Positions 1 to 64,000 of a stretch of DNA of 64,000 nt are shown here, piece by piece. The notes below the pieces were generated by a model. It was given only the letters and a program-made list of their open reading frames with translations, was not told where the DNA came from and ran no database searches. Made by a program: the position numbers and the translations under genes. Position 1 is the stretch's first letter; every line of letters starts with the position of its first letter. Source of the DNA: Saprospiraceae bacterium (GTDB lineage Bacteria; Bacteroidota; Bacteroidia; Chitinophagales; Saprospiraceae); contig JAKVCU010000063.1 of assembly GCA_022448955.1 (NCBI GenBank), positions 1-64,000 on the forward strand, in the 5' to 3' direction.

Positions 1-1063
1 TAGCTGCTTTTTGACGGAAGTCGTTATAGGAGCTATATACTTTTTTAGCGAATGCGTCCTCTTGGGTGATTTCTGTGATCACTTCTGCAGTGAATTGACG
101 TAGCTGCTGTAAAATTTCTGGGGAAAAAGTTCGGATTTCTACGCCTTTGGCTTGCAGCTCAGCTAGTGCGGCGGAGTTTCTTGCTTCCATTTCTGATAAT
201 ACCCAAGTATTAATATAAGAAGTTGCTGCTCGAAGAATACCTTGTAGGTCTTCAGGGAGTGCTTCAAATTTTTCTTTATTAAATATGTATTCTAAGGCAG
301 TGCCTGGCTCATGCCAACCGGGAGAGTAGTAATAACGGGCAATATCATTAAAACCCATTTTAGTATCATGATATGGTCCTAGCCACTCTGTTGCATCGAT
401 AACTCCGCGTTCAAGACCTGTATATATTTCGCCACCCGCCAATAAGACAGGAGCACCCCCCGCCTTTTCAAGGACTTTACCACCTAAGCCAGGAATACGC
501 ATCTTAAGGCCCTTAAAGTCAGCAAGTGTATTAATTTCTCGGTTAAACCATCCACCCATTTGCACACCAGTATTACCTGCAGCCATAGGGATCAGATTAA
601 ACTCATCATAGAGTTCTTCCCATAGTACTAATCCACCACCACTATAAACCCATGCATTCAATTGCTGCGCATTCATACCGAAAGGAACAGAAGCAAAGAA
701 CTGTGCGGCAGGTGCTTTACCGGCCCAATAATAAGCAGCTCCGCTGCCGATTTCTGCACCTCCTGTACGAACAGTGTCAAAACACTCCAAAGGGGGGACC
801 AATTCTCCACCACCGTAAACATGAATATTCATGCGTCCAGCAGACATCTTTTTCACTAAATCTGCAAAAACATTACAAGCTTCACCTAAAACAGGGAAAT
901 TAGGAGGCCAAGTAGTGACCATTTTCCAATGGTAAACTTCTCCTGAAACACTTGCAGTAGTTTCCTGCGCATTAGTTTCGGAAAATACTGATCGAAGAAG
1001 AAAAGGTAAAGAAATTGTGCCAAGTGCTATTCCTTTGAAAAAATCTTTGCGGCGAAGTTTCAT
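1..1063 (-). CDS. TRAP transporter solute-binding protein, TakP/DctP-like (3' end outside window)
   Basis: Translating the minus strand from the ATG at 1063 gives about 354 open codons running off the left edge, near the family's usual length of about 360. The N-terminus has a twin-arginine signal (MKLRRKDFFKG) followed by a hydrophobic stretch ending near NAQE, so Tat export is predicted. The mature part begins with WKMVTTWPPN and contains MRIPG, whose Arg normally pairs with the ligand carboxylate in this family, and EWLGPYHDTKMGF/YYYSPGWHEPG, which resemble the 2-oxo-acid-binding TakP branch. The role is periplasmic capture of an organic acid for a TRAP permease. Permease genes dctQ and dctM lie 16 kb away on the same strand, not next to it. 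Family call is firm; the ligand is inferred. Confidence 0.85.
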   Translation of the reverse strand, partial: MKLRRKDFFKGIALGTISLPFLLRSVFSETNAQETTASVSGEVYHWKMVTTWPPNFPVLGEACNVFADLVKKMSAGRMNIHVYGGGELVPPLECFDTVRTGGAEIGSGAAYYWAGKAPAAQFFASVPFGMNAQQLNAWVYSGGGLVLWEELYDEFNLIPMAAGNTGVQMGGWFNREINTLADFKGLKMRIPGLGGKVLEKAGGAPVLLAGGEIYTGLERGVIDATEWLGPYHDTKMGFNDIARYYYSPGWHEPGTALEYIFNKEKFEALPEDLQGILRAATSYINTWVLSEMEARNSAALAELQAKGVEIRTFSPEILQQLRQFTAEVITEITQEDAFAKKVYSSYNDFRQKAA

Positions 1064-1332
1064 GTATGTATCATTTATTGTAAAAAAGACAGTGCCTAAT
1101 TTAAAGATTTTTTTATACTTGCAGTCCTGCCTTATAAAACCAATATAATCACTTGTTTAGAAATTAAATCTTTGCTATAGATTTGTAAACTATTTGATTA
1201 CAAAATACTAATTTTCATAGTGATTGTTGGAATGGAGGGTCTTCGGTGAATAAAATATAAGCTAAAAAATGTAAAACAGGATTTATTAATAAATACCGAA
1301 CTTTTATTATTCAACTTTAAAATTACTCCTAC

Positions 1333-2802
1333 ATGAAAAATATGGCCCTTTTTTTTATTAGCGTGATTGCCATTGCATTGATTTGGCATTTCTTTTTTCA
1401 AAAATCCAAAGAGTTTCATATTCCAAAGACCGTTAAGCCCAACATACCAGATTGGCATAAAAATGCTACAATTTATGAAGTAAACCTTCGGCAATTTACC
1501 AAGGAAGGTACGTTTGCTGCATTTCAAAAACATCTTCCTCGTTTAAAAGAATTGGGTGTTGATATTTTATGGTTAATGCCCATTCATCCTATTAGTAAAA
1601 AAAACAGGAAAGGAGAACTAGGTAGTCCTTATGCGGTGGGAGATTATTATGAGGTAAATCCTGATTTTGGTACTATGTCTGATTTTAAAACACTTTTGGC
1701 AGAAATACACCAATTGGGCATGCATTGTATCATCGATTGGGTACCCAATCATTCTGGCTGGGATAATCCCTGGATCAAAAAATATCCTGAGTATTATCAA
1801 AAAAAAGATGGTAAAATTACAGACCCCATCAATAAGGAGACAGGAGAATCTTGGGGCTGGACAGACGTTGCAGCATTTGATTTCAGCGTACCAGCCATGA
1901 GATTAGCTATGATCGATGCTATGAAATTTTGGATAAATGATATAGGCATTGATGGTTTTAGAGTAGATGTAGCACATGGTGTGCCTGTAGATTTTTGGGC
2001 GCAATGTACAGATGCCTTGTATCAGGAAAAGGCAATTTTCTTTTTGGCGGAAGCCGAAGTACCAGCTATCGTTAATAATGGTGCATTTGTAATGGACTAT
2101 GGCTGGGAAATGCACCATACCTTGAATGAAATAGCAAGGACGCAAGGTATGCGCGAAAATGCTAAAAATTTGGTGCAAGGAAATTTGGTGGAAGATGGAG
2201 ATACAATCGTAGAAAATCATGAGCCTAAGACCGCTTTAGATATTGATCGTGTTTTTGCCAAAAAAGATACTGCTTATCATCGTGGTTATCAAATGCATTT
2301 TACTTCTAATCATGATGAAAACTCATGGGCTGGTACCGAATTTCAAAGGATGGGAGAGGGGCACAAAGCATTTGCTGTCCTTACAGCTACTTTTGATGGA
2401 ATGCCACTGATCTATACGGGGCAAGAATCCGCATTAAAGAAACAACTGGACTTTTTTGGTAAAGATGAAGTAGAATGGTCCGATTATGCTTACACAGAAT
2501 TTTATCAAACGCTATTTGATTTAAAACATCGTAATCAAGCCCTGTGGAATGGACAATATGGTGGTAAAAGACACAAAATCAAAACTGGTGTGGATGAAGC
2601 TGTATATGCATTCACAAGAGAAAAAAATGGTGATAAGGTAGTAGTATGGATTAATTTGTCAAATGAGGAACAGATATTTACATTAAAAGACGAAAAGGCA
2701 GTTGGGGATTTCACAAAATTGTTCACAAATGAAAAAGTACAGCTGACTAAAGGGAAACAAATTATACTAAACCCTTGGGAGTACGCTGTTTACACATTCT
2801 AA
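1333..2802 (+). CDS. GH13 alpha-amylase family glycosidase
   Basis: 489 aa. Residues 4-22 form a hydrophobic signal or anchor, so the enzyme is probably periplasmic or membrane-attached. The (beta/alpha)8 barrel carries the four GH13 regions: DWVPNH (135-140), GIDGFRVDVAH with nucleophile D212, FFLAEAE with likely acid/base E240, and SNHDEN with stabilising D328. A short beta-rich domain C follows (about 410-489). It should hydrolyse or transfer alpha-glucosidic linkages. The fold resembles small cytosolic or periplasmic maltodextrin enzymes rather than large secreted amylases: there is no starch-binding domain or T9SS tail. No SusC/SusD or other glycan genes are adjacent, so it stands alone. 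Exact specificity cannot be read from the sequence. Confidence 0.9.
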   Translation: MKNMALFFISVIAIALIWHFFFQKSKEFHIPKTVKPNIPDWHKNATIYEVNLRQFTKEGTFAAFQKHLPRLKELGVDILWLMPIHPISKKNRKGELGSPYAVGDYYEVNPDFGTMSDFKTLLAEIHQLGMHCIIDWVPNHSGWDNPWIKKYPEYYQKKDGKITDPINKETGESWGWTDVAAFDFSVPAMRLAMIDAMKFWINDIGIDGFRVDVAHGVPVDFWAQCTDALYQEKAIFFLAEAEVPAIVNNGAFVMDYGWEMHHTLNEIARTQGMRENAKNLVQGNLVEDGDTIVENHEPKTALDIDRVFAKKDTAYHRGYQMHFTSNHDENSWAGTEFQRMGEGHKAFAVLTATFDGMPLIYTGQESALKKQLDFFGKDEVEWSDYAYTEFYQTLFDLKHRNQALWNGQYGGKRHKIKTGVDEAVYAFTREKNGDKVVVWINLSNEEQIFTLKDEKAVGDFTKLFTNEKVQLTKGKQIILNPWEYAVYTF

Positions 2803-2930
2803 AAACATTTTGTTTGTAAACATCAAAATCCACTGAGCCTGTTATCTAAAATAAAAAAATAGGGGAGGAGTCTTTTTAGCTTGATACAAACACTCTGTTG
2901 TAGGTTTGAACATGATATTGTATAAAACAA

Positions 2931-2954
2931 AAAGTTGGTCCAAGGACCAACTTT
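2931..2954 (+). terminator. hairpin after the GH13 gene
   Basis: A perfect 11-bp stem (AAAGTTGGTCC / GGACCAACTTT) with a 2-nt loop, flanked by A and T runs, lies 130 bp after the amylase stop codon. The symmetry would let it act on either strand; the U tract is short. Confidence 0.6.
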
Positions 2955-3412
2955 TCAAAAAACCTAAACTTAACCACTTGTAAAACCTATTTATTTAAAA
3001 TTCACCCATTTCTTTTAAAAAGTGCCACAGGAATTGCGGCACGTCAAATTAACACCTAAAACCCTATGTAAAATTTTCTTCTCTAATTACTTTCTTTGTG
3101 TTTATTTGCTTTTGCTTACATTACAAATATATACCCAAAATGAGCGCTCTTGGAAAGCTTTCGCTGAGTAACCAGATTTCCCCATTTTTTGACCACTTTT
3201 GTCGGTTTTTACGAGAATACTCATATTAAAAAATATTGTTGTGTAAAAAGAAATCACACTATAAGTCCTATAATTTATATTATGTTAAATAAAAGAATGT
3301 AAAGTGATATATTTGTCTATTTATTCCCCATTTAAAAAAATCTTAATTCAAGGAATTTTAAGCGGATTATTTATTTCATTCATCTAGAAGAGTCTCCTTA
3401 GTTGAAGATAAA

Positions 3413-3456
3413 TACGCATGATTTGTGAGCGATGTCTGACCATGGCTGAATTTTAA
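3413..3456 (+). repeat. remnant of the dispersed intergenic repeat (copy E)
   Basis: The stretch TACGCATGATTTgTGAgCg followed by TGTCTGaCcATGGCTGAATTTT matches the central part of the copies at 17302 and 23481. Both ends of the element are missing and the core has diverged. Recognised by eye only. Confidence 0.4.
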
Positions 3457-3742
3457 CGGCAAAAATTATGAAATCCTCAATCTTTTAGACGATCAATAAA
3501 CTGGAAGATTCACACCAAATAATATTTGGCGGCATGTGATTCAAGAATAACTCCTCTCCTTCTTTCTAATATTTATTTGATAGTGGAACTTGTGCAACTC
3601 AAACCAATCGGGGTAGCGTCTTCATCTTCAATAATGTAGGCAATTTGGCCATATATTAACTAAAGTGTCCAATATTTGAGAAATAGCCCCTTTTATTGAG
3701 GGAAGCTGTCACAAAATTGGTCGTTTGAAATAATAATAGACA

Positions 3743-3781
3743 AGATAGATAGAAGTGAATTTAGCCCACTTCTATCTATCT
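3743..3781 (-). terminator. hairpin after the arylsulfotransferase-like operon
   Basis: A perfect 15-bp stem (AGATAGATAGAAGTG / CACTTCTATCTATCT, 9-nt loop) starts 5 nt beyond the stop codon of the minus-strand gene ending at 3787. It is followed on that strand by a T-rich but interrupted stretch. Confidence 0.6.
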
Positions 3782-3786
3782 AAGTT

Positions 3787-5454
3787 TTATCGTTGTATAA
3801 TCAGCTTTTGTAATTCTCCATTATTGATACGGATGTAATACATGCCTGATTGTAAATCTTTCAAATCCATGAAGTGGCGACCACCAGTTGTTTGGATTTG
3901 TTTAACTCTATTCCCTAGCATATCATACACCTCTAAAATAATTTTATAACCACCATCCCATTCTACAACTACCATATCATTGGTTGGATTGGGATAGATT
4001 CTTAAGTCTTTCATTGGCATGTCATCTAAAGAAGATAACAAGCCACAGAAGCTTGAATCTGGATTATTTTCGATATAACCCTTTGGCTGCAAGTCTTTGC
4101 CATCGAAAGCTTCAAAATCAGTTGGAATGCGACTTACTCTAAAGGTCAAATTATTATTTATCGAAAGTGTATCTCCTTGATTAGCAGCTTGTCCACTAAT
4201 TAATGGTGTTTTGTATTCCCATACAATTTCGTTATCTGGTGTTAATTCGAATGTATATCCAAAACGACCAACACAAACAAGCGCGTTTCCATTAGGTAGG
4301 AACTGGACACTAGATAAACCTGTTGACCAGTTGGCTTGTGGATTAGGATGCGAAGCGGTCCAAGTGAATTCTGCTGGGCCAAAAACGTTTCCATCAAAAG
4401 AGAATCCCCAATCATACATATCAAAGCCTGGATCAATAACATTAATAGTCGAAATATCAGCTCCTACTCTATTATTAAAAATCCCAATTTTACGATAATT
4501 TGGATGAGTAGCATTTAAATAATCATCAATCCAATGAGTATCATGCTGATAGAATAATTTTTGATCGGCTTCTGTCCCTTGTTTGTATGCAGCAGGATTA
4601 CCCCATCGATAGAGAAGGTCACCTCCTCTCCCACCTAGGCCACCGTTACTAGTTGCCGCCTCCTCTGTTGAGGTCGTATGATCAATGATCCAAAGTTCAT
4701 GAAAAGTAGGCACACTTAACATGATCATATCATTTACTGGATCATAATCAATGGCATTGGTATGCATCCAATCGTCTGCACCATTACTCGTATCATAATT
4801 GATATCTACCAATTCAGGATGATCCTCAACTATACCGAAATTATCTTTGGTCGCATCAAAATCTTGGACTAAATGATCCCACACATGCCATTCCCAAACG
4901 ATTTCATATTCATTATTATCTAGTGGCTTGATTTCTAGGATATAATCTGGCCATAATTCTCCATCAGGCAGATTTTCAGGATCTCTACCAGCTTGGACAG
5001 CTTCATCAGCTGTTTTCACTTCCCAAACAATCATGAGGATGTTCCCTTCATTGGTGATGGCAATATCATGGTGTAAACGTTCTTCTTCATTGTTTATAGT
5101 GAACTCCCAGAGCAATTCATTATCCCATGTTCTGATTTCTACGGTGGCGCCACCACCACCTGCCCAGATCGGATTACCCGCCACAGCTGCTGGTCGTTTA
5201 GTCTTTATTAAGCGGCCATCTGGCATCAGATAAGCCATATTTCCAGGGCGGAAGTCCGCTTCATCTTCCCAGGTATGAACAATCCGTCCACAATTATCTA
5301 ACAAATAAACATTTGGTTGATTATGCGGATAAATTAAGTTGTAGCCATCATAAGCTTTACTTGGGTCATGCGATAGCAATCCAACTGTATTTTGTTGTGC
5401 AAATAAAGAGTAGCTAAGTGCAATAAAAAAGATGCAAAGTAAATGTTTTATCAT
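3787..5454 (-). CDS. secreted arylsulfotransferase-like beta-propeller protein with T9SS tail
   Basis: 555 aa. A signal peptide covers residues 1-19 (cleavage after LFAQ). The body begins GLLSHDPSKAYDGYNLIYP and LLDNCGRIVHTW, the hallmark start of the bacterial arylsulfotransferase (ASST/Arylsulfotran_2) propeller. Conserved His-bearing motifs follow: LHHDIAI, WMHTNAIDYDP and YQHDTHWIDD. The last 80 residues form a type-A T9SS sorting domain (IYPNPTNDMVVVEW ... GMYYIRI, KLIIQR end), so the protein should cross the outer membrane and be surface-attached or released. Family members move sulfate between phenolic compounds; activity here is inferred. The start overlaps the stop of its upstream paralogue by 4 nt (ATGA), indicating translational coupling. 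Confidence 0.82.
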   Translation of the reverse strand: MIKHLLCIFFIALSYSLFAQQNTVGLLSHDPSKAYDGYNLIYPHNQPNVYLLDNCGRIVHTWEDEADFRPGNMAYLMPDGRLIKTKRPAAVAGNPIWAGGGGATVEIRTWDNELLWEFTINNEEERLHHDIAITNEGNILMIVWEVKTADEAVQAGRDPENLPDGELWPDYILEIKPLDNNEYEIVWEWHVWDHLVQDFDATKDNFGIVEDHPELVDINYDTSNGADDWMHTNAIDYDPVNDMIMLSVPTFHELWIIDHTTSTEEAATSNGGLGGRGGDLLYRWGNPAAYKQGTEADQKLFYQHDTHWIDDYLNATHPNYRKIGIFNNRVGADISTINVIDPGFDMYDWGFSFDGNVFGPAEFTWTASHPNPQANWSTGLSSVQFLPNGNALVCVGRFGYTFELTPDNEIVWEYKTPLISGQAANQGDTLSINNNLTFRVSRIPTDFEAFDGKDLQPKGYIENNPDSSFCGLLSSLDDMPMKDLRIYPNPTNDMVVVEWDGGYKIILEVYDMLGNRVKQIQTTGGRHFMDLKDLQSGMYYIRINNGELQKLIIQR

Positions 5455-7106
5455 GGTTTAATAGTTTTAATTGAAATAAAGTTTTTTCGATCTAATCCAT
5501 TAATTTTTACAATATAAAATCCTTTTGGCCAATCACTTGTAGTTACGAGCTTTTGACTTTCGTCAAATAGGCCTTTCCATAGACATTGACCTCTAGGGTT
5601 GAATATTTCGATAGTGTAAGAATCCAAACTAGATTTATTTAGCTGAAGACTTTCACTAAAAAGAGTTTGCACTTGGATATCCTCTTGGATTGGGTTCCAG
5701 ATGGAAGAAACTACATCACAGTCATACATATTCGGGTTAAGCTCTATAGGATCTCCAGCTATTAAGGTTTTCCCTTCAAAAGCAGGATAGTCCTCACTAT
5801 ACTTAGTAGCTCTAAATACAGCATTATTGGTAATAATCGTTCCTTGCTCGGCAGGATTACCATTTATAATAGGACTAACATATTCCCAAACTAAGTTGCC
5901 AAAGTAGTCAATTTCAAAGAAACGACCCTTTATTCCTTCACAAATTAAAGTATTCCCGTTAGGTAGGCGCTGAGCACCTGAAATTCTAGAAGAATAGAAT
6001 GCATCGAGTGGGTCATTTGTGAAAATCCAATCCGAATCGATTGGACCGAAAGCCTGCTCTCCTATGATTACAAATTCATCATTGATATCGTAAGGTGGAT
6101 CAATGATTTCAACGCTAGAATAGTTTCCATCTGGTCTTCCTTGTCCATTGTTAAAAAGCATTATCTTTCCCTCATCTTCTAAGCCTTGTTCTATAAACTT
6201 GGCATCATGTTGTCCAAATAGAATTTGGTCTTCGAGTGTCCCTCTATCATAGAATCTAGGGTTACCCCAACGGAATAACAAGTCACCCCCTCTACCCGAA
6301 TTTCCACCAGTATGCCCAGCTGCTTCTTGCGTCGATGTAGAATGATCAATCACCCAGATTTCACTTAAATTCCTTGAACTAAGAATAATTCGATCATGAA
6401 TAGGCTCATAACTAATGCTATTCAGATGAATCCAATCTGAGCCACCTCCTGGCCCTCCCCCATTTTCACTATTTCCAGCATTTATATCTACTAGTTCGGG
6501 ATGATCTTCAACTACGCCATAATTCACCTTATTGATATCTGCATCTTGAATGAGGTGATCCCATAGATACCATTCCCAAACCACATTAATTTCATCTGTG
6601 CCTACTGGTTCAATCTCAATAACTCTCTCGGCCCACAAATCTGCATTAGCATTCCACCTTCCAAGCGGTTCCACTTCCTCAGCTGTTTTTAAGTCCCAAG
6701 CAATTAGTAAAATATTCCCATTGGGTAAGGGTTCCACATCGTGATGATGATGAAAAGTATCACTACTGTAATTATAGCTCCATAATAGTTCACCATCCCA
6801 AGAATGCAGCTCCAGGCGACCACCTGAGCCCCCAGCATTAAAATTCGAACCAATTCGACAAGTTCTAAGTAGATTACCGTTTTCCAATAAGTAAACAGAT
6901 TGACCAGGTAAGTAATCACTTTCCCAAGTACGTACTAGTTTGCCGCAATTATCAATTAAGTAGGTGGTCCTAGAACCACTTGGACAAAAAAGGGTGTAAC
7001 CGTTGTGAGATTGCGGTGTATGAAGAGTTAATCCGATCACTTGGCTTTGCCCCCACTCACAAAAAAGGAACATCATTACGCAAAATAAAAGGTAGTTTTG
7101 TTTCAT
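5451..7106 (-). CDS. secreted arylsulfotransferase-like protein, paralogue of its downstream neighbour
   Basis: 551 aa. A signal peptide spans residues 1-21 (WGQSQ). The protein is collinear with its neighbour: GLTLHTPQSHNGYTLFCP, LIDNCGKLVRTWES, a His-rich FHHHHDVEPLPNGNILLIAWD-type motif, DWIHLNSISYEP and GQHDAKFIE. The C-terminus (TIEIFNPRGQCLWKG ... GFYIVKI) has the shape of a T9SS tail but lacks the usual YPNP motif, so the tail is degenerate or diverged. It is the first gene of a two-gene operon, most simply explained by tandem duplication and divergence. A Bacteroidota -7 element lies 20 bp before the start. Family call is good; substrate unknown. Confidence 0.8.
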   Translation of the reverse strand: MKQNYLLFCVMMFLFCEWGQSQVIGLTLHTPQSHNGYTLFCPSGSRTTYLIDNCGKLVRTWESDYLPGQSVYLLENGNLLRTCRIGSNFNAGGSGGRLELHSWDGELLWSYNYSSDTFHHHHDVEPLPNGNILLIAWDLKTAEEVEPLGRWNANADLWAERVIEIEPVGTDEINVVWEWYLWDHLIQDADINKVNYGVVEDHPELVDINAGNSENGGGPGGGSDWIHLNSISYEPIHDRIILSSRNLSEIWVIDHSTSTQEAAGHTGGNSGRGGDLLFRWGNPRFYDRGTLEDQILFGQHDAKFIEQGLEDEGKIMLFNNGQGRPDGNYSSVEIIDPPYDINDEFVIIGEQAFGPIDSDWIFTNDPLDAFYSSRISGAQRLPNGNTLICEGIKGRFFEIDYFGNLVWEYVSPIINGNPAEQGTIITNNAVFRATKYSEDYPAFEGKTLIAGDPIELNPNMYDCDVVSSIWNPIQEDIQVQTLFSESLQLNKSSLDSYTIEIFNPRGQCLWKGLFDESQKLVTTSDWPKGFYIVKINGLDRKNFISIKTIKP

Positions 7107-7125
7107 ACAGTTCTGGTTAAATCAA

Positions 7126-7133
7126 CAAAAATA
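7126..7133 (-). promoter_or_regulatory. candidate -7 element for the arylsulfotransferase-like operon
   Basis: TATTTTTG on the minus strand matches the Bacteroidota -7 consensus TAnnTTTG, 20 nt before the ATG at 7106. A TTTG lies upstream, but with a 16-nt spacer, shorter than the usual 19-21, so only the -7 half is convincing. Confidence 0.35.
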
Positions 7134-7227
7134 ATGCGGGAATATAGAGCAAAACTTACAATTAAAAGTTAAGATTAGCTTTATTTTGTGGTTAGAGTAC
7201 GTCATAAATTGAAATATCATCAAATTC

Positions 7228-8568
7228 ATGAAAATTACCATAGCAGGTGCTGGTGCAGTTGGATTTCATTTAGCAGCATTACTAGCTGTAGAAAATCAAG
7301 ATATTACCCTAATTGACAAAGATGAAGAAGTTTTGGAGCATGCTGCCACTCATCTTGATGTAATGACCATTAAAGGAGATGCTACCTCCTTTAGTATTTT
7401 GAAAGAGGCGAATATTGTAAAAACCAAGTTATTTATTGCGGTCACTACCAATGAAAGTGCCAATATTCTAATGGCGATCATTGCTAAGCAAATGGGTGCT
7501 AAAAAGACTATTGCTAGAGTGGATAACCCAGAGTATCTTGAGGAGAGTCACGAAAAGGAGTTCAGAGTATTAGGTGTTGATACACTCATTTCTCCTTCAC
7601 AGATTGCGGCGCAAGAAATTCAAAAACTGCTTCAAAGAAGCTCTTTTTCTGACGTTTCCGAATTTGGCGATGGCAAAATAGCAGTTGTAGGATTTACAGT
7701 AGATACGAGCTCTCCACTTGTAGGAAAAAGTGTTCGACAGATAGAACAGCTTTCCGTCCATTTTCAGGTGAAAGGTATTGCTATTCTGCGAGGAGATAAA
7801 ACGATTATACCACAGGAAAGTAGCATTCTGTCAAAAGGAGATCATTTATACTTAGCTGTTCAAAATAAACACATTGATGAGGCTGTAAAATTTGTTGGAA
7901 AACAAATGAAAATGATCAAAAACATTATGATTATTGGTGGTACTCAATTAGCGCTAAGAACAGCAAAGCTATTGGAAAAGAAATATTCTATTTCACTTGT
8001 AATCAAAGAAAAGTATGTTGCTAAACAGTTTATTGAAGAACTTGAGAATACCCTTGTGATTAAAGCAGATCCTGGCAATATTGATATCTTACGGGAGGAA
8101 GGTTTGGAAAAAATGGATGCTTTCATTGCTTTGACGCCTAATGCTGAAATTAATATACTTGCTAGTCTTATCGCAGAGGAGACTGGTGTATATAAAACCA
8201 TTGCCTTAGTCGATAATACCAATTATACACATATTTCACAAAATATTGGAATTGACACGATTATTAATAAAAAGTTACTCGCAGCCAATAATATCTTTCG
8301 TTTTGTGAGGAAAGGCAAAGTAGAAGCTATTGCTAGTTTGCAAGGAGTTGAAGCCGAAGTGATTGAGTTTGAAATCTACAAAGAAAATCGCCTAATCCGA
8401 AATCCAATTTGTGAATTGCATTTGCCTGAAAAGGCGGTGGTTGCAGGTGTAGTAAGGGGTGAAAAAACTTTTATCCCAGATGAACATTTTTGTTTTCAAT
8501 TGGGGGATAAAGTAATTGTTTTTGCCCAACCCGAAGCCATCAAAAAAGTGGAAGAAACCTTCAAATAA
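7228..8568 (+). CDS. trkA: Trk potassium uptake regulator TrkA (two RCK units)
   Basis: 446 aa, the full two-unit TrkA length. RCK-N unit 1 starts MKITIAGAGAVGFHLAALL (GxGxxG nucleotide-binding loop) with the matching acidic residue in LIDKDEEV. RCK-C 1 follows at about 140-220. The second Rossmann unit (IMIIGGTQLALRTAKLL) has a weaker glycine loop and probably binds nucleotide less well, then a second RCK-C. It forms the cytosolic gating ring on TrkH and controls K+ uptake in response to nucleotides. Its stop codon and the trkH start overlap by one base (TAATG), the usual trkAH operon coupling. Confidence 0.95.
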   Translation: MKITIAGAGAVGFHLAALLAVENQDITLIDKDEEVLEHAATHLDVMTIKGDATSFSILKEANIVKTKLFIAVTTNESANILMAIIAKQMGAKKTIARVDNPEYLEESHEKEFRVLGVDTLISPSQIAAQEIQKLLQRSSFSDVSEFGDGKIAVVGFTVDTSSPLVGKSVRQIEQLSVHFQVKGIAILRGDKTIIPQESSILSKGDHLYLAVQNKHIDEAVKFVGKQMKMIKNIMIIGGTQLALRTAKLLEKKYSISLVIKEKYVAKQFIEELENTLVIKADPGNIDILREEGLEKMDAFIALTPNAEINILASLIAEETGVYKTIALVDNTNYTHISQNIGIDTIINKKLLAANNIFRFVRKGKVEAIASLQGVEAEVIEFEIYKENRLIRNPICELHLPEKAVVAGVVRGEKTFIPDEHFCFQLGDKVIVFAQPEAIKKVEETFK

Positions 8569-10028
8569 TGAGTATTCGATCCATTGTCAAAATTTTGGGC
8601 GTTTTGTTTATGTTTTTGGGTGGTTTGATGCTAACTGCATTACCTTTCTCAATCATATTTAAAAGTAATGACTTTTGGGCCATTACTTATGCAGCTATAG
8701 TAACTTTATCTACTGGCTGGATTATTTGGTATGCCAATAGAAATAAAAAAGAAAAAATTGGGAAGCGGGAAGGTTATATGATAGTGGTATTGGCATGGCT
8801 AGGTATGTGTTTTTTTAGTGCCCTCCCCTATTTGTTTAGCGGCACTTTTTTTTCACTAACAGACGCTATGTTCGAAAGTGTTTCTGGCTTGACCACTACT
8901 GGCGCTTCCGTAATAAGCGATATAGAGTCTATTTCGAAAGGTATACTTTTTTGGAGAAGTTTGACCCAATGGATTGGAGGAATGGGAATTATTGTATTAA
9001 CGGTAGCTTTATTTCCTTTATTAGGTATTGGAGGTGTAGAACTATTCGTTGCCGAGGCTCCTGGTCCAACATCTGATAAAATTCATCCACAAATCAAAGA
9101 AACTGCTAAATCACTTTGGTTAATTTATGTAGGCTTAACAATCGTATTGTCCATTATTCTGATTGCAGAAGGCATGACCTTCTACGATTCTATTAACCAT
9201 GCATTAACGACCATGGCTACGGGTGGGTTCTCTACTAAAAACACTAGCATTGCTTACTTTACGAGTCCTTTGATTCAATATACTTTGATTATTTTTATGT
9301 TCTTAGCAGGATCCAACTACACGATATTGTATTATGGATTAAACGGATGTTTTAAAAAAGTATGGCAATCTGATGAGTTTAGAACATACGTAGTCATTAC
9401 TTTAGGATTTATTGTTTTATTAACTTTATTGGTATACCAATATACTGACCATCCTTTCGAATTAGCCTTTAGGGAGGTGTGCTTCCAAGTAATATCTTTG
9501 ATTACCACAACTGGATTTGTATCCGCTGATTATACGAATTGGACCTCCACTACCACTATGATTTGTTTTGTTTTACTATTTGTTGGGGCCTGTACTGGTT
9601 CAACGAGTGGAGGGATAAAGATCATCAGACATCTGGTATTCTTCAAGAACTCCATTTTAGAATTTAAGCGAATTTTACACCCAAGAGGTTTAATTAGAAT
9701 CAAGATTGACAAGAAGATTGTTGCCCCCAAGATTTTGACACATATTCTTGTTTTTTTACTTATCTATCTCATCATATTTGTCGTTGGTTCAATAGTCATG
9801 TCCATTATTCTTACAGATTTTGAACAGCCATTCTTAACAGCTATTGGTTCTGTTGCGACATCACTTGGAAATGTTGGTCCTGGAATTGGACAAGTTGGTC
9901 CGGTTGACAATTTTGCTGCTATTCCAAAACTTGGAAAGTGGTTTTTAGCATTTCTGATGCTACTTGGGCGCTTAGAATTATTTACGATCCTAGTTTTATT
10001 TATGCCCTATTTTTGGAAAATCAATTAA
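8568..10028 (+). CDS. trkH: Trk potassium uptake channel protein TrkH
   Basis: 486 aa, strongly hydrophobic throughout. It has the TrkH/KtrB fold of four M1-P-M2 repeats; the pore loops are visible as SGLTTTGASV, TTMATGGFSTKN, LITTTGFVSADY and VATSLGNVGPGIG, each with the single selectivity glycine. It ends in MPYFWK, close to the usual family end. It forms the K+ path across the inner membrane and is gated by the upstream trkA product. The end of a dispersed repeat overlaps the stop codon. Confidence 0.95.
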   Translation: MSIRSIVKILGVLFMFLGGLMLTALPFSIIFKSNDFWAITYAAIVTLSTGWIIWYANRNKKEKIGKREGYMIVVLAWLGMCFFSALPYLFSGTFFSLTDAMFESVSGLTTTGASVISDIESISKGILFWRSLTQWIGGMGIIVLTVALFPLLGIGGVELFVAEAPGPTSDKIHPQIKETAKSLWLIYVGLTIVLSIILIAEGMTFYDSINHALTTMATGGFSTKNTSIAYFTSPLIQYTLIIFMFLAGSNYTILYYGLNGCFKKVWQSDEFRTYVVITLGFIVLLTLLVYQYTDHPFELAFREVCFQVISLITTTGFVSADYTNWTSTTTMICFVLLFVGACTGSTSGGIKIIRHLVFFKNSILEFKRILHPRGLIRIKIDKKIVAPKILTHILVFLLIYLIIFVVGSIVMSIILTDFEQPFLTAIGSVATSLGNVGPGIGQVGPVDNFAAIPKLGKWFLAFLMLLGRLELFTILVLFMPYFWKIN

Positions 10029-10183
10029 GTAGTTAGGCTAAAACCTGTCTGCCTATGGCTGAAATTGGTACAATAAAATTTTTAACATCAGTTTAAAAAT
10101 CATACGTAACTTTCATCTCGTCAGTTTCTTACTGATTTTTAAGCTGACAATTTATTGTACAAGTAATTTTGTCTAGGCACTTA
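10026..10183 (-). repeat. dispersed intergenic repeat, copy C
   Basis: Read on the minus strand it begins TTAAGTGCCTAGACAAAATT and ends GCCTAACTACTTA, parallel to the copies at 17302 and 23481 (shared AACTGACGAGA, AAAGTTACG.ATGATTTTT and GTACCAATT blocks). It lacks the internal CTGTCTGCC block present in those copies. It lies between the convergent trkH and pgi genes and includes the trkH stop codon. Confidence 0.8.
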
Positions 10184-10186
10184 ATA

Positions 10187-10230
10187 GCTGGTTGTTAGCT
10201 ATTTAATCACACTAGTTACTAACAACCAGC
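10187..10230. terminator. inverted repeat between convergent trkH and pgi
   Basis: Perfect 12-bp arms GCTGGTTGTTAG and CTAACAACCAGC enclose a 20-nt loop, ending 6 bp before the pgi stop. Neither strand carries a T run, so this is a candidate terminator or mRNA end-protecting hairpin only. Confidence 0.4.
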
Positions 10231-10236
10231 AGTAAT

Positions 10237-12237
<2,001 letters not shown>

Positions 12238-12987
12238 TTACTGCTCTAAAACTTCCATTACAATTCGAAAACCAATTCTAGGGTCTGGCGTGGAGTAATT
12301 TAAAGGTTGTTCTATATCACTTGGATAACAATCCCAATTTCCTCCAACTACTGTTCCATCAGCTAATATCTCACTTACATTTCCTACAATTGAACAAAGT
12401 CCAGAATAGGTTTGTGGTTTTAATTGCACCCTTATGGTATACATCCCACCATCAACAGCATAATCATCATAGAACTTTAAATTAAAGTCGAAGAACTCAT
12501 ACTCTTCTTTGTTATTAGAGTCATATTTGATAACGACATCATTCATTAAAGAGGCAAATTCCTCTTTTGTTGGTAATCGAAATCTAACTTTTTTAAAATT
12601 ACGAAGACTATTTTCATGATATTTTTCACCTAACCATTGACAAAAGTACTGTGCTCCCTCGATAGTAATATTTACGACGGGATATTCATCAAAAATGGCC
12701 TGACTAGGATAGTTCTTTTGCATAGTTTCCATAAAAGGCATAGTTAAGGTCTCTACCCACATTTTTGAAAACATCTGACACTTTTCAAAAGGATAGTTTT
12801 CCTTGGATTGAATATCTTTTAGGAATGCTTTATACTCTTTTTGGGTTGTTTCATACTTACTAACCCATATTTTATGCTTTTTTAGATGGACCATCCTTTT
12901 GTCCATCTGTTCGGACTGAAGAAAAAAGTATTTACTTTGGCAAGAATTAAAAAATAAAATTATAAAAAAAAAGGAAAGCCACTTCAT
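12238..12987 (-). CDS. FGE/SUMF1-fold lipoprotein, probably non-catalytic
   Basis: 249 aa. A lipoprotein signal ends in FFNSC (Cys16). The sulfatase-modifying-factor fold shows as WVSKYETTQKEYKAFL, YPVVNITIEGAQYFCQWL, FRLPTKEEFASLM, GNVSEILADGTVVGGNW and PRIGFRIV. The paired catalytic cysteines of true formylglycine-generating enzymes are absent near the C-terminus, and the middle of the fold is shortened. It is therefore more like the structural family members (GldJ/GldK-like) than an enzyme. Last gene of an operon, 3 nt after the glycosyltransferase gene. Fold confident, function unknown. Confidence 0.72.
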   Translation of the reverse strand: MKWLSFFFIILFFNSCQSKYFFLQSEQMDKRMVHLKKHKIWVSKYETTQKEYKAFLKDIQSKENYPFEKCQMFSKMWVETLTMPFMETMQKNYPSQAIFDEYPVVNITIEGAQYFCQWLGEKYHENSLRNFKKVRFRLPTKEEFASLMNDVVIKYDSNNKEEYEFFDFNLKFYDDYAVDGGMYTIRVQLKPQTYSGLCSIVGNVSEILADGTVVGGNWDCYPSDIEQPLNYSTPDPRIGFRIVMEVLEQ

Positions 12988-12990
12988 AGC

Positions 12991-14679
12991 TTATTGAATC
13001 ACAAGTTTTCTTAATATTGGTTGATCTGGATGTCCCTCTCCTATGCTAAAACCGAAATAAACATCATATTCGCCTTTCGGCAAATTAGGAATAGACCATT
13101 GTCCTTCAAACCTTGTTTGTCTTCTTGAAGGTAGTAATATATTTTTAAATTTAGGCTCGAGTGGAACCTCTATCTCTAGATATTCGGAATTTTGATAAAT
13201 AGAGGCTTTTAGACATAAAGGTGCATTTCCTTCAAAAGTATTAATATCATGCCAGTAAGGATTATATAGATCGAAGCTTAGATTTACAATTTGGCTGGGT
13301 GAACCTTTGATGGGTGTAGACCCTGAAGATAAGAACTCGACTTTTTCCTTGATCTGGATGTTTTCTAATTCTTGTAATAAGAATGTTCTTCTATCTACTC
13401 TAATATTTTTATAAAATTCAGGTCGATCATGTTGATGCAATACCATTAAAACATTTTTCCCATGAAGCTTTGCTTCATCATCCCAAATATCGTATTGGTT
13501 CTTGCGGTATAGGTGATTAGCAAAAGTGTAGGCATCTTCCTTTGCATAAAAACTATATTTTGCAGCATTTCGATAGGAGTTTTCAAAAATAACTGGTCTA
13601 TTGTTGGCCTGTTCTTTTATCTCAAATATCCAATCTCTTTTATGGAAATTGCTATTGATATTAAACGGATTAGTCATCATCACTAAAAAACGGGCAGCTA
13701 CAATCAAAACGAAACTGGCTAAAGCCATTCCATAACTCCATTTACGAAAGTTCCGATTCTTTAAGCCGTATTGAAACATCAGATAAATAAGCGGAATACT
13801 TAGAATAGCAGTCCATTGGGGCTCTACATGCCCTTTGAATGAAGAATAAAAAAAGAAAGTCCAAAAACCACCACAAACAAAATAACAAGCACGAATAATC
13901 AGCTTATCGCTAGACCAAGATTTGCGAAGGCTATTGATCCAAAATGGCAATAAAAGCGGACTAAAAATCACTAATTGATTAAGCACATAAGTGATCGTAT
14001 ATTTTAATTCGTAATTATCATTTCGTCCTTTTAGGTGATACCTGAAAGAGGGAAAATCATTGCTATACTGCCAATACAAATGGGGGAAAAAAAGAATAGC
14101 ACCAAAGATAGAGGCCATATAAAACCTCGGATTTCGCAATAATGAAAGATTAGAAAGAAGTACAAAAAAAATGAGTAGCACACCATGATATTTGCTATAA
14201 AGCAAAGCTGCCATGCATATACCAAGTGCCAGGGTATTCCACCAAGAAGACTTTGAAATAAACTGCTGATAAAGATAAAAGAAGAGCATAGTGAAAAACA
14301 AAAGAGGACCATCAGGTGTAGCAATGAGGCCATAAATCTGTAGCAAAGGCATCGCTAGGCATAAAGCTATAAGATAACGAATATCTTCCCGTTTTTGAGG
14401 CTTAGCCATCCATAACCAAAGTATGTAGATACCCAAAAAATGTAGCAATAACGTACCGAAACGAACACCTATCTCATTGGGTAGCCAACTACCAATAGCA
14501 ATAGCCAGGGCTACTCCTGGTGGATGATCGAAGTAGCCCCAATCTAATTGTTTCGTATAAATCCAATAGTAAGCTTCATCCGGATCAACTTCAATAAAGG
14601 CAGCATTTAAAATGCAGATGACGGCCCATATGCCTATTAATTGAAGTAGGTAGCTTAATCCAGTTTTTTGTTTTTTCAA
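12991..14679 (-). CDS. ArnT/PMT-type membrane glycosyltransferase (GT39/GT83-like)
   Basis: 562 aa with about 10-12 hydrophobic helices, then a soluble C-terminal beta-rich region (about 380-562). The N-terminal loop FIEVDPDEAYYWIYTKQLDWG and DHPPG carry the Asp-Glu metal/donor-binding motif typical of ArnT-like transferases, which move a sugar from an undecaprenyl-phosphate donor to an acceptor on the outer face of the inner membrane. The acceptor is unknown. The start is a TTG; there is no in-frame ATG before the first conserved loop. It is 5 nt after the META lipoprotein gene and 3 nt before the FGE-like gene, so the three are co-transcribed. Confidence 0.8.
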   Translation of the reverse strand: MKKQKTGLSYLLQLIGIWAVICILNAAFIEVDPDEAYYWIYTKQLDWGYFDHPPGVALAIAIGSWLPNEIGVRFGTLLLHFLGIYILWLWMAKPQKREDIRYLIALCLAMPLLQIYGLIATPDGPLLFFTMLFFYLYQQFISKSSWWNTLALGICMAALLYSKYHGVLLIFFVLLSNLSLLRNPRFYMASIFGAILFFPHLYWQYSNDFPSFRYHLKGRNDNYELKYTITYVLNQLVIFSPLLLPFWINSLRKSWSSDKLIIRACYFVCGGFWTFFFYSSFKGHVEPQWTAILSIPLIYLMFQYGLKNRNFRKWSYGMALASFVLIVAARFLVMMTNPFNINSNFHKRDWIFEIKEQANNRPVIFENSYRNAAKYSFYAKEDAYTFANHLYRKNQYDIWDDEAKLHGKNVLMVLHQHDRPEFYKNIRVDRRTFLLQELENIQIKEKVEFLSSGSTPIKGSPSQIVNLSFDLYNPYWHDINTFEGNAPLCLKASIYQNSEYLEIEVPLEPKFKNILLPSRRQTRFEGQWSIPNLPKGEYDVYFGFSIGEGHPDQPILRKLVIQ

Positions 14680-14684
14680 AAAAA

Positions 14685-15203
14685 CTACTTAATAGATTTC
14701 AAAAAATTTATTTCTCCTTGATCGCAAATGATACTTAGAGTATTGTTGCTATATTCATATTTTTTAGCTGATTTCAACATACGCTGAAACCTTCTTTCAA
14801 ATGCAGCAAGTGAACCCTGACAGCCTTTTTTTGTGCTAGCCAAGCCTCTTATAGTGATGCTCTGCTGGAGCGTATCAGCCATGTAGGCTGCAAAATATCT
14901 ATTACAACCACTGTTGCCATCTAACCTTCCGTTTTTAAAAGTAGCATCAAGTGTACCACTCGAAGCCTTCATTTTTTTACCATCAATAATGAAGTGACTA
15001 AGCTTCCAGTATTCTTTTTCAAAAGGAACTTTTTGAGCAGCTCTTGCTTCTTCCATCAACTTATCTAATGAAGCGGTGTCGTTTTTTAATTGCTTTTTGG
15101 AAGATTGGCTACTACTTTTTCCGATTCTCTTTGGGGAGTCATCACCACCACATGCAAATAAAAATCCAGCTGCTAATAAGAAAATTACGATATTCCACTT
15201 CAT
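14685..15203 (-). CDS. META-domain (HslJ-like) lipoprotein
   Basis: 172 aa. The lipoprotein signal ends FLFACGG (Cys18). A Ser/Lys-rich linker is followed by one META domain: EYWKLSHFIIDGK, GRLDGNSGCNRYFAAY (the family's GxxGCN core), IRGLASTKKGCQG and YEYSNNTLSI. It is probably anchored in the periplasm or outer membrane. META proteins are linked to envelope stress and antibiotic tolerance in E. coli (HslJ); no specific role follows here. First gene of the three-gene operon with the glycosyltransferase and FGE-like genes, which supports an envelope role. Confidence 0.8.
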   Translation of the reverse strand: MKWNIVIFLLAAGFLFACGGDDSPKRIGKSSSQSSKKQLKNDTASLDKLMEEARAAQKVPFEKEYWKLSHFIIDGKKMKASSGTLDATFKNGRLDGNSGCNRYFAAYMADTLQQSITIRGLASTKKGCQGSLAAFERRFQRMLKSAKKYEYSNNTLSIICDQGEINFLKSIK

Positions 15204-15306
15204 GTTTATAATTCTGTTTTGAATGAAACAATAAAATCACTCACAAGCAATGCTTGCGGCGCGAATTTACAAAAACTTAGCACTTTTTATAGCGTATTTT
15301 GCACAA

Positions 15307-16269
15307 TTAGCTCAGGGCTGTTCTTACCTTTTGCAATAAAGCCATTGTTGAACTGATTCCCTGTGGTTCGCTTTGTTCACTCCCTTCATATTCAATTCCT
15401 ACATAGCCATTATAACCCGCATCGGTAACAATTTTCATCATTCTAAGATAGTCAGTATGAATTTCGTTTCCTTCCGCATCAAAATCGTGTGATTTTGCAC
15501 TTACTGCTTTTGCAAAAGGCATTAATTCAGTTACTCCTTTATAACGATCATATTCATTATCTTCGGCAACCTTAAAATTACCAAAGTCTGGAAGTGTCCC
15601 ACAATTTGGCATTCCCACTTCTTTGATAACATTAGAAAGCCACTGCCCATCCGAAGAATATCCTCCATGATTTTCTACAATGACATTAATTTCTAAACTT
15701 TGAGCGAAGGTGGCTAATTGTCCTAACCCGTCTACAGCAGCTTTGGCAACATCTTCTCTACTTCCCTGACCTGCGGCATTTACACGAATAGAATGGCAGC
15801 CAAGAAATTTAGCTGCAAGTGCCCACTTATGGTGATTTTCTACTGCATTAGAGCGCTCTTTATCATCTAAGTTACCTAGATAGCCTTCGCCATCTACCAT
15901 AATTAGAAGGTTTTTGACGCCGCTATCTTTTGATCTTTTTAGCATTTCAGCAATATATTTACTGTCATCTGCTTTATCCTTAAAGAACTGATTAACATAT
16001 TCTATTGCCTGGATGCCAAATTGTTTGGAAGCATAAGCCGCGAAATCTAGATTATCTAATTCTCCGGCACGAATCGTCCGATGCAAAGACCACTGAGCTA
16101 ATGAAATATCAAATAATAAGGGGGTTGCTGACTTTGGCTTTTCAGCGGCATCTTTTTCTTCCTGCGCTGTGGGTGCTTGGCTATTGCCACAGCCGATCAT
16201 ACCAAATACACCTGCCCCTAGGGCAAAGGTGCTGGTTTCTTTAAGGAAGGTTCTTCTATTTTGTTCCAT
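15307..16269 (-). CDS. Tat-exported sugar-phosphate isomerase/epimerase-like TIM barrel
   Basis: 320 aa. A twin-arginine signal ([12 protein letters not shown]) runs into a lipobox-like GMIGCGN, suggesting a Tat-exported lipoprotein. The rest is the AP-endonuclease-2/xylose-isomerase-like barrel: [67 protein letters not shown] and [10 protein letters not shown], with the Glu, Asp, His and Glu expected to hold a metal ion. Similar exported barrels are common in Bacteroidota and are thought to act on sugars or polyols in the periplasm. It lies 4 nt after the amidase gene. Confidence 0.85.
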
Positions 16270-16273
16270 ATAT

Positions 16274-16933
16274 CTAAATTGTATTTAGGTACTGAATAAC
16301 TGTTCTAGCTTGTGCTTCTGCAAATCTTTCTACAATTTCGTCATCCATCAATAAAGATGCATCATCAAAATTATCGAAGAATAGGTGTTCAATTAAAATA
16401 GCAGGCATAGCTGTTTTTGTCAAAACGAAAAAACTGGCTTCTCGATCATGATCGCCATCAGAGCGATCACTCCTGTAACGGATACGATCACCTAGGAGCT
16501 CTTTGACATTATTCCAATGAATATCAGCAATTTCGTCAGACTTGGTTTTTCCTTTTGAGGTATAGATCTCGAATCCTTTTGCTAAATGAGAACTTGATGC
16601 GTTGGAATGATTAGAAATATAAATACCCTTTTTGTAGTTACGATAATACCAGTTGGCCATATCTACACGATATTGCAAAGAGCTATCTAAATATTCATGA
16701 CTTACAATAATATTACTAATCCCTAATTGATCCAATTTTTGAGCTACTCTATTGGTAAGTGTTCTATTAAAAACACCTTCATAAAACCATCCATCTTTAT
16801 GGAAGACGCCTTTATCATGCTTAAATTGTTTGCTTGGGGCAGTGACATATTTCCCATCCCCATCTATTCCACCGTGGCCTGCATCGAGAAAGACACAATA
16901 ATCTACTTTCATATGGTTATTTTTTTTCGACAT
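16274..16933 (-). CDS. N-acetylmuramoyl-L-alanine amidase (Amidase_3 family)
   Basis: 219 aa, a single Amidase_3 catalytic domain. Zinc and catalytic residues can be seen in FLDAGHGG (His), FYEGVFNR (Glu), ISNHSNA (His) and [10 protein letters not shown] (Glu). It should cut the bond between muramic acid and the stem peptide. There is no recognisable signal peptide from either M1 or M8, which is odd for a cell-wall enzyme; similar signal-less family members occur and may target phage-like or recycled muropeptide substrates. First gene of a two-gene operon. A palindrome lies about 50 bp upstream. Confidence 0.85.
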
Positions 16934-16980
16934 CTAGCTTTCCAAACTAGTATTTCAAGGATGAAGTGACTATCCACCTT

Positions 16981-17001
16981 CATGATATTGATAATATCAT
17001 G
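16981..17001. promoter_or_regulatory. palindrome upstream of the amidase operon
   Basis: CATGATATT-gat-AATATCATG, 9-bp perfect arms, 48 bp before the amidase start. Size and position fit a repressor operator. There is no T run, so it is not an obvious terminator. Confidence 0.3.
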
Positions 17002-17199
17002 TTAGTTTTATTGGTTAAGTTTATCTGAAATTTATTTACTAGTTTAGTTTTAACACCTTTTTGATTGCATAATACCAAAAAAACATACATCTGCGTATAT
17101 CGCAAAGTCAAAAAATTGCCAGTTCTTACTCAGAAAACAAATTTCTCAACAAACTCTAAATTCTTAGATTATACTCCCAAAATACAAAAGAAATTGAAA

Positions 17200-17266
17200 A
17201 AGGGTATAACGAACGAAGATCATCAGACAAATCTGTCCACTTGATCATTGTACATTTATACCCTTA
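17200..17266 (+). other. nested inverted repeat, candidate structured RNA or mobile remnant
   Basis: Outer arms AAGGGTATAA and TTATACCCTT (10 bp, perfect) enclose GATCA/TGATC, which in turn encloses CAGA-caaa-TCTG. Three nested stems in 67 nt form one long interrupted hairpin. No T run follows and no coding frame crosses it. Confidence 0.35.
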
Positions 17267-17301
17267 ACAAACGCCATTGTATTATTGATTTATAGAATAA
17301 C

Positions 17302-17483
17302 TTTTAAGCGGCTAGGTAAAATTGCTTGTATAATAAAATTGTTCATTCGAAAATTATAGGTAACTGACGAGAGAAAAGTTACGCATGATTTTTGAACAAA
17401 CGTAAAGAGCTGTCTGCCTATGGCTGAATTTTTTTGTACCAATTCCAGTCTGCCGGCAGGCAGAGTTTCGGGCAAACTACTTA
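17302..17483 (+). repeat. dispersed intergenic repeat, copy A (reference copy)
   Basis: About 182 bp. It begins TTTTAAGCGGCTAG and ends GGGCAAACTACTTA; read inward from both ends, TAAGCGGCTAG and TAAGTAGTTTG form imperfect terminal inverted repeats. Near the right end CTGTCTGCC and the inverted GGCAGGCAG form a hairpin. It aligns over its whole length with copy B by eye. It lies downstream of dctM. Confidence 0.85.
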
Positions 17484-17518
17484 GCATCAACTATCCTAAA
17501 TTTTCAATTACAGTTTCA

Positions 17519-18838
17519 TTAAGAGCTCATTAGCCATCCTCGAGTCAAATAAATAATTTCAGGAAAAAGAATGACTAGGATAACGAATATAATTTGAATG
17601 ACCACAAATGGAATAATACCTCTATAAAGATGTTGCGTAGTAATTTCTGGCGGCGCAACTCCTTTTAAATAGAATAATGAAAAACCGAATGGAGGTGACA
17701 AAAAAGAAGTTTGCAAGTTTAAGGCTAGTAAGATGCCTATCCAGACTAAATCAATACCCAATTCTACAAAAATAGGGGCAACGACAGGCACTATGATAAA
17801 GATAATTTCAATAAAATCAATAAAAAAGCCAGCTACAAAAACGACTAGCATCACTAATCCTAAAAAGACCATTGGCGATAAGTTCGCATCTTGAATAAGG
17901 CTAATTAGGTAGGCGTCTCCATTCATTTCTCTAAAAACAAAAGTAAAGGTAGTAGCTCCTAATAAAATAATGAATACCATACTTGTCAAATGCGTGGTTT
18001 CTCGCATGACTGCACCTAAAACGGCAAGATTAAATTTTCCTTGTGAGATGGTCAATAAGCTTGCTCCCAGTGCTCCTACGGCTGCTGCTTCAGTAGGTGA
18101 TGCAATACCTACAAAGATGGAACCTAATACAGCAATAATAAGTAATAAGGGTAAAAAGAAAGCATAGAAAACTTTCTTCACAAAATTATCCTTTTTAAAT
18201 GCTACAATTTCTTCTTCTGGAATGGGAGGTGCAAATTCTGGATGGATGCGTGCGAGCACAAGGATGTAAACTATGTAAAGGATTACTAAAACCAAGCCAG
18301 GCAACAAAGCTGCCGCAAATAGATTGCCTACAGAAACATTTAAAACGCTCCCCAATAAGACCAAAACCACTGAAGGTGGAATAATTTGTCCTAATGTACC
18401 AGATGCTGCAATAGTCCCAGTTGCTAGTTCCGCTTGGTATCCCCGCTTCAGCATGGTCGGTAAACTTATCAAACCCATCGTAATGACTGTGGCACCCACA
18501 ATACCCGTCGACGCAGCTAATAATGCACCTACAATGACTACCGAAATGGCTAAACCTCCTTTTACCTTTCCAAAAAGGATAGCCATTGTTTCGAGCAAGC
18601 TTTCAGCCAGCCCTGATTTTTCTAACATAATACCCATATAAATGAAAAGAGGTACCGCCAGTAATACATAATTACTCATCACTCCCATGATACGAGGAGG
18701 TAGAGCTGTAAAGCTAATAGGATCTAAAAAGCACACTGCATATATTATGGAAATTCCCCCAAGTGTAAAAGCTACTGGAAATCCATAAAGTATGAGGATA
18801 AATATGCTAAGAAAAAGAAGTATCGCTAATATTTCCAT
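17519..18838 (-). CDS. dctM: TRAP transporter large permease subunit (DctM)
   Basis: 439 aa with 11-12 hydrophobic helices and no signal peptide, the standard DctM length and profile. Typical stretches: PLFIYMGIMLEKSGLAE, STGIVGATVITMGLISLP, GTLGQIIPPSVVLVLLG, GIASPTEAAAVGALGA and LNLQTSFLSPPFGFSLFYLKG. It forms the Na+-driven transport domain that takes substrate from a periplasmic binding protein. The likely partner is the Tat-exported TakP-like protein at the left edge. It starts 12 nt after dctQ. Confidence 0.95.
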   Translation of the reverse strand: MEILAILLFLSIFILILYGFPVAFTLGGISIIYAVCFLDPISFTALPPRIMGVMSNYVLLAVPLFIYMGIMLEKSGLAESLLETMAILFGKVKGGLAISVVIVGALLAASTGIVGATVITMGLISLPTMLKRGYQAELATGTIAASGTLGQIIPPSVVLVLLGSVLNVSVGNLFAAALLPGLVLVILYIVYILVLARIHPEFAPPIPEEEIVAFKKDNFVKKVFYAFFLPLLLIIAVLGSIFVGIASPTEAAAVGALGASLLTISQGKFNLAVLGAVMRETTHLTSMVFIILLGATTFTFVFREMNGDAYLISLIQDANLSPMVFLGLVMLVVFVAGFFIDFIEIIFIIVPVVAPIFVELGIDLVWIGILLALNLQTSFLSPPFGFSLFYLKGVAPPEITTQHLYRGIIPFVVIQIIFVILVILFPEIIYLTRGWLMSS

Positions 18839-18850
18839 GTTTGCTTGATT

Positions 18851-19369
18851 CTACAGTTGGTCTGTATTTCGATAAATAAGAAGATTCTTGAATAATACAG
18901 AGATACCTTGCAAAAACAGAAATACCATTCCGATACTTACACTGAATTTAATGAGATATCTTGCTGGTAAGCCTCCGGGATCAGGGGAAGTTTCACCTAC
19001 ATTATAAGAAATTAACGCATATTCATAAGACCAATAAATGACCATAAGGCACCAAGGAATAAGAAATAATAAAATGCCAATAATATTCACGAATGCCTGA
19101 TCCTTTGGAGAAAATTTGGCATAAAAAAGATCAACTCGAACATGTTTGTCGTGCTTAAAGGCGTAGCCTGCACCAAACAAAAATATTAGGGCAAATAAGT
19201 GCCACTCTAACTCCATAATCCAGGCGGCAGTATTACTAAAAAAATATCGAGTGACTACATCGAAGCAAACCAATAAGACTAATAAGGTAGTCAAGCAAGA
19301 AACAGCCTGCCCTACCCGTTCATTTAATTGATCAATAAGTTGAGAAGCCCTACTCAAAAAATGGTCCAT
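18851..19369 (-). CDS. dctQ: TRAP transporter small permease subunit (DctQ)
   Basis: 172 aa from the ATG at 19369. A TTG-free extension to 19399 is open, but MDHFLSRASQL fits the family start better. Four hydrophobic helices with the conserved first-helix Arg (VVTRYFF) and the W/E-rich loop AAWIMELEWHLFALIFLFGAGY, then HDKHVRVDLFYAKF. It forms the scaffold subunit of the TRAP permease with DctM. First gene of the dctQM operon. Confidence 0.92.
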   Translation of the reverse strand: MDHFLSRASQLIDQLNERVGQAVSCLTTLLVLLVCFDVVTRYFFSNTAAWIMELEWHLFALIFLFGAGYAFKHDKHVRVDLFYAKFSPKDQAFVNIIGILLFLIPWCLMVIYWSYEYALISYNVGETSPDPGGLPARYLIKFSVSIGMVFLFLQGISVLFKNLLIYRNTDQL

Positions 19370-19410
19370 CTTGATTTTATTTTGCACATTCAAAAGCAAA
19401 ATAGTAAAAA

Positions 19411-19439
19411 AAGCGATTCAAACTATATCTGAATCGCTT
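19411..19439 (-). terminator. terminator of the glucosaminidase gene
   Basis: Arms AAGCGATTCA and TGAATCGCTT (10 bp, perfect). On the minus strand the hairpin is followed directly by a run of seven T, 34 bp after the glucosaminidase stop: a classic intrinsic terminator separating it from dctQ. Confidence 0.85.
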
Positions 19440-19472
19440 CTCTTGATCTGAACACGCAAATTTAAATAAAGC

Positions 19473-20300
19473 TTATTGGTCATAACGATACAACTTCATC
19501 GTTTTAATGATCTTAATTAGCTTCTGGGCATATTTTTTGTCCGTAGCATAACCCGCTTTTTTTAGGCCATGTGCCCAAGCCTCATAGTCAAGGTGATCCA
19601 ATTTTAGTAGATGCTTATAGCGTTGCCCGTTGAGTAAAATAGAATGTTCTCTGTAACTTTCCCATGCGGTATTAAATACTCTAAACATATCGTAAGCATC
19701 ATCATCTACGTAGTTACGGCAGGTACATCCTTTGCATTTTCTTTTGCATTTTATTCCAAAATGATTGTTAGATTCAACAGACAGACGGCTATCTCCAACA
19801 TTAGATTCTAATAAACCTTGTGCCAATGTAATACTCGCAGGTATGCCATACTTTTCTCTTTCACTGATAGCCACTTTAGCATAACGTTTAATATAACCTC
19901 TACAATGGTCTATTTTTTCTTGGACTATATCTGGATCAATACCTTTTCTTTTAGCATAATTTGGACTTAATATAAACGTCAAATTACCAAAGGCAATGGA
20001 TTTTTTTGCTTTACTGATTTTTTTCTTTGGCACTCCTTTTTCTTCAAAAGAACTCGGTATCGTAGTAATTATAGATGTATTTGTAGGTTGTGCTTCTTCG
20101 TTGCCTGAAGCAATATTTTCCTGCGTATTATCCTCTTTTGAATAAACATTAAATTGAAAGCTAATATCCTTGCTAAGGAAAATGTGTAATCCAATAAATA
20201 TCAAAAAAATATTAAACCAATGCTTAGCAATGATGTAGGCTAGCCCATTCCATTCAAATTTTCGGACTTCATTAAATTCTACTTGTTTAGATCCAATCAT
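19473..20300 (-). CDS. membrane-anchored glucosaminidase-domain peptidoglycan hydrolase
   Basis: 275 aa. One transmembrane helix near residues 27-43 (HWFNIFLIFIGLHIFL) leaves a periplasmic domain after a Ser/Thr-rich linker. The glucosaminidase domain shows ITLAQGLLESNVGDS (catalytic Glu), NNHFGIKCKRKCKGCTC, DDDAYDMFRVFNTAWESY, YREHSILL and YATDKKYAQKLIKIIK. It should cut the beta-1,4 GlcNAc-MurNAc bond in peptidoglycan. The four-cysteine insert (KRKCKGCTC) is common in Bacteroidota members. It is divergent from the GlcNAc-kinase-like gene at 20508, with a shared 207-bp promoter region. Confidence 0.9.
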   Translation of the reverse strand: MIGSKQVEFNEVRKFEWNGLAYIIAKHWFNIFLIFIGLHIFLSKDISFQFNVYSKEDNTQENIASGNEEAQPTNTSIITTIPSSFEEKGVPKKKISKAKKSIAFGNLTFILSPNYAKRKGIDPDIVQEKIDHCRGYIKRYAKVAISEREKYGIPASITLAQGLLESNVGDSRLSVESNNHFGIKCKRKCKGCTCRNYVDDDAYDMFRVFNTAWESYREHSILLNGQRYKHLLKLDHLDYEAWAHGLKKAGYATDKKYAQKLIKIIKTMKLYRYDQ

Positions 20301-20461
20301 AGTTTAGTCTCTTTAATATGGCATTAAATAATTTGATACTGGGAACAAAAAAACTGCCTAACAAATTTAAAACATTTTGTGTTTTAAAACAAAAAAATTA
20401 AATTATTTTGTTTTAAAAAAATAAATTTTGGTTGAACCTACCCTTAGTGTATTATTTACAC

Positions 20462-20469
20462 TATATTTG
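20462..20469 (+). promoter_or_regulatory. candidate -7 element for the kinase-pfkA operon
   Basis: TATATTTG fits TAnnTTTG exactly and lies 38 nt before the ATG at 20508. No TTTG is found at the right distance upstream, so only the -7 half is supported. Confidence 0.35.
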
Positions 20470-20507
20470 AGCGAAATACATTATTATTCTTTTGAAAAAG
20501 GAAAATT

Positions 20508-21353
20508 ATGATCGTAGTTGCAGACAGTGGTTCAACTAAAGCAGACTGGAAGCTGATAAATAATCAGGGGATGTATTCATTAAGTACAATGGGGTTTAAC
20601 CCTGTTTTTCATAATGACCAACTTATTTATCGTACCTTAAATAATGCTATTGAACAAAAAGAGTTAGTAAAGCAAGCTGAATGTGTTCACTATTATGGAT
20701 CAGGGTGCTGGGATACGGGAAGGAAAGAAATTGTGGCTAAAGCATTAAGAAGGATATTTATTAATGCTCAAGTAATAGTTGAGCACGATCTTTTAGCGGC
20801 AGCTAGAGCAACATGTGGTAATGAGGCAGGTATTGCATGTATTTTAGGAACTGGTTCAAATTCTTGTTTATACAATGGGATGGAGGTCATTGACAATGTT
20901 ACAAACCTTGCCTTTTTGTTAGGAGATGAGGGCAGTGGTACACACCTAGGGAAAATGCTTATCCGTGCATATTTCTATAGAGAATTGCCAAAAGAGCTAG
21001 AGCAAACTATGGAAGAGTGGTTTCCAGAAGGAAAAGATGGTATCCTGGATAATATTTATGGAAAAGAAACACCTAATGTCTATCTAGCTTCTTTTACAAA
21101 ATTTTTAGCGGCTCATAAAGAACACTTCTTTGTTCAGAAACTACTATATACTGCTTTTTCTACCTTTATAGACCGCAATGTAAGGAAATATAAAGGTTGT
21201 AATAAATTACCTATTCACTTTATTGGTTCTGTTGGTTACTATTTTCAAGATATTATTAAATTTGTACTCAAAGAAAGAAATATGGTGGTTGGGAAATTCA
21301 TTAAAAAGCCAATTGAACATTTGGTGAATTTCCATACTACTAATGGCAATTAG
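20508..21353 (+). CDS. BadF/BadG-type ATPase, N-acetylglucosamine kinase-like
   Basis: 281 aa, ASKHA sugar-kinase fold. The phosphate-1 loop is VVADSGSTKADWKLI; GSGCWDTGRKEI and VEHDLLAAARATC carry the catalytic Asp; ACILGTGSNSCLYNG is the phosphate-2 loop and FLLGDEGSGTHLGK the adenosine-side motif. Close to the small GlcNAc/glucosamine kinases found throughout Bacteroidota. Likely reaction: ATP-dependent phosphorylation of an amino sugar in the cytosol. Its neighbours are a divergent glucosaminidase and, 39 bp downstream, pfkA, which suggests recovery of cell-wall amino sugars into glycolysis. Confidence 0.85.
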   Translation: MIVVADSGSTKADWKLINNQGMYSLSTMGFNPVFHNDQLIYRTLNNAIEQKELVKQAECVHYYGSGCWDTGRKEIVAKALRRIFINAQVIVEHDLLAAARATCGNEAGIACILGTGSNSCLYNGMEVIDNVTNLAFLLGDEGSGTHLGKMLIRAYFYRELPKELEQTMEEWFPEGKDGILDNIYGKETPNVYLASFTKFLAAHKEHFFVQKLLYTAFSTFIDRNVRKYKGCNKLPIHFIGSVGYYFQDIIKFVLKERNMVVGKFIKKPIEHLVNFHTTNGN

Positions 21354-21392
21354 CATCCAAATAAACCTATAGACTAAAGGTAAAAATTCACT

Positions 21393-22376
21393 ATGAGTAG
21401 AGTTATTAAGCGTATCGCCGTTTTTACCTCTGGAGGAGATGCTCCTGGAATGAACGCGGCCGTCAGAGCGGTTGTACGTACAGCCACCTATCATGATTTA
21501 CATGTATATGGGGTTTATGGCGGTTATGAGGGTATGATTAATGGCGATTTGCGCCGACTAGAGCCCAGAAACGTTGGTAATATCATCCACAGAGGAGGAA
21601 CTATTTTAAAGACTGCGCGCAGCCAAAGGTTTCGCGAAGCAGCAGGTCGGCAACAAGCATATGAGTCACTGCAAGCTTTTGACATTGACGCATGCGTAGC
21701 CATAGGTGGTGACGGTACCTTTACAGGTGCTAGTGTTTTTTCTAAAGAGCATGATATACCCTTCATAGGTGTTCCCGGAACAATCGACAATGATCTTTTT
21801 GGTACAGATTATACTATTGGTTTTGATACTGCTATCAACACAGCAGTTGAAGCTGTTGATAAAATTAGGGATACTGCCGATTCTCACAATCGTTTGTTCT
21901 TTGTTGAAGTAATGGGTCGTCATTCTGGATATATCGCTCTTCATACGGGCATTGGTTCTGGTGCAGGCTGTGTATTAATTCCCGAACATGACATGAATAT
22001 TAATACGCTTATTGATGTTCTTAAAAAGGGTGCTAAACGTAAAAAATTATTCAGTGTTGTCATTGTTGCAGAAGGTAGTCCTTATGGTGGTGCAACAGAA
22101 ATAGCCGCAGCAGTAAAAGAGAAATTTGACTTTTATGACACCAAAGTAACAATCATTGGGCATTTACAGCGTGGTGGTTCACCTACTTGTCTGGATCGTG
22201 TATTAGCCAGCCGATTAGGATATGCAGCGGTAGAATCCCTATTAAACGGTACTGAAAATGTAATGGTGGGCATCATCAATGATGAGGTAGTTCGCACTCC
22301 TTTTGATGAAGCTATAGGAAAAGCTAAACCTGTCAATCAAGATTTAGTAAGAATGTCAGAGATTCTTGCCATCTAA
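21393..22376 (+). CDS. pfkA: ATP-dependent 6-phosphofructokinase
   Basis: 327 aa, the bacterial PfkA length. Diagnostic parts: FTSGGDAPGMNAAVRAVVR (ATP loop), IGGDGTFTGA (GGDG with the Gly typical of ATP-dependent enzymes rather than Asp of PPi-dependent ones), PGTIDNDLFGTDYTIGFDTA (catalytic TIDND), EVMGRHSGYIAL and HLQRGGSPTCLDRVLASRLG. It catalyses fructose-6-phosphate to fructose-1,6-bisphosphate. It is the second gene after the GlcNAc-kinase-like gene and is closed by a bidirectional terminator. Confidence 0.97.
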   Translation: MSRVIKRIAVFTSGGDAPGMNAAVRAVVRTATYHDLHVYGVYGGYEGMINGDLRRLEPRNVGNIIHRGGTILKTARSQRFREAAGRQQAYESLQAFDIDACVAIGGDGTFTGASVFSKEHDIPFIGVPGTIDNDLFGTDYTIGFDTAINTAVEAVDKIRDTADSHNRLFFVEVMGRHSGYIALHTGIGSGAGCVLIPEHDMNINTLIDVLKKGAKRKKLFSVVIVAEGSPYGGATEIAAAVKEKFDFYDTKVTIIGHLQRGGSPTCLDRVLASRLGYAAVESLLNGTENVMVGIINDEVVRTPFDEAIGKAKPVNQDLVRMSEILAI

Positions 22377-22388
22377 ATAAAATATTAT

Positions 22389-22416
22389 TAGGGTATCTCT
22401 TAAAAGAGATGCCCTA
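22389..22416. terminator. bidirectional terminator between pfkA and the membrane-protein gene
   Basis: TAGGGTATCTCTT / AAGAGATGCCCTA, 13-bp stem with one T-G wobble and a 2-nt loop, starting 13 bp after the pfkA stop. The right arm includes the stop codon of the convergent gene. T-rich DNA follows on the plus strand. Confidence 0.7.
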
Positions 22417-23310
22417 TGATCTTTTTAATAATTGTTCTTCTTTCCTTTCCAACAGACTCTTCCAATTTTCCCTATTTTGATTTATCATCCATAGCATCAG
22501 GACTAGTGGAATCAAAAAATGAGGCATACGCATAATACTTTCGTGCGTCCAAGTTAATAATGAATCTTGCCAAAATTGAGGAATATAATTCGCCCATATT
22601 CTGGCTGCTGTAGTAGCTAATCCCCAAAAGGCTGCATAGCCTAATCCAATTAGTGCAATTCGCCTTGGAAGAAAAATCAATACACTTAAAATAAAGTCTA
22701 AGGCTCCTACAATATTTAGGAATATCACAGATGCTTCCTTGTTTGTACCAAGAATCGTCATTGTCATTTGGATGAATTTTCCTGGGCGAGGATAATAACC
22801 TACAGCATACAATCCATGGCATGTAAAAGTAAGCGCAATCGCTACTTTTAAGCCAAAAACAAGCTGTTTGTAGCTAATACTCTCCTTATACAACAGCAAA
22901 AGGAAAAAGGGGGATCCCCACTGCAAAGTATACTCAAAAAATTGACCAACAAAAAAGAAATTTTCCTTACAATAAAGTAAAGCCAAAATGAAAAGGCTCG
23001 TTCCACCTAAACCAATAAAAGGAATGGCAAGCTTTGGAATTCGATCAATTAGTAATGCCATTATCGCACAAATCATATAAAACCAGCCGGTAGCATCAAT
23101 CCAATGAACAATAAAAGTATTCGTGCTAGGTGAAGTCACGTAGGTGTTCCAATCCATCCCGAAGAAATAGGAAACTATGCCACTCATCCAAGCTTCGTCC
23201 CATAAGATCGTTCGAAAAGGTGCATCCCAATAAATATGTTGCCATCCCCGACCCAAAAAAACAAAAAAAGTAGTCCATTTTAGGAAAGGAAAAAGGATAG
23301 ATTGCTTCAT
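22414..23310 (-). CDS. DoxX-like polytopic membrane protein of unknown function
   Basis: 298 aa, about 8 hydrophobic helices, very rich in Trp and Phe. The overall pattern (KWTTFFVFLGRGWQHIYW; GLKVAIALTFTCHGLYAVG; FLNIVGALDFILSVLIF; IALIGLGYAAFWGLATTAARIW) resembles the DoxX/DoxD-like four-helix unit in duplicate, with conserved His and Gly inside helices. It lies in the inner membrane. No partner gene is adjacent: the gene stands between a terminator and repeat copy B. I do not recognise a specific function. Confidence 0.6.
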   Translation of the reverse strand: MKQSILFPFLKWTTFFVFLGRGWQHIYWDAPFRTILWDEAWMSGIVSYFFGMDWNTYVTSPSTNTFIVHWIDATGWFYMICAIMALLIDRIPKLAIPFIGLGGTSLFILALLYCKENFFFVGQFFEYTLQWGSPFFLLLLYKESISYKQLVFGLKVAIALTFTCHGLYAVGYYPRPGKFIQMTMTILGTNKEASVIFLNIVGALDFILSVLIFLPRRIALIGLGYAAFWGLATTAARIWANYIPQFWQDSLLTWTHESIMRMPHFLIPLVLMLWMINQNRENWKSLLERKEEQLLKRS

Positions 23311-23730
23311 ATGTACATCTTATTATACCAAGTCTAAAGTAAACGATTATCTCACTAAAAAAAGTTTATTTCGATCAACAATAGATAAGCAAAAGTGCTA
23401 GGGCAATGTGAGAGAGGTAAAAACTCAGCTATAAAATAAATAAGGATTCACCTCTCAGCCATATTTAAAAGAATAATCAATTAGTAAGCGACTAGTCAAA
23501 ATTGCTTGTATAATAAACATTGTCCCTTAAAAAAACATAAGAAACTGACGAGAGGAAAGTTGCGCATGATTTTTGAGCGAACGTAAACCTGTCTGCCATT
23601 GGCTAAATTTCATTTTACCAATTCAAGTCGGCAGGCAGACACGGTTTCGGGCAAACTACTTACATTTTGTATTTGGCATAAAGCCGATAGATACCGAGGA
23701 TTATTATTGAATAGCGGATACTATTGATCT
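23311..23730. other. 420-bp gap mostly occupied by repeat copy B
   Basis: Between the start of the membrane-protein gene and the end of prfB. The repeat fills 23481-23662. The remaining 170 bp on the left, which must hold the promoter of the membrane-protein gene, shows no clear TAnnTTTG element. No gene is supported. Confidence 0.6.
23481..23662 (+). repeat. dispersed intergenic repeat, copy B
   Basis: Same orientation and length as copy A. Shared blocks include AAATTGCTTGTATAATAAA, AACTGACGAGAG.AAAGTT, GCGCATGATTTTTGA, CTGTCTGCC, ACCAATTC and TTTCGGGCAAACTACTTA. By eye most positions agree with copy A. It lies downstream of prfB. Confidence 0.85.
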
Positions 23731-24814
23731 TTAATGTACGCCCCCATGCATTAAAAAAGCCTTTAGAAAATCATCTAAATCACCATCTAACACATTATCT
23801 ACTTGACTCGTCTGATAGCTAGTACGATGATCTTTTACGCGACGATCGTCTAGGACATAGGAACGAATTTGTGATCCCCATTCATTTTTCATTTTACCAG
23901 ATTCGATTTCACTTTTTGCCGCTTTTTGTTTTTCTAATTCTCGCTCATACAATCTTGATTTCAGCATTTGTAAAGCTTTATCCCGATTCATATGTTGTGA
24001 TCTTTCCTGCTGGCACTCTGCCACTATCCCAGAAGGTAAATGTCGAACCCTTACGGCTGATTCCGTCTTATTAACGTGCTGCCCTCCTGCCCCACTTGCA
24101 CGGAAGGTATCCCATTCTAAATCTGCAGGATTAATCTCGACTTCAATTCTTTCATCTACTAATGGATGAACAAAAACAGAGGCAAAGGAAGTCATACGTT
24201 TGCCTTGAGCATTAAAGGGGCTTACTCGAACTAGGCGATGAACCCCATTTTCGCCTTTCAGCAAACCGTAGGCAAAATCACCATTTATCTCAAGAGAAAC
24301 ACTTTTGATTCCAGCGACATCCCCTTCTTGAAGATTCAGTTCACTTACTTTGAAGCCTTTTTTCTCGGCCCACATAAGGTACATTCGGTGGAGCATTTGT
24401 GACCAGTCACAACTTTCTGTACCCCCAGCACCTGCATTAATTTCAAGCAAGCAACCTAATTCATCTTCTGTTTGATTGAGCGTAGACCTAAACTCTAAAT
24501 CTTCGATGGCATCGATAGATTCCTTGTATTTAGCCTCTACTTCTTCTTCTGATGCTTCTTCTTCTTTATAAAATTCATAAAGTACTTCAGTATCTTCTAC
24601 ATGCTGTTGCACACTTGTATATTGTTCAACCCAATTTTTGTGTGATTTTAAAGATTTCAGAACACTTTCTGCTTCTGTTGGCTTATTCCAAAAATTTGGA
24701 TTTAGCGAAAGCTGTTCTTTTTCTTCGATTTGAGCAAGACGTTCATCCACGTCAAAGATACCTCCTTAAAGAAGCCACTCGATCTTTTATTTCTTTTAAT
24801 TGATCTGCGGTCAT
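23731..24814 (-). CDS. prfB: peptide chain release factor 2, expressed by programmed +1 frameshift
   Basis: RF2 recognises UGA and UAA and releases the finished peptide. The gene is split between two frames: ATG at 24814 opens a 20-codon frame (MTADQLKEIKDRVASLRRYL) that ends at UGA (24754-24752). The rest continues in the +1 frame from GAC at 24753. The complete product is 360 aa. Domain 1 is a coiled coil, the PCRF domain starts near EINAGAGGTES, the stop-codon tripeptide SPF is at about 198-200 and the catalytic GGQ at about 243-245 (ASGAGGQHVNKTES). A gene caller taking the GTG at 24750 as start would miss the N-terminus and the control. Transcribed separately from the FKBP gene upstream. 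Confidence 0.95.
24752..24766 (-). promoter_or_regulatory. prfB programmed frameshift site
   Basis: On the minus strand the sequence reads AGG AGG TAT CTT TGA C. AGGAGG is an internal Shine-Dalgarno-like sequence 3 nt before the slippery CTT, and the in-frame UGA followed by C is poorly terminated. When RF2 is scarce, the ribosome slips +1 from CUU to UUU and continues with GAC. Spacing and bases match the classic prfB autoregulation site. Confidence 0.95.
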
Positions 24815-24953
24815 TTCGCATTGCGTTTATGGCATAAAGGAATTTGATTCATTTATGCTGAGTGAAAAAATTATTTTCGAAAGTTAATGGAATATTTAAT
24901 ACTCCTTCTAACTTAACGTTTTTATTTTTTGATAGTTGAATCCATGAAATGAA

Positions 24954-24988
24954 CAAAGGTACCAAACAGTGAATGCTTGATACCTTTG
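24954..24988 (-). terminator. hairpin after the FKBP lipoprotein gene
   Basis: Arms CAAAGGTA and TACCTTTG (8 bp) enclose a 19-nt region with partial extra pairing, 20 bp after the stop at 25009. The T tract is interrupted, so the terminator call is tentative. Confidence 0.4.
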
Positions 24989-25008
24989 AATAAGCGTAAT
25001 TAATTGGA

Positions 25009-25914
25009 TCAATATAGTTTCTCTAACTCTACATAAAATACCAATTCTGCATCACCTGGAATTACTGGAGGAGAGCCTGCTTTTCCATAGGCCAAATCTG
25101 AAGGAATAAACAAAGTTGCTTTTGCTCCTTCTGTGATATAGCCAAGCCCTTCATCCCAACCTTTAATTACACGACCTGAATTAAAAGGAAAACGTAGCGC
25201 TTGACCTCTTCCAAAGGAATTGTCAAACATGGTTCCATCAGAAGCAAGTACCCCGTAGTATTGTACATCGATTGCTTGACCAGAAATAGGTTTTTTCCCA
25301 TTGCCATTTTCATGGATAATATATTTCAATCCACTAGGTGTTTCGATTAAATTTTCAAGCTTAGCTGTTTTGTATGCACTTAAGGTTTCTTCTACTAAGG
25401 CAGCTACATCAGCAGCTCTTTCTTGAACTTTTGCTGCTTGTTCAGCACGCTCTGCTCTTCTTTCTTCTAATGCTACTTGGAATTCTTCCTTATTTTGAAC
25501 ATCCATAACAACTACGTCATATTCCAAAATATCATTTTTGGTAAAGCCCATTGGAGGACGAGAAACCGTATCCAATGGAATATAGATCGTTACACTATCT
25601 CCTTCCGCTACTTGAACCAAAACATCCTCTACTGGTGAAATTTTACGATTGGGATCTGAAGTAACTGGAACTTGTAGATAGGGCGTTTGAGACTCTTCGC
25701 GGCTTTTATAGAATACACTGTCTCCATTGCGCATTTGTGCGTGAAAGTAGATATAATCTCCGGGACTTACTTTTTGGCCTTTACTATTTGTATGCACTTC
25801 ATATTCCCATCCCTGAGATGATACTTGTCGTCCACCTCCATTCTGGCAAGCGGTCATCAATAACAGGGTAGAAACTACTAAAAGCATTGCAATTCGCATC
25901 ATAATTATTTTCAT
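25009..25914 (-). CDS. FKBP-type peptidyl-prolyl isomerase lipoprotein with a second, degenerate FKBP-like domain
   Basis: 301 aa. A lipoprotein signal ends LLMTACQ (Cys23). Residues about 35-130 look like a worn FKBP fold (SPGDYIYFHAQMRNGDSVFY, VAEGDSVTIYIPLD). A helical linker rich in Glu, Arg and Ala (about 130-185) follows. The C-terminal domain is a canonical FKBP: DVQYYGVLASDGTMFDNSF, RVIKGWDEGLGYITEGAKATLFIPSDLAYG and PGDAELVFYVEL. It should catalyse proline isomerisation during folding of envelope proteins, probably as a dimer through the linker as in Mip/FkpA-like proteins. Confidence 0.88.
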   Translation of the reverse strand: MKIIMMRIAMLLVVSTLLLMTACQNGGGRQVSSQGWEYEVHTNSKGQKVSPGDYIYFHAQMRNGDSVFYKSREESQTPYLQVPVTSDPNRKISPVEDVLVQVAEGDSVTIYIPLDTVSRPPMGFTKNDILEYDVVVMDVQNKEEFQVALEERRAERAEQAAKVQERAADVAALVEETLSAYKTAKLENLIETPSGLKYIIHENGNGKKPISGQAIDVQYYGVLASDGTMFDNSFGRGQALRFPFNSGRVIKGWDEGLGYITEGAKATLFIPSDLAYGKAGSPPVIPGDAELVFYVELEKLY

Positions 25915-25989
25915 TGAAAAATTAGAAATTATTTTATTTAGTCACTTTTCACATTCTACCTTTGACAAAAGTGTAGAAAAGATTAAAGC

Positions 25990-27000
25990 TTAAATTTGTT
26001 TTACCAGATGAGATTTATAACGTGGCAATAACTCTTTAAATTTCTTCAAAGTGGCATTCAATCCTTGGAAAGAAGCGCCACCAGAAGCATTTTTGTGTCC
26101 TCCACCTTTGAAATGTCGCTTGGCAATCTCTTGAACTGAAAAATCTCCTTTTGAACGCAAAGATATCTTGACAATAGTTGGCTGTTCCATAATAAAAGCA
26201 GCCATTTTAATACCATTTATCTTCAAAAGGAAATTGACAATACCTTCTGTATCTCCTCTCTTAATATTGTAAGTTGAATAATCTTCTTTGGTGAGATAGA
26301 TGATTCCTGTCCCATATTCAGGAAGGATTTCCATTCTATTGTAAAGGCAGTGTCCAAGCAACCTCAGTTGCTTTTCTTTCATGCTATTGAATATAAGGTC
26401 TTGAAGCATATAATCATCTACACCTAAATCCAATAAATCAGCTACAATTCTAAACAATTTAGCGGATGTACTGTACTTAAAAGATCCTGTATCTGTAAGG
26501 ATACCAGTAAAGAGGCAATCACCAATTTTATGATTCAGGAAGTGTTTGTGACCTAAATCTACGATAAAGTCGAATACCATTTCGCAGGTAGAACTTGCTG
26601 TCGTATCGGAGATAATATAGTCTACAAAGTTTTCAGGATAAAGATGATGATCAATCATCACCTTTAAACAATTATGCTTATCAATGATTTCGCCGACCTT
26701 ATCAATTCGATCTAAGGCATTAAAATCTAAACAGAAAATAATTTCTGCTTTTTGAATAGCTTTTTCACTTTCTTCGGGCTCGATATCATAGATCATAATT
26801 TTTTCTACCTCGGGCATCCAGGCCAAGAAATCAGGATATTCTGAAGGCGAGATAATTTTTACACTATGACCTCTATCTTCTAAATAGTGATATAGTCCTA
26901 AAGATGAGCCAATTGCGTCCCCATCAGGGTTACGATGAGTTGTGATTATAATATCACGAGCTTGGCTTAGAAATGACTTTAACTCTTGTAAATTTTCCAT
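25990..27000 (-). CDS. DHH-family nanoRNase / pAp phosphatase (NrnA-like)
   Basis: 336 aa. DHH domain: IITTHRNPDGDAIGSSLGLY, FCLDFNALDRID, VMIDHHLYPENF (the DHH motif) and ILTDTGSFKYST, which together hold two Mn2+ ions. The C-terminal DHHA1 domain ends with RHFKGGGHKNASGG, binding the 5' nucleotide. The family degrades 2-5 nt RNAs and dephosphorylates 3'-phosphoadenosine 5'-phosphate; both are inferred here from homology. It is divergent from ndk, and the two share a 180-bp promoter region. Confidence 0.9.
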   Translation of the reverse strand: MENLQELKSFLSQARDIIITTHRNPDGDAIGSSLGLYHYLEDRGHSVKIISPSEYPDFLAWMPEVEKIMIYDIEPEESEKAIQKAEIIFCLDFNALDRIDKVGEIIDKHNCLKVMIDHHLYPENFVDYIISDTTASSTCEMVFDFIVDLGHKHFLNHKIGDCLFTGILTDTGSFKYSTSAKLFRIVADLLDLGVDDYMLQDLIFNSMKEKQLRLLGHCLYNRMEILPEYGTGIIYLTKEDYSTYNIKRGDTEGIVNFLLKINGIKMAAFIMEQPTIVKISLRSKGDFSVQEIAKRHFKGGGHKNASGGASFQGLNATLKKFKELLPRYKSHLVKQI

Positions 27001-27066
27001 GTTGCACTGTATCAGGCTGCGAATTTCCCAAAAAATATGAATTTAACCAAAATATTAAGTCCTGTG

Positions 27067-27098
27067 TTTGGCATGATTCAATCACTTTCCTACTTTTG
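27067..27098 (+). promoter_or_regulatory. ndk promoter, near-perfect Bacteroidota consensus
   Basis: TTTG (27067-27070), a 20-nt spacer, then TACTTTTG (27091-27098), exactly the -33/-7 pattern recognised by the Bacteroidota primary sigma factor. Transcription should start near 27105, giving a leader of about 75 nt before the ndk ATG at 27182. Confidence 0.8.
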
Positions 27099-27181
27099 CA
27101 CGGCTTTTAGAGGGTTTTGTAAATAAATCCCAGAAAATGAAGCCAACGGATTTGTTAACTTGAAAAACATTACATAAAGAA

Positions 27182-27601
27182 ATGGCTGGTAACCGCACAT
27201 TCACAATGATTAAGCCTGACGCAGTTCGCGCAGGTCATACTGGTGCTATTTTAGCAAAAATCAACGAAGCTGGATTTAGAATCGTTGCCATGAAGAAAAC
27301 ACATTTATCTCCTGCAAAAGCAGGTGAGTTTTATGAAGTTCATAAGGAGCGTCCGTTCTATGGTGAATTAGTAGAATTTATGTCTTCAGGTCCAATTATC
27401 GCAGCAATCTTAGAAAAAGATAATGCAGTAGAAGATTTCCGTACTTTAATTGGTGCGACAAATCCTGCGGAAGCTGCACCTGGCACTATCCGTGCATTAT
27501 ATGCAACAAGCATTGGTGAAAATGCTGTTCATGGAGCAGATTCTGATGAAAATGCAGATCGTGAAGGTAACTTCCACTTTGCTGGTACAGAAATGTTCTA
27601 A
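27182..27601 (+). CDS. ndk: nucleoside diphosphate kinase
   Basis: 139 aa, full length. It transfers the gamma phosphate between nucleoside triphosphates and diphosphates through a phosphohistidine, H117 in [13 protein letters not shown]. It also carries the start [15 protein letters not shown] and the [13 protein letters not shown] loop. It stands alone under its own strong promoter and ends in a strong terminator. Confidence 0.98.
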
Positions 27602-27620
27602 ATAAAATTAGAATGGAATA

Positions 27621-27656
27621 AAAAAGGCTGCTTCCTAAAAGAAAGCGGCCTTTTTT
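27621..27656 (+). terminator. ndk terminator
   Basis: AAAAAGGCTGCTT / AAGCGGCCTTTTT, 13-bp stem with one T-G wobble, followed by a T run, 20 bp after the ndk stop. Confidence 0.9.
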
Positions 27657-27826
27657 ATTAAAGAGTTTGTTAAGGAACTATTACTCTGTGGAAATATTAT
27701 CAGTATTTAGCTTATTTATTACAATAAAACGTACGTTTACAAGTACATTTAATCATTTTTTGATAACAAATAACTAAAATAGTGTCAATTTTAAACCAAT
27801 CAATAAACCCCAAAGTAGACTCTAAA

Positions 27827-30217
27827 TTAACTTATGTCTACTAAGGTGACACCATCGCCCCCAAATTCTTGCGCAGGGTGAGAAATACTCATATCCACAT
27901 CATACTCGCGAAGTTTTTTCTTCACTACTTTTCGTAAAGTACCATTTCCTTTTCCGTGAATAATTCGAAGGTTACCCGCATTGGACATCAGTGCTTGGTC
28001 CATAAAATCTTCTATTACTTTCATGGCTTCCTCGAAGCGCATGCCTCTAATATCAATTCTGGACTCAAAAGTACTATTTTGACTTACCGTATCGGTACTA
28101 ATGCTCTTTGATCCTTGTCGATCCAGAGGCGCGTTGGCATGTTGCAAATCTCTAACTTTAATACTCATACGCATCTGTCCCATGAGGACAATGGCTTTGT
28201 TTTTATCAATAGTTTCCACCAAACCTGCAGCGCCACCGCTTTTCATTTTTACATAATCGCCCACTTGTATGGGCCCTTTCTTTAATTCTACAGGATCGGG
28301 TTTATAGTAGATTTCTTCAGTTAATTCTTGAACTTCTTCAACCAGTTTTTCTCTTTCAACTTTGATTTCTATAGCTTTTTGCTTGGCCTCTTTTAGTTTT
28401 TGGTTTTCTTTAAGTTCTTTAATGAGACGCTCAAACTCTCGATTATCCTTAGCAACTTGCTGTAAGGCAGACTGTTTGGCATCGAGTTTAATTTTTTTGC
28501 GCTTAAACTCCAAATCACGATGCATTTGCTCGTAATTTTTAATGAGTTTTTCGAGGCTTTGTTCTCTATTCTTAACTTCCTCCAAACGTTCCTCTAATTC
28601 TTGTTTTTCTCTTTGCAAATCGACCAGCAGTTGATCTACTGCTTTTTCATTTTTGCCAGTTCTATGTTGTGCGTATTTAATGACACGTTTTTGCAAACCA
28701 CTTTTTTGTGCAATTTCAAAAGCGTAAGAACTGCCCGGTCGACCAACTCTAAACTCATAAGTTGGAGAGAGGGTTTCTTTATCAAAGCGCATAGAACCAT
28801 TGACAATGCCTCGATTTTTAAAGGCGTAAATTTTTAAGTTGGAATAGTGGGTTGTGATCACACCAAATACCTTTTTGAAATTTAATTCCTTCAAAATGGA
28901 TTCTGCAATAGCACCACCAATCTTTGGATCGGTACCAGAACCAAACTCATCGATAAGAATTAGGGTTTCATCATCTGCTTTTTCAATAAAGATCCTAGCA
29001 TTTTTCAATCTAGAGCTGTAGGTACTCAGATCATCTTCTAATGATTGTTGATCACCAATATCTGCAAAAATTCTCTTGAAGACGCCCATTTGTGATTCTG
29101 GGTCAACTGGTACTAACATTCCGGCTTGGAACATTAGTTGAATTAAGCCTACTGATTTCATCGTAATTGACTTCCCTCCAGCGTTGGGCCCACTCAATAC
29201 TACGATTCTATTTTTATGCAATAGACTAAGATCAAAAGGGATAGTTTCTTTACTGATCGCTTGATTTTTCAGCAGAAGTAGTGGATGATAGCCTTCTAGT
29301 ATACCAAAATGTGGATGGTCGACCATTTTCGGCATATTCGCTTTCATCTTCATAGCTACTCTGGCTTTCGCCTGAATAATATCAAAACGAATGAGAAGTA
29401 GTTGATAACTTTTTAAAGCAGGAATATAAGGTCTAAGTAAAGTACTTAGTTCTTTGAGCAAACGATAGATCTCTCTTTTTTCCTCTTGATGTAAATCGAA
29501 GATATCATTATTTAATTCAATAACACCTTCGGGCTCAATGAAGGAAGTTTTACCGGTGGCAGATTCATCGTGGATGATACCTCTGATCTTTCTTTTATGT
29601 TCTGCAGGTACACTTAATACTCTCCTTCCGTTTCTGAAACTCTCTACATTATCAGTCAGCCAACCATTCTTTTTATAATGCTGGATAAGGCCACGAAATT
29701 TCTTTTCTACCTCTTTCTCTTTGCTGATGATTGCACGGCGAATTTTTAATAATTCTGGCGAAGCGTCTGCTTTGATATTTCCTTCCTCATCGATCACTTT
29801 ACTAATGGCTTTAATAAGGTCTTCATCAAAGGCCACATTTTGTATGATTCGATATAAGGTAGGATAAGATTCTTTTCTTTCTGGGGTGAAAAATCGGAAG
29901 ATGTTCTGGATAAAGATCATGACAATATTGATCTTCACCAAACCTTCTTCAGGAAGGACATAATCTTCGATTTCCAACATTCGCAAATCAGATGAGAGAT
30001 CAAAATAAGCAGCTATTGGAAATGGATTATTGTATTCAAAAGTCAGTGTATACTCATACACCTCCTTTAGTTTTCTTTTTATCTTCTTAAGTTCAGTTTC
30101 TACTTTTATAGAGTGAATTGCCTCTTTACCTAATTCTCCTAGGCATTCTTTTTCTAGCAATTCAAGTACCTTGTCAAACTCTAGCTTCGCGTACAAATCT
30201 TTCGGTTCGAGTTGCAT
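27827..30217 (-). CDS. mutS2: MutS2-type ATPase/endonuclease with Smr domain
   Basis: 796 aa from the ATG at 30217 (MQLEPKDLYAKLEFDKVLELL, the usual MutS2 start). An open extension to 30280 is not expected to be used. It has clamp/lever helices (about 1-320), then the ABC ATPase (VVLSGPNAGGKSITMKS Walker A; TLILIDEFGSGTDPKIG Walker B; ITTHYSNLK), a long charged coiled coil (about 490-640), a KOW-like part (GDYVKMKSGGAAGLVE) and a C-terminal Smr domain (IDIRGMRFEEAM, IIHGKGNGTLRK). There is no mismatch-recognition domain I. MutS2 proteins limit recombination and rescue collided ribosomes in other bacteria; which applies here is not visible. Confidence 0.92.
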   Translation of the reverse strand: MQLEPKDLYAKLEFDKVLELLEKECLGELGKEAIHSIKVETELKKIKRKLKEVYEYTLTFEYNNPFPIAAYFDLSSDLRMLEIEDYVLPEEGLVKINIVMIFIQNIFRFFTPERKESYPTLYRIIQNVAFDEDLIKAISKVIDEEGNIKADASPELLKIRRAIISKEKEVEKKFRGLIQHYKKNGWLTDNVESFRNGRRVLSVPAEHKRKIRGIIHDESATGKTSFIEPEGVIELNNDIFDLHQEEKREIYRLLKELSTLLRPYIPALKSYQLLLIRFDIIQAKARVAMKMKANMPKMVDHPHFGILEGYHPLLLLKNQAISKETIPFDLSLLHKNRIVVLSGPNAGGKSITMKSVGLIQLMFQAGMLVPVDPESQMGVFKRIFADIGDQQSLEDDLSTYSSRLKNARIFIEKADDETLILIDEFGSGTDPKIGGAIAESILKELNFKKVFGVITTHYSNLKIYAFKNRGIVNGSMRFDKETLSPTYEFRVGRPGSSYAFEIAQKSGLQKRVIKYAQHRTGKNEKAVDQLLVDLQREKQELEERLEEVKNREQSLEKLIKNYEQMHRDLEFKRKKIKLDAKQSALQQVAKDNREFERLIKELKENQKLKEAKQKAIEIKVEREKLVEEVQELTEEIYYKPDPVELKKGPIQVGDYVKMKSGGAAGLVETIDKNKAIVLMGQMRMSIKVRDLQHANAPLDRQGSKSISTDTVSQNSTFESRIDIRGMRFEEAMKVIEDFMDQALMSNAGNLRIIHGKGNGTLRKVVKKKLREYDVDMSISHPAQEFGGDGVTLVDIS

Positions 30218-30559
30218 CTTTATCTTTTGTTCACGCTGTAAAATAATGGGAAATATCCCACAATTATCATAATTCTGCAAAAATACAGAAAATCAAGTGT
30301 CGAGTATAGTAACAAATCGAATAAAGAAGAGTTCCAAATAGATTAATTTATTACCTTGCAATCTTTGTTTAGCCCACCCAAGTTTAGTTAATGGTTGTTG
30401 GTTAATCGTTATTAGTTGCGATATGTATCGGAATCGTTTAACAGTAAGTAGTAAGTTAAAAATAAAGATTCCTTTAACCATTAACTATTCACCAAAAAGC
30501 ATTAACTCCCGAAAGTTTTCGAGGCAACCAAAAACAATTAACCATTAACAAATATCACT
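30218..30559. other. 342-bp gap upstream of aroC with inverted and direct repeats
   Basis: Divergent promoter region of mutS2 and aroC. TAGTTAATGGTT (30385-30396) pairs perfectly with AACCATTAACTA (30476-30487). TTAACCATTAAC occurs a second time at 30538-30549, just before aroC. There is no gene, and no good TAnnTTTG element was found for either direction. Confidence 0.5.
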
Positions 30560-31645
30560 GTGGCAGGAAATTCATTTGGACAAGTATTTAGAATTACGAC
30601 ATTTGGAGAATCACATGGCAAGGCAGTTGGTGTAATCTTGGACGGCTGTCCAGCCGGATTGCCTATCGATGAAGAGCGCATTCAACTAGAAATGGACCGT
30701 CGCAGGCCCGGTCAATCAAAGATTGTGACTCAAAGAAAAGAAAGCGATACTATACAGATATTATCAGGAGTGTTTGAAGGGAAAGCAACTGGAACGCCTA
30801 TTATGATGGTTGTTTTTAATGCAGATGCTCGTTCAAAAGACTATGGACATATTGCAGATAAGTTTCGTCCCTCGCATGCGGATTTCACCTATCACGCCAA
30901 GTATGGTGTACGAGATTATAGAGGAGGCGGAAGATCATCTGCTCGTGAGACGGCTGCAAGAGTAGCTGCAGGCGCTATTGCACAGCAATTCTTAGAACAC
31001 GAAGGGATTCATATTCAAGCTTATGTTTCGCAAGTAGGCAAATTGAAAATAAATGAAGCCTATCACGAATTGGATTTAACGAAAGTGGAAGAAACCGCTG
31101 TTCGCTGCCCAGACTTAGAGATGGCAGCGCAGATGATTGACCACATTAAAGAAGTGCGTAAAGACGGAGATACCATTGGCGGAGTCGTTAATTGTTTAAT
31201 CACGGGCACGCCTGCTGGTATTGGAGAACCCGCATTTGATAAGCTGCATGCAGATTTAGCGAAAGCGATGTTAAGCATCAATGCCTGTAAAGGTTTTGAA
31301 TATGGATCGGGCTTTGATGGGGTAGAAATGAGAGGATCAGCACATAATGATATTTTCTACACGGAGGATGATCAAGTCAAAACAAAAACGAACTACTCAG
31401 GTGGCATACAAGGAGGCATTTCTAATGGAATGGATATCTATTTCCGAGTTGCTTTCAAGCCTGTGGCAACTATAGTACCTTCCCAGACTTCTGTAAATGA
31501 GGCGGGGGAACAGGTAGAAGTTGTTGGAAAAGGCCGACATGATCCTTGTGTAGTACCTCGTGCCGTTCCTATCGTTGAAGCCATGTCTGCATTGGTCTTA
31601 GCAGATCATATTTTGCGACAGCGTACGGTAAAAAATAGAGAATAA
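30560..31645 (+). CDS. aroC: chorismate synthase
   Basis: 361 aa, the usual length; the start is GTG. It makes chorismate from 5-enolpyruvylshikimate-3-phosphate with reduced FMN, the last shared step toward aromatic amino acids. Signature parts: [58 protein letters not shown], the [13 protein letters not shown] region and [18 protein letters not shown]. No other aro gene is adjacent. The upstream repeats at 30385-30549 may belong to its control. Confidence 0.97.
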
Positions 31646-31755
31646 ATCGAATAATAAATTGGCAAGTTTAAGCATGAGGATATTGGAAAAAAGTTTTGAT
31701 TAAACCATCTTAACAAATCCTTGTTTACAACAATAGTTGTTTAAAACAAGAAAAG

Positions 31756-32634
31756 ATGAAGAAATTTAGAACGATAAAACAAATCCTTCCCGCTTTTAAG
31801 ATCAATATGGGAGGCATCTATATCGATCAAGCCTTACCACAACATGGACTCAATCAAATTGATCCTTTTTTATTGGTACATCATTTAAAACAGACTTACA
31901 CTGTTGCTAAGATGCAAGAGAAGGTGGGAGTGCCTCCGCATCCACATCGTGGATTTGCGCCTGTTACTTTCGTCTTTGAAGGTGGTGTACACCATAGAGA
32001 TTCTCTTAACAATGATAGTGTTATTTATGAAGGAGGTACCCAATGGATGCATGCAGGCAGTGGTGTCATACACAGTGAACGACCGGCCAAGGAGGTAGCT
32101 GAAAATGCCGGAACATGGGAATTAATCCAATTTTGGGTAAATGTACCAGCCGATTACAAAATGACTGTACCAAAATATTGGCCATTAACAAAGGAGGATA
32201 CCCCCGTGGTCACTTCTGAAGATGGTTTAATAAAAGTTGGTGTGGTATGTGGTGAGCTAAATGGTGTTCATGGAAAAATAGAATCCTACTCCCCTATCCA
32301 AGCACTTCGATTAGAGATGAAAGCAGGTGGTAAAATGCGTATTCCTATTCCTTCTCATTACAATTCATTTATGTATCAGTTAGATGGTGCTTTAAGCATC
32401 AATGGTAAAATGGATACGAAGGCAAAGGACATGACTTATTTTAATATGGATGGGGACTTTATTGAAATAGAAGCGCTGGAAGATACTAAAACCATGTTAT
32501 TATCCGGCGAGCCGATCAATGAGCCACTCGTTACACATGGGCCATTTGTAATGAACGAACATCAAGAAATAGTGGATGCAATTAAGGATTTCCAACTAGG
32601 TAAAATGGGAGACTTAAGAGAGATGTTCCATTAA
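31756..32634 (+). CDS. pirin family protein
   Basis: 292 aa, double cupin. The N-terminal cupin carries the metal ligands in PPHPHRGFAPVTFVFEGG (two His), VHHRD and SGVIHSE. The C-terminal cupin (about 170-280) lacks a metal set, as is normal for pirins. It starts ILPAFKINMGGIYIDQALP rather than the quercetinase-type start. Pirins are iron-containing cytosolic proteins of redox sensing or quercetin dioxygenase activity; no specific role can be assigned. It is the first of a run of plus-strand genes (pirin, CDGSH, marR, FKBP), each with its own spacer. CDGSH and marR next door suggest a loose redox theme. Confidence 0.88.
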   Translation: MKKFRTIKQILPAFKINMGGIYIDQALPQHGLNQIDPFLLVHHLKQTYTVAKMQEKVGVPPHPHRGFAPVTFVFEGGVHHRDSLNNDSVIYEGGTQWMHAGSGVIHSERPAKEVAENAGTWELIQFWVNVPADYKMTVPKYWPLTKEDTPVVTSEDGLIKVGVVCGELNGVHGKIESYSPIQALRLEMKAGGKMRIPIPSHYNSFMYQLDGALSINGKMDTKAKDMTYFNMDGDFIEIEALEDTKTMLLSGEPINEPLVTHGPFVMNEHQEIVDAIKDFQLGKMGDLREMFH

Positions 32635-32699
32635 GCAAGAAGTATGAAAAAGCTTCTTGTATACCCTTTTGCTTTTGTCATTTTTAAAAATAGCTAGAT

Positions 32700-32939
32700 A
32701 TGAATCAGCCTAAAATTGCTGGAAAACAACCTATGCCTGTTGAGTTAGAAGCAGGCAAAACCTACGCTTGGTGTTCTTGTGGGCATTCAGGCAGTCAACC
32801 TTTCTGCGACGGTTCGCATAAGGGAACTGGGTTTACACCTACTGTGGTAAGAGCAGAAGAGACCAAAACAGCTTATATGTGTACTTGCAAGCAAACTGGA
32901 AATCCAGGATTTTGCGATGGTTCGCATAAAGGATTGTAA
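32700..32939 (+). CDS. double CDGSH iron-sulfur domain protein
   Basis: 79 aa with two CDGSH motifs in tandem: CSCGHSGSQPFCDGSH and CTCKQTGNPGFCDGSH. Each carries three Cys and one His for a 2Fe-2S cluster, so one polypeptide should hold two clusters in the arrangement that mitoNEET reaches by dimerisation. It is cytosolic, with no signal. Likely an electron or cluster carrier; the partner is unknown. It is followed by its own terminator. Confidence 0.9.
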   Translation: MNQPKIAGKQPMPVELEAGKTYAWCSCGHSGSQPFCDGSHKGTGFTPTVVRAEETKTAYMCTCKQTGNPGFCDGSHKGL

Positions 32940-32947
32940 AAAAATGC

Positions 32948-32972
32948 CTAGAGGTGCTCATAGCATCTCTAG
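32948..32972 (+). terminator. terminator of the CDGSH gene
   Basis: CTAGAGGTGCT / AGCATCTCTAG, 11-bp stem with one G-T wobble and a 3-nt loop, then ATTTCTTT, 9 bp after the stop codon. Confidence 0.7.
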
Positions 32973-33008
32973 ATTTCTTTAGTATGAAGTGAAAATAAGA
33001 TCTAGATT

Positions 33009-33455
33009 ATGCAAGAAAGACAGCTAAAAACACATGCAAAAGCTTATTTCAAGTTATTAGAAACCGCCAATTGGATAGATCAACAAGTAAAATCTTGCCT
33101 TCATCAATTTGATATTACCCACCCTCAATATAATGTGCTTCGGATCTTGAGAGGGAGCATACCAATGCCCCTTTCTTCTACTGATATTAAGGATCGTATG
33201 ATTGTCATTAGTCCTGATATGACTCGACTTCTAGATCGGTTAATCAAAAAAGAATTAATAGATAAAAGAATTTGCCCAGACAACAGGAGAAAAGTGGAAG
33301 TGATAATCTCCGAGAAAGGGATAGAACTGCTTGAAGATATTCAACCGATCATCATGGAAAAGGTACAATATTTTTATCATGACCAAATTAGTGAGCTCGA
33401 AGCACAGCAACTTTACGACATACTTCAAAAAATTAGAATCAGTAAAAGAGAATAG
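33009..33455 (+). CDS. MarR family transcriptional regulator
   Basis: 148 aa. It has the MarR winged-helix layout: dimer helix at the N-terminus, then DITHPQYNVLRILRGS, the recognition helix in LSSTDIKDRMIVISPDMTRLLDRL, and the wing KKELIDKRICPDNRRKVEVIISEKG. It binds DNA as a dimer and probably responds to a small aromatic or oxidant. Its target is not shown; the gene is not divergent from a neighbour, so its position does not reveal the regulon. The pirin and CDGSH genes upstream are candidates. Confidence 0.85.
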   Translation: MQERQLKTHAKAYFKLLETANWIDQQVKSCLHQFDITHPQYNVLRILRGSIPMPLSSTDIKDRMIVISPDMTRLLDRLIKKELIDKRICPDNRRKVEVIISEKGIELLEDIQPIIMEKVQYFYHDQISELEAQQLYDILQKIRISKRE

Positions 33456-33511
33456 ATTTCAAAAAATAGTAGAATTCAGCTATTTTTGGGGCCTCAAAAA
33501 AATTATAAATA

Positions 33512-33958
33512 ATGAATAAGATTCTATTATTTTTTGTAGCTACTAGTCTTCTATTTTTGTCTTGCAGTAAAGATGATAGTCAAGCTGAAATTGACAGAAA
33601 TACGATTCTTTCTTACATCGATGCAAATGATATTGATGCGGTAGAACACCCTTCAGGCTTGTACTATGTAATTGAAAATCAAGGCAGTGGAGGAAGCCCT
33701 ACATTATCTGACTCTGTTAAAGTTCAATATACAGGTTTCATTACAGAGGGCCTCATTTTTGACCAAACGCCAGAAGGTGAAACTAGGAGCTTTTTATTGG
33801 ATGACTTAATCCCTGGTTGGGAAATTGGTATTCCACTAGTAGAAAAAGGTGGAGAGATTAAATTGATCCTACCTTCAGCTTTGGCTTATGGAAGTCAAGG
33901 ACAATTGGCCAACCGAGTATTAATCTTTGATATCGTATTAGAAGATTTCGGATTCTAA
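33512..33958 (+). CDS. small FKBP-type peptidyl-prolyl isomerase lipoprotein
   Basis: 148 aa. The lipoprotein signal ends LLFLSCSKDD (Cys18). A single FKBP domain follows: GLYYVIENQGSGGSPTLSD, VQYTGFITEGLIFDQTP, LDDLIPGWEIGIPLVEKGGEIKL (split in the family as the core active-site strand) and LPSALAYGSQG. It should isomerise proline bonds in the periplasm. Second FKBP lipoprotein in the window; this one lacks the extra N-terminal domain. It ends in a strong shared terminator. Confidence 0.88.
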   Translation: MNKILLFFVATSLLFLSCSKDDSQAEIDRNTILSYIDANDIDAVEHPSGLYYVIENQGSGGSPTLSDSVKVQYTGFITEGLIFDQTPEGETRSFLLDDLIPGWEIGIPLVEKGGEIKLILPSALAYGSQGQLANRVLIFDIVLEDFGF

Positions 33959-33963
33959 AAAAA

Positions 33964-33989
33964 AGGCAGCTTAGATAACTAAGCTGCCT
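33964..33989. terminator. bidirectional terminator between FKBP and DUF3467 genes
   Basis: AGGCAGCTTAG / CTAAGCTGCCT, perfect 11-bp stem with a 4-nt loop, A run before and T run after: a two-way intrinsic terminator between convergent genes. Confidence 0.95.
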
Positions 33990-33993
33990 TTTT

Positions 33994-34308
33994 TTATGCC
34001 TGCGCCTTTGGCGTATTAAAGTTCATTGGTGGAAATGGAGGAGCATTGTGATCATCAATGGGACCGTGCTGCGCTTCATATTTCGCTACATTATCACGTA
34101 GTGCCTTTAATAAGCGTTTTGCATGAATAGGCGCTAGAATGACTCTTGACTTTACCTTTGCCTTGGGCATATTAGGCATCATGCGTACAAAATCTAGCAC
34201 AAATTCGGATGGGGAGTGGGAAATGATTGCCAAGTTGGCGTATGTTCCTTCTGACAATTCCTCTGGCATCTCGATATTTAGTTTATGCTGCTTTGGTTTC
34301 TCTGCCAT
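33994..34308 (-). CDS. DUF3467 protein
   Basis: 104 aa, whole-length match to the DUF3467 pattern: LNIEMPEELSEGTYANLAII, HSPSEFVLDFVRMMPNMPKAKVK (first half) and RVILAPIHAKRLLKALRDNVAKYE. It is cytosolic with no signal; function unknown in the literature I know. It starts 2 nt after the topA stop, so it is translated from the topA message. That context hints at a nucleic-acid or chromosome-related role, which is inference only. Confidence 0.85.
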   Translation of the reverse strand: MAEKPKQHKLNIEMPEELSEGTYANLAIISHSPSEFVLDFVRMMPNMPKAKVKSRVILAPIHAKRLLKALRDNVAKYEAQHGPIDDHNAPPFPPMNFNTPKAQA

Positions 34309-34310
34309 AA

Positions 34311-36881
34311 CTATTTCTTTGTTTTTTTGGTGGTGGTCTTCTTCTTCGCTGCTGCTTTTTTCTTTTTTGCGAAAGCATCAGGAATTTCCAACTCAATCAA
34401 TTTTTTAACATCCTCTAAAGTATAATCTTTAGCCTCCTCAGAAGTAACTCTTGTTCCATCGTTTTTCTTCGGAATCTTTACATTTTTCTTTTTAAACTTG
34501 ATATATGGCCCCCAACGACCGTTTTCGACAGTAATTTTTTCGTCGGGCCATTGATGAATGTATCGATTGGCTTCTTTTTGCACCTTCGCTTCGATCAGTT
34601 CATGCATCTGTTCCAACTCGATTGTTTCTGGATCAAATCTTCTTGGAATATTAACAAATAGATTATTCCATTTCAAAAACGGTCCGAAACGACCCTTTCC
34701 TTTTTGAATGGGTAAGCCTTTATAAGTACCTACAGGAGCTTCTGCTTTTTCCTTCTCATTAATCAGCTCTTTGGCTCTTTCCATGCTGATTTTTAACGGA
34801 TCTTCTGTTCTTGGAATAGAGACAAACTTCTTCTCGCCATATTTGATATATGGACCATAACGACCAGCACCGACAGAAATTTCTTCATTCATATAATTAC
34901 CTAAAACTCTAGGTAATTCAAATAATTTTAGCGCTTCTTCTGCTGTGATGGTTTCGATAGATTGACCAGGGCGAAGATTAGCATATTTTGGCTTTTCACC
35001 TTCTTCTAATTCTTCTTGAGTACCAATTTGAGCAACTGGGCCATTACGAGTAATTCTAGTAAGTAAGGTGCGGCCAGTTTCAGGATCTTTACCCAAAATA
35101 CGTTCGCCAGTAGCACGTTCTGCATTTTCTAGTGTATCTTCAACCGTTGCATGGAAAGGACCATAAAACTCATTGAGCATTTTTGTCCATTCTTGTCCAC
35201 CAGTTGCAATCCTATCAAACTTCTTCTCGATTCCGGCTGTGAAGTTATAATCCATGATTTTATCAAAATGCTCATCAAGGAAATCACTCACGGTAATACC
35301 TAAATCGGAAGGGAAAAGTCTATTTTTCACTGTACCTGTTACTTCACTATCTTGTTTTTTAGAAATTTGGCCACTAGCTAAATTCAAGACTGTATACTTA
35401 CGTTCAACACCTTCTCTTGATTCTTTTGTCACATAGCCTCTACCCTCCTCCATAATTTTACTAATGGTTGGTGCATAAGTAGACGGCCGGCCGATGCCCA
35501 ATTCTTCCAATTTTTTTACGAGTGCAGCCTCTGTAAATCGAGCAGGCGGTCGGGTAAACCGTTCTGTCGCACTCATGTTATTCAACTGAAGAATTTGCCC
35601 TCTTTTTAGAGGTGGTAACATTCCTTTCGTTTCTTCCTCCTCATCGTCATCTTTCGACTCTAAGTAAACCTTTAAGAATCCATCAAACTTTAGCACTTCA
35701 CCAACGGCATTTAAAGTTGCATCTGGAACAGTAGAAACGCCAATTTTCACAGTGGTTTTCTCCAGAATAGCTTCCGCCATTTGGGAGGCAATCGTACGTT
35801 TCCAGATAAGTTCGTACAGACGTTGTTCATCTCGATTCGTGCTTACTTCATGACGATTGATATAAGTCGGTCGGATGGCTTCGTGAGCCTCCTGTGCATT
35901 GGAATTTTTGCTTTTGAATCTACGCGTCTGCAAATAATCTTTCCCGTAGTTCTTTTCTATTTCTTGTGCAATACTAGCTAGGGCTACTTCACTCAATGCG
36001 GTAGAATCTGTACGCATATAAGTGATACAACCAGCTTCATATAATCTTTGTGCGACAGACATGGTGCGCTTTACCGCAAATCCAAGTTTACGACTGGCTT
36101 CCTGTTGCAAAGTAGAGGTAGTAAAAGGCGCTGTTGGTCTTCTTTTTAGGGGCTTTACCTCAATACTATTAATCTGAAACTGAGCATTAATACATGCTTT
36201 TAAGAAAGCTTCAGCATCTTTCTCTGAATCGAAGCGAGTAGGTGATTCTGCTTTCAGTTTAACTATTCTGCCAGTTTCATTTTTAACATCAAAAAGAGCT
36301 ACCAGCTTAAAGAATGGAGTCGCTTTGAATGCATTGATTTGACGTTCCCTTTCTACTAATAGCTTTACGGCTACAGACTGTACTCTTCCAGCAGACAGTT
36401 TCCCTTTTACCTTTTTCCATAAGATACCTGACAATTCAAAACCTACCAATCGGTCAAGAATTCTTCTGGCTTGCTGTGCATTCACTAGATTAATATCGAC
36501 CAATCGAGGATTTTGAACTGCTTTTTGAACTGCTGGCTTCGTAATTTCACGAAAAACAATTCTTTTAGTAGAACTCGCATCAAGGCCCAATACTTCGCAT
36601 AAATGCCATGAGATGGCCTCTCCTTCACGGTCTTCATCCGTTGCGAGCCATACTTCATCTACTTTTTTCACCCATCCTTTTAGTTCTGAGACCACCTTCT
36701 TTTTCTCAGGTGACACTATATATTTTGGTTTGAAGTCATGTGCTACATCTACGGCATTATTACCCTTTTCTAAATCTCGAACGTGACCGAAACTAGACTT
36801 TACTGTAAAATCTTTACCGAGTATTTTTTCAATTGTCTTCGCTTTAGCTGGCGACTCTACAATCAGTAGATTCTTTGACAT
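34311..36881 (-). CDS. topA: DNA topoisomerase I
   Basis: 856 aa. The Toprim domain starts KNLLIVESPAKAKTIEKILG (catalytic Glu) with ATDEDREGEAI (Asp-Asp-Glu). The type IA core carries the active-site Tyr in AGCITYMRTDS. From about residue 590 to 830 there are several copies of the TopA C-terminal repeat (GRYGPYIKYGEKK, GRFGPFLKWNNLF, GRWGPYIKFKKKN) instead of the Cys4 zinc ribbons of E. coli TopA; no CxxC pairs are visible. The tail is a Lys/Thr/Ala-rich DNA-binding segment. It relaxes negative supercoils. It is followed by the coupled DUF3467 gene. Confidence 0.97.
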   Translation of the reverse strand: MSKNLLIVESPAKAKTIEKILGKDFTVKSSFGHVRDLEKGNNAVDVAHDFKPKYIVSPEKKKVVSELKGWVKKVDEVWLATDEDREGEAISWHLCEVLGLDASSTKRIVFREITKPAVQKAVQNPRLVDINLVNAQQARRILDRLVGFELSGILWKKVKGKLSAGRVQSVAVKLLVERERQINAFKATPFFKLVALFDVKNETGRIVKLKAESPTRFDSEKDAEAFLKACINAQFQINSIEVKPLKRRPTAPFTTSTLQQEASRKLGFAVKRTMSVAQRLYEAGCITYMRTDSTALSEVALASIAQEIEKNYGKDYLQTRRFKSKNSNAQEAHEAIRPTYINRHEVSTNRDEQRLYELIWKRTIASQMAEAILEKTTVKIGVSTVPDATLNAVGEVLKFDGFLKVYLESKDDDEEEETKGMLPPLKRGQILQLNNMSATERFTRPPARFTEAALVKKLEELGIGRPSTYAPTISKIMEEGRGYVTKESREGVERKYTVLNLASGQISKKQDSEVTGTVKNRLFPSDLGITVSDFLDEHFDKIMDYNFTAGIEKKFDRIATGGQEWTKMLNEFYGPFHATVEDTLENAERATGERILGKDPETGRTLLTRITRNGPVAQIGTQEELEEGEKPKYANLRPGQSIETITAEEALKLFELPRVLGNYMNEEISVGAGRYGPYIKYGEKKFVSIPRTEDPLKISMERAKELINEKEKAEAPVGTYKGLPIQKGKGRFGPFLKWNNLFVNIPRRFDPETIELEQMHELIEAKVQKEANRYIHQWPDEKITVENGRWGPYIKFKKKNVKIPKKNDGTRVTSEEAKDYTLEDVKKLIELEIPDAFAKKKKAAAKKKTTTKKTKK

Positions 36882-37075
36882 AAATTAAATCGTTTCTAAT
36901 CTAATAATAAAACAACGTCTTTGGGAATCAATTTCTTCACAAAAATGCACCAATTCCTTCTACACTTTTACAATCAAAGCACGTTTTTGTTTCTACATAA
37001 GAATGCAAATGTATAAATTTTACCATTTGTTTGCTTGCTCACTCTATAATTTGATACGCTAAAATGCCATTTTTG

Positions 37076-39346
37076 TTAGTGAATTATAAATATTTTTTTT
37101 GACCTAAGCCATTGATTTCCAATAACACTTAAGATGTATTTGCCTTCCGGCAAATGTCTGGTCTCAATTTTTTCTAAATAATTGCCAGATATTTGGTCAG
37201 ACTTTTGCTTCTGGTATACTATCTGACCTTTAGCGTTTGTAAGAAAAAATGCTATGTCAGATGGCTTTTCTAAGCTATATTCTACGAAAGTATAATTCAT
37301 TGCAGGATTAGGATAAACATTAATGGATATCGGGCTATTTTCAATTAGGTTTTGTTTGGTCAGTGTAGATAAAGGGAACGTATTTCCATTTGGCAAAGCT
37401 GCCCACAATGCTAAAGCCGCTACTCCATCTCTATTAATGGCACCTGACGAAAATATATTGATCGCTAAATCGTCGTATGCAGTCCAATCAGATTGTCCTG
37501 AAAGATTCACTATTGGATTTGAGGAAAGCAAATCATAATCAATTAAGGATGGTGTGATAGCTCTATAGGCCTGAAAATCACCATAAGCAAGGCCTTCAAA
37601 TAAGACCTCTCCTCCATTTAAGGAAAGATCTAAATTACCAGGTACTATGCTACCATTGTGGAATAATACTTCTGTGCCGTTATCCGCATTTATAAGTGCA
37701 TCTTCAAAAAAATGCCATTCTAAAGAATATTGAGGATCATTTGGCAAACCATTAAGAATTGCTACATAGTCTACTCCATCCTTAAATCTAAATGCTGGCA
37801 GGTTAAAAATAATTTGATCAGGTCCTTCACTATCTCTTCCAGCGATACCTGTGCTGTAATCAAAGCGAGTGGCTGCAAATAAATAAGGCGTTGCACTCCT
37901 AAAGGCTAAATCATCAAAAGACAAATTATTGTTGAAGTAGACATCAATACTATCCATTTCATTTAGTGCAAAGTTTTGGATAAACTGAACCCTTGTCACA
38001 GGAATAAAAGGGATAACATTGCCATTAGATAATACCAAAAACCAATTGTAATTTGGATTTGGATGATTGATATCATATTGGCCAACAGAAAAAATAAGAC
38101 CTGAAAGCCCTCCTCCTCCTGTCAAATTATTATAAAATTGAGCAATCAGATGATCATCAGTTGAATCATTCATATCCAAGATGTTTATTCCTGAAATTAA
38201 AGGCACATAATCTTCTGAAAACTCTCCAAAAGAAAGGTTTGTGAGGTTTTGGCTTTCGCCAAATAGTTTGAGCTCAATTGAAGGGCCAGTTGTCCAAGCA
38301 TGAAAAAACTTTGCATCAAAATTAGTGATGCTAGAACCAATGGGTTGTCCATCATCAATAAATAATGAAAAAGAGTTGTTTACTGGGCTACCTGCGAAAA
38401 CAAGAATTTTGTTGGATCGATCTTCAAAGATATTATTTTGAAAAAAATATATAGCATCTTCTACAGAAGTACTATTTCCTGGTGCTACAGCAATCGTAGT
38501 AGACGTATCTGATCGCCAGAAAAAATAAGGGCTCGCTGAAGTATAGTTGAAATTATCAAAAAGCAAATCTTCGTCAAAATAAATATCGATTGGGCCTACG
38601 GCAGCAGCTTGAATGAGCTGTAGCCTTGCCGCACCAGTTTCTAAAAGCGGAACGACACTACCATTTGCGAAAGCTGCAAAAAGGCCAAAGGAAGAATCTT
38701 CCCAATAAGCTGAACTAAAAACCGTGATGGCCACTCCCGGAACCAAACTCAAGTTAGCCTCAAAAGTGTGACTGATATTTGAACTTCCTGTTGCTCGAAT
38801 ATCCCAATAATACAATTGACTTGGCAGAGGGAAGTAACTATCCAACTCACCATATTCTACATCGCTAAACATTGTACCTGTAAGTCGTAGGTCAATATCT
38901 ATATTGGGTGAATTGATGGCCCCGTTAAAAAAGGCTATTTCTATCTCCTCAGGGCTATCTGCTTCCAACTTTCCATTATTTGTATAAATTGGAGTAATGG
39001 GCTTAGAAGGATGGTTTAATATTCCGTTTAGAACAAGCTGATGATCAGCATTTAAACTACTTGTTGATAATGGAATGGTTAAGAAAGCATTACTAGATGA
39101 ATTCGAAGGGCTGATAGCTACTTTTATCTCTTCTTGAACATGAGAAACAGGCAATATTAAAAAGGGAGTAGCTTCCCGAGTATTTAAACCCTCATAAAAG
39201 AGAATGTCATTAAAATAGAAGTCCAAAGTTATGGCTTCTATCCCATTTTCGTTTAAAGCATTATTAATAATTTGAAGAGTGCTTTGCCCAGAAAGACTGT
39301 TGATGCTAAAGATTAATAAGAGAGTGATTAAACGAAAAAAAAACAT
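37076..39346 (-). CDS. secreted DUF4397-type protein with three units and a T9SS tail
   Basis: 756 aa. The signal peptide spans residues 1-20 (NSLSGQ). Three consecutive units each hold two diverged DUF4397-like halves: one starts with a stretch such as LQIINNALNE, RLQLIQAAAV or RVQFIQNFAL and runs into an IDVYF motif; the other starts near FFNGAINSPNIDID, FFHAWTTGPSIEL or FHNGSIVPGNLDL. The C-terminus is a T9SS sorting domain (NVYPNPAMNYTFVEYS ... GKYILSVIG, KKIFIIH). It is a surface or released beta-sandwich protein of unknown ligand. It is a diverged, shorter relative of its neighbour, whose terminator separates them. Confidence 0.78.
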   Translation of the reverse strand: MFFFRLITLLLIFSINSLSGQSTLQIINNALNENGIEAITLDFYFNDILFYEGLNTREATPFLILPVSHVQEEIKVAISPSNSSSNAFLTIPLSTSSLNADHQLVLNGILNHPSKPITPIYTNNGKLEADSPEEIEIAFFNGAINSPNIDIDLRLTGTMFSDVEYGELDSYFPLPSQLYYWDIRATGSSNISHTFEANLSLVPGVAITVFSSAYWEDSSFGLFAAFANGSVVPLLETGAARLQLIQAAAVGPIDIYFDEDLLFDNFNYTSASPYFFWRSDTSTTIAVAPGNSTSVEDAIYFFQNNIFEDRSNKILVFAGSPVNNSFSLFIDDGQPIGSSITNFDAKFFHAWTTGPSIELKLFGESQNLTNLSFGEFSEDYVPLISGINILDMNDSTDDHLIAQFYNNLTGGGGLSGLIFSVGQYDINHPNPNYNWFLVLSNGNVIPFIPVTRVQFIQNFALNEMDSIDVYFNNNLSFDDLAFRSATPYLFAATRFDYSTGIAGRDSEGPDQIIFNLPAFRFKDGVDYVAILNGLPNDPQYSLEWHFFEDALINADNGTEVLFHNGSIVPGNLDLSLNGGEVLFEGLAYGDFQAYRAITPSLIDYDLLSSNPIVNLSGQSDWTAYDDLAINIFSSGAINRDGVAALALWAALPNGNTFPLSTLTKQNLIENSPISINVYPNPAMNYTFVEYSLEKPSDIAFFLTNAKGQIVYQKQKSDQISGNYLEKIETRHLPEGKYILSVIGNQWLRSKKIFIIH

Positions 39347-39421
39347 ATCAACTAGAGATTTATATAGTCAGACTAAATCATATAAATATCCTTTTAAATT
39401 CTTCAATTTAAAACAAAAAAA

Positions 39422-39442
39422 GCCCGTTGCAAAGCAACGGGC
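39422..39442 (-). terminator. terminator of the large DUF4397 gene
   Basis: GCCCGTTGC-aaa-GCAACGGGC, perfect 9-bp GC-rich stem. On the minus strand it is followed by a run of seven T, 33 bp after the stop codon. Confidence 0.95.
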
Positions 39443-39475
39443 CCTTCATTTATATATCAGGATACTAATCCTTAT

Positions 39476-42400
39476 TTATTTTACAACAGTGAAACGTTTC
39501 GTCAAGATACCTTGAGGAGTTACGATACTGTAGTTGTATAAACCAGCCGCTAATCTGCTTACATCTAATGTATAAGTGTAAGCACCTTCGTTCTGCTTAC
39601 CAGCGTACTGTGATTGAATCAAACGACCAGTTGCATCATAGATATTTAAGGTAACATCTAATTTCGCATCTAGTGAATAATTGACTTCTGCCAAATCTCT
39701 AGCTGGGTTTGGTATAATAGTAAAGCTCGTTACCTCATTCGCTAATTCATTCGTAGATACTAGTTCATCCAATGGGAATGTCGTACCATCAGGTAGAGCA
39801 ACCCATACTTGGAATCCATCAGCCGGTTCTTCGCTTCCTAAGAAACCAGAGGCAAATACAGTGGCTGCACCACCTTCCAAACTAGTAACATCTGCGGTAT
39901 AACGCTTCACAATTACATCATTATCATTTGAAGGGGTAACATCTAATGTATATGTATTGGCAGGTACATTTAAGTATCCGTCAAATTCACCATACTCGAC
40001 ATTGTCATAGATTACACCTACGCCCTGAGCTACTACATCTACTTCAGGAGCATCTGGAGAACCGTGGTACAATAATAAGTCTACACCACCATCTGAAGCT
40101 GTTCTTCCTTCATCAAAGATTGCAAGGTCGAATGGTGTATCTGGATCACCAACCACACCTGTTGCCATGATAATGTATACTTTTCCATCTTCTAGAGTAA
40201 CACCGTCAAAGTTTGCGATTGCATCGGCAGAAGAAGTGCTATTTTCACCTGCTACAGCTAAATCAATACCTACACGGGTAGGTAAATCAACAAATGGAGA
40301 TGCTGAACGGAAAGCAAAGTCATCTAAGAATAGAGCATCATTAGCATAAACGTCAACTGTTGGTGTTGGTGAGTTGTGAATCACCTGTGCTTGTGCAACT
40401 GGCGTTAAACGCAATACTGTACCATCAGGTAAGGCAGCTAATAAATCAAAATCTTTATCATCATCTGGAGATAATGTGCCAGAAGCAAAGATCACTGCTG
40501 ATGCGCCACCAAATGCTTGTGCATCGATATTAAATGTACCGACTAAGGTTTCTTCTGAGCCATCAGGGCGGATTTCTAAGAAATAATTTGCGGGTGGAAT
40601 GGACGTATAATCATCGCTATAACTACCATACGCTAAACCATCCAATAGAGTACCAATACCTCTTGCTACTACATCAACTGCTGGCGCATCTGTTGCTCCA
40701 TGGAATACAGAGACATCAAGAGTCGCAGCACTTTCAGATCCCAATCGACCATTATCTTGAACAAATAATTCGAATGGCGTCGTTGCATCGCCGGGTATAC
40801 CAGCTGCAATAATATTGTAGAATTTACCATCTTCTAATGTAACAGCTGGTAGGTTTAAGAATACCTCTTCTGGACCAGTACTTGTAGGGCCAGCAACACC
40901 AATATTAATTGGGGTTCTTGTCACGATAAATGTATATGGTGTAGCTGTTTGGAAAGCAAAGTCATCTACAAATATTCCACCATTTGCATATAAATCAACT
41001 ACTTCTGCACCTGGAGCTGCAGAGTTGTGAATCGTTTGTGCTAATGTTACCGGTATAAATGGGATTACAGTACCGTTTGATAATGCAACATATAGATTGA
41101 TTCTTGGATCACCATCTTCTGCAAGGAAGCCACCTGCAAATACAACACCTGCGAGTCCCTGACCTCCAGTCAAATTAAAGAAGAATTGAGCGACTAAATC
41201 TTGAGTACCTGCTGGTAATAATTCTAATACGAATGGCTGTGGTAATAAACCAATATAATCATCCGTAAACTCACCAAATGCAATATCAGAAATAACATTT
41301 CCTGCAAAGAAGTCATCTACATCAACTGCTGGCGCATCCGGCGATCCGTGGAATACCTTTGCTTCAAAGGTTGCTGGATCAGCACTTGCTTCCTTACCTT
41401 CAGAAATAAATAAGTCGAATGTACCATTCGCTACCTCACCAGCAGCCACTACAACTACGGTACTTCTATCTTCAAATACAATATCTTCAAAAGTAGCAAT
41501 CGCATCATCTACTGATGTAGATGTTGGAGGAGCCACCGCAATATCAACTGGAATATCTGCTCTAAACCAACCGAATGGTGTGGCAGTTAAAAATTCGAAA
41601 TCATCTAAAACTAGGGCACCATCGACATAAATATCTACTGTTCCAGATGGAGAGTTATGGATAATTTGACCTCTAGCAGCACCAGTCGCAGGAAGTTCGA
41701 CTACTGTTCCATCAGCTAGTGCAGCAAAAAGACCAAATGCTGGATCACCTCCTAATAAACCAGAAGCAAATACGGTAATAGCATTACCACCAAGACCATC
41801 TAAATTAGCTTCGAAGGTAGCCACTACATCAGTAGAACCTGTTGCCCGGATGTCTAAATAATATAAGTCTTCTGGTACAGCAATATATCCATCATACTCC
41901 CCGTATTCAACATCCGTAAATAATGTACCAACTAGACGAGCGTCTACATCTACATTTGGTGCACCAGGAGAACCATGTAATACCGTAATCTCCACCTCAC
42001 CATCAGCGGCTCTTTCTTGTCCCATACCATTTATTGCTAAGCCAAATGGGAAGTCAAGGTCCCCAACAATACCATTTGCAGTGACTACATATGTACCCCC
42101 ATTTTCAAGTGTTACTGGGAAATTGGCAATAGCATCAGCTGCTGATGTACTATTATCTAAAGCTACCCCAAGATTTATTTCTACACCAGCTGGTAAGAAG
42201 ATAAATGGAGATGCTGTTCGGAAAGCAAAATCATCTAAAAGAATATCATCATTTCCGTATATATCAACTGTTGGAGAAGGTGAATTGTGAATCACCTGTA
42301 CTCTTGCAACACTTGCTGCAGGAAGTTCAATCACTGTTCCATCTGGCAATGCTGCAAATAAACCAAAGTTAGGCGTATCACCCAATAAACCTGATGCGAA

Positions 42401-44233
42401 TACAGTTGCAGCACCACCCGCCAAACCAGATAAATCTGCTGCATAAGTAGCCACGATATCAGGACTGCCTGCAGCGCGAACATCAACATAGTATAATGCT
42501 GGTGCAACTGCGATATAATCACTGAATTGACCAAAAGCTACATCACCAAAAATTGTACCTACAGTTCTTACTCCGATATCTACATTTGGAGCATCTGGAG
42601 AACCGTGGAATGCTTGGAATTCAACTGTAGCTGCATCATCCGCTGCTGTTTTTGCGCCGGCTTTCACCTCTAGGTTGAAGGGTGTATTTGGATCGCCTAC
42701 GATACCATTTGCAATCACTATATAGTTTTCCCCTTCCGTTAATGCTCCTAATGGGAAAGTTGCAATCGCATCATTTACAGAGGTACTTGGACTTACTGCA
42801 ATAGCTACTTCTACATCTACCCCTGCAGGCAATGCTAAAAATCCAGTTGCTGCGCGGAATGGAACCGCCGCCAATGTAGGTAAGCCATTCAAGTAAATAT
42901 CAACAACAGGACCAGCATCTGTTCCTGCAAATGGAGAATTGTGAATAATTTGAACATTGGCAGTCGCTGCAATACAAGAAAAATCTGCATCCTCATTGTT
43001 TGCTCCGGGAGTGATGCACTGTGCTCTGAAGTCAGCTCCATTATTATCTGAATCAAATCCATTAGGAATACGAGCAAGGCCAAAGTTATCAATGGCTGAA
43101 ATATCGACTAAATCATCTCCGCTACCTTCCGAAACATTTTCGATAGTTCCTTCGTAGCTTAATGCATCAAAAATTTGTCCTTGGAATGCTAATGCGATAG
43201 CATCAGGGCCACCATTTTGTACACTGCCACCAGCTACTGATTGATCACAGTATGCTGCATTGTTTTCGCCGAAGCAAACCACATAATAGCCACCTGCTGG
43301 TACAGTCACATCATCCAAAGCAATTGAATTGTATTGTTGGCTATTGCTACCATTCCATAAATCAATTGATGTGCCGAATAAGTTGGCATCTTCCGTACCA
43401 TTGTTAAATAATTCAATAAATTCAGCAGTATCGCCCCCTGCTTGGTCGTAATCCACCTCATTGATAACCATAGAAGGTGCATTTACTGCTGGTAATTCTA
43501 ATACTGTACCATCCGGCAATGCAGCAAATAAACCAAATGCTTCTCCATTTTGATTAGCAGGTGGATCTAGAAAGCCTGAGGCAAATACAACAGCAGCTCC
43601 ACCTGCCAAACCACTAAGATCCGCCATGTAGCTAGCTACAATTGTTTCATTAGCTCCAGCAGGGGTAACATTTAAGATATATTTTGCTGGGGGTACGCCA
43701 GCATAGCCACTGTAAGCTCTAAAATTGAGATTTGGAATAAGTGGTGCTCCACCTACTACAACATCTACAGCTGGTGCATCTGTTGAGCCGTGAAAAGCAT
43801 TGATATCGACCATTTCTGGCATAGAGGCAGCAGTCTGCCCTGTAGCCCAAATATCCAAGTTAAATCCAATATTAGTATTTGTAGAAGTATTGAAGTCATC
43901 TGGATTTAATACACCATTTGCTGTGGCAATATAGGTATCACCTTCTGTCAAAGTGAGTGGACCCAACGAAAGGATAATATCCTGTGGGCCTGAACTGTTT
44001 GCAGGAGCGAAGCCAAATTGAAGCTCAACGCCAGCTGGAAGGTCAATGAATCCAGTTGCTGTTCGAAATTCAAAATCATCTAGTGCTGGTGTTGCACCTT
44101 GATTCACATAAACATCCACAGTCGAAACTGCTGGATCTGGCGAATTGTGAATAATTTGTACACTCGCCGTTTGAGAGAACGCATAAGTAGAGAATAAAAA
44201 CGCTACAATGAGTAGCATGTAATTTTTGTTCAT
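39476..44233 (-). CDS. giant secreted DUF4397 repeat protein with lamin-tail insert and T9SS tail
   Basis: 1585 aa from the ATG at 44233 (MNKNYMLLIVAFLFSTYAFSQ signal peptide); an open extension to 44281 has no signal-like start. Six units of about 210 aa each contain an IHNSP half (VQIIHNSP, then VDVYVN-type) and an HGSPDAP half, ending in a repeated FASGFL ... GLFAALPDGTVIELP block. Between units 1 and 2 sits a lamin-tail domain (MVINEVDYDQAGGDTAEFIE ... GGYYVVCFGEN, about 255-420). The C-terminus is a T9SS domain (TIIPNPARDLAEVNYS ... GLYNYSIVTP). A long surface protein, probably adhesive or structural. It has its own strong terminator and is divergent from the Clp-like gene. Confidence 0.85.
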   Translation of the reverse strand: MNKNYMLLIVAFLFSTYAFSQTASVQIIHNSPDPAVSTVDVYVNQGATPALDDFEFRTATGFIDLPAGVELQFGFAPANSSGPQDIILSLGPLTLTEGDTYIATANGVLNPDDFNTSTNTNIGFNLDIWATGQTAASMPEMVDINAFHGSTDAPAVDVVVGGAPLIPNLNFRAYSGYAGVPPAKYILNVTPAGANETIVASYMADLSGLAGGAAVVFASGFLDPPANQNGEAFGLFAALPDGTVLELPAVNAPSMVINEVDYDQAGGDTAEFIELFNNGTEDANLFGTSIDLWNGSNSQQYNSIALDDVTVPAGGYYVVCFGENNAAYCDQSVAGGSVQNGGPDAIALAFQGQIFDALSYEGTIENVSEGSGDDLVDISAIDNFGLARIPNGFDSDNNGADFRAQCITPGANNEDADFSCIAATANVQIIHNSPFAGTDAGPVVDIYLNGLPTLAAVPFRAATGFLALPAGVDVEVAIAVSPSTSVNDAIATFPLGALTEGENYIVIANGIVGDPNTPFNLEVKAGAKTAADDAATVEFQAFHGSPDAPNVDIGVRTVGTIFGDVAFGQFSDYIAVAPALYYVDVRAAGSPDIVATYAADLSGLAGGAATVFASGLLGDTPNFGLFAALPDGTVIELPAASVARVQVIHNSPSPTVDIYGNDDILLDDFAFRTASPFIFLPAGVEINLGVALDNSTSAADAIANFPVTLENGGTYVVTANGIVGDLDFPFGLAINGMGQERAADGEVEITVLHGSPGAPNVDVDARLVGTLFTDVEYGEYDGYIAVPEDLYYLDIRATGSTDVVATFEANLDGLGGNAITVFASGLLGGDPAFGLFAALADGTVVELPATGAARGQIIHNSPSGTVDIYVDGALVLDDFEFLTATPFGWFRADIPVDIAVAPPTSTSVDDAIATFEDIVFEDRSTVVVVAAGEVANGTFDLFISEGKEASADPATFEAKVFHGSPDAPAVDVDDFFAGNVISDIAFGEFTDDYIGLLPQPFVLELLPAGTQDLVAQFFFNLTGGQGLAGVVFAGGFLAEDGDPRINLYVALSNGTVIPFIPVTLAQTIHNSAAPGAEVVDLYANGGIFVDDFAFQTATPYTFIVTRTPINIGVAGPTSTGPEEVFLNLPAVTLEDGKFYNIIAAGIPGDATTPFELFVQDNGRLGSESAATLDVSVFHGATDAPAVDVVARGIGTLLDGLAYGSYSDDYTSIPPANYFLEIRPDGSEETLVGTFNIDAQAFGGASAVIFASGTLSPDDDKDFDLLAALPDGTVLRLTPVAQAQVIHNSPTPTVDVYANDALFLDDFAFRSASPFVDLPTRVGIDLAVAGENSTSSADAIANFDGVTLEDGKVYIIMATGVVGDPDTPFDLAIFDEGRTASDGGVDLLLYHGSPDAPEVDVVAQGVGVIYDNVEYGEFDGYLNVPANTYTLDVTPSNDNDVIVKRYTADVTSLEGGAATVFASGFLGSEEPADGFQVWVALPDGTTFPLDELVSTNELANEVTSFTIIPNPARDLAEVNYSLDAKLDVTLNIYDATGRLIQSQYAGKQNEGAYTYTLDVSRLAAGLYNYSIVTPQGILTKRFTVVK
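39760..44165 (-). repeat. six tandem DUF4397 coding repeats of about 630-660 bp
   Basis: The IHNSP-coding motif recurs near 44150, 42945, 42285, 41660, 41030 and 40375. Spacing is 625-660 bp except for the first interval (about 1205 bp), which includes the roughly 500-bp lamin-tail insert. Nucleotide similarity is visible (GTGAATTGTGAATaAcyTG recurring), so units were copied and then diverged. Confidence 0.85.
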
Positions 44234-44498
44234 AATAACATACATTTGGTTATGTAGATGATAATTGTTACAAGCCCTCAAACATGAGCACCGTACTTAT
44301 GTTTAATGAAATTTGCCAAAATCCGACAATTTGTTAAACAAAAAATTATTTTCGACAAATACCTGTCAATTACTATAATTTTTCTGCTTACAAATAGGGG
44401 TAGTCATTTATGCTCAGCATTTTTTAAAATAGCAGTCGTGTTTATTAGAAAAAATTTTATCTTAATGTCCGCAATTAAAAGAAAGCAACCCTGTCCAA

Positions 44499-47400
44499 AT
44501 GGCATTTATAAAGCTAAATATCCCTGTTGTTGTTAAAGAAATAAATTTAGAAGAGCGTCCCCAATACTACATCCGCCCGTTATTTCTGTCTTATCCAGTA
44601 GCTACCAACTTCAGGTATGAGTCGGCTATTGGTCAATTCCAAAAGGAGATTAAAAATATCTTTAAAGGCTTTGCCTTAGAAAGATCAAATCAGGATCAAT
44701 TAAAGTGGTATTTATACCAACCAGAAATTTTGTTTAAGAACTATAAGTTGGAGTTCAACATCGGTAAACAATTTATTAGTGGCTATTTTTCTGCAGCTAT
44801 TTTCCGTCAAGGAGAACATACGTTCATACACATTCCTACGCTCAATTATATGTTTATGGCACATCCAGGACAGGATGATAACATCCAAATTAAGCGGGCT
44901 TGTAAGCATATTATTAAGCAATATAAAGAAGAAGATGGCAATGATTTTGATCCTAGTTTATATTATTCCGATAAGAAGACCTTCCATACTTTTGTAGAAG
45001 TTAATGTCAATATAGGCCAAGGCCCCTTTAAGTTTGAACGTTCTGCTAATAATTGGTTCTTTGCGGCTTTAGGCGGAGATACTGCTTTCGAAGGAGATGT
45101 TGAAATCGAAAAAGTAGGTTATGACTTAAATAGTTTATACCCATCTGAGCTTCGAAGAGCATTTTATCAGGATGATATTGTTGATAAAATTCAAAAGATA
45201 GTTTTTCAAGCTGATCATACACCTATTGCGCTCATTGGACCAGAAGGTGTAGGCAAGCACACCTTAATCCATGAAGTCATCTGGAGATATCAAGATAAAA
45301 ACAAACGAAAGTCTAAAGGAAGAATCCAGCGACTTTGGCATATCGACCCAACAAGGATTATATCAGGAATGAGTGTTGTCGGAATGTGGCAAAAGCGCTT
45401 TGAAGCCATTCTAAAGTTTATCCGTAAGCCTCACCCAACAGAAGAAGGTGCAGATATGCTTATGATTGATAATGCAGTAGCTATGCTACGAATAGGCAAA
45501 TCTGCTCAAAATGACCTTACATTAAGTGATGTACTTAGGCCATATCTCGAAAAACGCCAAATTCAGTTTATAATTATTGCTAGCTCGGAAGAGTGGAAAG
45601 TGTTGCAAGAAAAAGATCGCCGATTTAGTGATTTGTTTCAGATTTTCCGAATACAAGAACCTGATATTGAAATTGCAACAAGAATCATCCTACAACAAAG
45701 GAAAGTTTTGGAAAGTGCAAATGGTACTTTCTTTACGATTCAGGCAATTAATCAGTTATTAACTATTCAAAGAAATTACTTAAAAAGTAAGCCACTGCCG
45801 GGCAGTGTCATGCGTTTGATGCAGCAGTTGGCTGTGAAGTATCGCTTTCGCAAAATAGATGCACCAGAGGTGCGACGAGAGTTTGAGACATATAGTGGAT
45901 TAGAAGAACGAATATTTGATGCTTCCTATATTTTTGAACAAGATGAAGTACATCAAGCCATTAGTAGGCAATTAGTAGGGCAAGAAGAAGCTGTTCAGGT
46001 ACTTGGCGATTTAATCCATCTTGTCAAAGCTAAGATTAATGACAAATCCAAGCCTTTAGGTTCATTCCTTTTTATTGGACCTACAGGTGTTGGTAAAACA
46101 CAGGCTGCAAAAGTACTTTGCCAGTATTTAATGGGTAATGAAGACCGCCTACTTCGGTTTGATATGAATGAGTATATTGATGCTTTTGCCATTAATCGAT
46201 TAATTGGTGATTACAGTAGTCCAGAAGGACAATTGACGGGTAAGGTCAGATATCGTCCATTTAGTATTGTATTGTTGGATGAGATTGAAAAAGCCCATTC
46301 AAGTATTCATGATTTATTATTGCAAGTACTAGATGATGGACGTTTGACAGATGCACTTGGTCGTACAGTTGATTTTACAAATACGATCATTATCATGACC
46401 TCTAATGTGGGTGCCTCGCAAGCAAGCACAACTATTGGACCTTACAAAGATGATGTAAAAGATAATGTTTATGCTAAAGCCGTTGAAAACCATTTTCGCC
46501 CAGAGTTTATTAATCGAATAGATCAAATTGTTGTTTTTAATGCCTTAAAAGAAGAGCACATATTAGGTATTGCTCGACTGCAAATAAAAGAATTACTTAA
46601 ACGCGATGGTTTTGTCCGAAGAACCACTATTCTTAATATATCACAAGCGGCATTAGCCTATGTAGCAAGGAGAGGTTATGATAAGCAAATGGGTGGTCGT
46701 GCTTTAAAAAGGCAAATCGAAAAAGATTTAACTGCTCTATCAGCAGAGCAGCTTATTTCTACGGATACAGAAACGCCTATTATCTTTGAAATTTTACTCA
46801 AAAATAATACTCTAGTACCAAGTATTAATCCGCTAGATTTTGTCACACCTATTTCAGGAAAATGGTTGCCAGAAACACCTGAAGAATTGAAGGGACGAAA
46901 TTTCTATATGCAATTGATCCAAGCTATAGAGCGCTTAGAAAGTCGAACTAGGAAGCTCGAGGTGGATAAGGAAGGGCCCATATATTCGGGGAGTGCTCAG
47001 GAAAACTGGCAGTATTATGACTTTAAGAATAAACTTGCAGAATTAAAGGAGCATTTAACAAAGATCATGTTAGGTTATAGAGAGCGTTTCTTTAGAGAGC
47101 CACCAGCGATTCCACTCCGCTTGAAAAGAGGGGAATTGGTTCAGCGCAATGACTTCTCCACCAAAGGAGTTCGTGAAAACTTACGTGACCGATTATTCCA
47201 AGAGGAAGGTATCAAAGAACTGAGTGAGGCCTATCATTTTGCTGCTCCTATTTTCGATAGTTTAAGTACCGAATTTTTAGAGAACTATCTTAGAGTCACA
47301 TTTATTCAGCTAGCAGCAATAGATTTTCTTCGATCTGAAACGCAGAAGATCGAATTGCATCTAACTTCTTGCATCAATGGATTGGGAGATGATCAGATTT

Positions 47401-47771
47401 TATTTTTGCGGAAGCTTTACCTAGATTTTTTCGAAAGAATGGATATTAGCTATGAGGTAAGAGAAACTAATCCAAACATTATTTGGGCCGAAGGACATAG
47501 CCTAAATACATTACTGCAAGGAGAAGTAGGTATTCATTTATTTTATGAGTCTCATCAAAACCCATTGCCTATAAAATTGAATATTTTTTCTAGTCAAGAT
47601 ACAGTGAAGCAATCATCTACAAAGGTTATTCGAGTTTATGATGGCAATAAGAGCCTAACAGATTTAAGGACGGGTTTTTCTAATGCAGTAGGAATTACGC
47701 CAGATGAATTCAAGCTTCTTGTATATGCTGGATTAGATCCTAAAGTCAGAGAACAAATAAATCCATTTTAG
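44499..47771 (+). CDS. Hsp100/Clp-type double AAA+ ATPase with a release-factor-like C-terminal region
   Basis: 1090 aa. Residues 1-215 form an unrecognised N-terminal domain; the double Clp-N repeats of ClpA/ClpB are absent. D1: Walker A GPEGVGKHT (247-255), Walker B MLMIDN (320-325) with Asn where catalytic Glu belongs, so hydrolysis in D1 is probably impaired. No ClpB-type middle coiled coil was seen. D2: GPTGVGKT (527-534), LLDEIEKAH (D594, E595), IIMTSNVG and FRPEFINRID (arginine finger), then a ClpB-like small domain (YDKQMGGRALKRQIE). Residues about 775-1090 are extra; around 950-1065 they look like a release-factor PCRF and tail domain (see findings). No ClpP-docking loop is evident. 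Function unknown; likely protein remodelling. Confidence 0.8.
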   Translation: MAFIKLNIPVVVKEINLEERPQYYIRPLFLSYPVATNFRYESAIGQFQKEIKNIFKGFALERSNQDQLKWYLYQPEILFKNYKLEFNIGKQFISGYFSAAIFRQGEHTFIHIPTLNYMFMAHPGQDDNIQIKRACKHIIKQYKEEDGNDFDPSLYYSDKKTFHTFVEVNVNIGQGPFKFERSANNWFFAALGGDTAFEGDVEIEKVGYDLNSLYPSELRRAFYQDDIVDKIQKIVFQADHTPIALIGPEGVGKHTLIHEVIWRYQDKNKRKSKGRIQRLWHIDPTRIISGMSVVGMWQKRFEAILKFIRKPHPTEEGADMLMIDNAVAMLRIGKSAQNDLTLSDVLRPYLEKRQIQFIIIASSEEWKVLQEKDRRFSDLFQIFRIQEPDIEIATRIILQQRKVLESANGTFFTIQAINQLLTIQRNYLKSKPLPGSVMRLMQQLAVKYRFRKIDAPEVRREFETYSGLEERIFDASYIFEQDEVHQAISRQLVGQEEAVQVLGDLIHLVKAKINDKSKPLGSFLFIGPTGVGKTQAAKVLCQYLMGNEDRLLRFDMNEYIDAFAINRLIGDYSSPEGQLTGKVRYRPFSIVLLDEIEKAHSSIHDLLLQVLDDGRLTDALGRTVDFTNTIIIMTSNVGASQASTTIGPYKDDVKDNVYAKAVENHFRPEFINRIDQIVVFNALKEEHILGIARLQIKELLKRDGFVRRTTILNISQAALAYVARRGYDKQMGGRALKRQIEKDLTALSAEQLISTDTETPIIFEILLKNNTLVPSINPLDFVTPISGKWLPETPEELKGRNFYMQLIQAIERLESRTRKLEVDKEGPIYSGSAQENWQYYDFKNKLAELKEHLTKIMLGYRERFFREPPAIPLRLKRGELVQRNDFSTKGVRENLRDRLFQEEGIKELSEAYHFAAPIFDSLSTEFLENYLRVTFIQLAAIDFLRSETQKIELHLTSCINGLGDDQILFLRKLYLDFFERMDISYEVRETNPNIIWAEGHSLNTLLQGEVGIHLFYESHQNPLPIKLNIFSSQDTVKQSSTKVIRVYDGNKSLTDLRTGFSNAVGITPDEFKLLVYAGLDPKVREQINPF

Positions 47772-47828
47772 CATAATTCTTACAAAAGTAAAAATACTGC
47801 TCATAACAAAATATCCATCGAATTGATT

Positions 47829-47836
47829 TACATTTG
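47829..47836 (+). promoter_or_regulatory. candidate -7 element of the kdsC-ubiA-maf operon
   Basis: TACATTTG matches TAnnTTTG, 23 nt before the kdsC ATG. The -33 half is not recognisable at the expected spacing. Confidence 0.35.
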
Positions 47837-47859
47837 GCACTTGATCGAAAAATTAGTTT

Positions 47860-48363
47860 ATGAATCAATTAGAAGCATTTAAGGAAATAAAAACCTTCAT
47901 TTTTGATGTAGATGGTGTTCTGACTGATAGTAGTGTTTTGGTATTAGAAGATGGCAAACTACTTCGAAAGATGAGTATTAGAGATGGTTATGCCATTAAA
48001 AAAGCGGTCAAAAAAGGATATAAAGTATGCGTCATTACAGGTGGAAAATCTGAAGGGGTAAAAATTCGCCTACAGGGTCTTGGCGTGACAGACATCTATC
48101 TAGGTGCTTCCGAAAAGGAAGAATGTTATGAAGAATATATCAATATTTATGGTTTAAATCCAGATCAAATCATTTACATGGGAGATGATGTACCTGATTT
48201 GCCTGTCATGCGGAGAGTTGGTTTGCCCGTTTGCCCTCATAATGCAGCACCTGAAATCTTATCGGTGGCCAAATACGTTTCGCCTCTAAAGGGTGGTGAA
48301 GGCTGTGCAAGAGATGTCATCGAAAAGGTACTTCGATTGAACGGACATTGGGAAGAAGAATAA
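47860..48363 (+). CDS. kdsC: 3-deoxy-D-manno-octulosonate 8-phosphate phosphatase (KdsC-type HAD)
   Basis: 167 aa, C0-type HAD hydrolase without a cap, usually a tetramer. Motif I is FIFDVDGVLTDS (D16, D18), motif II VITGGKSEG, and motif III/IV the Lys near KEECYEEY plus YMGDDVPDLPVM. The tail CARDVIEKVLRLNGHW is typical of KdsC. It removes phosphate from Kdo-8-P in the route to lipopolysaccharide Kdo. First gene of kdsC-ubiA-maf, separated from ubiA by 7 nt, an order common in Bacteroidota. Confidence 0.9.
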   Translation: MNQLEAFKEIKTFIFDVDGVLTDSSVLVLEDGKLLRKMSIRDGYAIKKAVKKGYKVCVITGGKSEGVKIRLQGLGVTDIYLGASEKEECYEEYINIYGLNPDQIIYMGDDVPDLPVMRRVGLPVCPHNAAPEILSVAKYVSPLKGGEGCARDVIEKVLRLNGHWEEE

Positions 48364-48370
48364 CCAGACT

Positions 48371-49297
48371 ATGGCATTACTCAAGCTCATACGGTTTCCA
48401 AATTTAGTCATTGTGGTCTTGACTCAATTTTTGCTTTATGAATTACTTCGCCAGCAATTGAGCTTTGGAGCAATTGAGCTGTCACTGGATCACGTCCATT
48501 TTTCTTATTTAGTTTTTGTAACGGTATTGATTACAGCAGCTGGCTATATTGTTAACGACATTTTAGACCTGCCAACTGATCTGATTAATCGGCCTAATAA
48601 AATCATTATTACTCGAAGAATAAATAAATCTACGGCTTATTGGCTTTATTTCTCGTGTTTCTTGGTTGGTTTTATTGTTTCTTTGTACTTGGCCTATCAT
48701 GTACAGAAAATGCCTTTATTAGGCTTATTTCCACTTTCGTTTATAGGTTTATATTTGTATAGTACGACCTTGAAAAAATTGCCTTTAATTGGGAATTTAC
48801 TTATTGCACTCTATTGTGCAGGCGTAGCGGCTATTTTGTTAGTAGCAGAACAAGAAGGCATTCAACAATTAGTAAACCAATATCCTCATCACGCTAACTA
48901 TCTTCGTTTAGTCTTCTACTTTTATATCATCTTTGCTTTTTTGTCCACCATGTTTCGCGAAATTGTCAAAGATATTGAAGATCTGGATGGAGATCAACAA
49001 TCAGGTTGTAGGACGGCACCCATTATTTGGGGGATCAAAATATCTAAATGGATTGCTGGATTTTTTGGTTTATTACTTTTGGCATTTGTCCCTTTAATGA
49101 TTCAACAAATACCATCCATTAATCAACAAATAGGCATTTGGACTTTTGTTCTTTTGTTCATTATTTTACCTTTATTAGGTGCTTTTTATTTATTAATTAT
49201 ATCAAAAGACAAAAAAGCCTATCATCGCCTGAGTCAATTGGCTAAATTTATTATGCTTTCAGGCATTTTGTTCTTAGCACTTATTTTATATCTATAG
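48371..49297 (+). CDS. UbiA-superfamily membrane prenyltransferase
   Basis: 308 aa, about 8-9 hydrophobic helices. Two Asp-rich, Mg-diphosphate-binding loops are visible: VNDILDLPTDLINRPNK (NDxxDxxxD) and EIVKDIEDLDGDQQSG (DxxDxxxD). It transfers an isoprenoid chain to an acceptor in the inner membrane. Bacteroidota relatives in this operon position are usually named geranylgeranylglycerol-phosphate geranylgeranyltransferase-like, but the acceptor cannot be decided from sequence alone. It lies 7 nt after kdsC and 1 nt before maf. Confidence 0.88.
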   Translation: MALLKLIRFPNLVIVVLTQFLLYELLRQQLSFGAIELSLDHVHFSYLVFVTVLITAAGYIVNDILDLPTDLINRPNKIIITRRINKSTAYWLYFSCFLVGFIVSLYLAYHVQKMPLLGLFPLSFIGLYLYSTTLKKLPLIGNLLIALYCAGVAAILLVAEQEGIQQLVNQYPHHANYLRLVFYFYIIFAFLSTMFREIVKDIEDLDGDQQSGCRTAPIIWGIKISKWIAGFFGLLLLAFVPLMIQQIPSINQQIGIWTFVLLFIILPLLGAFYLLIISKDKKAYHRLSQLAKFIMLSGILFLALILYL

Positions 49298-49298
49298 T

Positions 49299-49871
49299 AT
49301 GTTGGCACTTCAGAGAAAAATCATTCTTGCTAGTAAGTCTCCGAGGAGATCACAATTACTTTCCCAGGCTGGCTTTCAATTTGAAATCAAAACGAAAGAA
49401 GTACAAGAGGATTTTCCGGAAACGATGCCCGTGGAGGATGTAGCTGAGTATTTGGCCATAAAAAAAGCGAGGGCTTCCAAAGAAGTGATCAAGGAAGGGG
49501 AAATACTATTAGCTGCGGATAGCGTTGTTATTTTAAACAATGTCATTTATGGAAAGCCAAAAGATCGTGCAGATGCTCAGCAAATACTGAAAGCACTTTC
49601 AGGCCAACAACATCAAGTCATAACAGGTGTTTGTTTGCTTTCGCAAAATAAACAAGTTTCCTTTTCTGGGATATCAAAGGTCTATTTTAAAGAGCTGACT
49701 ACAGAAGAAATTGACTTTTATATCGACACATACCAGCCCTATGACAAAGCTGGTGCATATGCCATTCAGGAATGGATAGGATTGTGTAAAATCCGTAAAA
49801 TCGAAGGTACTTATGCCAATATAATGGGCTTACCAGTTGACTTAGTATTCGAACATCTAGCCGAATTTTAG
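49299..49871 (+). CDS. maf: Maf family nucleotide pyrophosphatase
   Basis: 190 aa. Maf signatures: LASKSPRRSQLLSQAGF (SPRR substrate loop), LLAADSVVIL (catalytic Asp), YGKPKDRADAQQIL and YDKAGAYAIQEW. The family hydrolyses modified or non-canonical nucleoside triphosphates (dTTP/UTP or methylated pyrimidines) to monophosphates, a house-cleaning role. Last gene of the operon; its last 4 bases overlap the 3' end of the convergent lectin/CHU gene, with no terminator between them. Confidence 0.93.
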   Translation: MLALQRKIILASKSPRRSQLLSQAGFQFEIKTKEVQEDFPETMPVEDVAEYLAIKKARASKEVIKEGEILLAADSVVILNNVIYGKPKDRADAQQILKALSGQQHQVITGVCLLSQNKQVSFSGISKVYFKELTTEEIDFYIDTYQPYDKAGAYAIQEWIGLCKIRKIEGTYANIMGLPVDLVFEHLAEF

Positions 49872-51325
49872 CGTAGAAGTGTAAGATCTCCTTTTTCATC
49901 TATTTGCTTATCACCAATCGTGAATTGAATAGTGTAGATATACACATCAGCAGGTGCAGCTTGATTATTGTAAGTACCATCCCAAGTTCGATCAGGCTTA
50001 TCCGATTCAAAAACTAAGGTTCCCCAACGATTAAATATTTTACAAGAATAATCCTTTAATAAGGCTTTAGTTACTATACCGAAGGTGTCATTCAGATTGT
50101 CTCCATTAGGTGTAAATATATTGGGTACCCCATATTGATCATTCGCAATTTCAAAAGTAATGCTTACTTCTGAAGTACAAGCGTTTGGAGTGGTAGCGAC
50201 CACAGTAATCGTTTCTTCTCCTGTCTGCGTTTCTGAACTAGTAATGACTGTGCTAATAGAATCTGGATGGGAAAATGTACTCCCTATATTTGAACTCCAC
50301 ATAAAAGTATAATCTTCCGCATTTCCTGATAGTACATTTACCAAAAAATTCAGGTCAAACCCTGGCATAACAGTATCATCAATAGAAGTAGGAATAATTT
50401 CCATTTCAAAAAGTTCATCCTCGACAGTGATTAGGATGTCATCAGTAAAAGATATACCACAATCATTCGTAATTTCTACTGTATATAGTGTAGTCTCTAA
50501 AGGTGCTGCTACTGGATTAGCTATGGTAGTATCAGATAAACCTAAAGCGGGTGACCAATTATAACTTAGTCCACCACTGACTTCTAATTGTAATTCCTCG
50601 CCAGAACAGATAACCTGATCCTCTAGATTATCCAATACAGAAGTGTAAGTAAAACAAACCTCGTGAACATTATTAAGGCCACCTGTAGCAGAGGTGAACC
50701 CCCAGAAAACCAATGGATCACCATCAAAAATTTCGTTAATGATATCCGCACTGTATGTAATTCTCAATTCACAATCAAAGTAAACCATTAAAGTTTGTAT
50801 ACCTGCATCCCATCTTACTTGCATAGTATGAAATTGACAATCTTCCACATTTGGTGAAGAGGCATCAGTCTGAATTGGTCCAGCTAATGCGCCATCTTGT
50901 AGATTATGATTAACTATTCCATCCTTAATTAGAGTGATGTGATCAAAAATGGGGTCTCCAAAATCAGCATTTTGATAAGTATCAAATTCGATTGCTAGAG
51001 ATGGTTCAACGTTTCCTATACCCAAATCACCACCTCCCGTTCCAATGGAGGTACTAATTGGCTGAAGGCCAAATACAATACCGTCTGCTCCTTCCATATC
51101 AGAACATCCAAAAAACAACTCTGTGATGACTTCAAATGATTCACTAAGGTCGATCATTTTTTCATTCCAAATAGAACCTGCTTGCCAATTAACAGCAGAG
51201 GTCAGTTGAAAGCAACTATCATTTGAAGTGGCATTACCGTTCAAGAAAAAAGAGTCTTGACTTTTTAATCGATTCAGAGGAAGAATTAGAATAGAAAAAA
51301 GTAAAGCAGCAAAAATTGGTTTCAT
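49868..51325 (-). CDS. secreted L-type-lectin protein with gliding-type (CHU) T9SS tail
   Basis: 485 aa. Signal peptide 1-22. Residues about 25-215 look like a bacterial L-type lectin beta-sandwich: NGNATSNDSCFQLTSAVNWQAGS, GADGIVFGLQP, PSLAIEFDTYQNAD, HTMQVRWDAGIQTLMVYFDCEL and VFWGFTSATGGLNNVHEV. An immunoglobulin/PKD-like middle follows. The last 85 residues are the type-B sorting domain (VPNIFTPNGDNLNDTF, CKIFNRWGTLVFES, TWDGTYN ... DVYIYTIQF), which attaches or releases proteins through T9SS. Expected to bind sugars at the cell surface. Convergent with maf, overlapping by 4 bp. Confidence 0.85.
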   Translation of the reverse strand: MKPIFAALLFSILILPLNRLKSQDSFFLNGNATSNDSCFQLTSAVNWQAGSIWNEKMIDLSESFEVITELFFGCSDMEGADGIVFGLQPISTSIGTGGGDLGIGNVEPSLAIEFDTYQNADFGDPIFDHITLIKDGIVNHNLQDGALAGPIQTDASSPNVEDCQFHTMQVRWDAGIQTLMVYFDCELRITYSADIINEIFDGDPLVFWGFTSATGGLNNVHEVCFTYTSVLDNLEDQVICSGEELQLEVSGGLSYNWSPALGLSDTTIANPVAAPLETTLYTVEITNDCGISFTDDILITVEDELFEMEIIPTSIDDTVMPGFDLNFLVNVLSGNAEDYTFMWSSNIGSTFSHPDSISTVITSSETQTGEETITVVATTPNACTSEVSITFEIANDQYGVPNIFTPNGDNLNDTFGIVTKALLKDYSCKIFNRWGTLVFESDKPDRTWDGTYNNQAAPADVYIYTIQFTIGDKQIDEKGDLTLLR

Positions 51326-51428
51326 ATCTAGGAGTTAGATTGGATTGTAAATTACAAACCTCTAGTTAAAATAATTTGTGGTTAAAATTTAATCCAGCAC
51401 TACGACATTTATAGGACATGTTAAATTA

Positions 51429-52322
51429 CTAATAAATACGATACTTTTCCCATCGCTTTTGTTCTCGTTCCATAAAACTGATAAACTTTGGCGGAGGAGT
51501 AATTTCAAATTCTAATGGCTCTTCTGTCAAAGGATGTTGGAAAGCTAAATAAGTAGCACATAGAAACAAACCTTTGCCTTTGAATAATAAAGCTGGAGGA
51601 GAGTATAATGGATCACCAAGAATGGGAAAACCTTCTTTTTGTAAATGTATTCTAAGTTGATGAGTTCTTCCTGTAATGGGTTCTAGTTCTAATCTTGATA
51701 GATGGCCTGATTTTAGAGATCGTTTATGATCCAATTTTTTATAAGTACTTTTTGATGGTTTATGCTCTATTGGGTGTTCTATTGTCCCTTCATTTGGCGT
51801 AAGTCCGATGACTACAGCTTGATATTTCTTTTTCACTAACCTTTGCTCAAAAGTTTTATTTAACTGGATCAATGCTGTTCTAGTTTTTGCGATAAGCAAT
51901 AAACCTGTGGTAGCGGCATCTAAGCGATGGACAGCCGTAAACCCTTGTAAAGCATCTTTTTGATTTGATAATTGAAGATTAAACGGAAGTGCATTGCTGA
52001 TCGTTCGAAATTGATTACCACTTACAGGATAAGCTGCTGGCTTTTGAATAACAGCTAAATATTCATCTTGAAATACAATAGGAAAACGGAGTTCAAAAAT
52101 ACGCTTTGGGGCTTGATCTAACTTAATGAGTTCCAGTATCTGGCCTGCTTTTACCCAAGTACCAGTAGTTCCTTTTTTTTGATCTACCAAAATAGCTCCC
52201 ATTTTAATTGCTTTTTTTAAGCCTTTTTTAGAAGGGATGACTGAAAACACCAATGGTGCATAATCACTGAGTCTTATGCGATCAATACCATCAGGAACAA
52301 TATGTTTTTCTAGAACTATCAA
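51429..52322 (-). CDS. RluA-family pseudouridine synthase
   Basis: 297 aa. An S4-like RNA-binding start (SKKGLKKAIKMGAILVDQKK) is followed by the RluA catalytic domain, with the catalytic Asp D135 in AVHRLDAATTGLLLIAK, and LVKKKYQAVVIG, ITGRTHQLRIHLQKEGFPILGDP (split here) as the closing motif. It converts specific uridines in rRNA or tRNA to pseudouridine. The start is TTG, 1 nt after the stop of the WG-repeat gene, so it depends on translational coupling. Which of RluA/C/D it resembles most cannot be told here. Confidence 0.9.
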   Translation of the reverse strand: MIVLEKHIVPDGIDRIRLSDYAPLVFSVIPSKKGLKKAIKMGAILVDQKKGTTGTWVKAGQILELIKLDQAPKRIFELRFPIVFQDEYLAVIQKPAAYPVSGNQFRTISNALPFNLQLSNQKDALQGFTAVHRLDAATTGLLLIAKTRTALIQLNKTFEQRLVKKKYQAVVIGLTPNEGTIEHPIEHKPSKSTYKKLDHKRSLKSGHLSRLELEPITGRTHQLRIHLQKEGFPILGDPLYSPPALLFKGKGLFLCATYLAFQHPLTEEPLEFEITPPPKFISFMEREQKRWEKYRIY

Positions 52323-52323
52323 A

Positions 52324-55300
52324 TTATTTACTTAGATCCCAAACCCAATTACCATCTACGTCGAAATAGCCAATCTTATCTCCTTGCTCTACTCTGAAAA
52401 GTCCTTCACCTGCATAGGTGATATACTCATAATCGGGCTTAACGATCAATTCTCCTTTCAAATTAGTTAGGCCATTGAAGCCTTGGATACGAACCTTAGC
52501 ATATCCCTCTTTGAAAGATTCAATTTTGTCATATTTTGGAGGGATGAGTTCGATACCTTTTTGATTGATGATACCCCAACGGCCATTTACTTGTACCACA
52601 GCAACTCCGTGCGTAAACTCACTTGCTTTTTGATAATAGCCATCATACCAACCAGCTTGCTCTGTAATATAATAAAAACGATATTTTTCATCACGCACTA
52701 ATCCGCGACCTTCTTTAAACTTCAGCAAGCGATTCAGACTAGGTTCTAATACAAAGTTGCCGTTTAGATCTACTAATCCAGCTTTACGAATGCCCCTATA
52801 TACCACGGCTTTTCCATCATCAAAGTCTAGGCACTTTGTAAATTCAAAAGGAATGACACCATCGCCAGCCATATTGATAAATCCGCAACCTTCTTTAGTT
52901 GTAACGGCTGCTCTTCCTTCAGAAAAACCTGCTGCTTTTTTATAAATAGCAGGGATTACTAATTTCCCTCTAGTATCAATGAAGCCATAATGGTCTTTTC
53001 TTTTTACTACGGCTAAACCTTCTTGGAATGGACGTACTTCTTTAAATTTCAAACTTACCACCTCTACCCCTGCTCTATTAATCAACCCATATTTTAAGCG
53101 ATCCGAACTTGATTTTACAACGGCTAAGCCATATTGATCAAAGTCTTCAATCAAAGCATATTTTGGCTTGACAACAAATTGTCCATTGAGATTAATCAGA
53201 CCATATTTATTATCCACCACTACCCTAGCGATTCCTTCGTCGAAGTCATATGCTTTGTCAAAATTTGGCGTAATGATGTAGTGATTTTTGGGATCGATAT
53301 ATCCTGTTCCTTCCGATGACCATACCCATGCCCTTCCACTATTAAAGTTACCAGCCTTTTTATACTTAAAATCAACTTCCACATTTCCTTGCTTATCAAC
53401 GAAGCCCCAATACCGACCTAGTTTCACAGCAGCCAAGCCTTCGCTAAAGTTAGAAACCCGTTTAAAGCGACACGGAATCACCTCTAAACCATCTCTATTC
53501 ACATAACCCCACATTCCTTTTCGCTTCACCGCTAAACGGCCTTCGCTGAATGAGCCAATCTCGTCATATACAGCGCTTACGCGTAATTCACCTAAAGTAT
53601 CAATTAAACCATATTTGGGTTCTTTTATGTAAATTCGGACGATTCTATTTTCTGTATTTTCCAAAAATTCTACGCCATCATAGCGGCAAGGAATAAGTAC
53701 TTTGGCATTTTTATCAACCATGCCCCATTTACCTTCACATTCTACAATACCTACACCATTTACCAAATCTTGGGCAAAAGTGTAGGTTGGGTTTACCACG
53801 ATACGACCCAAGGTATCGATATAACCCCATGAACAATCTTCACAAATTAAGGAAGCATCTTTCTGAAATATTTGATCATACTCGGTGTAGTCTACTCTTA
53901 AACTAGGAGCCATCATATCATCAAGATATGACCTAAGTTTACCCAAGCTTCGGTCACTTTTCATACTGCCTGAAAGCTTACCGGCGATACTCGTACGTGC
54001 TACGCCCTTATGAAATTCACCGATATAAGCTAGATTGCGCCGTACAATTTTCCCAATCGTATCGGCATCAATTAAACCATGGGAGCCATTATTAAAAATA
54101 CAACGAGCGACGGGGTATCCTTCATAAAAATCCTCTAATCGAATATCCCAAAACTCTACTTTGGTCACTAAAGCCCCTATGTCGTTGTTGACAATCCCGT
54201 AGGCGATATCGAATCTAAAACTTGTTCTTTCAAATTCGTACTTTGATGTAGTTTCAATACCTACTACAGTGAGTCCTAGGGCTCTTTCGATCTGTACAAA
54301 ATGGAAAGTTGGCTCGATTTGGATACTGCCATCTGATAGCTTACGCAAGCCAAAACGATCAAGCTGTGGTGAGTAAAACCATTCAAAATCCTTTAGTGTA
54401 AAACTTTGATCAACTTTACTATTTCTACTATTTGATTGATTAGCGCCTGCTATTTTAAGCTGAAAATGAGAATTTGAACTTTTATCAAATTTCACTTGGC
54501 CATCTTTATCGAAAGAAATAATTTTTAACTGCTCTTCCCTTTTTCCATTTTTCATAGCGTAGGCGTAGGCATGATCATTCTCCAGTTCTATCCTTTGATA
54601 CTGGGGAGCTACAATTTCTTCTCCTTTAAAATTAACTACACCAAACTTTTCTCCTTGTTTGACTACACAAACATGATCTCGAAGAGGAGCAATATAGTCG
54701 TATTTTAATGGTATGATTTGTTTGCCTTCTAGGCCAACTACACCCCATTTACCATTGAAGGTAACCCGGAAGAGGTTGCGATCATAGGATTGGATTTCAT
54801 CATACATAGGTGGTAAGATCTCTTGGCCGCACCAGTCTACTAGACCTAGTTTTCTATCTTTTTTAGCGATGATAAACTTACGGGAGAAGGCGTAATAGTT
54901 GTCATAATCTTTAGAAATAATTTGATGACAAATCTTCGAATAGATTGCTATTTTGTTGTTGGAGGTGAGTTTTATAAAATTTGGAGATAGCTTTTGGTAT
55001 GAATCATAGGCAGGATCAATAAGTTTTTTCCCATCTAGGTTAATTGCTCCCCAGTAACTATCTTTTTTAAAGAACAGCAGACTGTCGTCAAACAACTTAA
55101 TTTCGTTGGCGATATCTTTAATAATTTCATTACCATTTTTATTGAGTACGCCTAGTTTTTTTCCTTTCCGAGTAAGAAAGAATCGTTCTTCTTCATAAGA
55201 AACCTCATCATATTGAGCAGCTACAATAGTATGACCTTGATGATCTTTTACTCCCCATTTACCGTTTTGTGAAAAGCCAAGGTATTCATTGTCCCAAACC

Positions 55301-55656
55301 TCTACTTGGCCATAACCTTTTTCGAGTACTACTTTTCCATCCAAACCAATAACCATCCATTCGCCACGATCCATAACAGCTATAAGTGTAGAATCCAACA
55401 CCTTTATGTCATCGTATTTTGGAGGAACGATTTCTCTAATATACCGATTTAGCAAGCCCACTCCCCCATTCTTTTGAATAACGGAATATCCAAAGGCTTT
55501 AAATTCACCAATAGCCTCGTAATCAGGCGAAAGTACAATCTCACCATCTGAATCAATAAGGCCCCACTTTTTATCCACTTTAATTGGAAAAAAAGCTTGA
55601 GCATGCGCGTGTAAAATTCCAAATAAGCAAAAAAACAAACTACAGTATAACCTCAT
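52324..55656 (-). CDS. large exported WG-repeat protein
   Basis: 1110 aa. The signal peptide covers residues 1-19 (ILHAHAQ). The rest is an array of about 27 WG repeats of 22-45 aa, each of the form KWGLIDxxGxxVIPPxYDxI (examples: GKWGVVGLEGKQIIPLKYD; GMWGYVNRDGLEVIPCRFK; GRWGIINQKGIELIPPKYDK). A less regular spacer lies near 375-570. There is no T9SS tail and no lipobox; it is probably periplasmic. WG repeats are beta-hairpin modules of unclear function, common in Bacteroidota. It is coupled to the downstream RluA-type gene by a 1-nt gap. Confidence 0.9.
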   Translation of the reverse strand: MRLYCSLFFCLFGILHAHAQAFFPIKVDKKWGLIDSDGEIVLSPDYEAIGEFKAFGYSVIQKNGGVGLLNRYIREIVPPKYDDIKVLDSTLIAVMDRGEWMVIGLDGKVVLEKGYGQVEVWDNEYLGFSQNGKWGVKDHQGHTIVAAQYDEVSYEEERFFLTRKGKKLGVLNKNGNEIIKDIANEIKLFDDSLLFFKKDSYWGAINLDGKKLIDPAYDSYQKLSPNFIKLTSNNKIAIYSKICHQIISKDYDNYYAFSRKFIIAKKDRKLGLVDWCGQEILPPMYDEIQSYDRNLFRVTFNGKWGVVGLEGKQIIPLKYDYIAPLRDHVCVVKQGEKFGVVNFKGEEIVAPQYQRIELENDHAYAYAMKNGKREEQLKIISFDKDGQVKFDKSSNSHFQLKIAGANQSNSRNSKVDQSFTLKDFEWFYSPQLDRFGLRKLSDGSIQIEPTFHFVQIERALGLTVVGIETTSKYEFERTSFRFDIAYGIVNNDIGALVTKVEFWDIRLEDFYEGYPVARCIFNNGSHGLIDADTIGKIVRRNLAYIGEFHKGVARTSIAGKLSGSMKSDRSLGKLRSYLDDMMAPSLRVDYTEYDQIFQKDASLICEDCSWGYIDTLGRIVVNPTYTFAQDLVNGVGIVECEGKWGMVDKNAKVLIPCRYDGVEFLENTENRIVRIYIKEPKYGLIDTLGELRVSAVYDEIGSFSEGRLAVKRKGMWGYVNRDGLEVIPCRFKRVSNFSEGLAAVKLGRYWGFVDKQGNVEVDFKYKKAGNFNSGRAWVWSSEGTGYIDPKNHYIITPNFDKAYDFDEGIARVVVDNKYGLINLNGQFVVKPKYALIEDFDQYGLAVVKSSSDRLKYGLINRAGVEVVSLKFKEVRPFQEGLAVVKRKDHYGFIDTRGKLVIPAIYKKAAGFSEGRAAVTTKEGCGFINMAGDGVIPFEFTKCLDFDDGKAVVYRGIRKAGLVDLNGNFVLEPSLNRLLKFKEGRGLVRDEKYRFYYITEQAGWYDGYYQKASEFTHGVAVVQVNGRWGIINQKGIELIPPKYDKIESFKEGYAKVRIQGFNGLTNLKGELIVKPDYEYITYAGEGLFRVEQGDKIGYFDVDGNWVWDLSK

Positions 55657-55972
55657 AGGTCAACGGGTGTTAAAAGCATGTACTAGTAGGGAATTTCCCA
55701 TTGGAAAGGGAAAATAATTCAAGTTTTATCCTCTTCCAACTTGGCATGAAATCTTCTAATTTCGTGCCGAATCCATTCTTGTTAGACCTAAACGAATAAT
55801 GGAGTTATTTGGGCTTTCGTTTCTCCATTTAACACTTAAGAACGTGTCAAATAAACGAAAATTATATTTTCTTATTCTTAATTTCATAAACATAATTAGG
55901 TCTTAAAGTTACAAAACTATGACCATTTTGTAATTGTATATACCTGTAGCAGTCATTTAATTTACGAAACGG
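55657..55972. other. 316-bp gap upstream of the WG-repeat gene
   Basis: It must hold the WG operon promoter, but no good TTTG/TAnnTTTG pair was found on the minus strand. A 10-bp stem with one wobble (GGCATGAAAT / ATTTCGTGCC, 55743-55768) lies about 90 bp before the WG start. The stretch next to the SGNH stop has no terminator. No gene is supported. Confidence 0.4.
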
Positions 55973-56716
55973 CTAGTTTTGGAGTAGTTTTTTGACATCT
56001 TCATAAATGAGTGCCACCCATTCGGCATACATTATACCAGAAGGATGTAAACCGTCACTTGCGAGTAATTCAGGTCGATCCAAACCTTCTCTTGAGATAT
56101 CTGTAATATTAAAAAATGGAATATCTTCTGCCTCACAAACAGATTTAGCGAAAGCGTTATATTCATCGAGTTTGTCGCTAATTATCTGAGGGTTAGCCGC
56201 GCCTTGACCATAAAGCGTATAAGCATAATCGGGTATAGAGAGCACAAAAACTTTAGACCGATCACCTTTAGCATGGCTAATCGCACGGTTTAATAAGTTC
56301 GGAAATTCCTCTTCATAGAGTGAAAAAGGTCTAGATTGGAACTGATTATTGACACCGATTAACAAAGAGACCAAATCAAAATCATCACCCGGTGCATTAT
56401 CATTTAATTCTTGTATAAGTCTTGTCGTAGTCCAGCCTGTAGTTGCAATGATTTCTAAATCTTTCACAAAAAACTCTGCTGTATTAAGGCTATCTGCTAA
56501 TTGTCTAGGATAACGTTCAACAGGAGCAACAGACTGACCAATGGTATAGGAGTCGCCAAGTGCTAGATACCTTATAGTATCTTTTACGAGAATAGGCTCG
56601 TCGATGGGGTTATCTTCCCTATTGCCATTTTCTTCGGTACAAGAAGGCAACATCCAACAAGAGGCAACGAGCATCATCAGGATGAAGCGAGTGAATAAGT
56701 TTGAAAAATTTCCCAT
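55973..56716 (-). CDS. SGNH/GDSL-hydrolase lipoprotein
   Basis: 247 aa. The lipoprotein signal most likely ends MLPSC (Cys26), although ASCW (Cys20) is possible. SGNH blocks: I, YLALGDSYTIG (Ser56); II, a Gly in IIATTGWTTTRL; III, LLIGVNNQF (Asn); V, LASDGLHPSG (Asp, His). It should be an esterase acting in the envelope. The ATG at 56716 overlaps the LigT-like gene by 40 nt. A later ATG at 56677 overlaps that gene's stop as TGATG but would leave a signal with no positive charge, so the first start is preferred. Confidence 0.88.
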   Translation of the reverse strand: MGNFSNLFTRFILMMLVASCWMLPSCTEENGNREDNPIDEPILVKDTIRYLALGDSYTIGQSVAPVERYPRQLADSLNTAEFFVKDLEIIATTGWTTTRLIQELNDNAPGDDFDLVSLLIGVNNQFQSRPFSLYEEEFPNLLNRAISHAKGDRSKVFVLSIPDYAYTLYGQGAANPQIISDKLDEYNAFAKSVCEAEDIPFFNITDISREGLDRPELLASDGLHPSGIMYAEWVALIYEDVKKLLQN

Positions 56717-57222
56717 GTGCTGCCATTATGCTTTAAAAGACTAATGCTATCAACAATAAAAGTTCGAAAATAGCTAAGTTGTTTAAAGTAATTCCAAGCA
56801 ACTGGAAAAATGTCTTCTTTTAGGTCTTTAAATGCGACTGTAATATGAGGGTGGAAACCAAATATATTTTTGTAAGTCAAATTATTCTGCTCCTCTAAAC
56901 TTATCTTAAGATCAGATTGCAATTGTATTAATTGGGGATGCTGTTCCGGTTGAATAAAGATTACTCTAGGTGGGAAAGCTTCGAAGTCTTTTAATTGTAG
57001 TTCAAATATGTGTCTTTGTTTAGCGAAAGCTTTCAAAGTGTTTGCTACAGCATATATTTGTCCTTCTGGCCATCGAAAAGGGGGAATAAGTGTAATGTGC
57101 GGAGGAGAGCGGAGTGCTCTAATAGTATTAAAATGCACTGCAGCATATTGTTTAAATGCCGTAATTTCGGCACTAATTTTGGAATTTGGTAGAATTGCTA
57201 GGTAGTATAACGAAGTTTTCAT
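56677..57222 (-). CDS. LigT-like 2'-5' RNA ligase / cyclic phosphodiesterase family protein
   Basis: 181 aa from ATG 57222 (MKTSLYYLAILPNSK); an ATG three codons earlier (57231) is also open. The 2H phosphoesterase fold shows both HxT motifs: PHITLIPPFRWPEG and FGFHPHITVAFKDL. The family hydrolyses or forms 2'-5' RNA or 2',3'-cyclic phosphodiesters; the true substrate is unknown. It is the first gene of a pair with the SGNH lipoprotein. It is divergent from, and its start region abuts, the SpoU methyltransferase gene (4-13 bp apart), so both promoters must lie inside coding DNA. Confidence 0.85.
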   Translation of the reverse strand: MKTSLYYLAILPNSKISAEITAFKQYAAVHFNTIRALRSPPHITLIPPFRWPEGQIYAVANTLKAFAKQRHIFELQLKDFEAFPPRVIFIQPEQHPQLIQLQSDLKISLEEQNNLTYKNIFGFHPHITVAFKDLKEDIFPVAWNYFKQLSYFRTFIVDSISLLKHNGSTWEIFQTYSLASS

Positions 57223-57234
57223 TTCTTGCATTTA

Positions 57235-57774
57235 ATGAAAGATACACCGCTAAAATATCACGAAAAGAACAAAGACTACAAAGCCTTAAAAGAAATGGTT
57301 GCTCAAAACCCCTTCCCTATTTCTTTTTTATTAGATAGAGTCGAGAATGCCCGGAATATGGGTGCTATGTTTCGTCTAGCCGATGCAGCTCGACTCGAAT
57401 GCATTTACTGCTATCAGATGGAAGCCATCGCAGGTGGTAAAAAACTAAAAAGAGTAGCTCGAGGCACCAATGAGCATATCCAGAAGGTAGATTTCACGAA
57501 AGTGGAAGAAGTAAAAAAGCTAAAAGAGACACATACCATTTATGCATTAGAGATCACCCATAACAGTATTCCTCATACCATGCTAAAACCAAAATTCCCA
57601 TGTGTTTTATTGATTGGGAATGAGAAACATGGGGTATCGGAAGAATTGCTAGGCTTAGCAGATCAGAGTGTGCATATTCCCATGCATGGCATTAACTTAT
57701 CCATGAATGTGGCAATGGCTACCGGAATTGCAATTTATAAAATTTTAGAGCATTTACCCATTGATGATGATTAG
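57235..57774 (+). CDS. SpoU/TrmH-type RNA 2'-O-methyltransferase
   Basis: 179 aa from the ATG at 57235; a TTG at 57226 is open but unlikely. The SPOUT trefoil-knot domain shows all three motifs: LLDRVENARNMGAMFRLADA (Asn/Arg catalytic), FPCVLLIGNEKHGVSEELLG, and HIPMHGINLSMNVAMATGIAIYK. It uses AdoMet to methylate the 2'-OH of a tRNA or rRNA nucleotide; the short form without an extra RNA-binding domain is nearest TrmH/TrmL-like proteins. Its start region is shared with the divergent LigT-like gene. Confidence 0.9.
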   Translation: MKDTPLKYHEKNKDYKALKEMVAQNPFPISFLLDRVENARNMGAMFRLADAARLECIYCYQMEAIAGGKKLKRVARGTNEHIQKVDFTKVEEVKKLKETHTIYALEITHNSIPHTMLKPKFPCVLLIGNEKHGVSEELLGLADQSVHIPMHGINLSMNVAMATGIAIYKILEHLPIDDD

Positions 57775-57840
57775 CGCATATTTCCTAGCCTAAATACTTA
57801 CTTGCCGAATAATTATTACAATAAAAGCAGTACACCACCA

Positions 57841-58416
57841 ATGAAAGAGTTAATAGAATATATAGAAGGTAAACTTCCAATATCTAATGAAATTTTGAGT
57901 GAATTAAAAGCCAGAGTCGTTGAAAAAAACTTAGTAAAAGGAGAAATAATTCTATCTGAAAATTCCGCAAAAAAAATACAAATTTTTGTTGCAAGTGGGT
58001 GTCTTCGCTCATTTTATAAAACAGAGAATGGAAAAGATCATACCTTACAATTTGCCATAAAAAATTGGTGGATTAGTGATTATATCACCTTATTTAAAGA
58101 GGAGAATACACTACTTTCCATTGAAAGTCTTTCTCATTCCAAAGTTATGATTATAAGAAAAGACCACCTTGAACAATTGTATGTTAAATATCCAGAATTT
58201 GAAGTTATTCAACGCAAAAATTTAGAAAATAGAGTGACAGCACTCCAGAAAAGAATCCTTGGATTACTTACCCTCACCGCAAAAGAGAAGTATCAACAAT
58301 TTGTAGAAGATTATGCTATATTCGAAAAGGTAATCCCCAATTATCAAATCGCTTCCTTTTTGGGAATCACACCAGAAAGCTTAAGCAGAGTCCGAAAAGA
58401 AATCGCCAATTCTTAA
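57841..58416 (+). CDS. Crp/Fnr family transcriptional regulator
   Basis: 191 aa from ATG 57841 (MKELIEYIEGK); a TTG at 57802 extends the frame without support. The N-terminal cyclic-nucleotide-binding beta-roll (VKGEIILSENSAKKIQIFVASGCLRSFY ... split) lacks the full cAMP phosphate cassette, and no Fe-S cysteine cluster is present, so the signal is not cAMP or O2 by the known modes. A dimer helix and a C-terminal helix-turn-helix (NYQIASFLGITPESLSRVRK) follow. It probably regulates the adjacent nitroreductase/DJ-1 operon, a common arrangement in Bacteroidota. Confidence 0.88.
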   Translation: MKELIEYIEGKLPISNEILSELKARVVEKNLVKGEIILSENSAKKIQIFVASGCLRSFYKTENGKDHTLQFAIKNWWISDYITLFKEENTLLSIESLSHSKVMIIRKDHLEQLYVKYPEFEVIQRKNLENRVTALQKRILGLLTLTAKEKYQQFVEDYAIFEKVIPNYQIASFLGITPESLSRVRKEIANS

Positions 58417-58481
58417 TTTCTTATCATAGATCAATTTTTATTACTAATTAAGTTTGGAACTTTGCACCTAAACAAAGTACA

Positions 58482-59111
58482 ATGGATTATTTAGATATAC
58501 TTAACCAGCGATACGCTACGAAAGCTATGAATGGCCAAGTAGTGGATCAACAGAAAATTGATAACATCTTAGAAGCTATCAGATTGACCCCCACATCAAG
58601 TGGTCTGCAGCCATTTGAAGTATTTGTCATTACAGATAAAGATGTAAAATCCAGCATTAGAGAAGTTGCTTGGAATCAATCACAAATAACAGACTGTTCT
58701 CATCTATTCGTTTTTGCTGCATGGAATAATTACTCGGCAGAAAGGATCAACCACATGTTTGATCTGACAAATGAAATAAGAGGTTTTATCAACGAAGGTT
58801 GGGAAAATTATCGACAACAATTATTGTCAACCTACCCTCAAAGAGATCCTAAAATAAATTTCGAACATGCCGCACGCCAAACTTACATTGCTTTAATGTC
58901 CGCCATTACACAAGCAACCCTTGAAGGATTGGATAGTACGCCGATGGAAGGCTTTGATTCTGCTGCTTTAGACAAAATATTAAATCTCGAAGAAAAAAAT
59001 CTGAGAAGTACCTTACTTCTACCTGTAGGTTACAGAGATACCAATAAAGATTGGTTAGTCAATCTTGTCAAAGTCAGAAAGCCAATTGAAGAATTAGTTA
59101 ATCACATTTAG
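58482..59111 (+). CDS. NfsB-like NAD(P)H nitroreductase
   Basis: 209 aa, FMN-binding nitroreductase fold: LNQRYATKAMNGQ (phosphate-binding RYATK), EAIRLTPTSSGLQPFEVFVI, VFAAWN and TLLLPVGYRDTNKDW. It reduces quinones or nitro compounds with NAD(P)H, probably as a dimer. It lies 65 bp after the Crp-type regulator and 3 nt before the DJ-1 gene. TAAGTTTG at 58449-58456 fits a -7 element for this pair. Confidence 0.9.
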   Translation: MDYLDILNQRYATKAMNGQVVDQQKIDNILEAIRLTPTSSGLQPFEVFVITDKDVKSSIREVAWNQSQITDCSHLFVFAAWNNYSAERINHMFDLTNEIRGFINEGWENYRQQLLSTYPQRDPKINFEHAARQTYIALMSAITQATLEGLDSTPMEGFDSAALDKILNLEEKNLRSTLLLPVGYRDTNKDWLVNLVKVRKPIEELVNHI

Positions 59112-59114
59112 AGA

Positions 59115-60038
59115 ATGAATAATACCATATTGAAGAAAATATTATTAGGTTTATTTGCATTTTTGGCAGTCATTTTTGTAGTATTCTACTTGGTGTCAAA
59201 GCCAACAGCTACCAAGGATGGGGCATATATACCTTCTCCATTTGCTTTAAAATTAGCAACTTCTTCTACAACAGATTATGATCATACCAAATATGAGAAT
59301 CCACACAAAGGAAATAAAAAAGTATTAATGGTATGCACAGAAGAACGATACATGACCATGGCCAATGGTAAAAAGTTTTCCACTGGAAATCATCCAGTAG
59401 AAATGCTTTTACCAACTTTGCACTTAAAAAATGCAGGTTTTGATATCGACATCATAACGCCAAGTGGAAAATCAGCTAAGATTGAAATGTGGGCTATGCC
59501 CGAAGAAGACAAAGCTGTAAAAGCAATTTACGAAGAATACAAAGATGAACTAGAAAACCCTGGTAGTTTGAAAACATTTGTTCAAACTTCAATGCATGAT
59601 AGTACAGATTACGTAGCTGTTTTTATCCCTGGCGGGCATGGTGCCATGCTAGGACTTCCAGAGAATAAAGATTTAAGCAAACTCATTCAATGGTCTCATG
59701 ATCAAGACATGCATATGCTTGCCATTTGTCATGGCCCGGCTGCACTGCTTGCAGCAAACCTAGAAGAAGAAGCAGCTTATCTTTACGAAGGTTACAAAAT
59801 TGCCGCTTTCCCTGATGCTGTAGATGCGCAAGGCCCCTCTATCGGTTATACACCTGGTGCAATGCCATGGATATACGGAGAACGACTAAATCATCTAGGT
59901 GTCACTATTGTAAATGAAAACGCGGATGCTACTGTTCATAAGGATAGAAAACTAATTACAGGAGCTAGTCCGAGTGCAGCAAATGAATTTGGAAAATTAG
60001 CAGCATCGGAACTTCTAAAAGTAGTAGCAAACAAATAG
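59115..60038 (+). CDS. DJ-1/PfpI (Hsp31-like) family protein with N-terminal membrane segment
   Basis: 307 aa. A hydrophobic segment at 8-26 anchors or exports the protein, unusual for this family. The DJ-1 domain carries the nucleophile Cys205 in LAICHGPAALLAA, the elbow VFIPGGHGAM with partner residues and the late MPWIYGERL. Length and the insertion near 120-150 fit Hsp31/HchA-like glyoxalase III or chaperone proteins. Its position after the nitroreductase and Crp-type regulator suggests defence against reactive carbonyl or quinone compounds. It is followed at once by a strong terminator. Confidence 0.87.
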   Translation: MNNTILKKILLGLFAFLAVIFVVFYLVSKPTATKDGAYIPSPFALKLATSSTTDYDHTKYENPHKGNKKVLMVCTEERYMTMANGKKFSTGNHPVEMLLPTLHLKNAGFDIDIITPSGKSAKIEMWAMPEEDKAVKAIYEEYKDELENPGSLKTFVQTSMHDSTDYVAVFIPGGHGAMLGLPENKDLSKLIQWSHDQDMHMLAICHGPAALLAANLEEEAAYLYEGYKIAAFPDAVDAQGPSIGYTPGAMPWIYGERLNHLGVTIVNENADATVHKDRKLITGASPSAANEFGKLAASELLKVVANK

Positions 60039-60049
60039 GAATTATATAT

Positions 60050-60076
60050 CGGATTTTCGACTTTGTCGAAAATCCG
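60050..60076 (+). terminator. terminator of the nitroreductase/DJ-1 operon
   Basis: CGGATTTTCGAC / GTCGAAAATCCG, perfect 12-bp stem with a 3-nt loop, then AAC and a run of eight T, starting 11 bp after the stop. Confidence 0.97.
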
Positions 60077-60184
60077 AACTTTTTTTTGCAGCAGACATTC
60101 GCCATATTCAAAGCCATTAGCTTTCAATAATTTATTTCCTTTCTGCGATTTTGTTTAGGTGATGCTGGCCTCTTCCTTTCAAAC

Positions 60185-60403
60185 ATGCCCTTTAAAATAG
60201 AAATTGTGCTAAATCATAAGCCTATTCTTATAGTATTGATATCATCTATTTTTTTATTGACATCTGTTTTGGCACAAAATAAAAAGGACTCGCTCCAGTT
60301 TAATTGGAAGGTGGATCTTTCAGGTAGGAGAATTTCGGGAACATTCAAACAGCTAGTAGCTGGCGGCGGATTGGAATTAAAACTAAGATATGGAAAATCA
60401 TAA
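60185..60403 (+). pseudogene. truncated exported protein, probably N-terminal remnant of a DUF481-like outer-membrane protein
   Basis: 72 aa: a signal peptide (about 12-33, TSVLAQ) followed by only about 40 residues (DSLQFNWKVDLSGRRISGTF, then GGGLELKLRYGK) that look like the first beta-strands of an outer-membrane barrel, with the spacing seen at the start of DUF481 proteins. The frame then stops, 11 bp before the end of the convergent DUF3667 gene, so the rest is gone. It may still be expressed as a short peptide. Family suggestion is weak; that it is truncated is more secure. Confidence 0.45.
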
Positions 60404-60413
60404 ACCTTTACTT

Positions 60414-61148
60414 TTATGGACTAATCCAGTCTATCGTCGTTCCTAGGACTAGAATGATTAAGGTAAAAGAGATTAAGCCCAGAAAATAGCACAATAAGCC
60501 TTTTATGCTATTCACTAACTTATTTCCTTTGAAAAAAAGACCAATTCCCCACGAAATATATAAAACTCCAATTAGGAATCCTTTGTCAGCAATTTTTAAA
60601 TTTGATAAACTATCAATCATCCCAAAAAATGAGAATATCAACATACCCACTCCCATAACAAAACATAGTAAAATCAAAATCTCAAAAAGATTATAATTAT
60701 GTTTTCTAAAGAATAACCTAATCCACAGTGCTATAAATATGGCAAGCAGCAAGTTCGCGTAGCCATAATTATTCGTCACCCAATCAAAAATTGAAGTACT
60801 TGTAATATCATCACCAAATGAATAATTTACGTACCCATCTTTAAAGTTAAATAGTCGCTGGAGGATGGTGTAGGTCAAAGAGCAGATTATTATAAAAACA
60901 ATCGGTTTGACCAGCGTTTTTCTATCTTTATGAATAAAGATTTGAACGCTTTGACCAGGTCTGATCAAAAGTTCTTTTATGGTAAAGAGTATTCCTTTAT
61001 CAAAATTTAATATGCTTCCAATTTGAGATATTATATACTTACTATTTATCCGCTTTAATGTTCTTGCACGACCACAGTTTGAACAAAAATTTCCACTTAT
61101 TTCAGTTTTACAGTATTCACAAAGTTCTATTTGTTTTTGAGAAGTCAT
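60414..61148 (-). CDS. DUF3667 membrane protein with N-terminal zinc ribbon
   Basis: 244 aa from ATG 61148 (MTSQKQIELCEYCKTE). Four cysteines, CEYC and CSNCGRA, form a predicted zinc ribbon. The DUF3667 helix follows (ILNFDKGILFTIKELLIRPG, IHKDRKTLVKP), then four or five transmembrane helices. Function unknown; the family is widespread in Bacteroidota inner membranes. An extension to 61166 is open but starts just before and offers nothing. It is convergent with the truncated barrel gene. Confidence 0.85.
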   Translation of the reverse strand: MTSQKQIELCEYCKTEISGNFCSNCGRARTLKRINSKYIISQIGSILNFDKGILFTIKELLIRPGQSVQIFIHKDRKTLVKPIVFIIICSLTYTILQRLFNFKDGYVNYSFGDDITSTSIFDWVTNNYGYANLLLAIFIALWIRLFFRKHNYNLFEILILLCFVMGVGMLIFSFFGMIDSLSNLKIADKGFLIGVLYISWGIGLFFKGNKLVNSIKGLLCYFLGLISFTLIILVLGTTIDWISP

Positions 61149-61367
61149 GCTTGTACAATTTTTCAAATTCAGGAAATGATGAAATAAACAACTTCATTAA
61201 GTTAGCTTGAATCAAAACGATTTCATTACCGAATTTTTGAATCCAAATCTTAATTTGCTTAATCAAATTGTACTAGCAGCAACTTGACCTTTTCAGCAAG
61301 GCCCCTCTAGGTTATTGCACCACAACTATGGCAATCGGTATTGATCAAGTAATTGAAAAAAGAGCCA

Positions 61368-62705
61368 TTAGACTCTGGCAAAAGTCAATCTTTTCCCTTT
61401 TTGACTTTCGTCAAACTGGCCATGATGGTAAGCTAAGTGCCCACTCACAATTGTTGATTCAACCTGACCTTTGAAAGTGTGTCCTTCAAATGGCGACCAA
61501 TTGCACTTATAGTGAATATTTCCTTTGTTGACTTCCCATTGTTTATCAGGATCTAAAACAACGACATCCGCCCAATAGCCTTCTCTTAGATAACCTCTCT
61601 CTTCTACTTGTAGGCAGATAGCGGGTGCATGGCACATTTTTTCCACAATACGTTCCATGCTAATCATTCCTTTTTGGTAAAATTCTAGCATAACGTTTAA
61701 ACTATGCTGCACCAAAGGAACGCCTGAAGGCGCATTGAAGTAAGTTGCTTGTTTTTCATCCCATGTATGTGGTGCATGATCTGTTGCGATAATATCTAGA
61801 CGGTTGTCTAATAGTGCAGGGAATAAAGCTTCTTGATGAGAAGCGTCTTTAACGGCTGGATTACACTTGATTTGTGTACCTAGGCTTGCATACTGGCTTG
61901 CATTAAAATATAGATGATGGACACAGACTTCAGAAGTGATCCGCTTTTGTTCTAGTGGGATATCATTCCTGAATAAATCAAGTTCTTCTGCTGTGGAAAT
62001 ATGTAAAATATGTAGACGGGTATTATATTCTTTAGCTAATTGAATGGCTAAAGAACTTGATTTATAGCAGCCCTCAACATTTCTAATGATAGGATGCATT
62101 TCAATGGGCACATGCTCGCCATATTGTTCTTTTGCCTTTGCAGCATTGGCCCGTATGGTGGCCTCATCTTCGCAATGAGTCGCAATAAGCATAGGTACTT
62201 TAGAGAATAAATTTTTTAAAGTGGTTTCATCATCCACTAGCATATTTCCAGTACTAGAACCCATAAATATTTTTAGACCACAGACATTTTTCTCATCTGT
62301 TTTGAGTACTTCTTCAATATTTTCATTAGAAGCCCCCATAAAGAAAGAAAAATTACCTAAAGAACTTTTTGCAGCAATTTGGTATTTATCTTCTAATAAT
62401 TCTTGAGTAAGCGCAGCAGGTTTGGTATTGGGCATTTCCATAAAGGAGGTTGTACCACCTGCAACCGCAGCTTTAGGTTCTGTATAGAGGTTTGCTTTAT
62501 GCGTGAGGCCTGGTTCACGGAAATGCACTTGGTCGTCAATGATACCTGGCATGACAACTTTTCCTTCTGCATTAATTTCAATATCTACAGAAGCATCGAT
62601 CTGGACATCGATTCTTTCTATTCTTCCATTTTTAATTAAAAGGTCGGCTACTCGTGAAGTGCCTTCGTTAATTAGGGTCCCTCCTTTGATTAGTATACTC
62701 TTCAT
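61368..62705 (-). CDS. pyrC: dihydroorotase (class I, hydantoinase-like)
   Basis: 445 aa from ATG 62705 (MKSILIKGGTLIN). Metal site: GIIDDQVHFREPGLTHK (HxH variant with Asp-Gln-Val-His), GLKIFMGSS (the carboxylated Lys), HCEDEA, LHILHIST and ATDHAPH with the catalytic Asp. It closes carbamoyl-aspartate to dihydroorotate in pyrimidine synthesis. The length and EMPNTKP motif fit the longer dihydroorotase class of Bacteroidota rather than the short E. coli PyrC; a related amidohydrolase (allantoinase) is less likely. No other pyr genes adjoin. An inverted repeat lies about 210 bp upstream. Confidence 0.9.
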   Translation of the reverse strand: MKSILIKGGTLINEGTSRVADLLIKNGRIERIDVQIDASVDIEINAEGKVVMPGIIDDQVHFREPGLTHKANLYTEPKAAVAGGTTSFMEMPNTKPAALTQELLEDKYQIAAKSSLGNFSFFMGASNENIEEVLKTDEKNVCGLKIFMGSSTGNMLVDDETTLKNLFSKVPMLIATHCEDEATIRANAAKAKEQYGEHVPIEMHPIIRNVEGCYKSSSLAIQLAKEYNTRLHILHISTAEELDLFRNDIPLEQKRITSEVCVHHLYFNASQYASLGTQIKCNPAVKDASHQEALFPALLDNRLDIIATDHAPHTWDEKQATYFNAPSGVPLVQHSLNVMLEFYQKGMISMERIVEKMCHAPAICLQVEERGYLREGYWADVVVLDPDKQWEVNKGNIHYKCNWSPFEGHTFKGQVESTIVSGHLAYHHGQFDESQKGKRLTFARV

Positions 62706-63179
62706 TATGCTACATGATTTCATTGTAAATCTTGTTGCCCATAAGTGGCACCTAAATGTACAATGAAATTAGCATCTGTCCTTTCAATTGCTTTATTTTC
62801 TTCAATGCTTATTCGATTAATTACAGTAATTAAAATTGAAGTTATTTATAAATATGCCTTACCATTTATGAAAAATTCATTGAACACCAAATGCTTATGG
62901 TTTTCCATCCTATGGCGTTCATCTGCAAGACGAGCGAAGTAAAGATTGCAGATGAACGTTATGGCTAAATGCAGTTGCCCCTCATAGGGACAATTGACAT
63001 TTTAGCTTTTGTTGTAGCCAATACTTTTTTTGCTTATAAAGCATAGAAACCTGCGCTGGGAGCATTATTTTTTATCTCAAATAAAATTGAACTCCAGCTA
63101 TACAATTAACTCTACATCTATTTTTTAATCTAAAAAATAAAGAGTTTTACGTTTTTAAATTAAAGTTTAAGCTTTCATC
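62706..63179. other. 474-bp gap between the DsrE-like gene and pyrC
   Basis: AT-rich; both neighbours run on the minus strand. It holds the inverted repeat at 62912-62962 and, just to the right, a weaker TTGcCCCTcatAGGGaCAA hairpin (62968-62988 region). No gene or clear promoter is visible, although the pyrC promoter must lie here. Confidence 0.5.
62912..62962. repeat. long inverted repeat upstream of pyrC
   Basis: CGTTCATCTGCAA (62916-62928) and TTGCAGATGAACG (62946-62958) are perfect 13-bp arms around a 17-nt loop. On the plus-strand RNA two G-U and two A-U pairs extend the stem to 17 bp. It is too GC-balanced and loop-rich to be an ordinary terminator. It may be a leader hairpin or a small mobile-element end. 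Confidence 0.5.
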
Positions 63180-63557
63180 TTAAAGAGTAATTACCAAATT
63201 TGGCATATTGCCACCCAATGCACTATACAATTGTGGAAAACAACCTACTTGTCCCACTTCAATCATATTTTTAGGTTGTACACTTCCAGTACCACATTGG
63301 TCAAAATCTCCCTCAGCTAAATCACGTCTTAAAGCACATTGGTCACAAGCCATAACCAACATCCCATGTTCTTTGGCTATCTTATTAAGTCGTTCTCCGG
63401 TTTCATTTCCTTTTCTTAGGACATGTATATTTTCGTCAAAAAAGAACATACCTACTACTTCCACGCCATGAGTATTTTTCTCTAATTGAGGTAAAATCAT
63501 GGTTGCCAACTGGAAGGTAGAAGCCATGTTAGTTTTAAAAATGTAAGCTACTTTCAT
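63180..63557 (-). CDS. DsrE-family sulfur-related protein
   Basis: 125 aa, single DsrE/DsrF-like alpha/beta domain: KVAYIFKTNMASTFQLATMI, GVEVVGMFFFDENIHVLRKGNETGERLNKI (split) and LVITL at the end. Cysteines lie in ACDQCALRR, DQCGTGS and VGCFPQL. The CDQC pair and the third cysteine sit where sulfur-carrying DsrE-like proteins hold persulfide, though the match to any one subfamily is uncertain. Probably cytosolic and multimeric. It is transcribed alone from the operator-bearing promoter at 63620-63661. Confidence 0.8.
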   Translation of the reverse strand: MKVAYIFKTNMASTFQLATMILPQLEKNTHGVEVVGMFFFDENIHVLRKGNETGERLNKIAKEHGMLVMACDQCALRRDLAEGDFDQCGTGSVQPKNMIEVGQVGCFPQLYSALGGNMPNLVITL

Positions 63558-63619
63558 AATGAAATTAATTTAGATTTTTAGTGAATATTATTAGTTCGTT
63601 TTAAAATGCAACGCTGAAG

Positions 63620-63656
63620 CAAATATAAGTAGAATTCTTTAAATGCAACATTGTTG
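63620..63656 (-). promoter_or_regulatory. promoter of the DsrE-like gene
   Basis: On the minus strand GTTG, an 18-nt spacer and TATATTTG (63627-63620) form a near-consensus Bacteroidota promoter. Transcription should start near 63613, about 55 nt before the ATG at 63557. The GTTG lies inside the palindrome described next. Confidence 0.6.
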
Positions 63657-63661
63657 CATTT
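63641..63661. promoter_or_regulatory. TTGCAAC-type operator palindrome over the -33 box
   Basis: AAATGCAAC-att-GTTGCATTT, perfect 9-bp arms. A second copy of the half-site, AAATGCAAC, occurs at 63604-63612, right at the predicted transcription start. A dimeric repressor bound at both would block the promoter. The regulator is not identified; no regulator gene adjoins in the window. Confidence 0.65.
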
Positions 63662-63770
63662 GATATCAAAAGGGAATGTAAAGGTTAACTAAATGTGTTT
63701 AAGTTTTTCCTTTAGTCAGGATTCTTAAAGGTATTACTAATCAGTCATGGTGCAGATTTTTCATATTATT

Positions 63771-63897
63771 GACTTAAGAAACGGACGACAGGAAAGTTGA
63801 ACATGATTTTTGAACGCACGTAAAACCCTGTCAGTTTATGGCTTAATTTTATTATACTATATCCTGGCAGGTAGGCAGGTTCTAGCCTAACCACTTA
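63771..63897 (+). repeat. dispersed intergenic repeat, copy D (left end missing)
   Basis: It matches copies A-C from AAACGGACGAcaGGAAAGTTG through CATGATTTTTGAACgcACGTAAA and CCTGTCAGttTATGGCT to CTAGCCTAACCACTTA. The first 50 bp or so of the element are absent or unrecognisable. Its right end is closer to copy C (AGCCTAAC) than to A and B (GGGCAAAC). Confidence 0.75.
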
Positions 63898-64000
63898 ACT
63901 CATAAATATCTAGTAGATATATGAACTTATATCTTTTCGAGTATTGTTATTTACAATCTTAGTTATTTTTAAAATATCATAAAAAAGAAATTTTTAAATG

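What the first reader, a model, noticed from the sequence alone, without database searches (positions are those of the whole stretch)
44499..47771. Hsp100/Clp-type ATPase that seems fused to a release-factor-like module without GGQ
Seen: after a canonical D2, the protein carries about 315 extra residues. Compared by eye with the RF2 encoded at 23731-24814, NGLGDDQILFLRKLYLDFFE parallels the PCRF stretch GAGGTESCDWSQMLHRMYLM; EGHSLNTLLQGEVGIHLF parallels INGDFAYGLLKGENGVHRLV; and KVIRVYDGNKSLTDLRTGFS parallels QIRSYVLDDRRVKDHRTSYQ. The last two blocks are nearly adjacent here, whereas in RF2 the roughly 110-residue GGQ domain separates them. Inference: the release-factor decoding superdomain (domains 2 and 4) was kept and the hydrolytic domain 3 lost, on a protein-remodelling motor. 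It could bring an unfoldase to the ribosome. The novel N-terminal domain and the D1 Walker B with Asn for Glu add to the oddity. I do not know whether this architecture has been described.
Basis: partly seen in the sequence, partly recalled or inferred. Interest (0 to 1): 0.8.

Follow-up and report, generated by a model that had tools for sequence, protein, structure and literature searches.

The report
Clp motor carrying release-factor arm
A bacterial protein-remodelling motor of the Clp family carries at its end a copy of a translation release factor that has lost its cutting domain, and it occurs together with two sister motors, which suggests an undescribed machine that may act on ribosomes.

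Summary
The 1090-residue ORF (P1) is a ClpA/ClpB-type tandem AAA+ protein whose last ~330 residues have a release-factor (RF1/RF2) fold without GGQ domain 3. Pfam and PDB sequence searches miss it. An AlphaFold2 model from 57 sequences (pLDDT 87.7) finds RF chains first: Foldseek ranks 1-23, VIA-align rows 1-42, best Z 12.3 over 230 residues of E. coli RF2, RF domain 1 included. Profile comparison agrees once RF domain 3 is removed (P about 1e-4; none of 25 unrelated families under 1e-3). The codon-reading loop is lost too.

New here: P1 is one of three paralogues. P2 also carries an RF-like tail (profile evidence only); P3 has none. In 150 genomes of the family, P2 and P3 occur in the same 56 and P1 in 53 of those; 94 have none. 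All three lost the D1 catalytic Glu and the canonical D2 pore loop but keep D2's ATPase motifs. I read the trio as one heteromeric Clp machine whose RF-like arms dock on ribosomes or RNA. Docking is inferred, not shown.

The parts
44499..47771 (+). P1: Clp/Hsp100-type tandem AAA+ ATPase with N-terminal HicB-like region and C-terminal RF-like module lacking domain 3
   Evidence: ORF and translation; Pfam/NCBIfam; orthologues in 17 of 60 relatives and 53 of 150 family genomes
44499..45164 (+). N-terminal region, residues 1-222, HicB-antitoxin-like fold (moderate evidence)
   Evidence: AlphaFold2 pLDDT 86.3, pTM 0.69; VIA-align rows 1-7, Z 6.3-7.7: five structures titled HicB, one toxin-antitoxin complex, one putative RNA-binding protein; row 8 Z 4.4; Foldseek alone not significant
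45237..45260 (+). D1 Walker A, degenerate (GKH for GKT/S)
   Evidence: residues 247-254; His in 33 of 53 at the T/S position
45372..45401 (+). D1 pore loop position, aromatic residue lost
   Evidence: residues 292-301; I, V or M in 50 of 53 and Tyr in 3 of 53 at the Tyr position
45459..45473 (+). D1 Walker B with Asn for the catalytic Glu (N325)
   Evidence: Asn in 53 of 53
46077..46100 (+). D2 Walker A (GPTGVGKT), intact
46197..46229 (+). D2 pore-loop position, shortened, GYVG missing
   Evidence: alignment with the clade's ClpC/ClpB-like proteins; conservation in 53
46269..46298 (+). D2 Walker B (DEIEKA), intact
   Evidence: Asp and Glu in 53 of 53
46431..46445 (+). position of an [LIV]G[FY] ClpP-loop-like tripeptide (IGP in the window protein itself)
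   Evidence: by column, G in 47 of 53 and F or Y in 47 of 53 sequences
46884..47327 (+). RF domain-1-like helical region, residues 796-943 (fold evidence only)
   Evidence: helices in the model; 1gqe alignment spans model 35-324; profile of RF domain 1 alone gives no support for P1 (P 0.55)
47343..47591 (+). RF domain-2-like region, residues 949-1031, with ExGIH block
47553..47570 (+). short conserved HQNPLP loop where RFs have the PxT/SPF codon-reading loop
   Evidence: residues 1019-1024; H1019 46, P1022 51, P1024 57 of 57
47592..47621 (+). site where RF domain 3 (GGQ domain) would lie; about 10 residues instead of about 90
   Evidence: model strands 264-272 and 283-289 directly linked; RF1 for comparison; no GGQ at this site in any of 53 P1
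47622..47756 (+). RF domain-4-like region, residues 1042-1086, with VIRxYD..TLTDLRT block

Best explanation
P1 is a Clp-type AAA+ subunit fused to a release-factor-derived module: RF domains 1, 2 and 4 with the peptidyl-tRNA-hydrolysing domain 3 removed. It works with two paralogues found in the same genomes (P2, also with an RF-derived module; P3, without). I propose that the three form one heteromeric double-ring motor. D1 is a non-hydrolysing layer and D2 hydrolyses ATP. The RF-derived arms of P1 and P2 dock it to the ribosome (A-site/30S region) or to another RNA that RF domains 2/4 can fit, without releasing the peptide. There it remodels or extracts ribosome-bound or nascent protein, possibly feeding ClpP. 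Supported by computation: the domain identities, loss of domain 3 and of the PxT/SPF loop, the co-occurrence, and the state of the active-site motifs. Inferred: heteromer formation, ribosome docking, ClpP coupling. My confidence per step: RF-derived module 0.93; trio functionally linked 0.9; one heteromeric complex 0.6; binds ribosome or RNA through the RF module 0.5; ClpP-coupled 0.3.
For: Fold of the P1 tail. Profile evidence for P1 and P2; P1 and P2 tails align in three weak blocks in the same order (P 0.0013, 0.042, 0.059); an HMM of RF domains 2+4 ranks P1 and P2 members as the top 9 of 918 proteins, though with E-values of 0.07 to 0.9. Co-occurrence; it is patchy even within a genus (g22: G377 has the trio, G022 does not; g32: G224 has it, G032 does not). 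Subunit specialisation: D1 catalytic Glu in 0 of 53 P1, 0 of 37 P2 and 0 of 25 P3; only P1 keeps D1 arginine-finger-like residues (R 52 and 40 of 53); only P3 keeps the D1 pore-loop Lys-Tyr (22 and 23 of 25); D2 Walker A/B and arginine finger kept in all three. Such complementary losses fit mixed rings. The short loop at the codon-reading position is conserved in P1 (HQNPLP), so it probably still touches something specific.
Against: No experiment. P2's tail was not folded, so its RF nature rests on profiles. AlphaFold2 was trained on solved structures, RFs among them. No operon: in the regions fetched, P1, P2 and P3 mostly lie on different contigs or far apart, and P1's neighbours look like housekeeping genes, so no neighbour points to translation. 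The codon-reading loop is gone, and I could not test whether rRNA-contacting surfaces are kept. D2 pore loops are shortened, so canonical threading is doubtful. The window protein itself has IGP, not IGF, at the ClpP-loop position. An RF HMM with domain 1 kept ranks a background protein above P1/P2, and RF domain 1 alone gives P1 no profile support (P 0.55). The full-length RF profile scores P1 (35.1) hardly better than its own reversal (32.6).
Confidence: 0.5

Rival explanations
1. The RF-derived module no longer meets the ribosome. It has become a protein-protein arm that holds the three paralogues together or recruits substrates, as N-domains and adaptors do in other Clp proteins.
For: PxT/SPF loop and GGQ domain lost in P1; P2's version aligns only weakly with P1's; strict trio co-occurrence suggests mutual contact.
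Against: The RF-like core residues and a tip loop stay conserved in P1. P3 is in the trio without the module, so the module is not needed on every subunit for assembly.
Confidence: 0.35
2. The module is an mRNA- or RNA-binding arm, comparable to plant chloroplast PrfB3, an RF2 relative that lost SPF and GGQ and protects an mRNA 3' end. The motor would remodel ribonucleoproteins or control mRNA stability.
For: PrfB3 shows that an RF scaffold without both motifs can bind RNA (PMC5897788, passages read). The N-terminal region resembles HicB, and weaker rows of the same list are dsRNA-binding domains.
Against: No RNA target known; the HicB resemblance is of middling Z (under 8).
Confidence: 0.25
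3. The trio serves a contractile injection system, like ClpV in type VI secretion.
For: Clp-type ATPase; sheath matches at E 1e-5 are commoner among trio genomes (19 of 56 against 8 of 94; one search compared).
Against: 37 of 56 trio genomes, the window's own included, have no sheath match at that threshold. The TssH score is far below cut-off.
Confidence: 0.05
4. Resemblance to release factors is chance or an AlphaFold artefact.
For: Pfam PCRF and sequence searches of the PDB find nothing. 4 of 150 column shuffles gave very high hhalign scores.
Against: Two lines agree in register: fold and profiles. The shuffle outliers look like a program artefact (short alignments; the one printed for each query runs to the template's last column); the other 146 lie below the observed scores. 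P2 gives the same answer by profile.
Confidence: 0.04

Closest known systems
Bacterial class-1 release factors RF1/RF2 (PrfA/PrfB)
   Same: Domain order 1-2-4, ExGxH and IRxY..TDxR blocks, predicted fold
   Different: No domain 3, no PxT/SPF loop, fused to a Clp motor, sequence below Pfam detection
ClpA / ClpC / ClpB (Hsp100) unfoldases
   Same: Tandem AAA+, D2 small domain, D2 active-site motifs, no middle coiled coil (as in ClpA), [LIV]G[FY] at the ClpC IGF position in most sequences
   Different: NCBIfam scores far under cut-off (332.7 against 1232.1 for ClpB, 311.8 against 993.15 for ClpA); D1 catalytic Glu lost; D2 GYVG pore loop missing; RF-derived tail; three-paralogue set
PrfB3 of land-plant chloroplasts
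   Same: RF2-related protein that lost the SPF and GGQ motifs (PMC5897788, passages)
   Different: Not fused to a motor (my knowledge); protects petB mRNA
PrfH (RFH)
   Same: RF relative with reduced domain set; appears in the fold comparison at Z 6.7
   Different: Keeps the hydrolase domain and lacks domain 1 (PMC6514570 section 8), the reverse of the case here
Vms1/ANKZF1 with Cdc48
   Same: A release-factor-type protein linked to an AAA+ chaperone (PMC6514570, passages)
   Different: Unrelated RF superfamily, acts as release factor, linked by a short motif (VIM) and not by fusion (same passages)

Membership tests
RF1/RF2 class-1 release factors | Fold of domains 1, 2 and 4 | tested here: met
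   P1: Z 12.3 over 230 residues with 1gqe. P2 was not folded
RF1/RF2 class-1 release factors | GGQ-bearing domain 3 | tested here: not met
   about 10-residue link at that site in the P1 model. The letters GGQ occur in 3 of 53 P1 and 7 of 37 P2 proteins; none of the P1 cases is at the site; one P2 (L176) has them in the short link where domain 3 would sit, without a domain around them; three P2 have them in the ExG block
RF1/RF2 class-1 release factors | PxT or SPF codon-reading loop | tested here: not met
   replaced by a short conserved HQNPLP loop in P1; not assessed column by column in P2
RF1/RF2 class-1 release factors | Match to Pfam PCRF above cut-off | tested here: not met
   no match at E 10 for P1
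RF1/RF2 class-1 release factors | Binds the ribosomal A site | not testable with these tools
   needs binding assay or cryo-EM
Hsp100/Clp class I (tandem AAA+) | Two AAA+ modules with D2-small domain | tested here: met
Hsp100/Clp class I (tandem AAA+) | Catalytically complete D1 (Walker A and B) | tested here: not met
   Walker B Asn in 53 of 53; Walker A His in 33 of 53
Hsp100/Clp class I (tandem AAA+) | Catalytically complete D2 | tested here: met
   Walker B D and E, arginine-finger Arg and sensor-2 Arg 53 of 53; motifs only, activity not testable
Hsp100/Clp class I (tandem AAA+) | Canonical aromatic pore loops | tested here: not met
   D1 Tyr replaced in 50 of 53, D2 GYVG missing; P3 keeps the D1 loop
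ClpP-partner unfoldases (ClpA, ClpC, ClpX) | IGF/IGL-type docking tripeptide | tested here: inconclusive
   by column [LIV]G[FY] in most P1 and P3, IGW-like in most P2, but IGP in the window protein; docking untested
HicB-type fold (N-terminal region) | HicB N-domain fold | tested here: inconclusive
   VIA Z 6.3-7.7 in rows 1-7, five of them titled HicB; Foldseek E 0.13 or worse for HicB
Type VI secretion ATPase TssH/ClpV | TIGR03345 above cut-off and sheath genes present | tested here: not met
   241 bits against 884.95; no sheath match at E 1e-5 in the window's genome

The most novel reading that the evidence does not exclude
A heteromeric Hsp100 machine of three paralogues (P1, P2, P3), two of them armed with release factors stripped of their hydrolase domain, which docks on ribosomes in Saprospiraceae as a co-translational quality-control or ribosome-remodelling motor. 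It would be a bacterial parallel to ribosome-linked Cdc48/Vms1, built from different parts.
Probability: 0.35. Interest if true: 0.92.

Novelty: new variant of a known kind. Interest (0 to 1): 0.8.

Why it matters
Release factors are among the most conserved translation proteins. Here one has been stripped of its catalytic domain and joined to a Clp motor, a second paralogue appears to have the same tail, and the set of three is kept or lost as a unit. If the arms dock on ribosomes, some bacteria have a motor aimed directly at the translating ribosome, which makes coupling of Clp-type remodelling to translation directly testable. If they do not, it is a clear case of a codon-reading scaffold taken over for another job. 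The tail also lies below Pfam and NCBIfam detection, so these proteins are probably annotated only as Clp ATPases.

Tried and rejected
Sequence-only searches of the tail: Pfam, NCBIfam, PDB sequences with one protein and with a 17-row profile gave no RF; the 7 PDB rows had E 0.11 or worse. Pfam PCRF over 60 relatives hit one P1 orthologue weakly (G017, E 0.26, profile positions 153-173, in the ExGIH block by its coordinates), below any threshold.

Column-shuffle control. In one search, 4 of 150 shuffles for each query scored 132-140; three of the top four P1 alignments span 12 columns or fewer, and the top one printed for each query runs to the last template column. I take these as a program artefact, but they mean that the shuffle null is not clean; counted as they stand, 4 of 150 shuffles exceed the observed score. 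The other 146 were at most 21.8 (P1) and 23.2 (P2) against 37.6 and 30.7 observed. I therefore used 25 unrelated ortholog families (4 to 23 members, so shallower profiles) as a second null, for P1 only: best score 19.2. In one search the reversed full-length RF alignment scored 32.6 against P1 (a helical stretch), close to 35.1 for the true one; the full-length comparison alone is therefore not convincing, the one without domain 3 is (38.1 against 15.9 reversed). Adding RF2 sequences lowered the full-length P1 signal (P 0.0054, against 0.00077).

RF HMM ranking: domains 2+4 put P1/P2 in places 1-9 of 918; with the whole RF or with domain 1 kept, a background protein came first. Rows dropped: the cluster holding P1/P2/P3 copies was removed from the background.

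A tandem AAA+ gene lying in the region of P1 in 23 of 60 P1 loci was considered as a partner and rejected: it is in 141 of 150 family genomes. Contractile sheath: unlikely. Replacement of tmRNA: rejected; tmRNA is over Rfam's cut-off in 131 of 150 genomes, in 51 of the 56 trio genomes and in the window's own (the wider count of 149 of 150 at E 0.001 includes weak, tRNA-like matches). Defence: PADLOC matches are to the AAA+ parts. Phage origin: 157 phage records match, none covers 80% of P1; the five rows listed cover only residues 203-794. N-terminal region: Foldseek alone gave nothing significant.

Literature; I saw listings (one search showed 20 of 34, 12 of 118) and no description of a Clp-RF fusion. 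PMC6514570, a survey of RF evolution, has 'clp' 0 times in its main text (I read passages and section 8). The absence from print rests on these open-access searches only.
Full report
Observation. The ORF at 44499-47771 (+) codes for 1090 residues. Pfam finds AAA_2 (518-677) and ClpB_D2-small (683-756), then nothing above cut-off; NCBIfam's ClpB, ClpA and TssH models match far below their cut-offs.

Is the tail a release factor? By sequence alone the signal is too weak for databases: no PCRF match at E 10, no RF among PDB sequence matches with a 17-row profile. I gathered relatives. Of 60 relatives' genomes, 17 have an orthologue, one of them with a diverged N-terminus. A scan of GTDB genomes with 8 of these as profile gave 57 loci; titles that name a family or genus are Saprospiraceae, Lewinella, Phaeodactylibacter or Flavilitoribacter, the rest carry wider labels (Saprospirales, Chitinophagales, Bacteroidetes/Bacteroidota). 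One locus (L137) was a fragment and was dropped. The 56 others plus the window gave alignment A3.

AlphaFold2 on A3 (residues 760-1090) gave pLDDT 87.7, pTM 0.87. Foldseek against the PDB: ranks 1-23 are chains of RF1/RF2-type or from termination complexes (the title of rank 8 names only a ribosomal complex), best E 1.5e-4, 6 rows at E 0.001 or better. VIA-align 2: rows 1-42 are RF1, RF2 or mtRF1 or come from termination complexes, rows 1-41 with Z 9.6-12.3 and row 42 with 7.4; the first unrelated row is Z 7.2. Many rows cover only the mainly beta domains 2 and 4 (model about 180-331) at Z about 10-11, so the match is not just a helical bundle. The link between the last domain-2 strand and the first domain-4 strand is about 10 residues, so domain 3 is absent.

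Sequence evidence independent of the fold: hhalign of the 57-row profile with 30 clade RFs gave P 0.00077 for the PCRF block and, as a second alignment in the same order, P 0.045 for IRxYD..TLTDLR with IRTYN..RVTDHR. With 50 RF1 and RF2 sequences and domain 3 removed, P1 gave P 1.1e-4 (domains 1+2+4) and 9.7e-5 (domains 2+4); domain 3 alone 0.16, domain 1 alone 0.55, whole RF 0.0054. The second paralogue P2 gave P 1.7e-4 with whole RF over 173 columns and 5.5e-5 without domain 3; domain 1 alone 0.0083, domain 3 alone 0.37. None of 25 unrelated families reached P 1e-3 against P1. The shuffle control has outliers that I take as artefacts; they are told under Tried and rejected. An HMM of RF domains 2+4 places nine P1 or P2 proteins on top of 918, 803 of them background, though none is significant on its own; the whole-RF HMM does not.

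What the module kept and lost. In 57 sequences E1009, G1011, P1024, R1045, D1055, R1057 and E1070 are invariant and H1013 is in 50; E, G, H, R, D and R have counterparts in the clade's RF1 (sequence). Domain 3 is gone. The letters GGQ occur in 3 of 53 P1 and 7 of 37 P2, once (P2 of L176) in the short link where domain 3 would sit but without a domain. The codon-reading loop is replaced in P1 by a shorter conserved HQNPLP loop. P1 is therefore RF-derived but not a release factor.

The motor. D1 Walker B has Asn for Glu in 53 of 53 P1; in P2 Asn 35, Ser 1, Gln 1 of 37; in P3 Asp 20, Asn 4, Ser 1 of 25. P1's D1 Walker A has His for Thr/Ser in 33 of 53. D2 Walker B and the arginine finger are kept in all three. 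The D2 GYVG loop is missing in all three. The D1 pore Lys-Tyr is kept only in P3 (22 and 23 of 25), and D1 arginine-finger-like residues only in P1. A tripeptide like IGF sits at the ClpC IGF position in most P1 ([LIV]G[FY]), P2 (IGW) and P3 (IG[FY]), counted by column, though the window's P1 has IGP.

The N-terminal region. AlphaFold2 on 53 sequences: pLDDT 86.3, pTM 0.69. VIA-align rows 1-7 have Z 6.3-7.7, then 4.4; five are titled HicB, one is a toxin-antitoxin complex, one a putative RNA-binding protein. Foldseek alone is not significant. I hold this as likely, not proven.

Three paralogues. In the same 150 family genomes P2 was found in 56, P3 in the identical 56 and P1 in 53, all within those 56. 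The three without P1 are assemblies in 480 to 770 contigs. 94 genomes have none. The pattern is patchy within genera (g22 and g32). A tree of 53 AAA+ cores gives P1, P2 and P3 one clade each, and P2 with P3 as sisters (98/93) if rooted on ten ClpC-like proteins (my label) of related genomes; then the RF module was probably present in the ancestor of the trio and lost from P3. Wider samples found no P1 outside the family: 19 of 298 genomes in the order sample, all in family f1, and 1 of 395 in the phylum sample, the window's own genome; the first look of this search is loose and capped, so distant copies could be missed.

Context. P1 lies beside genes that look like housekeeping genes (kdsC-, ubiA-, maf- and ferredoxin-like, names by eye), and in the regions fetched P2 and P3 lie elsewhere; P1 and P2 share a contig in some genomes, about 4.5 kb apart in G257. 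There is no operon to read function from.

Mechanism. Supported: fold, losses, co-occurrence. Inferred: complementary losses in D1 suggest a mixed ring with a passive D1 layer and an active D2 layer; RF-derived arms suggest docking to ribosome or RNA; the tripeptide leaves ClpP coupling open. A survey of RF evolution describes the hydrolase domain as an insertion in the codon-recognition domain (PMC6514570, section 8 read), so its removal, by secondary loss or otherwise, is structurally easy; its main text does not mention Clp. PrfB3 is a precedent for an RF relative that lost both motifs and binds RNA (PMC5897788, passages).

Verdict. The functional claim stays open.

Noticed in passing
window 24750-24814 (-): RF2 gene has AGGAGG, then CTT TGA C before the frame changes, the layout of the known RF2 programmed frameshift (recalled); this explains why the quoted RF2 span is not a multiple of three.
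   Followed up: partly
window 39476-44281 (-): About 1600-residue repeat protein next to P1 with what looks by eye like a type IX secretion C-terminal domain (recalled, not tested); relatives occur in 6 of the P1 regions, the window included.
   Followed up: no
window 49868-51325 (-): Protein ending in an FTPNGDNLNDTF-type region, by eye a gliding/CHU_C-type C-terminus (recalled, not tested).
   Followed up: no
L136:4818-7529 (-) and the regions of 22 other P1 loci: A tandem AAA+ protein with AAA_lid_6 (CbxX/EccA-like, recalled) and a large N-terminal part lies in the region of P1 in 23 of 60 P1 loci and occurs in 141 of 150 family genomes.
   Followed up: partly
L032:100-3339 (-), own-genome P2: P2, a second Clp-type protein of the same genome with an RF-like tail by profile; the letters GGQ in it sit at the ExG block, not in a catalytic domain.
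   Followed up: partly
L176, P2 residue 1036: One P2 homologue has the letters GGQ in the short link where RF domain 3 would sit, with no domain around them; probably chance.
   Followed up: no
L047:763-3033 (-), own-genome P3: P3, the third paralogue, 757 aa, without the RF-like tail; a methyltransferase-like gene lies in 4 and a DUF819-like gene in 6 of the 8 P3 regions (names by eye).
   Followed up: partly
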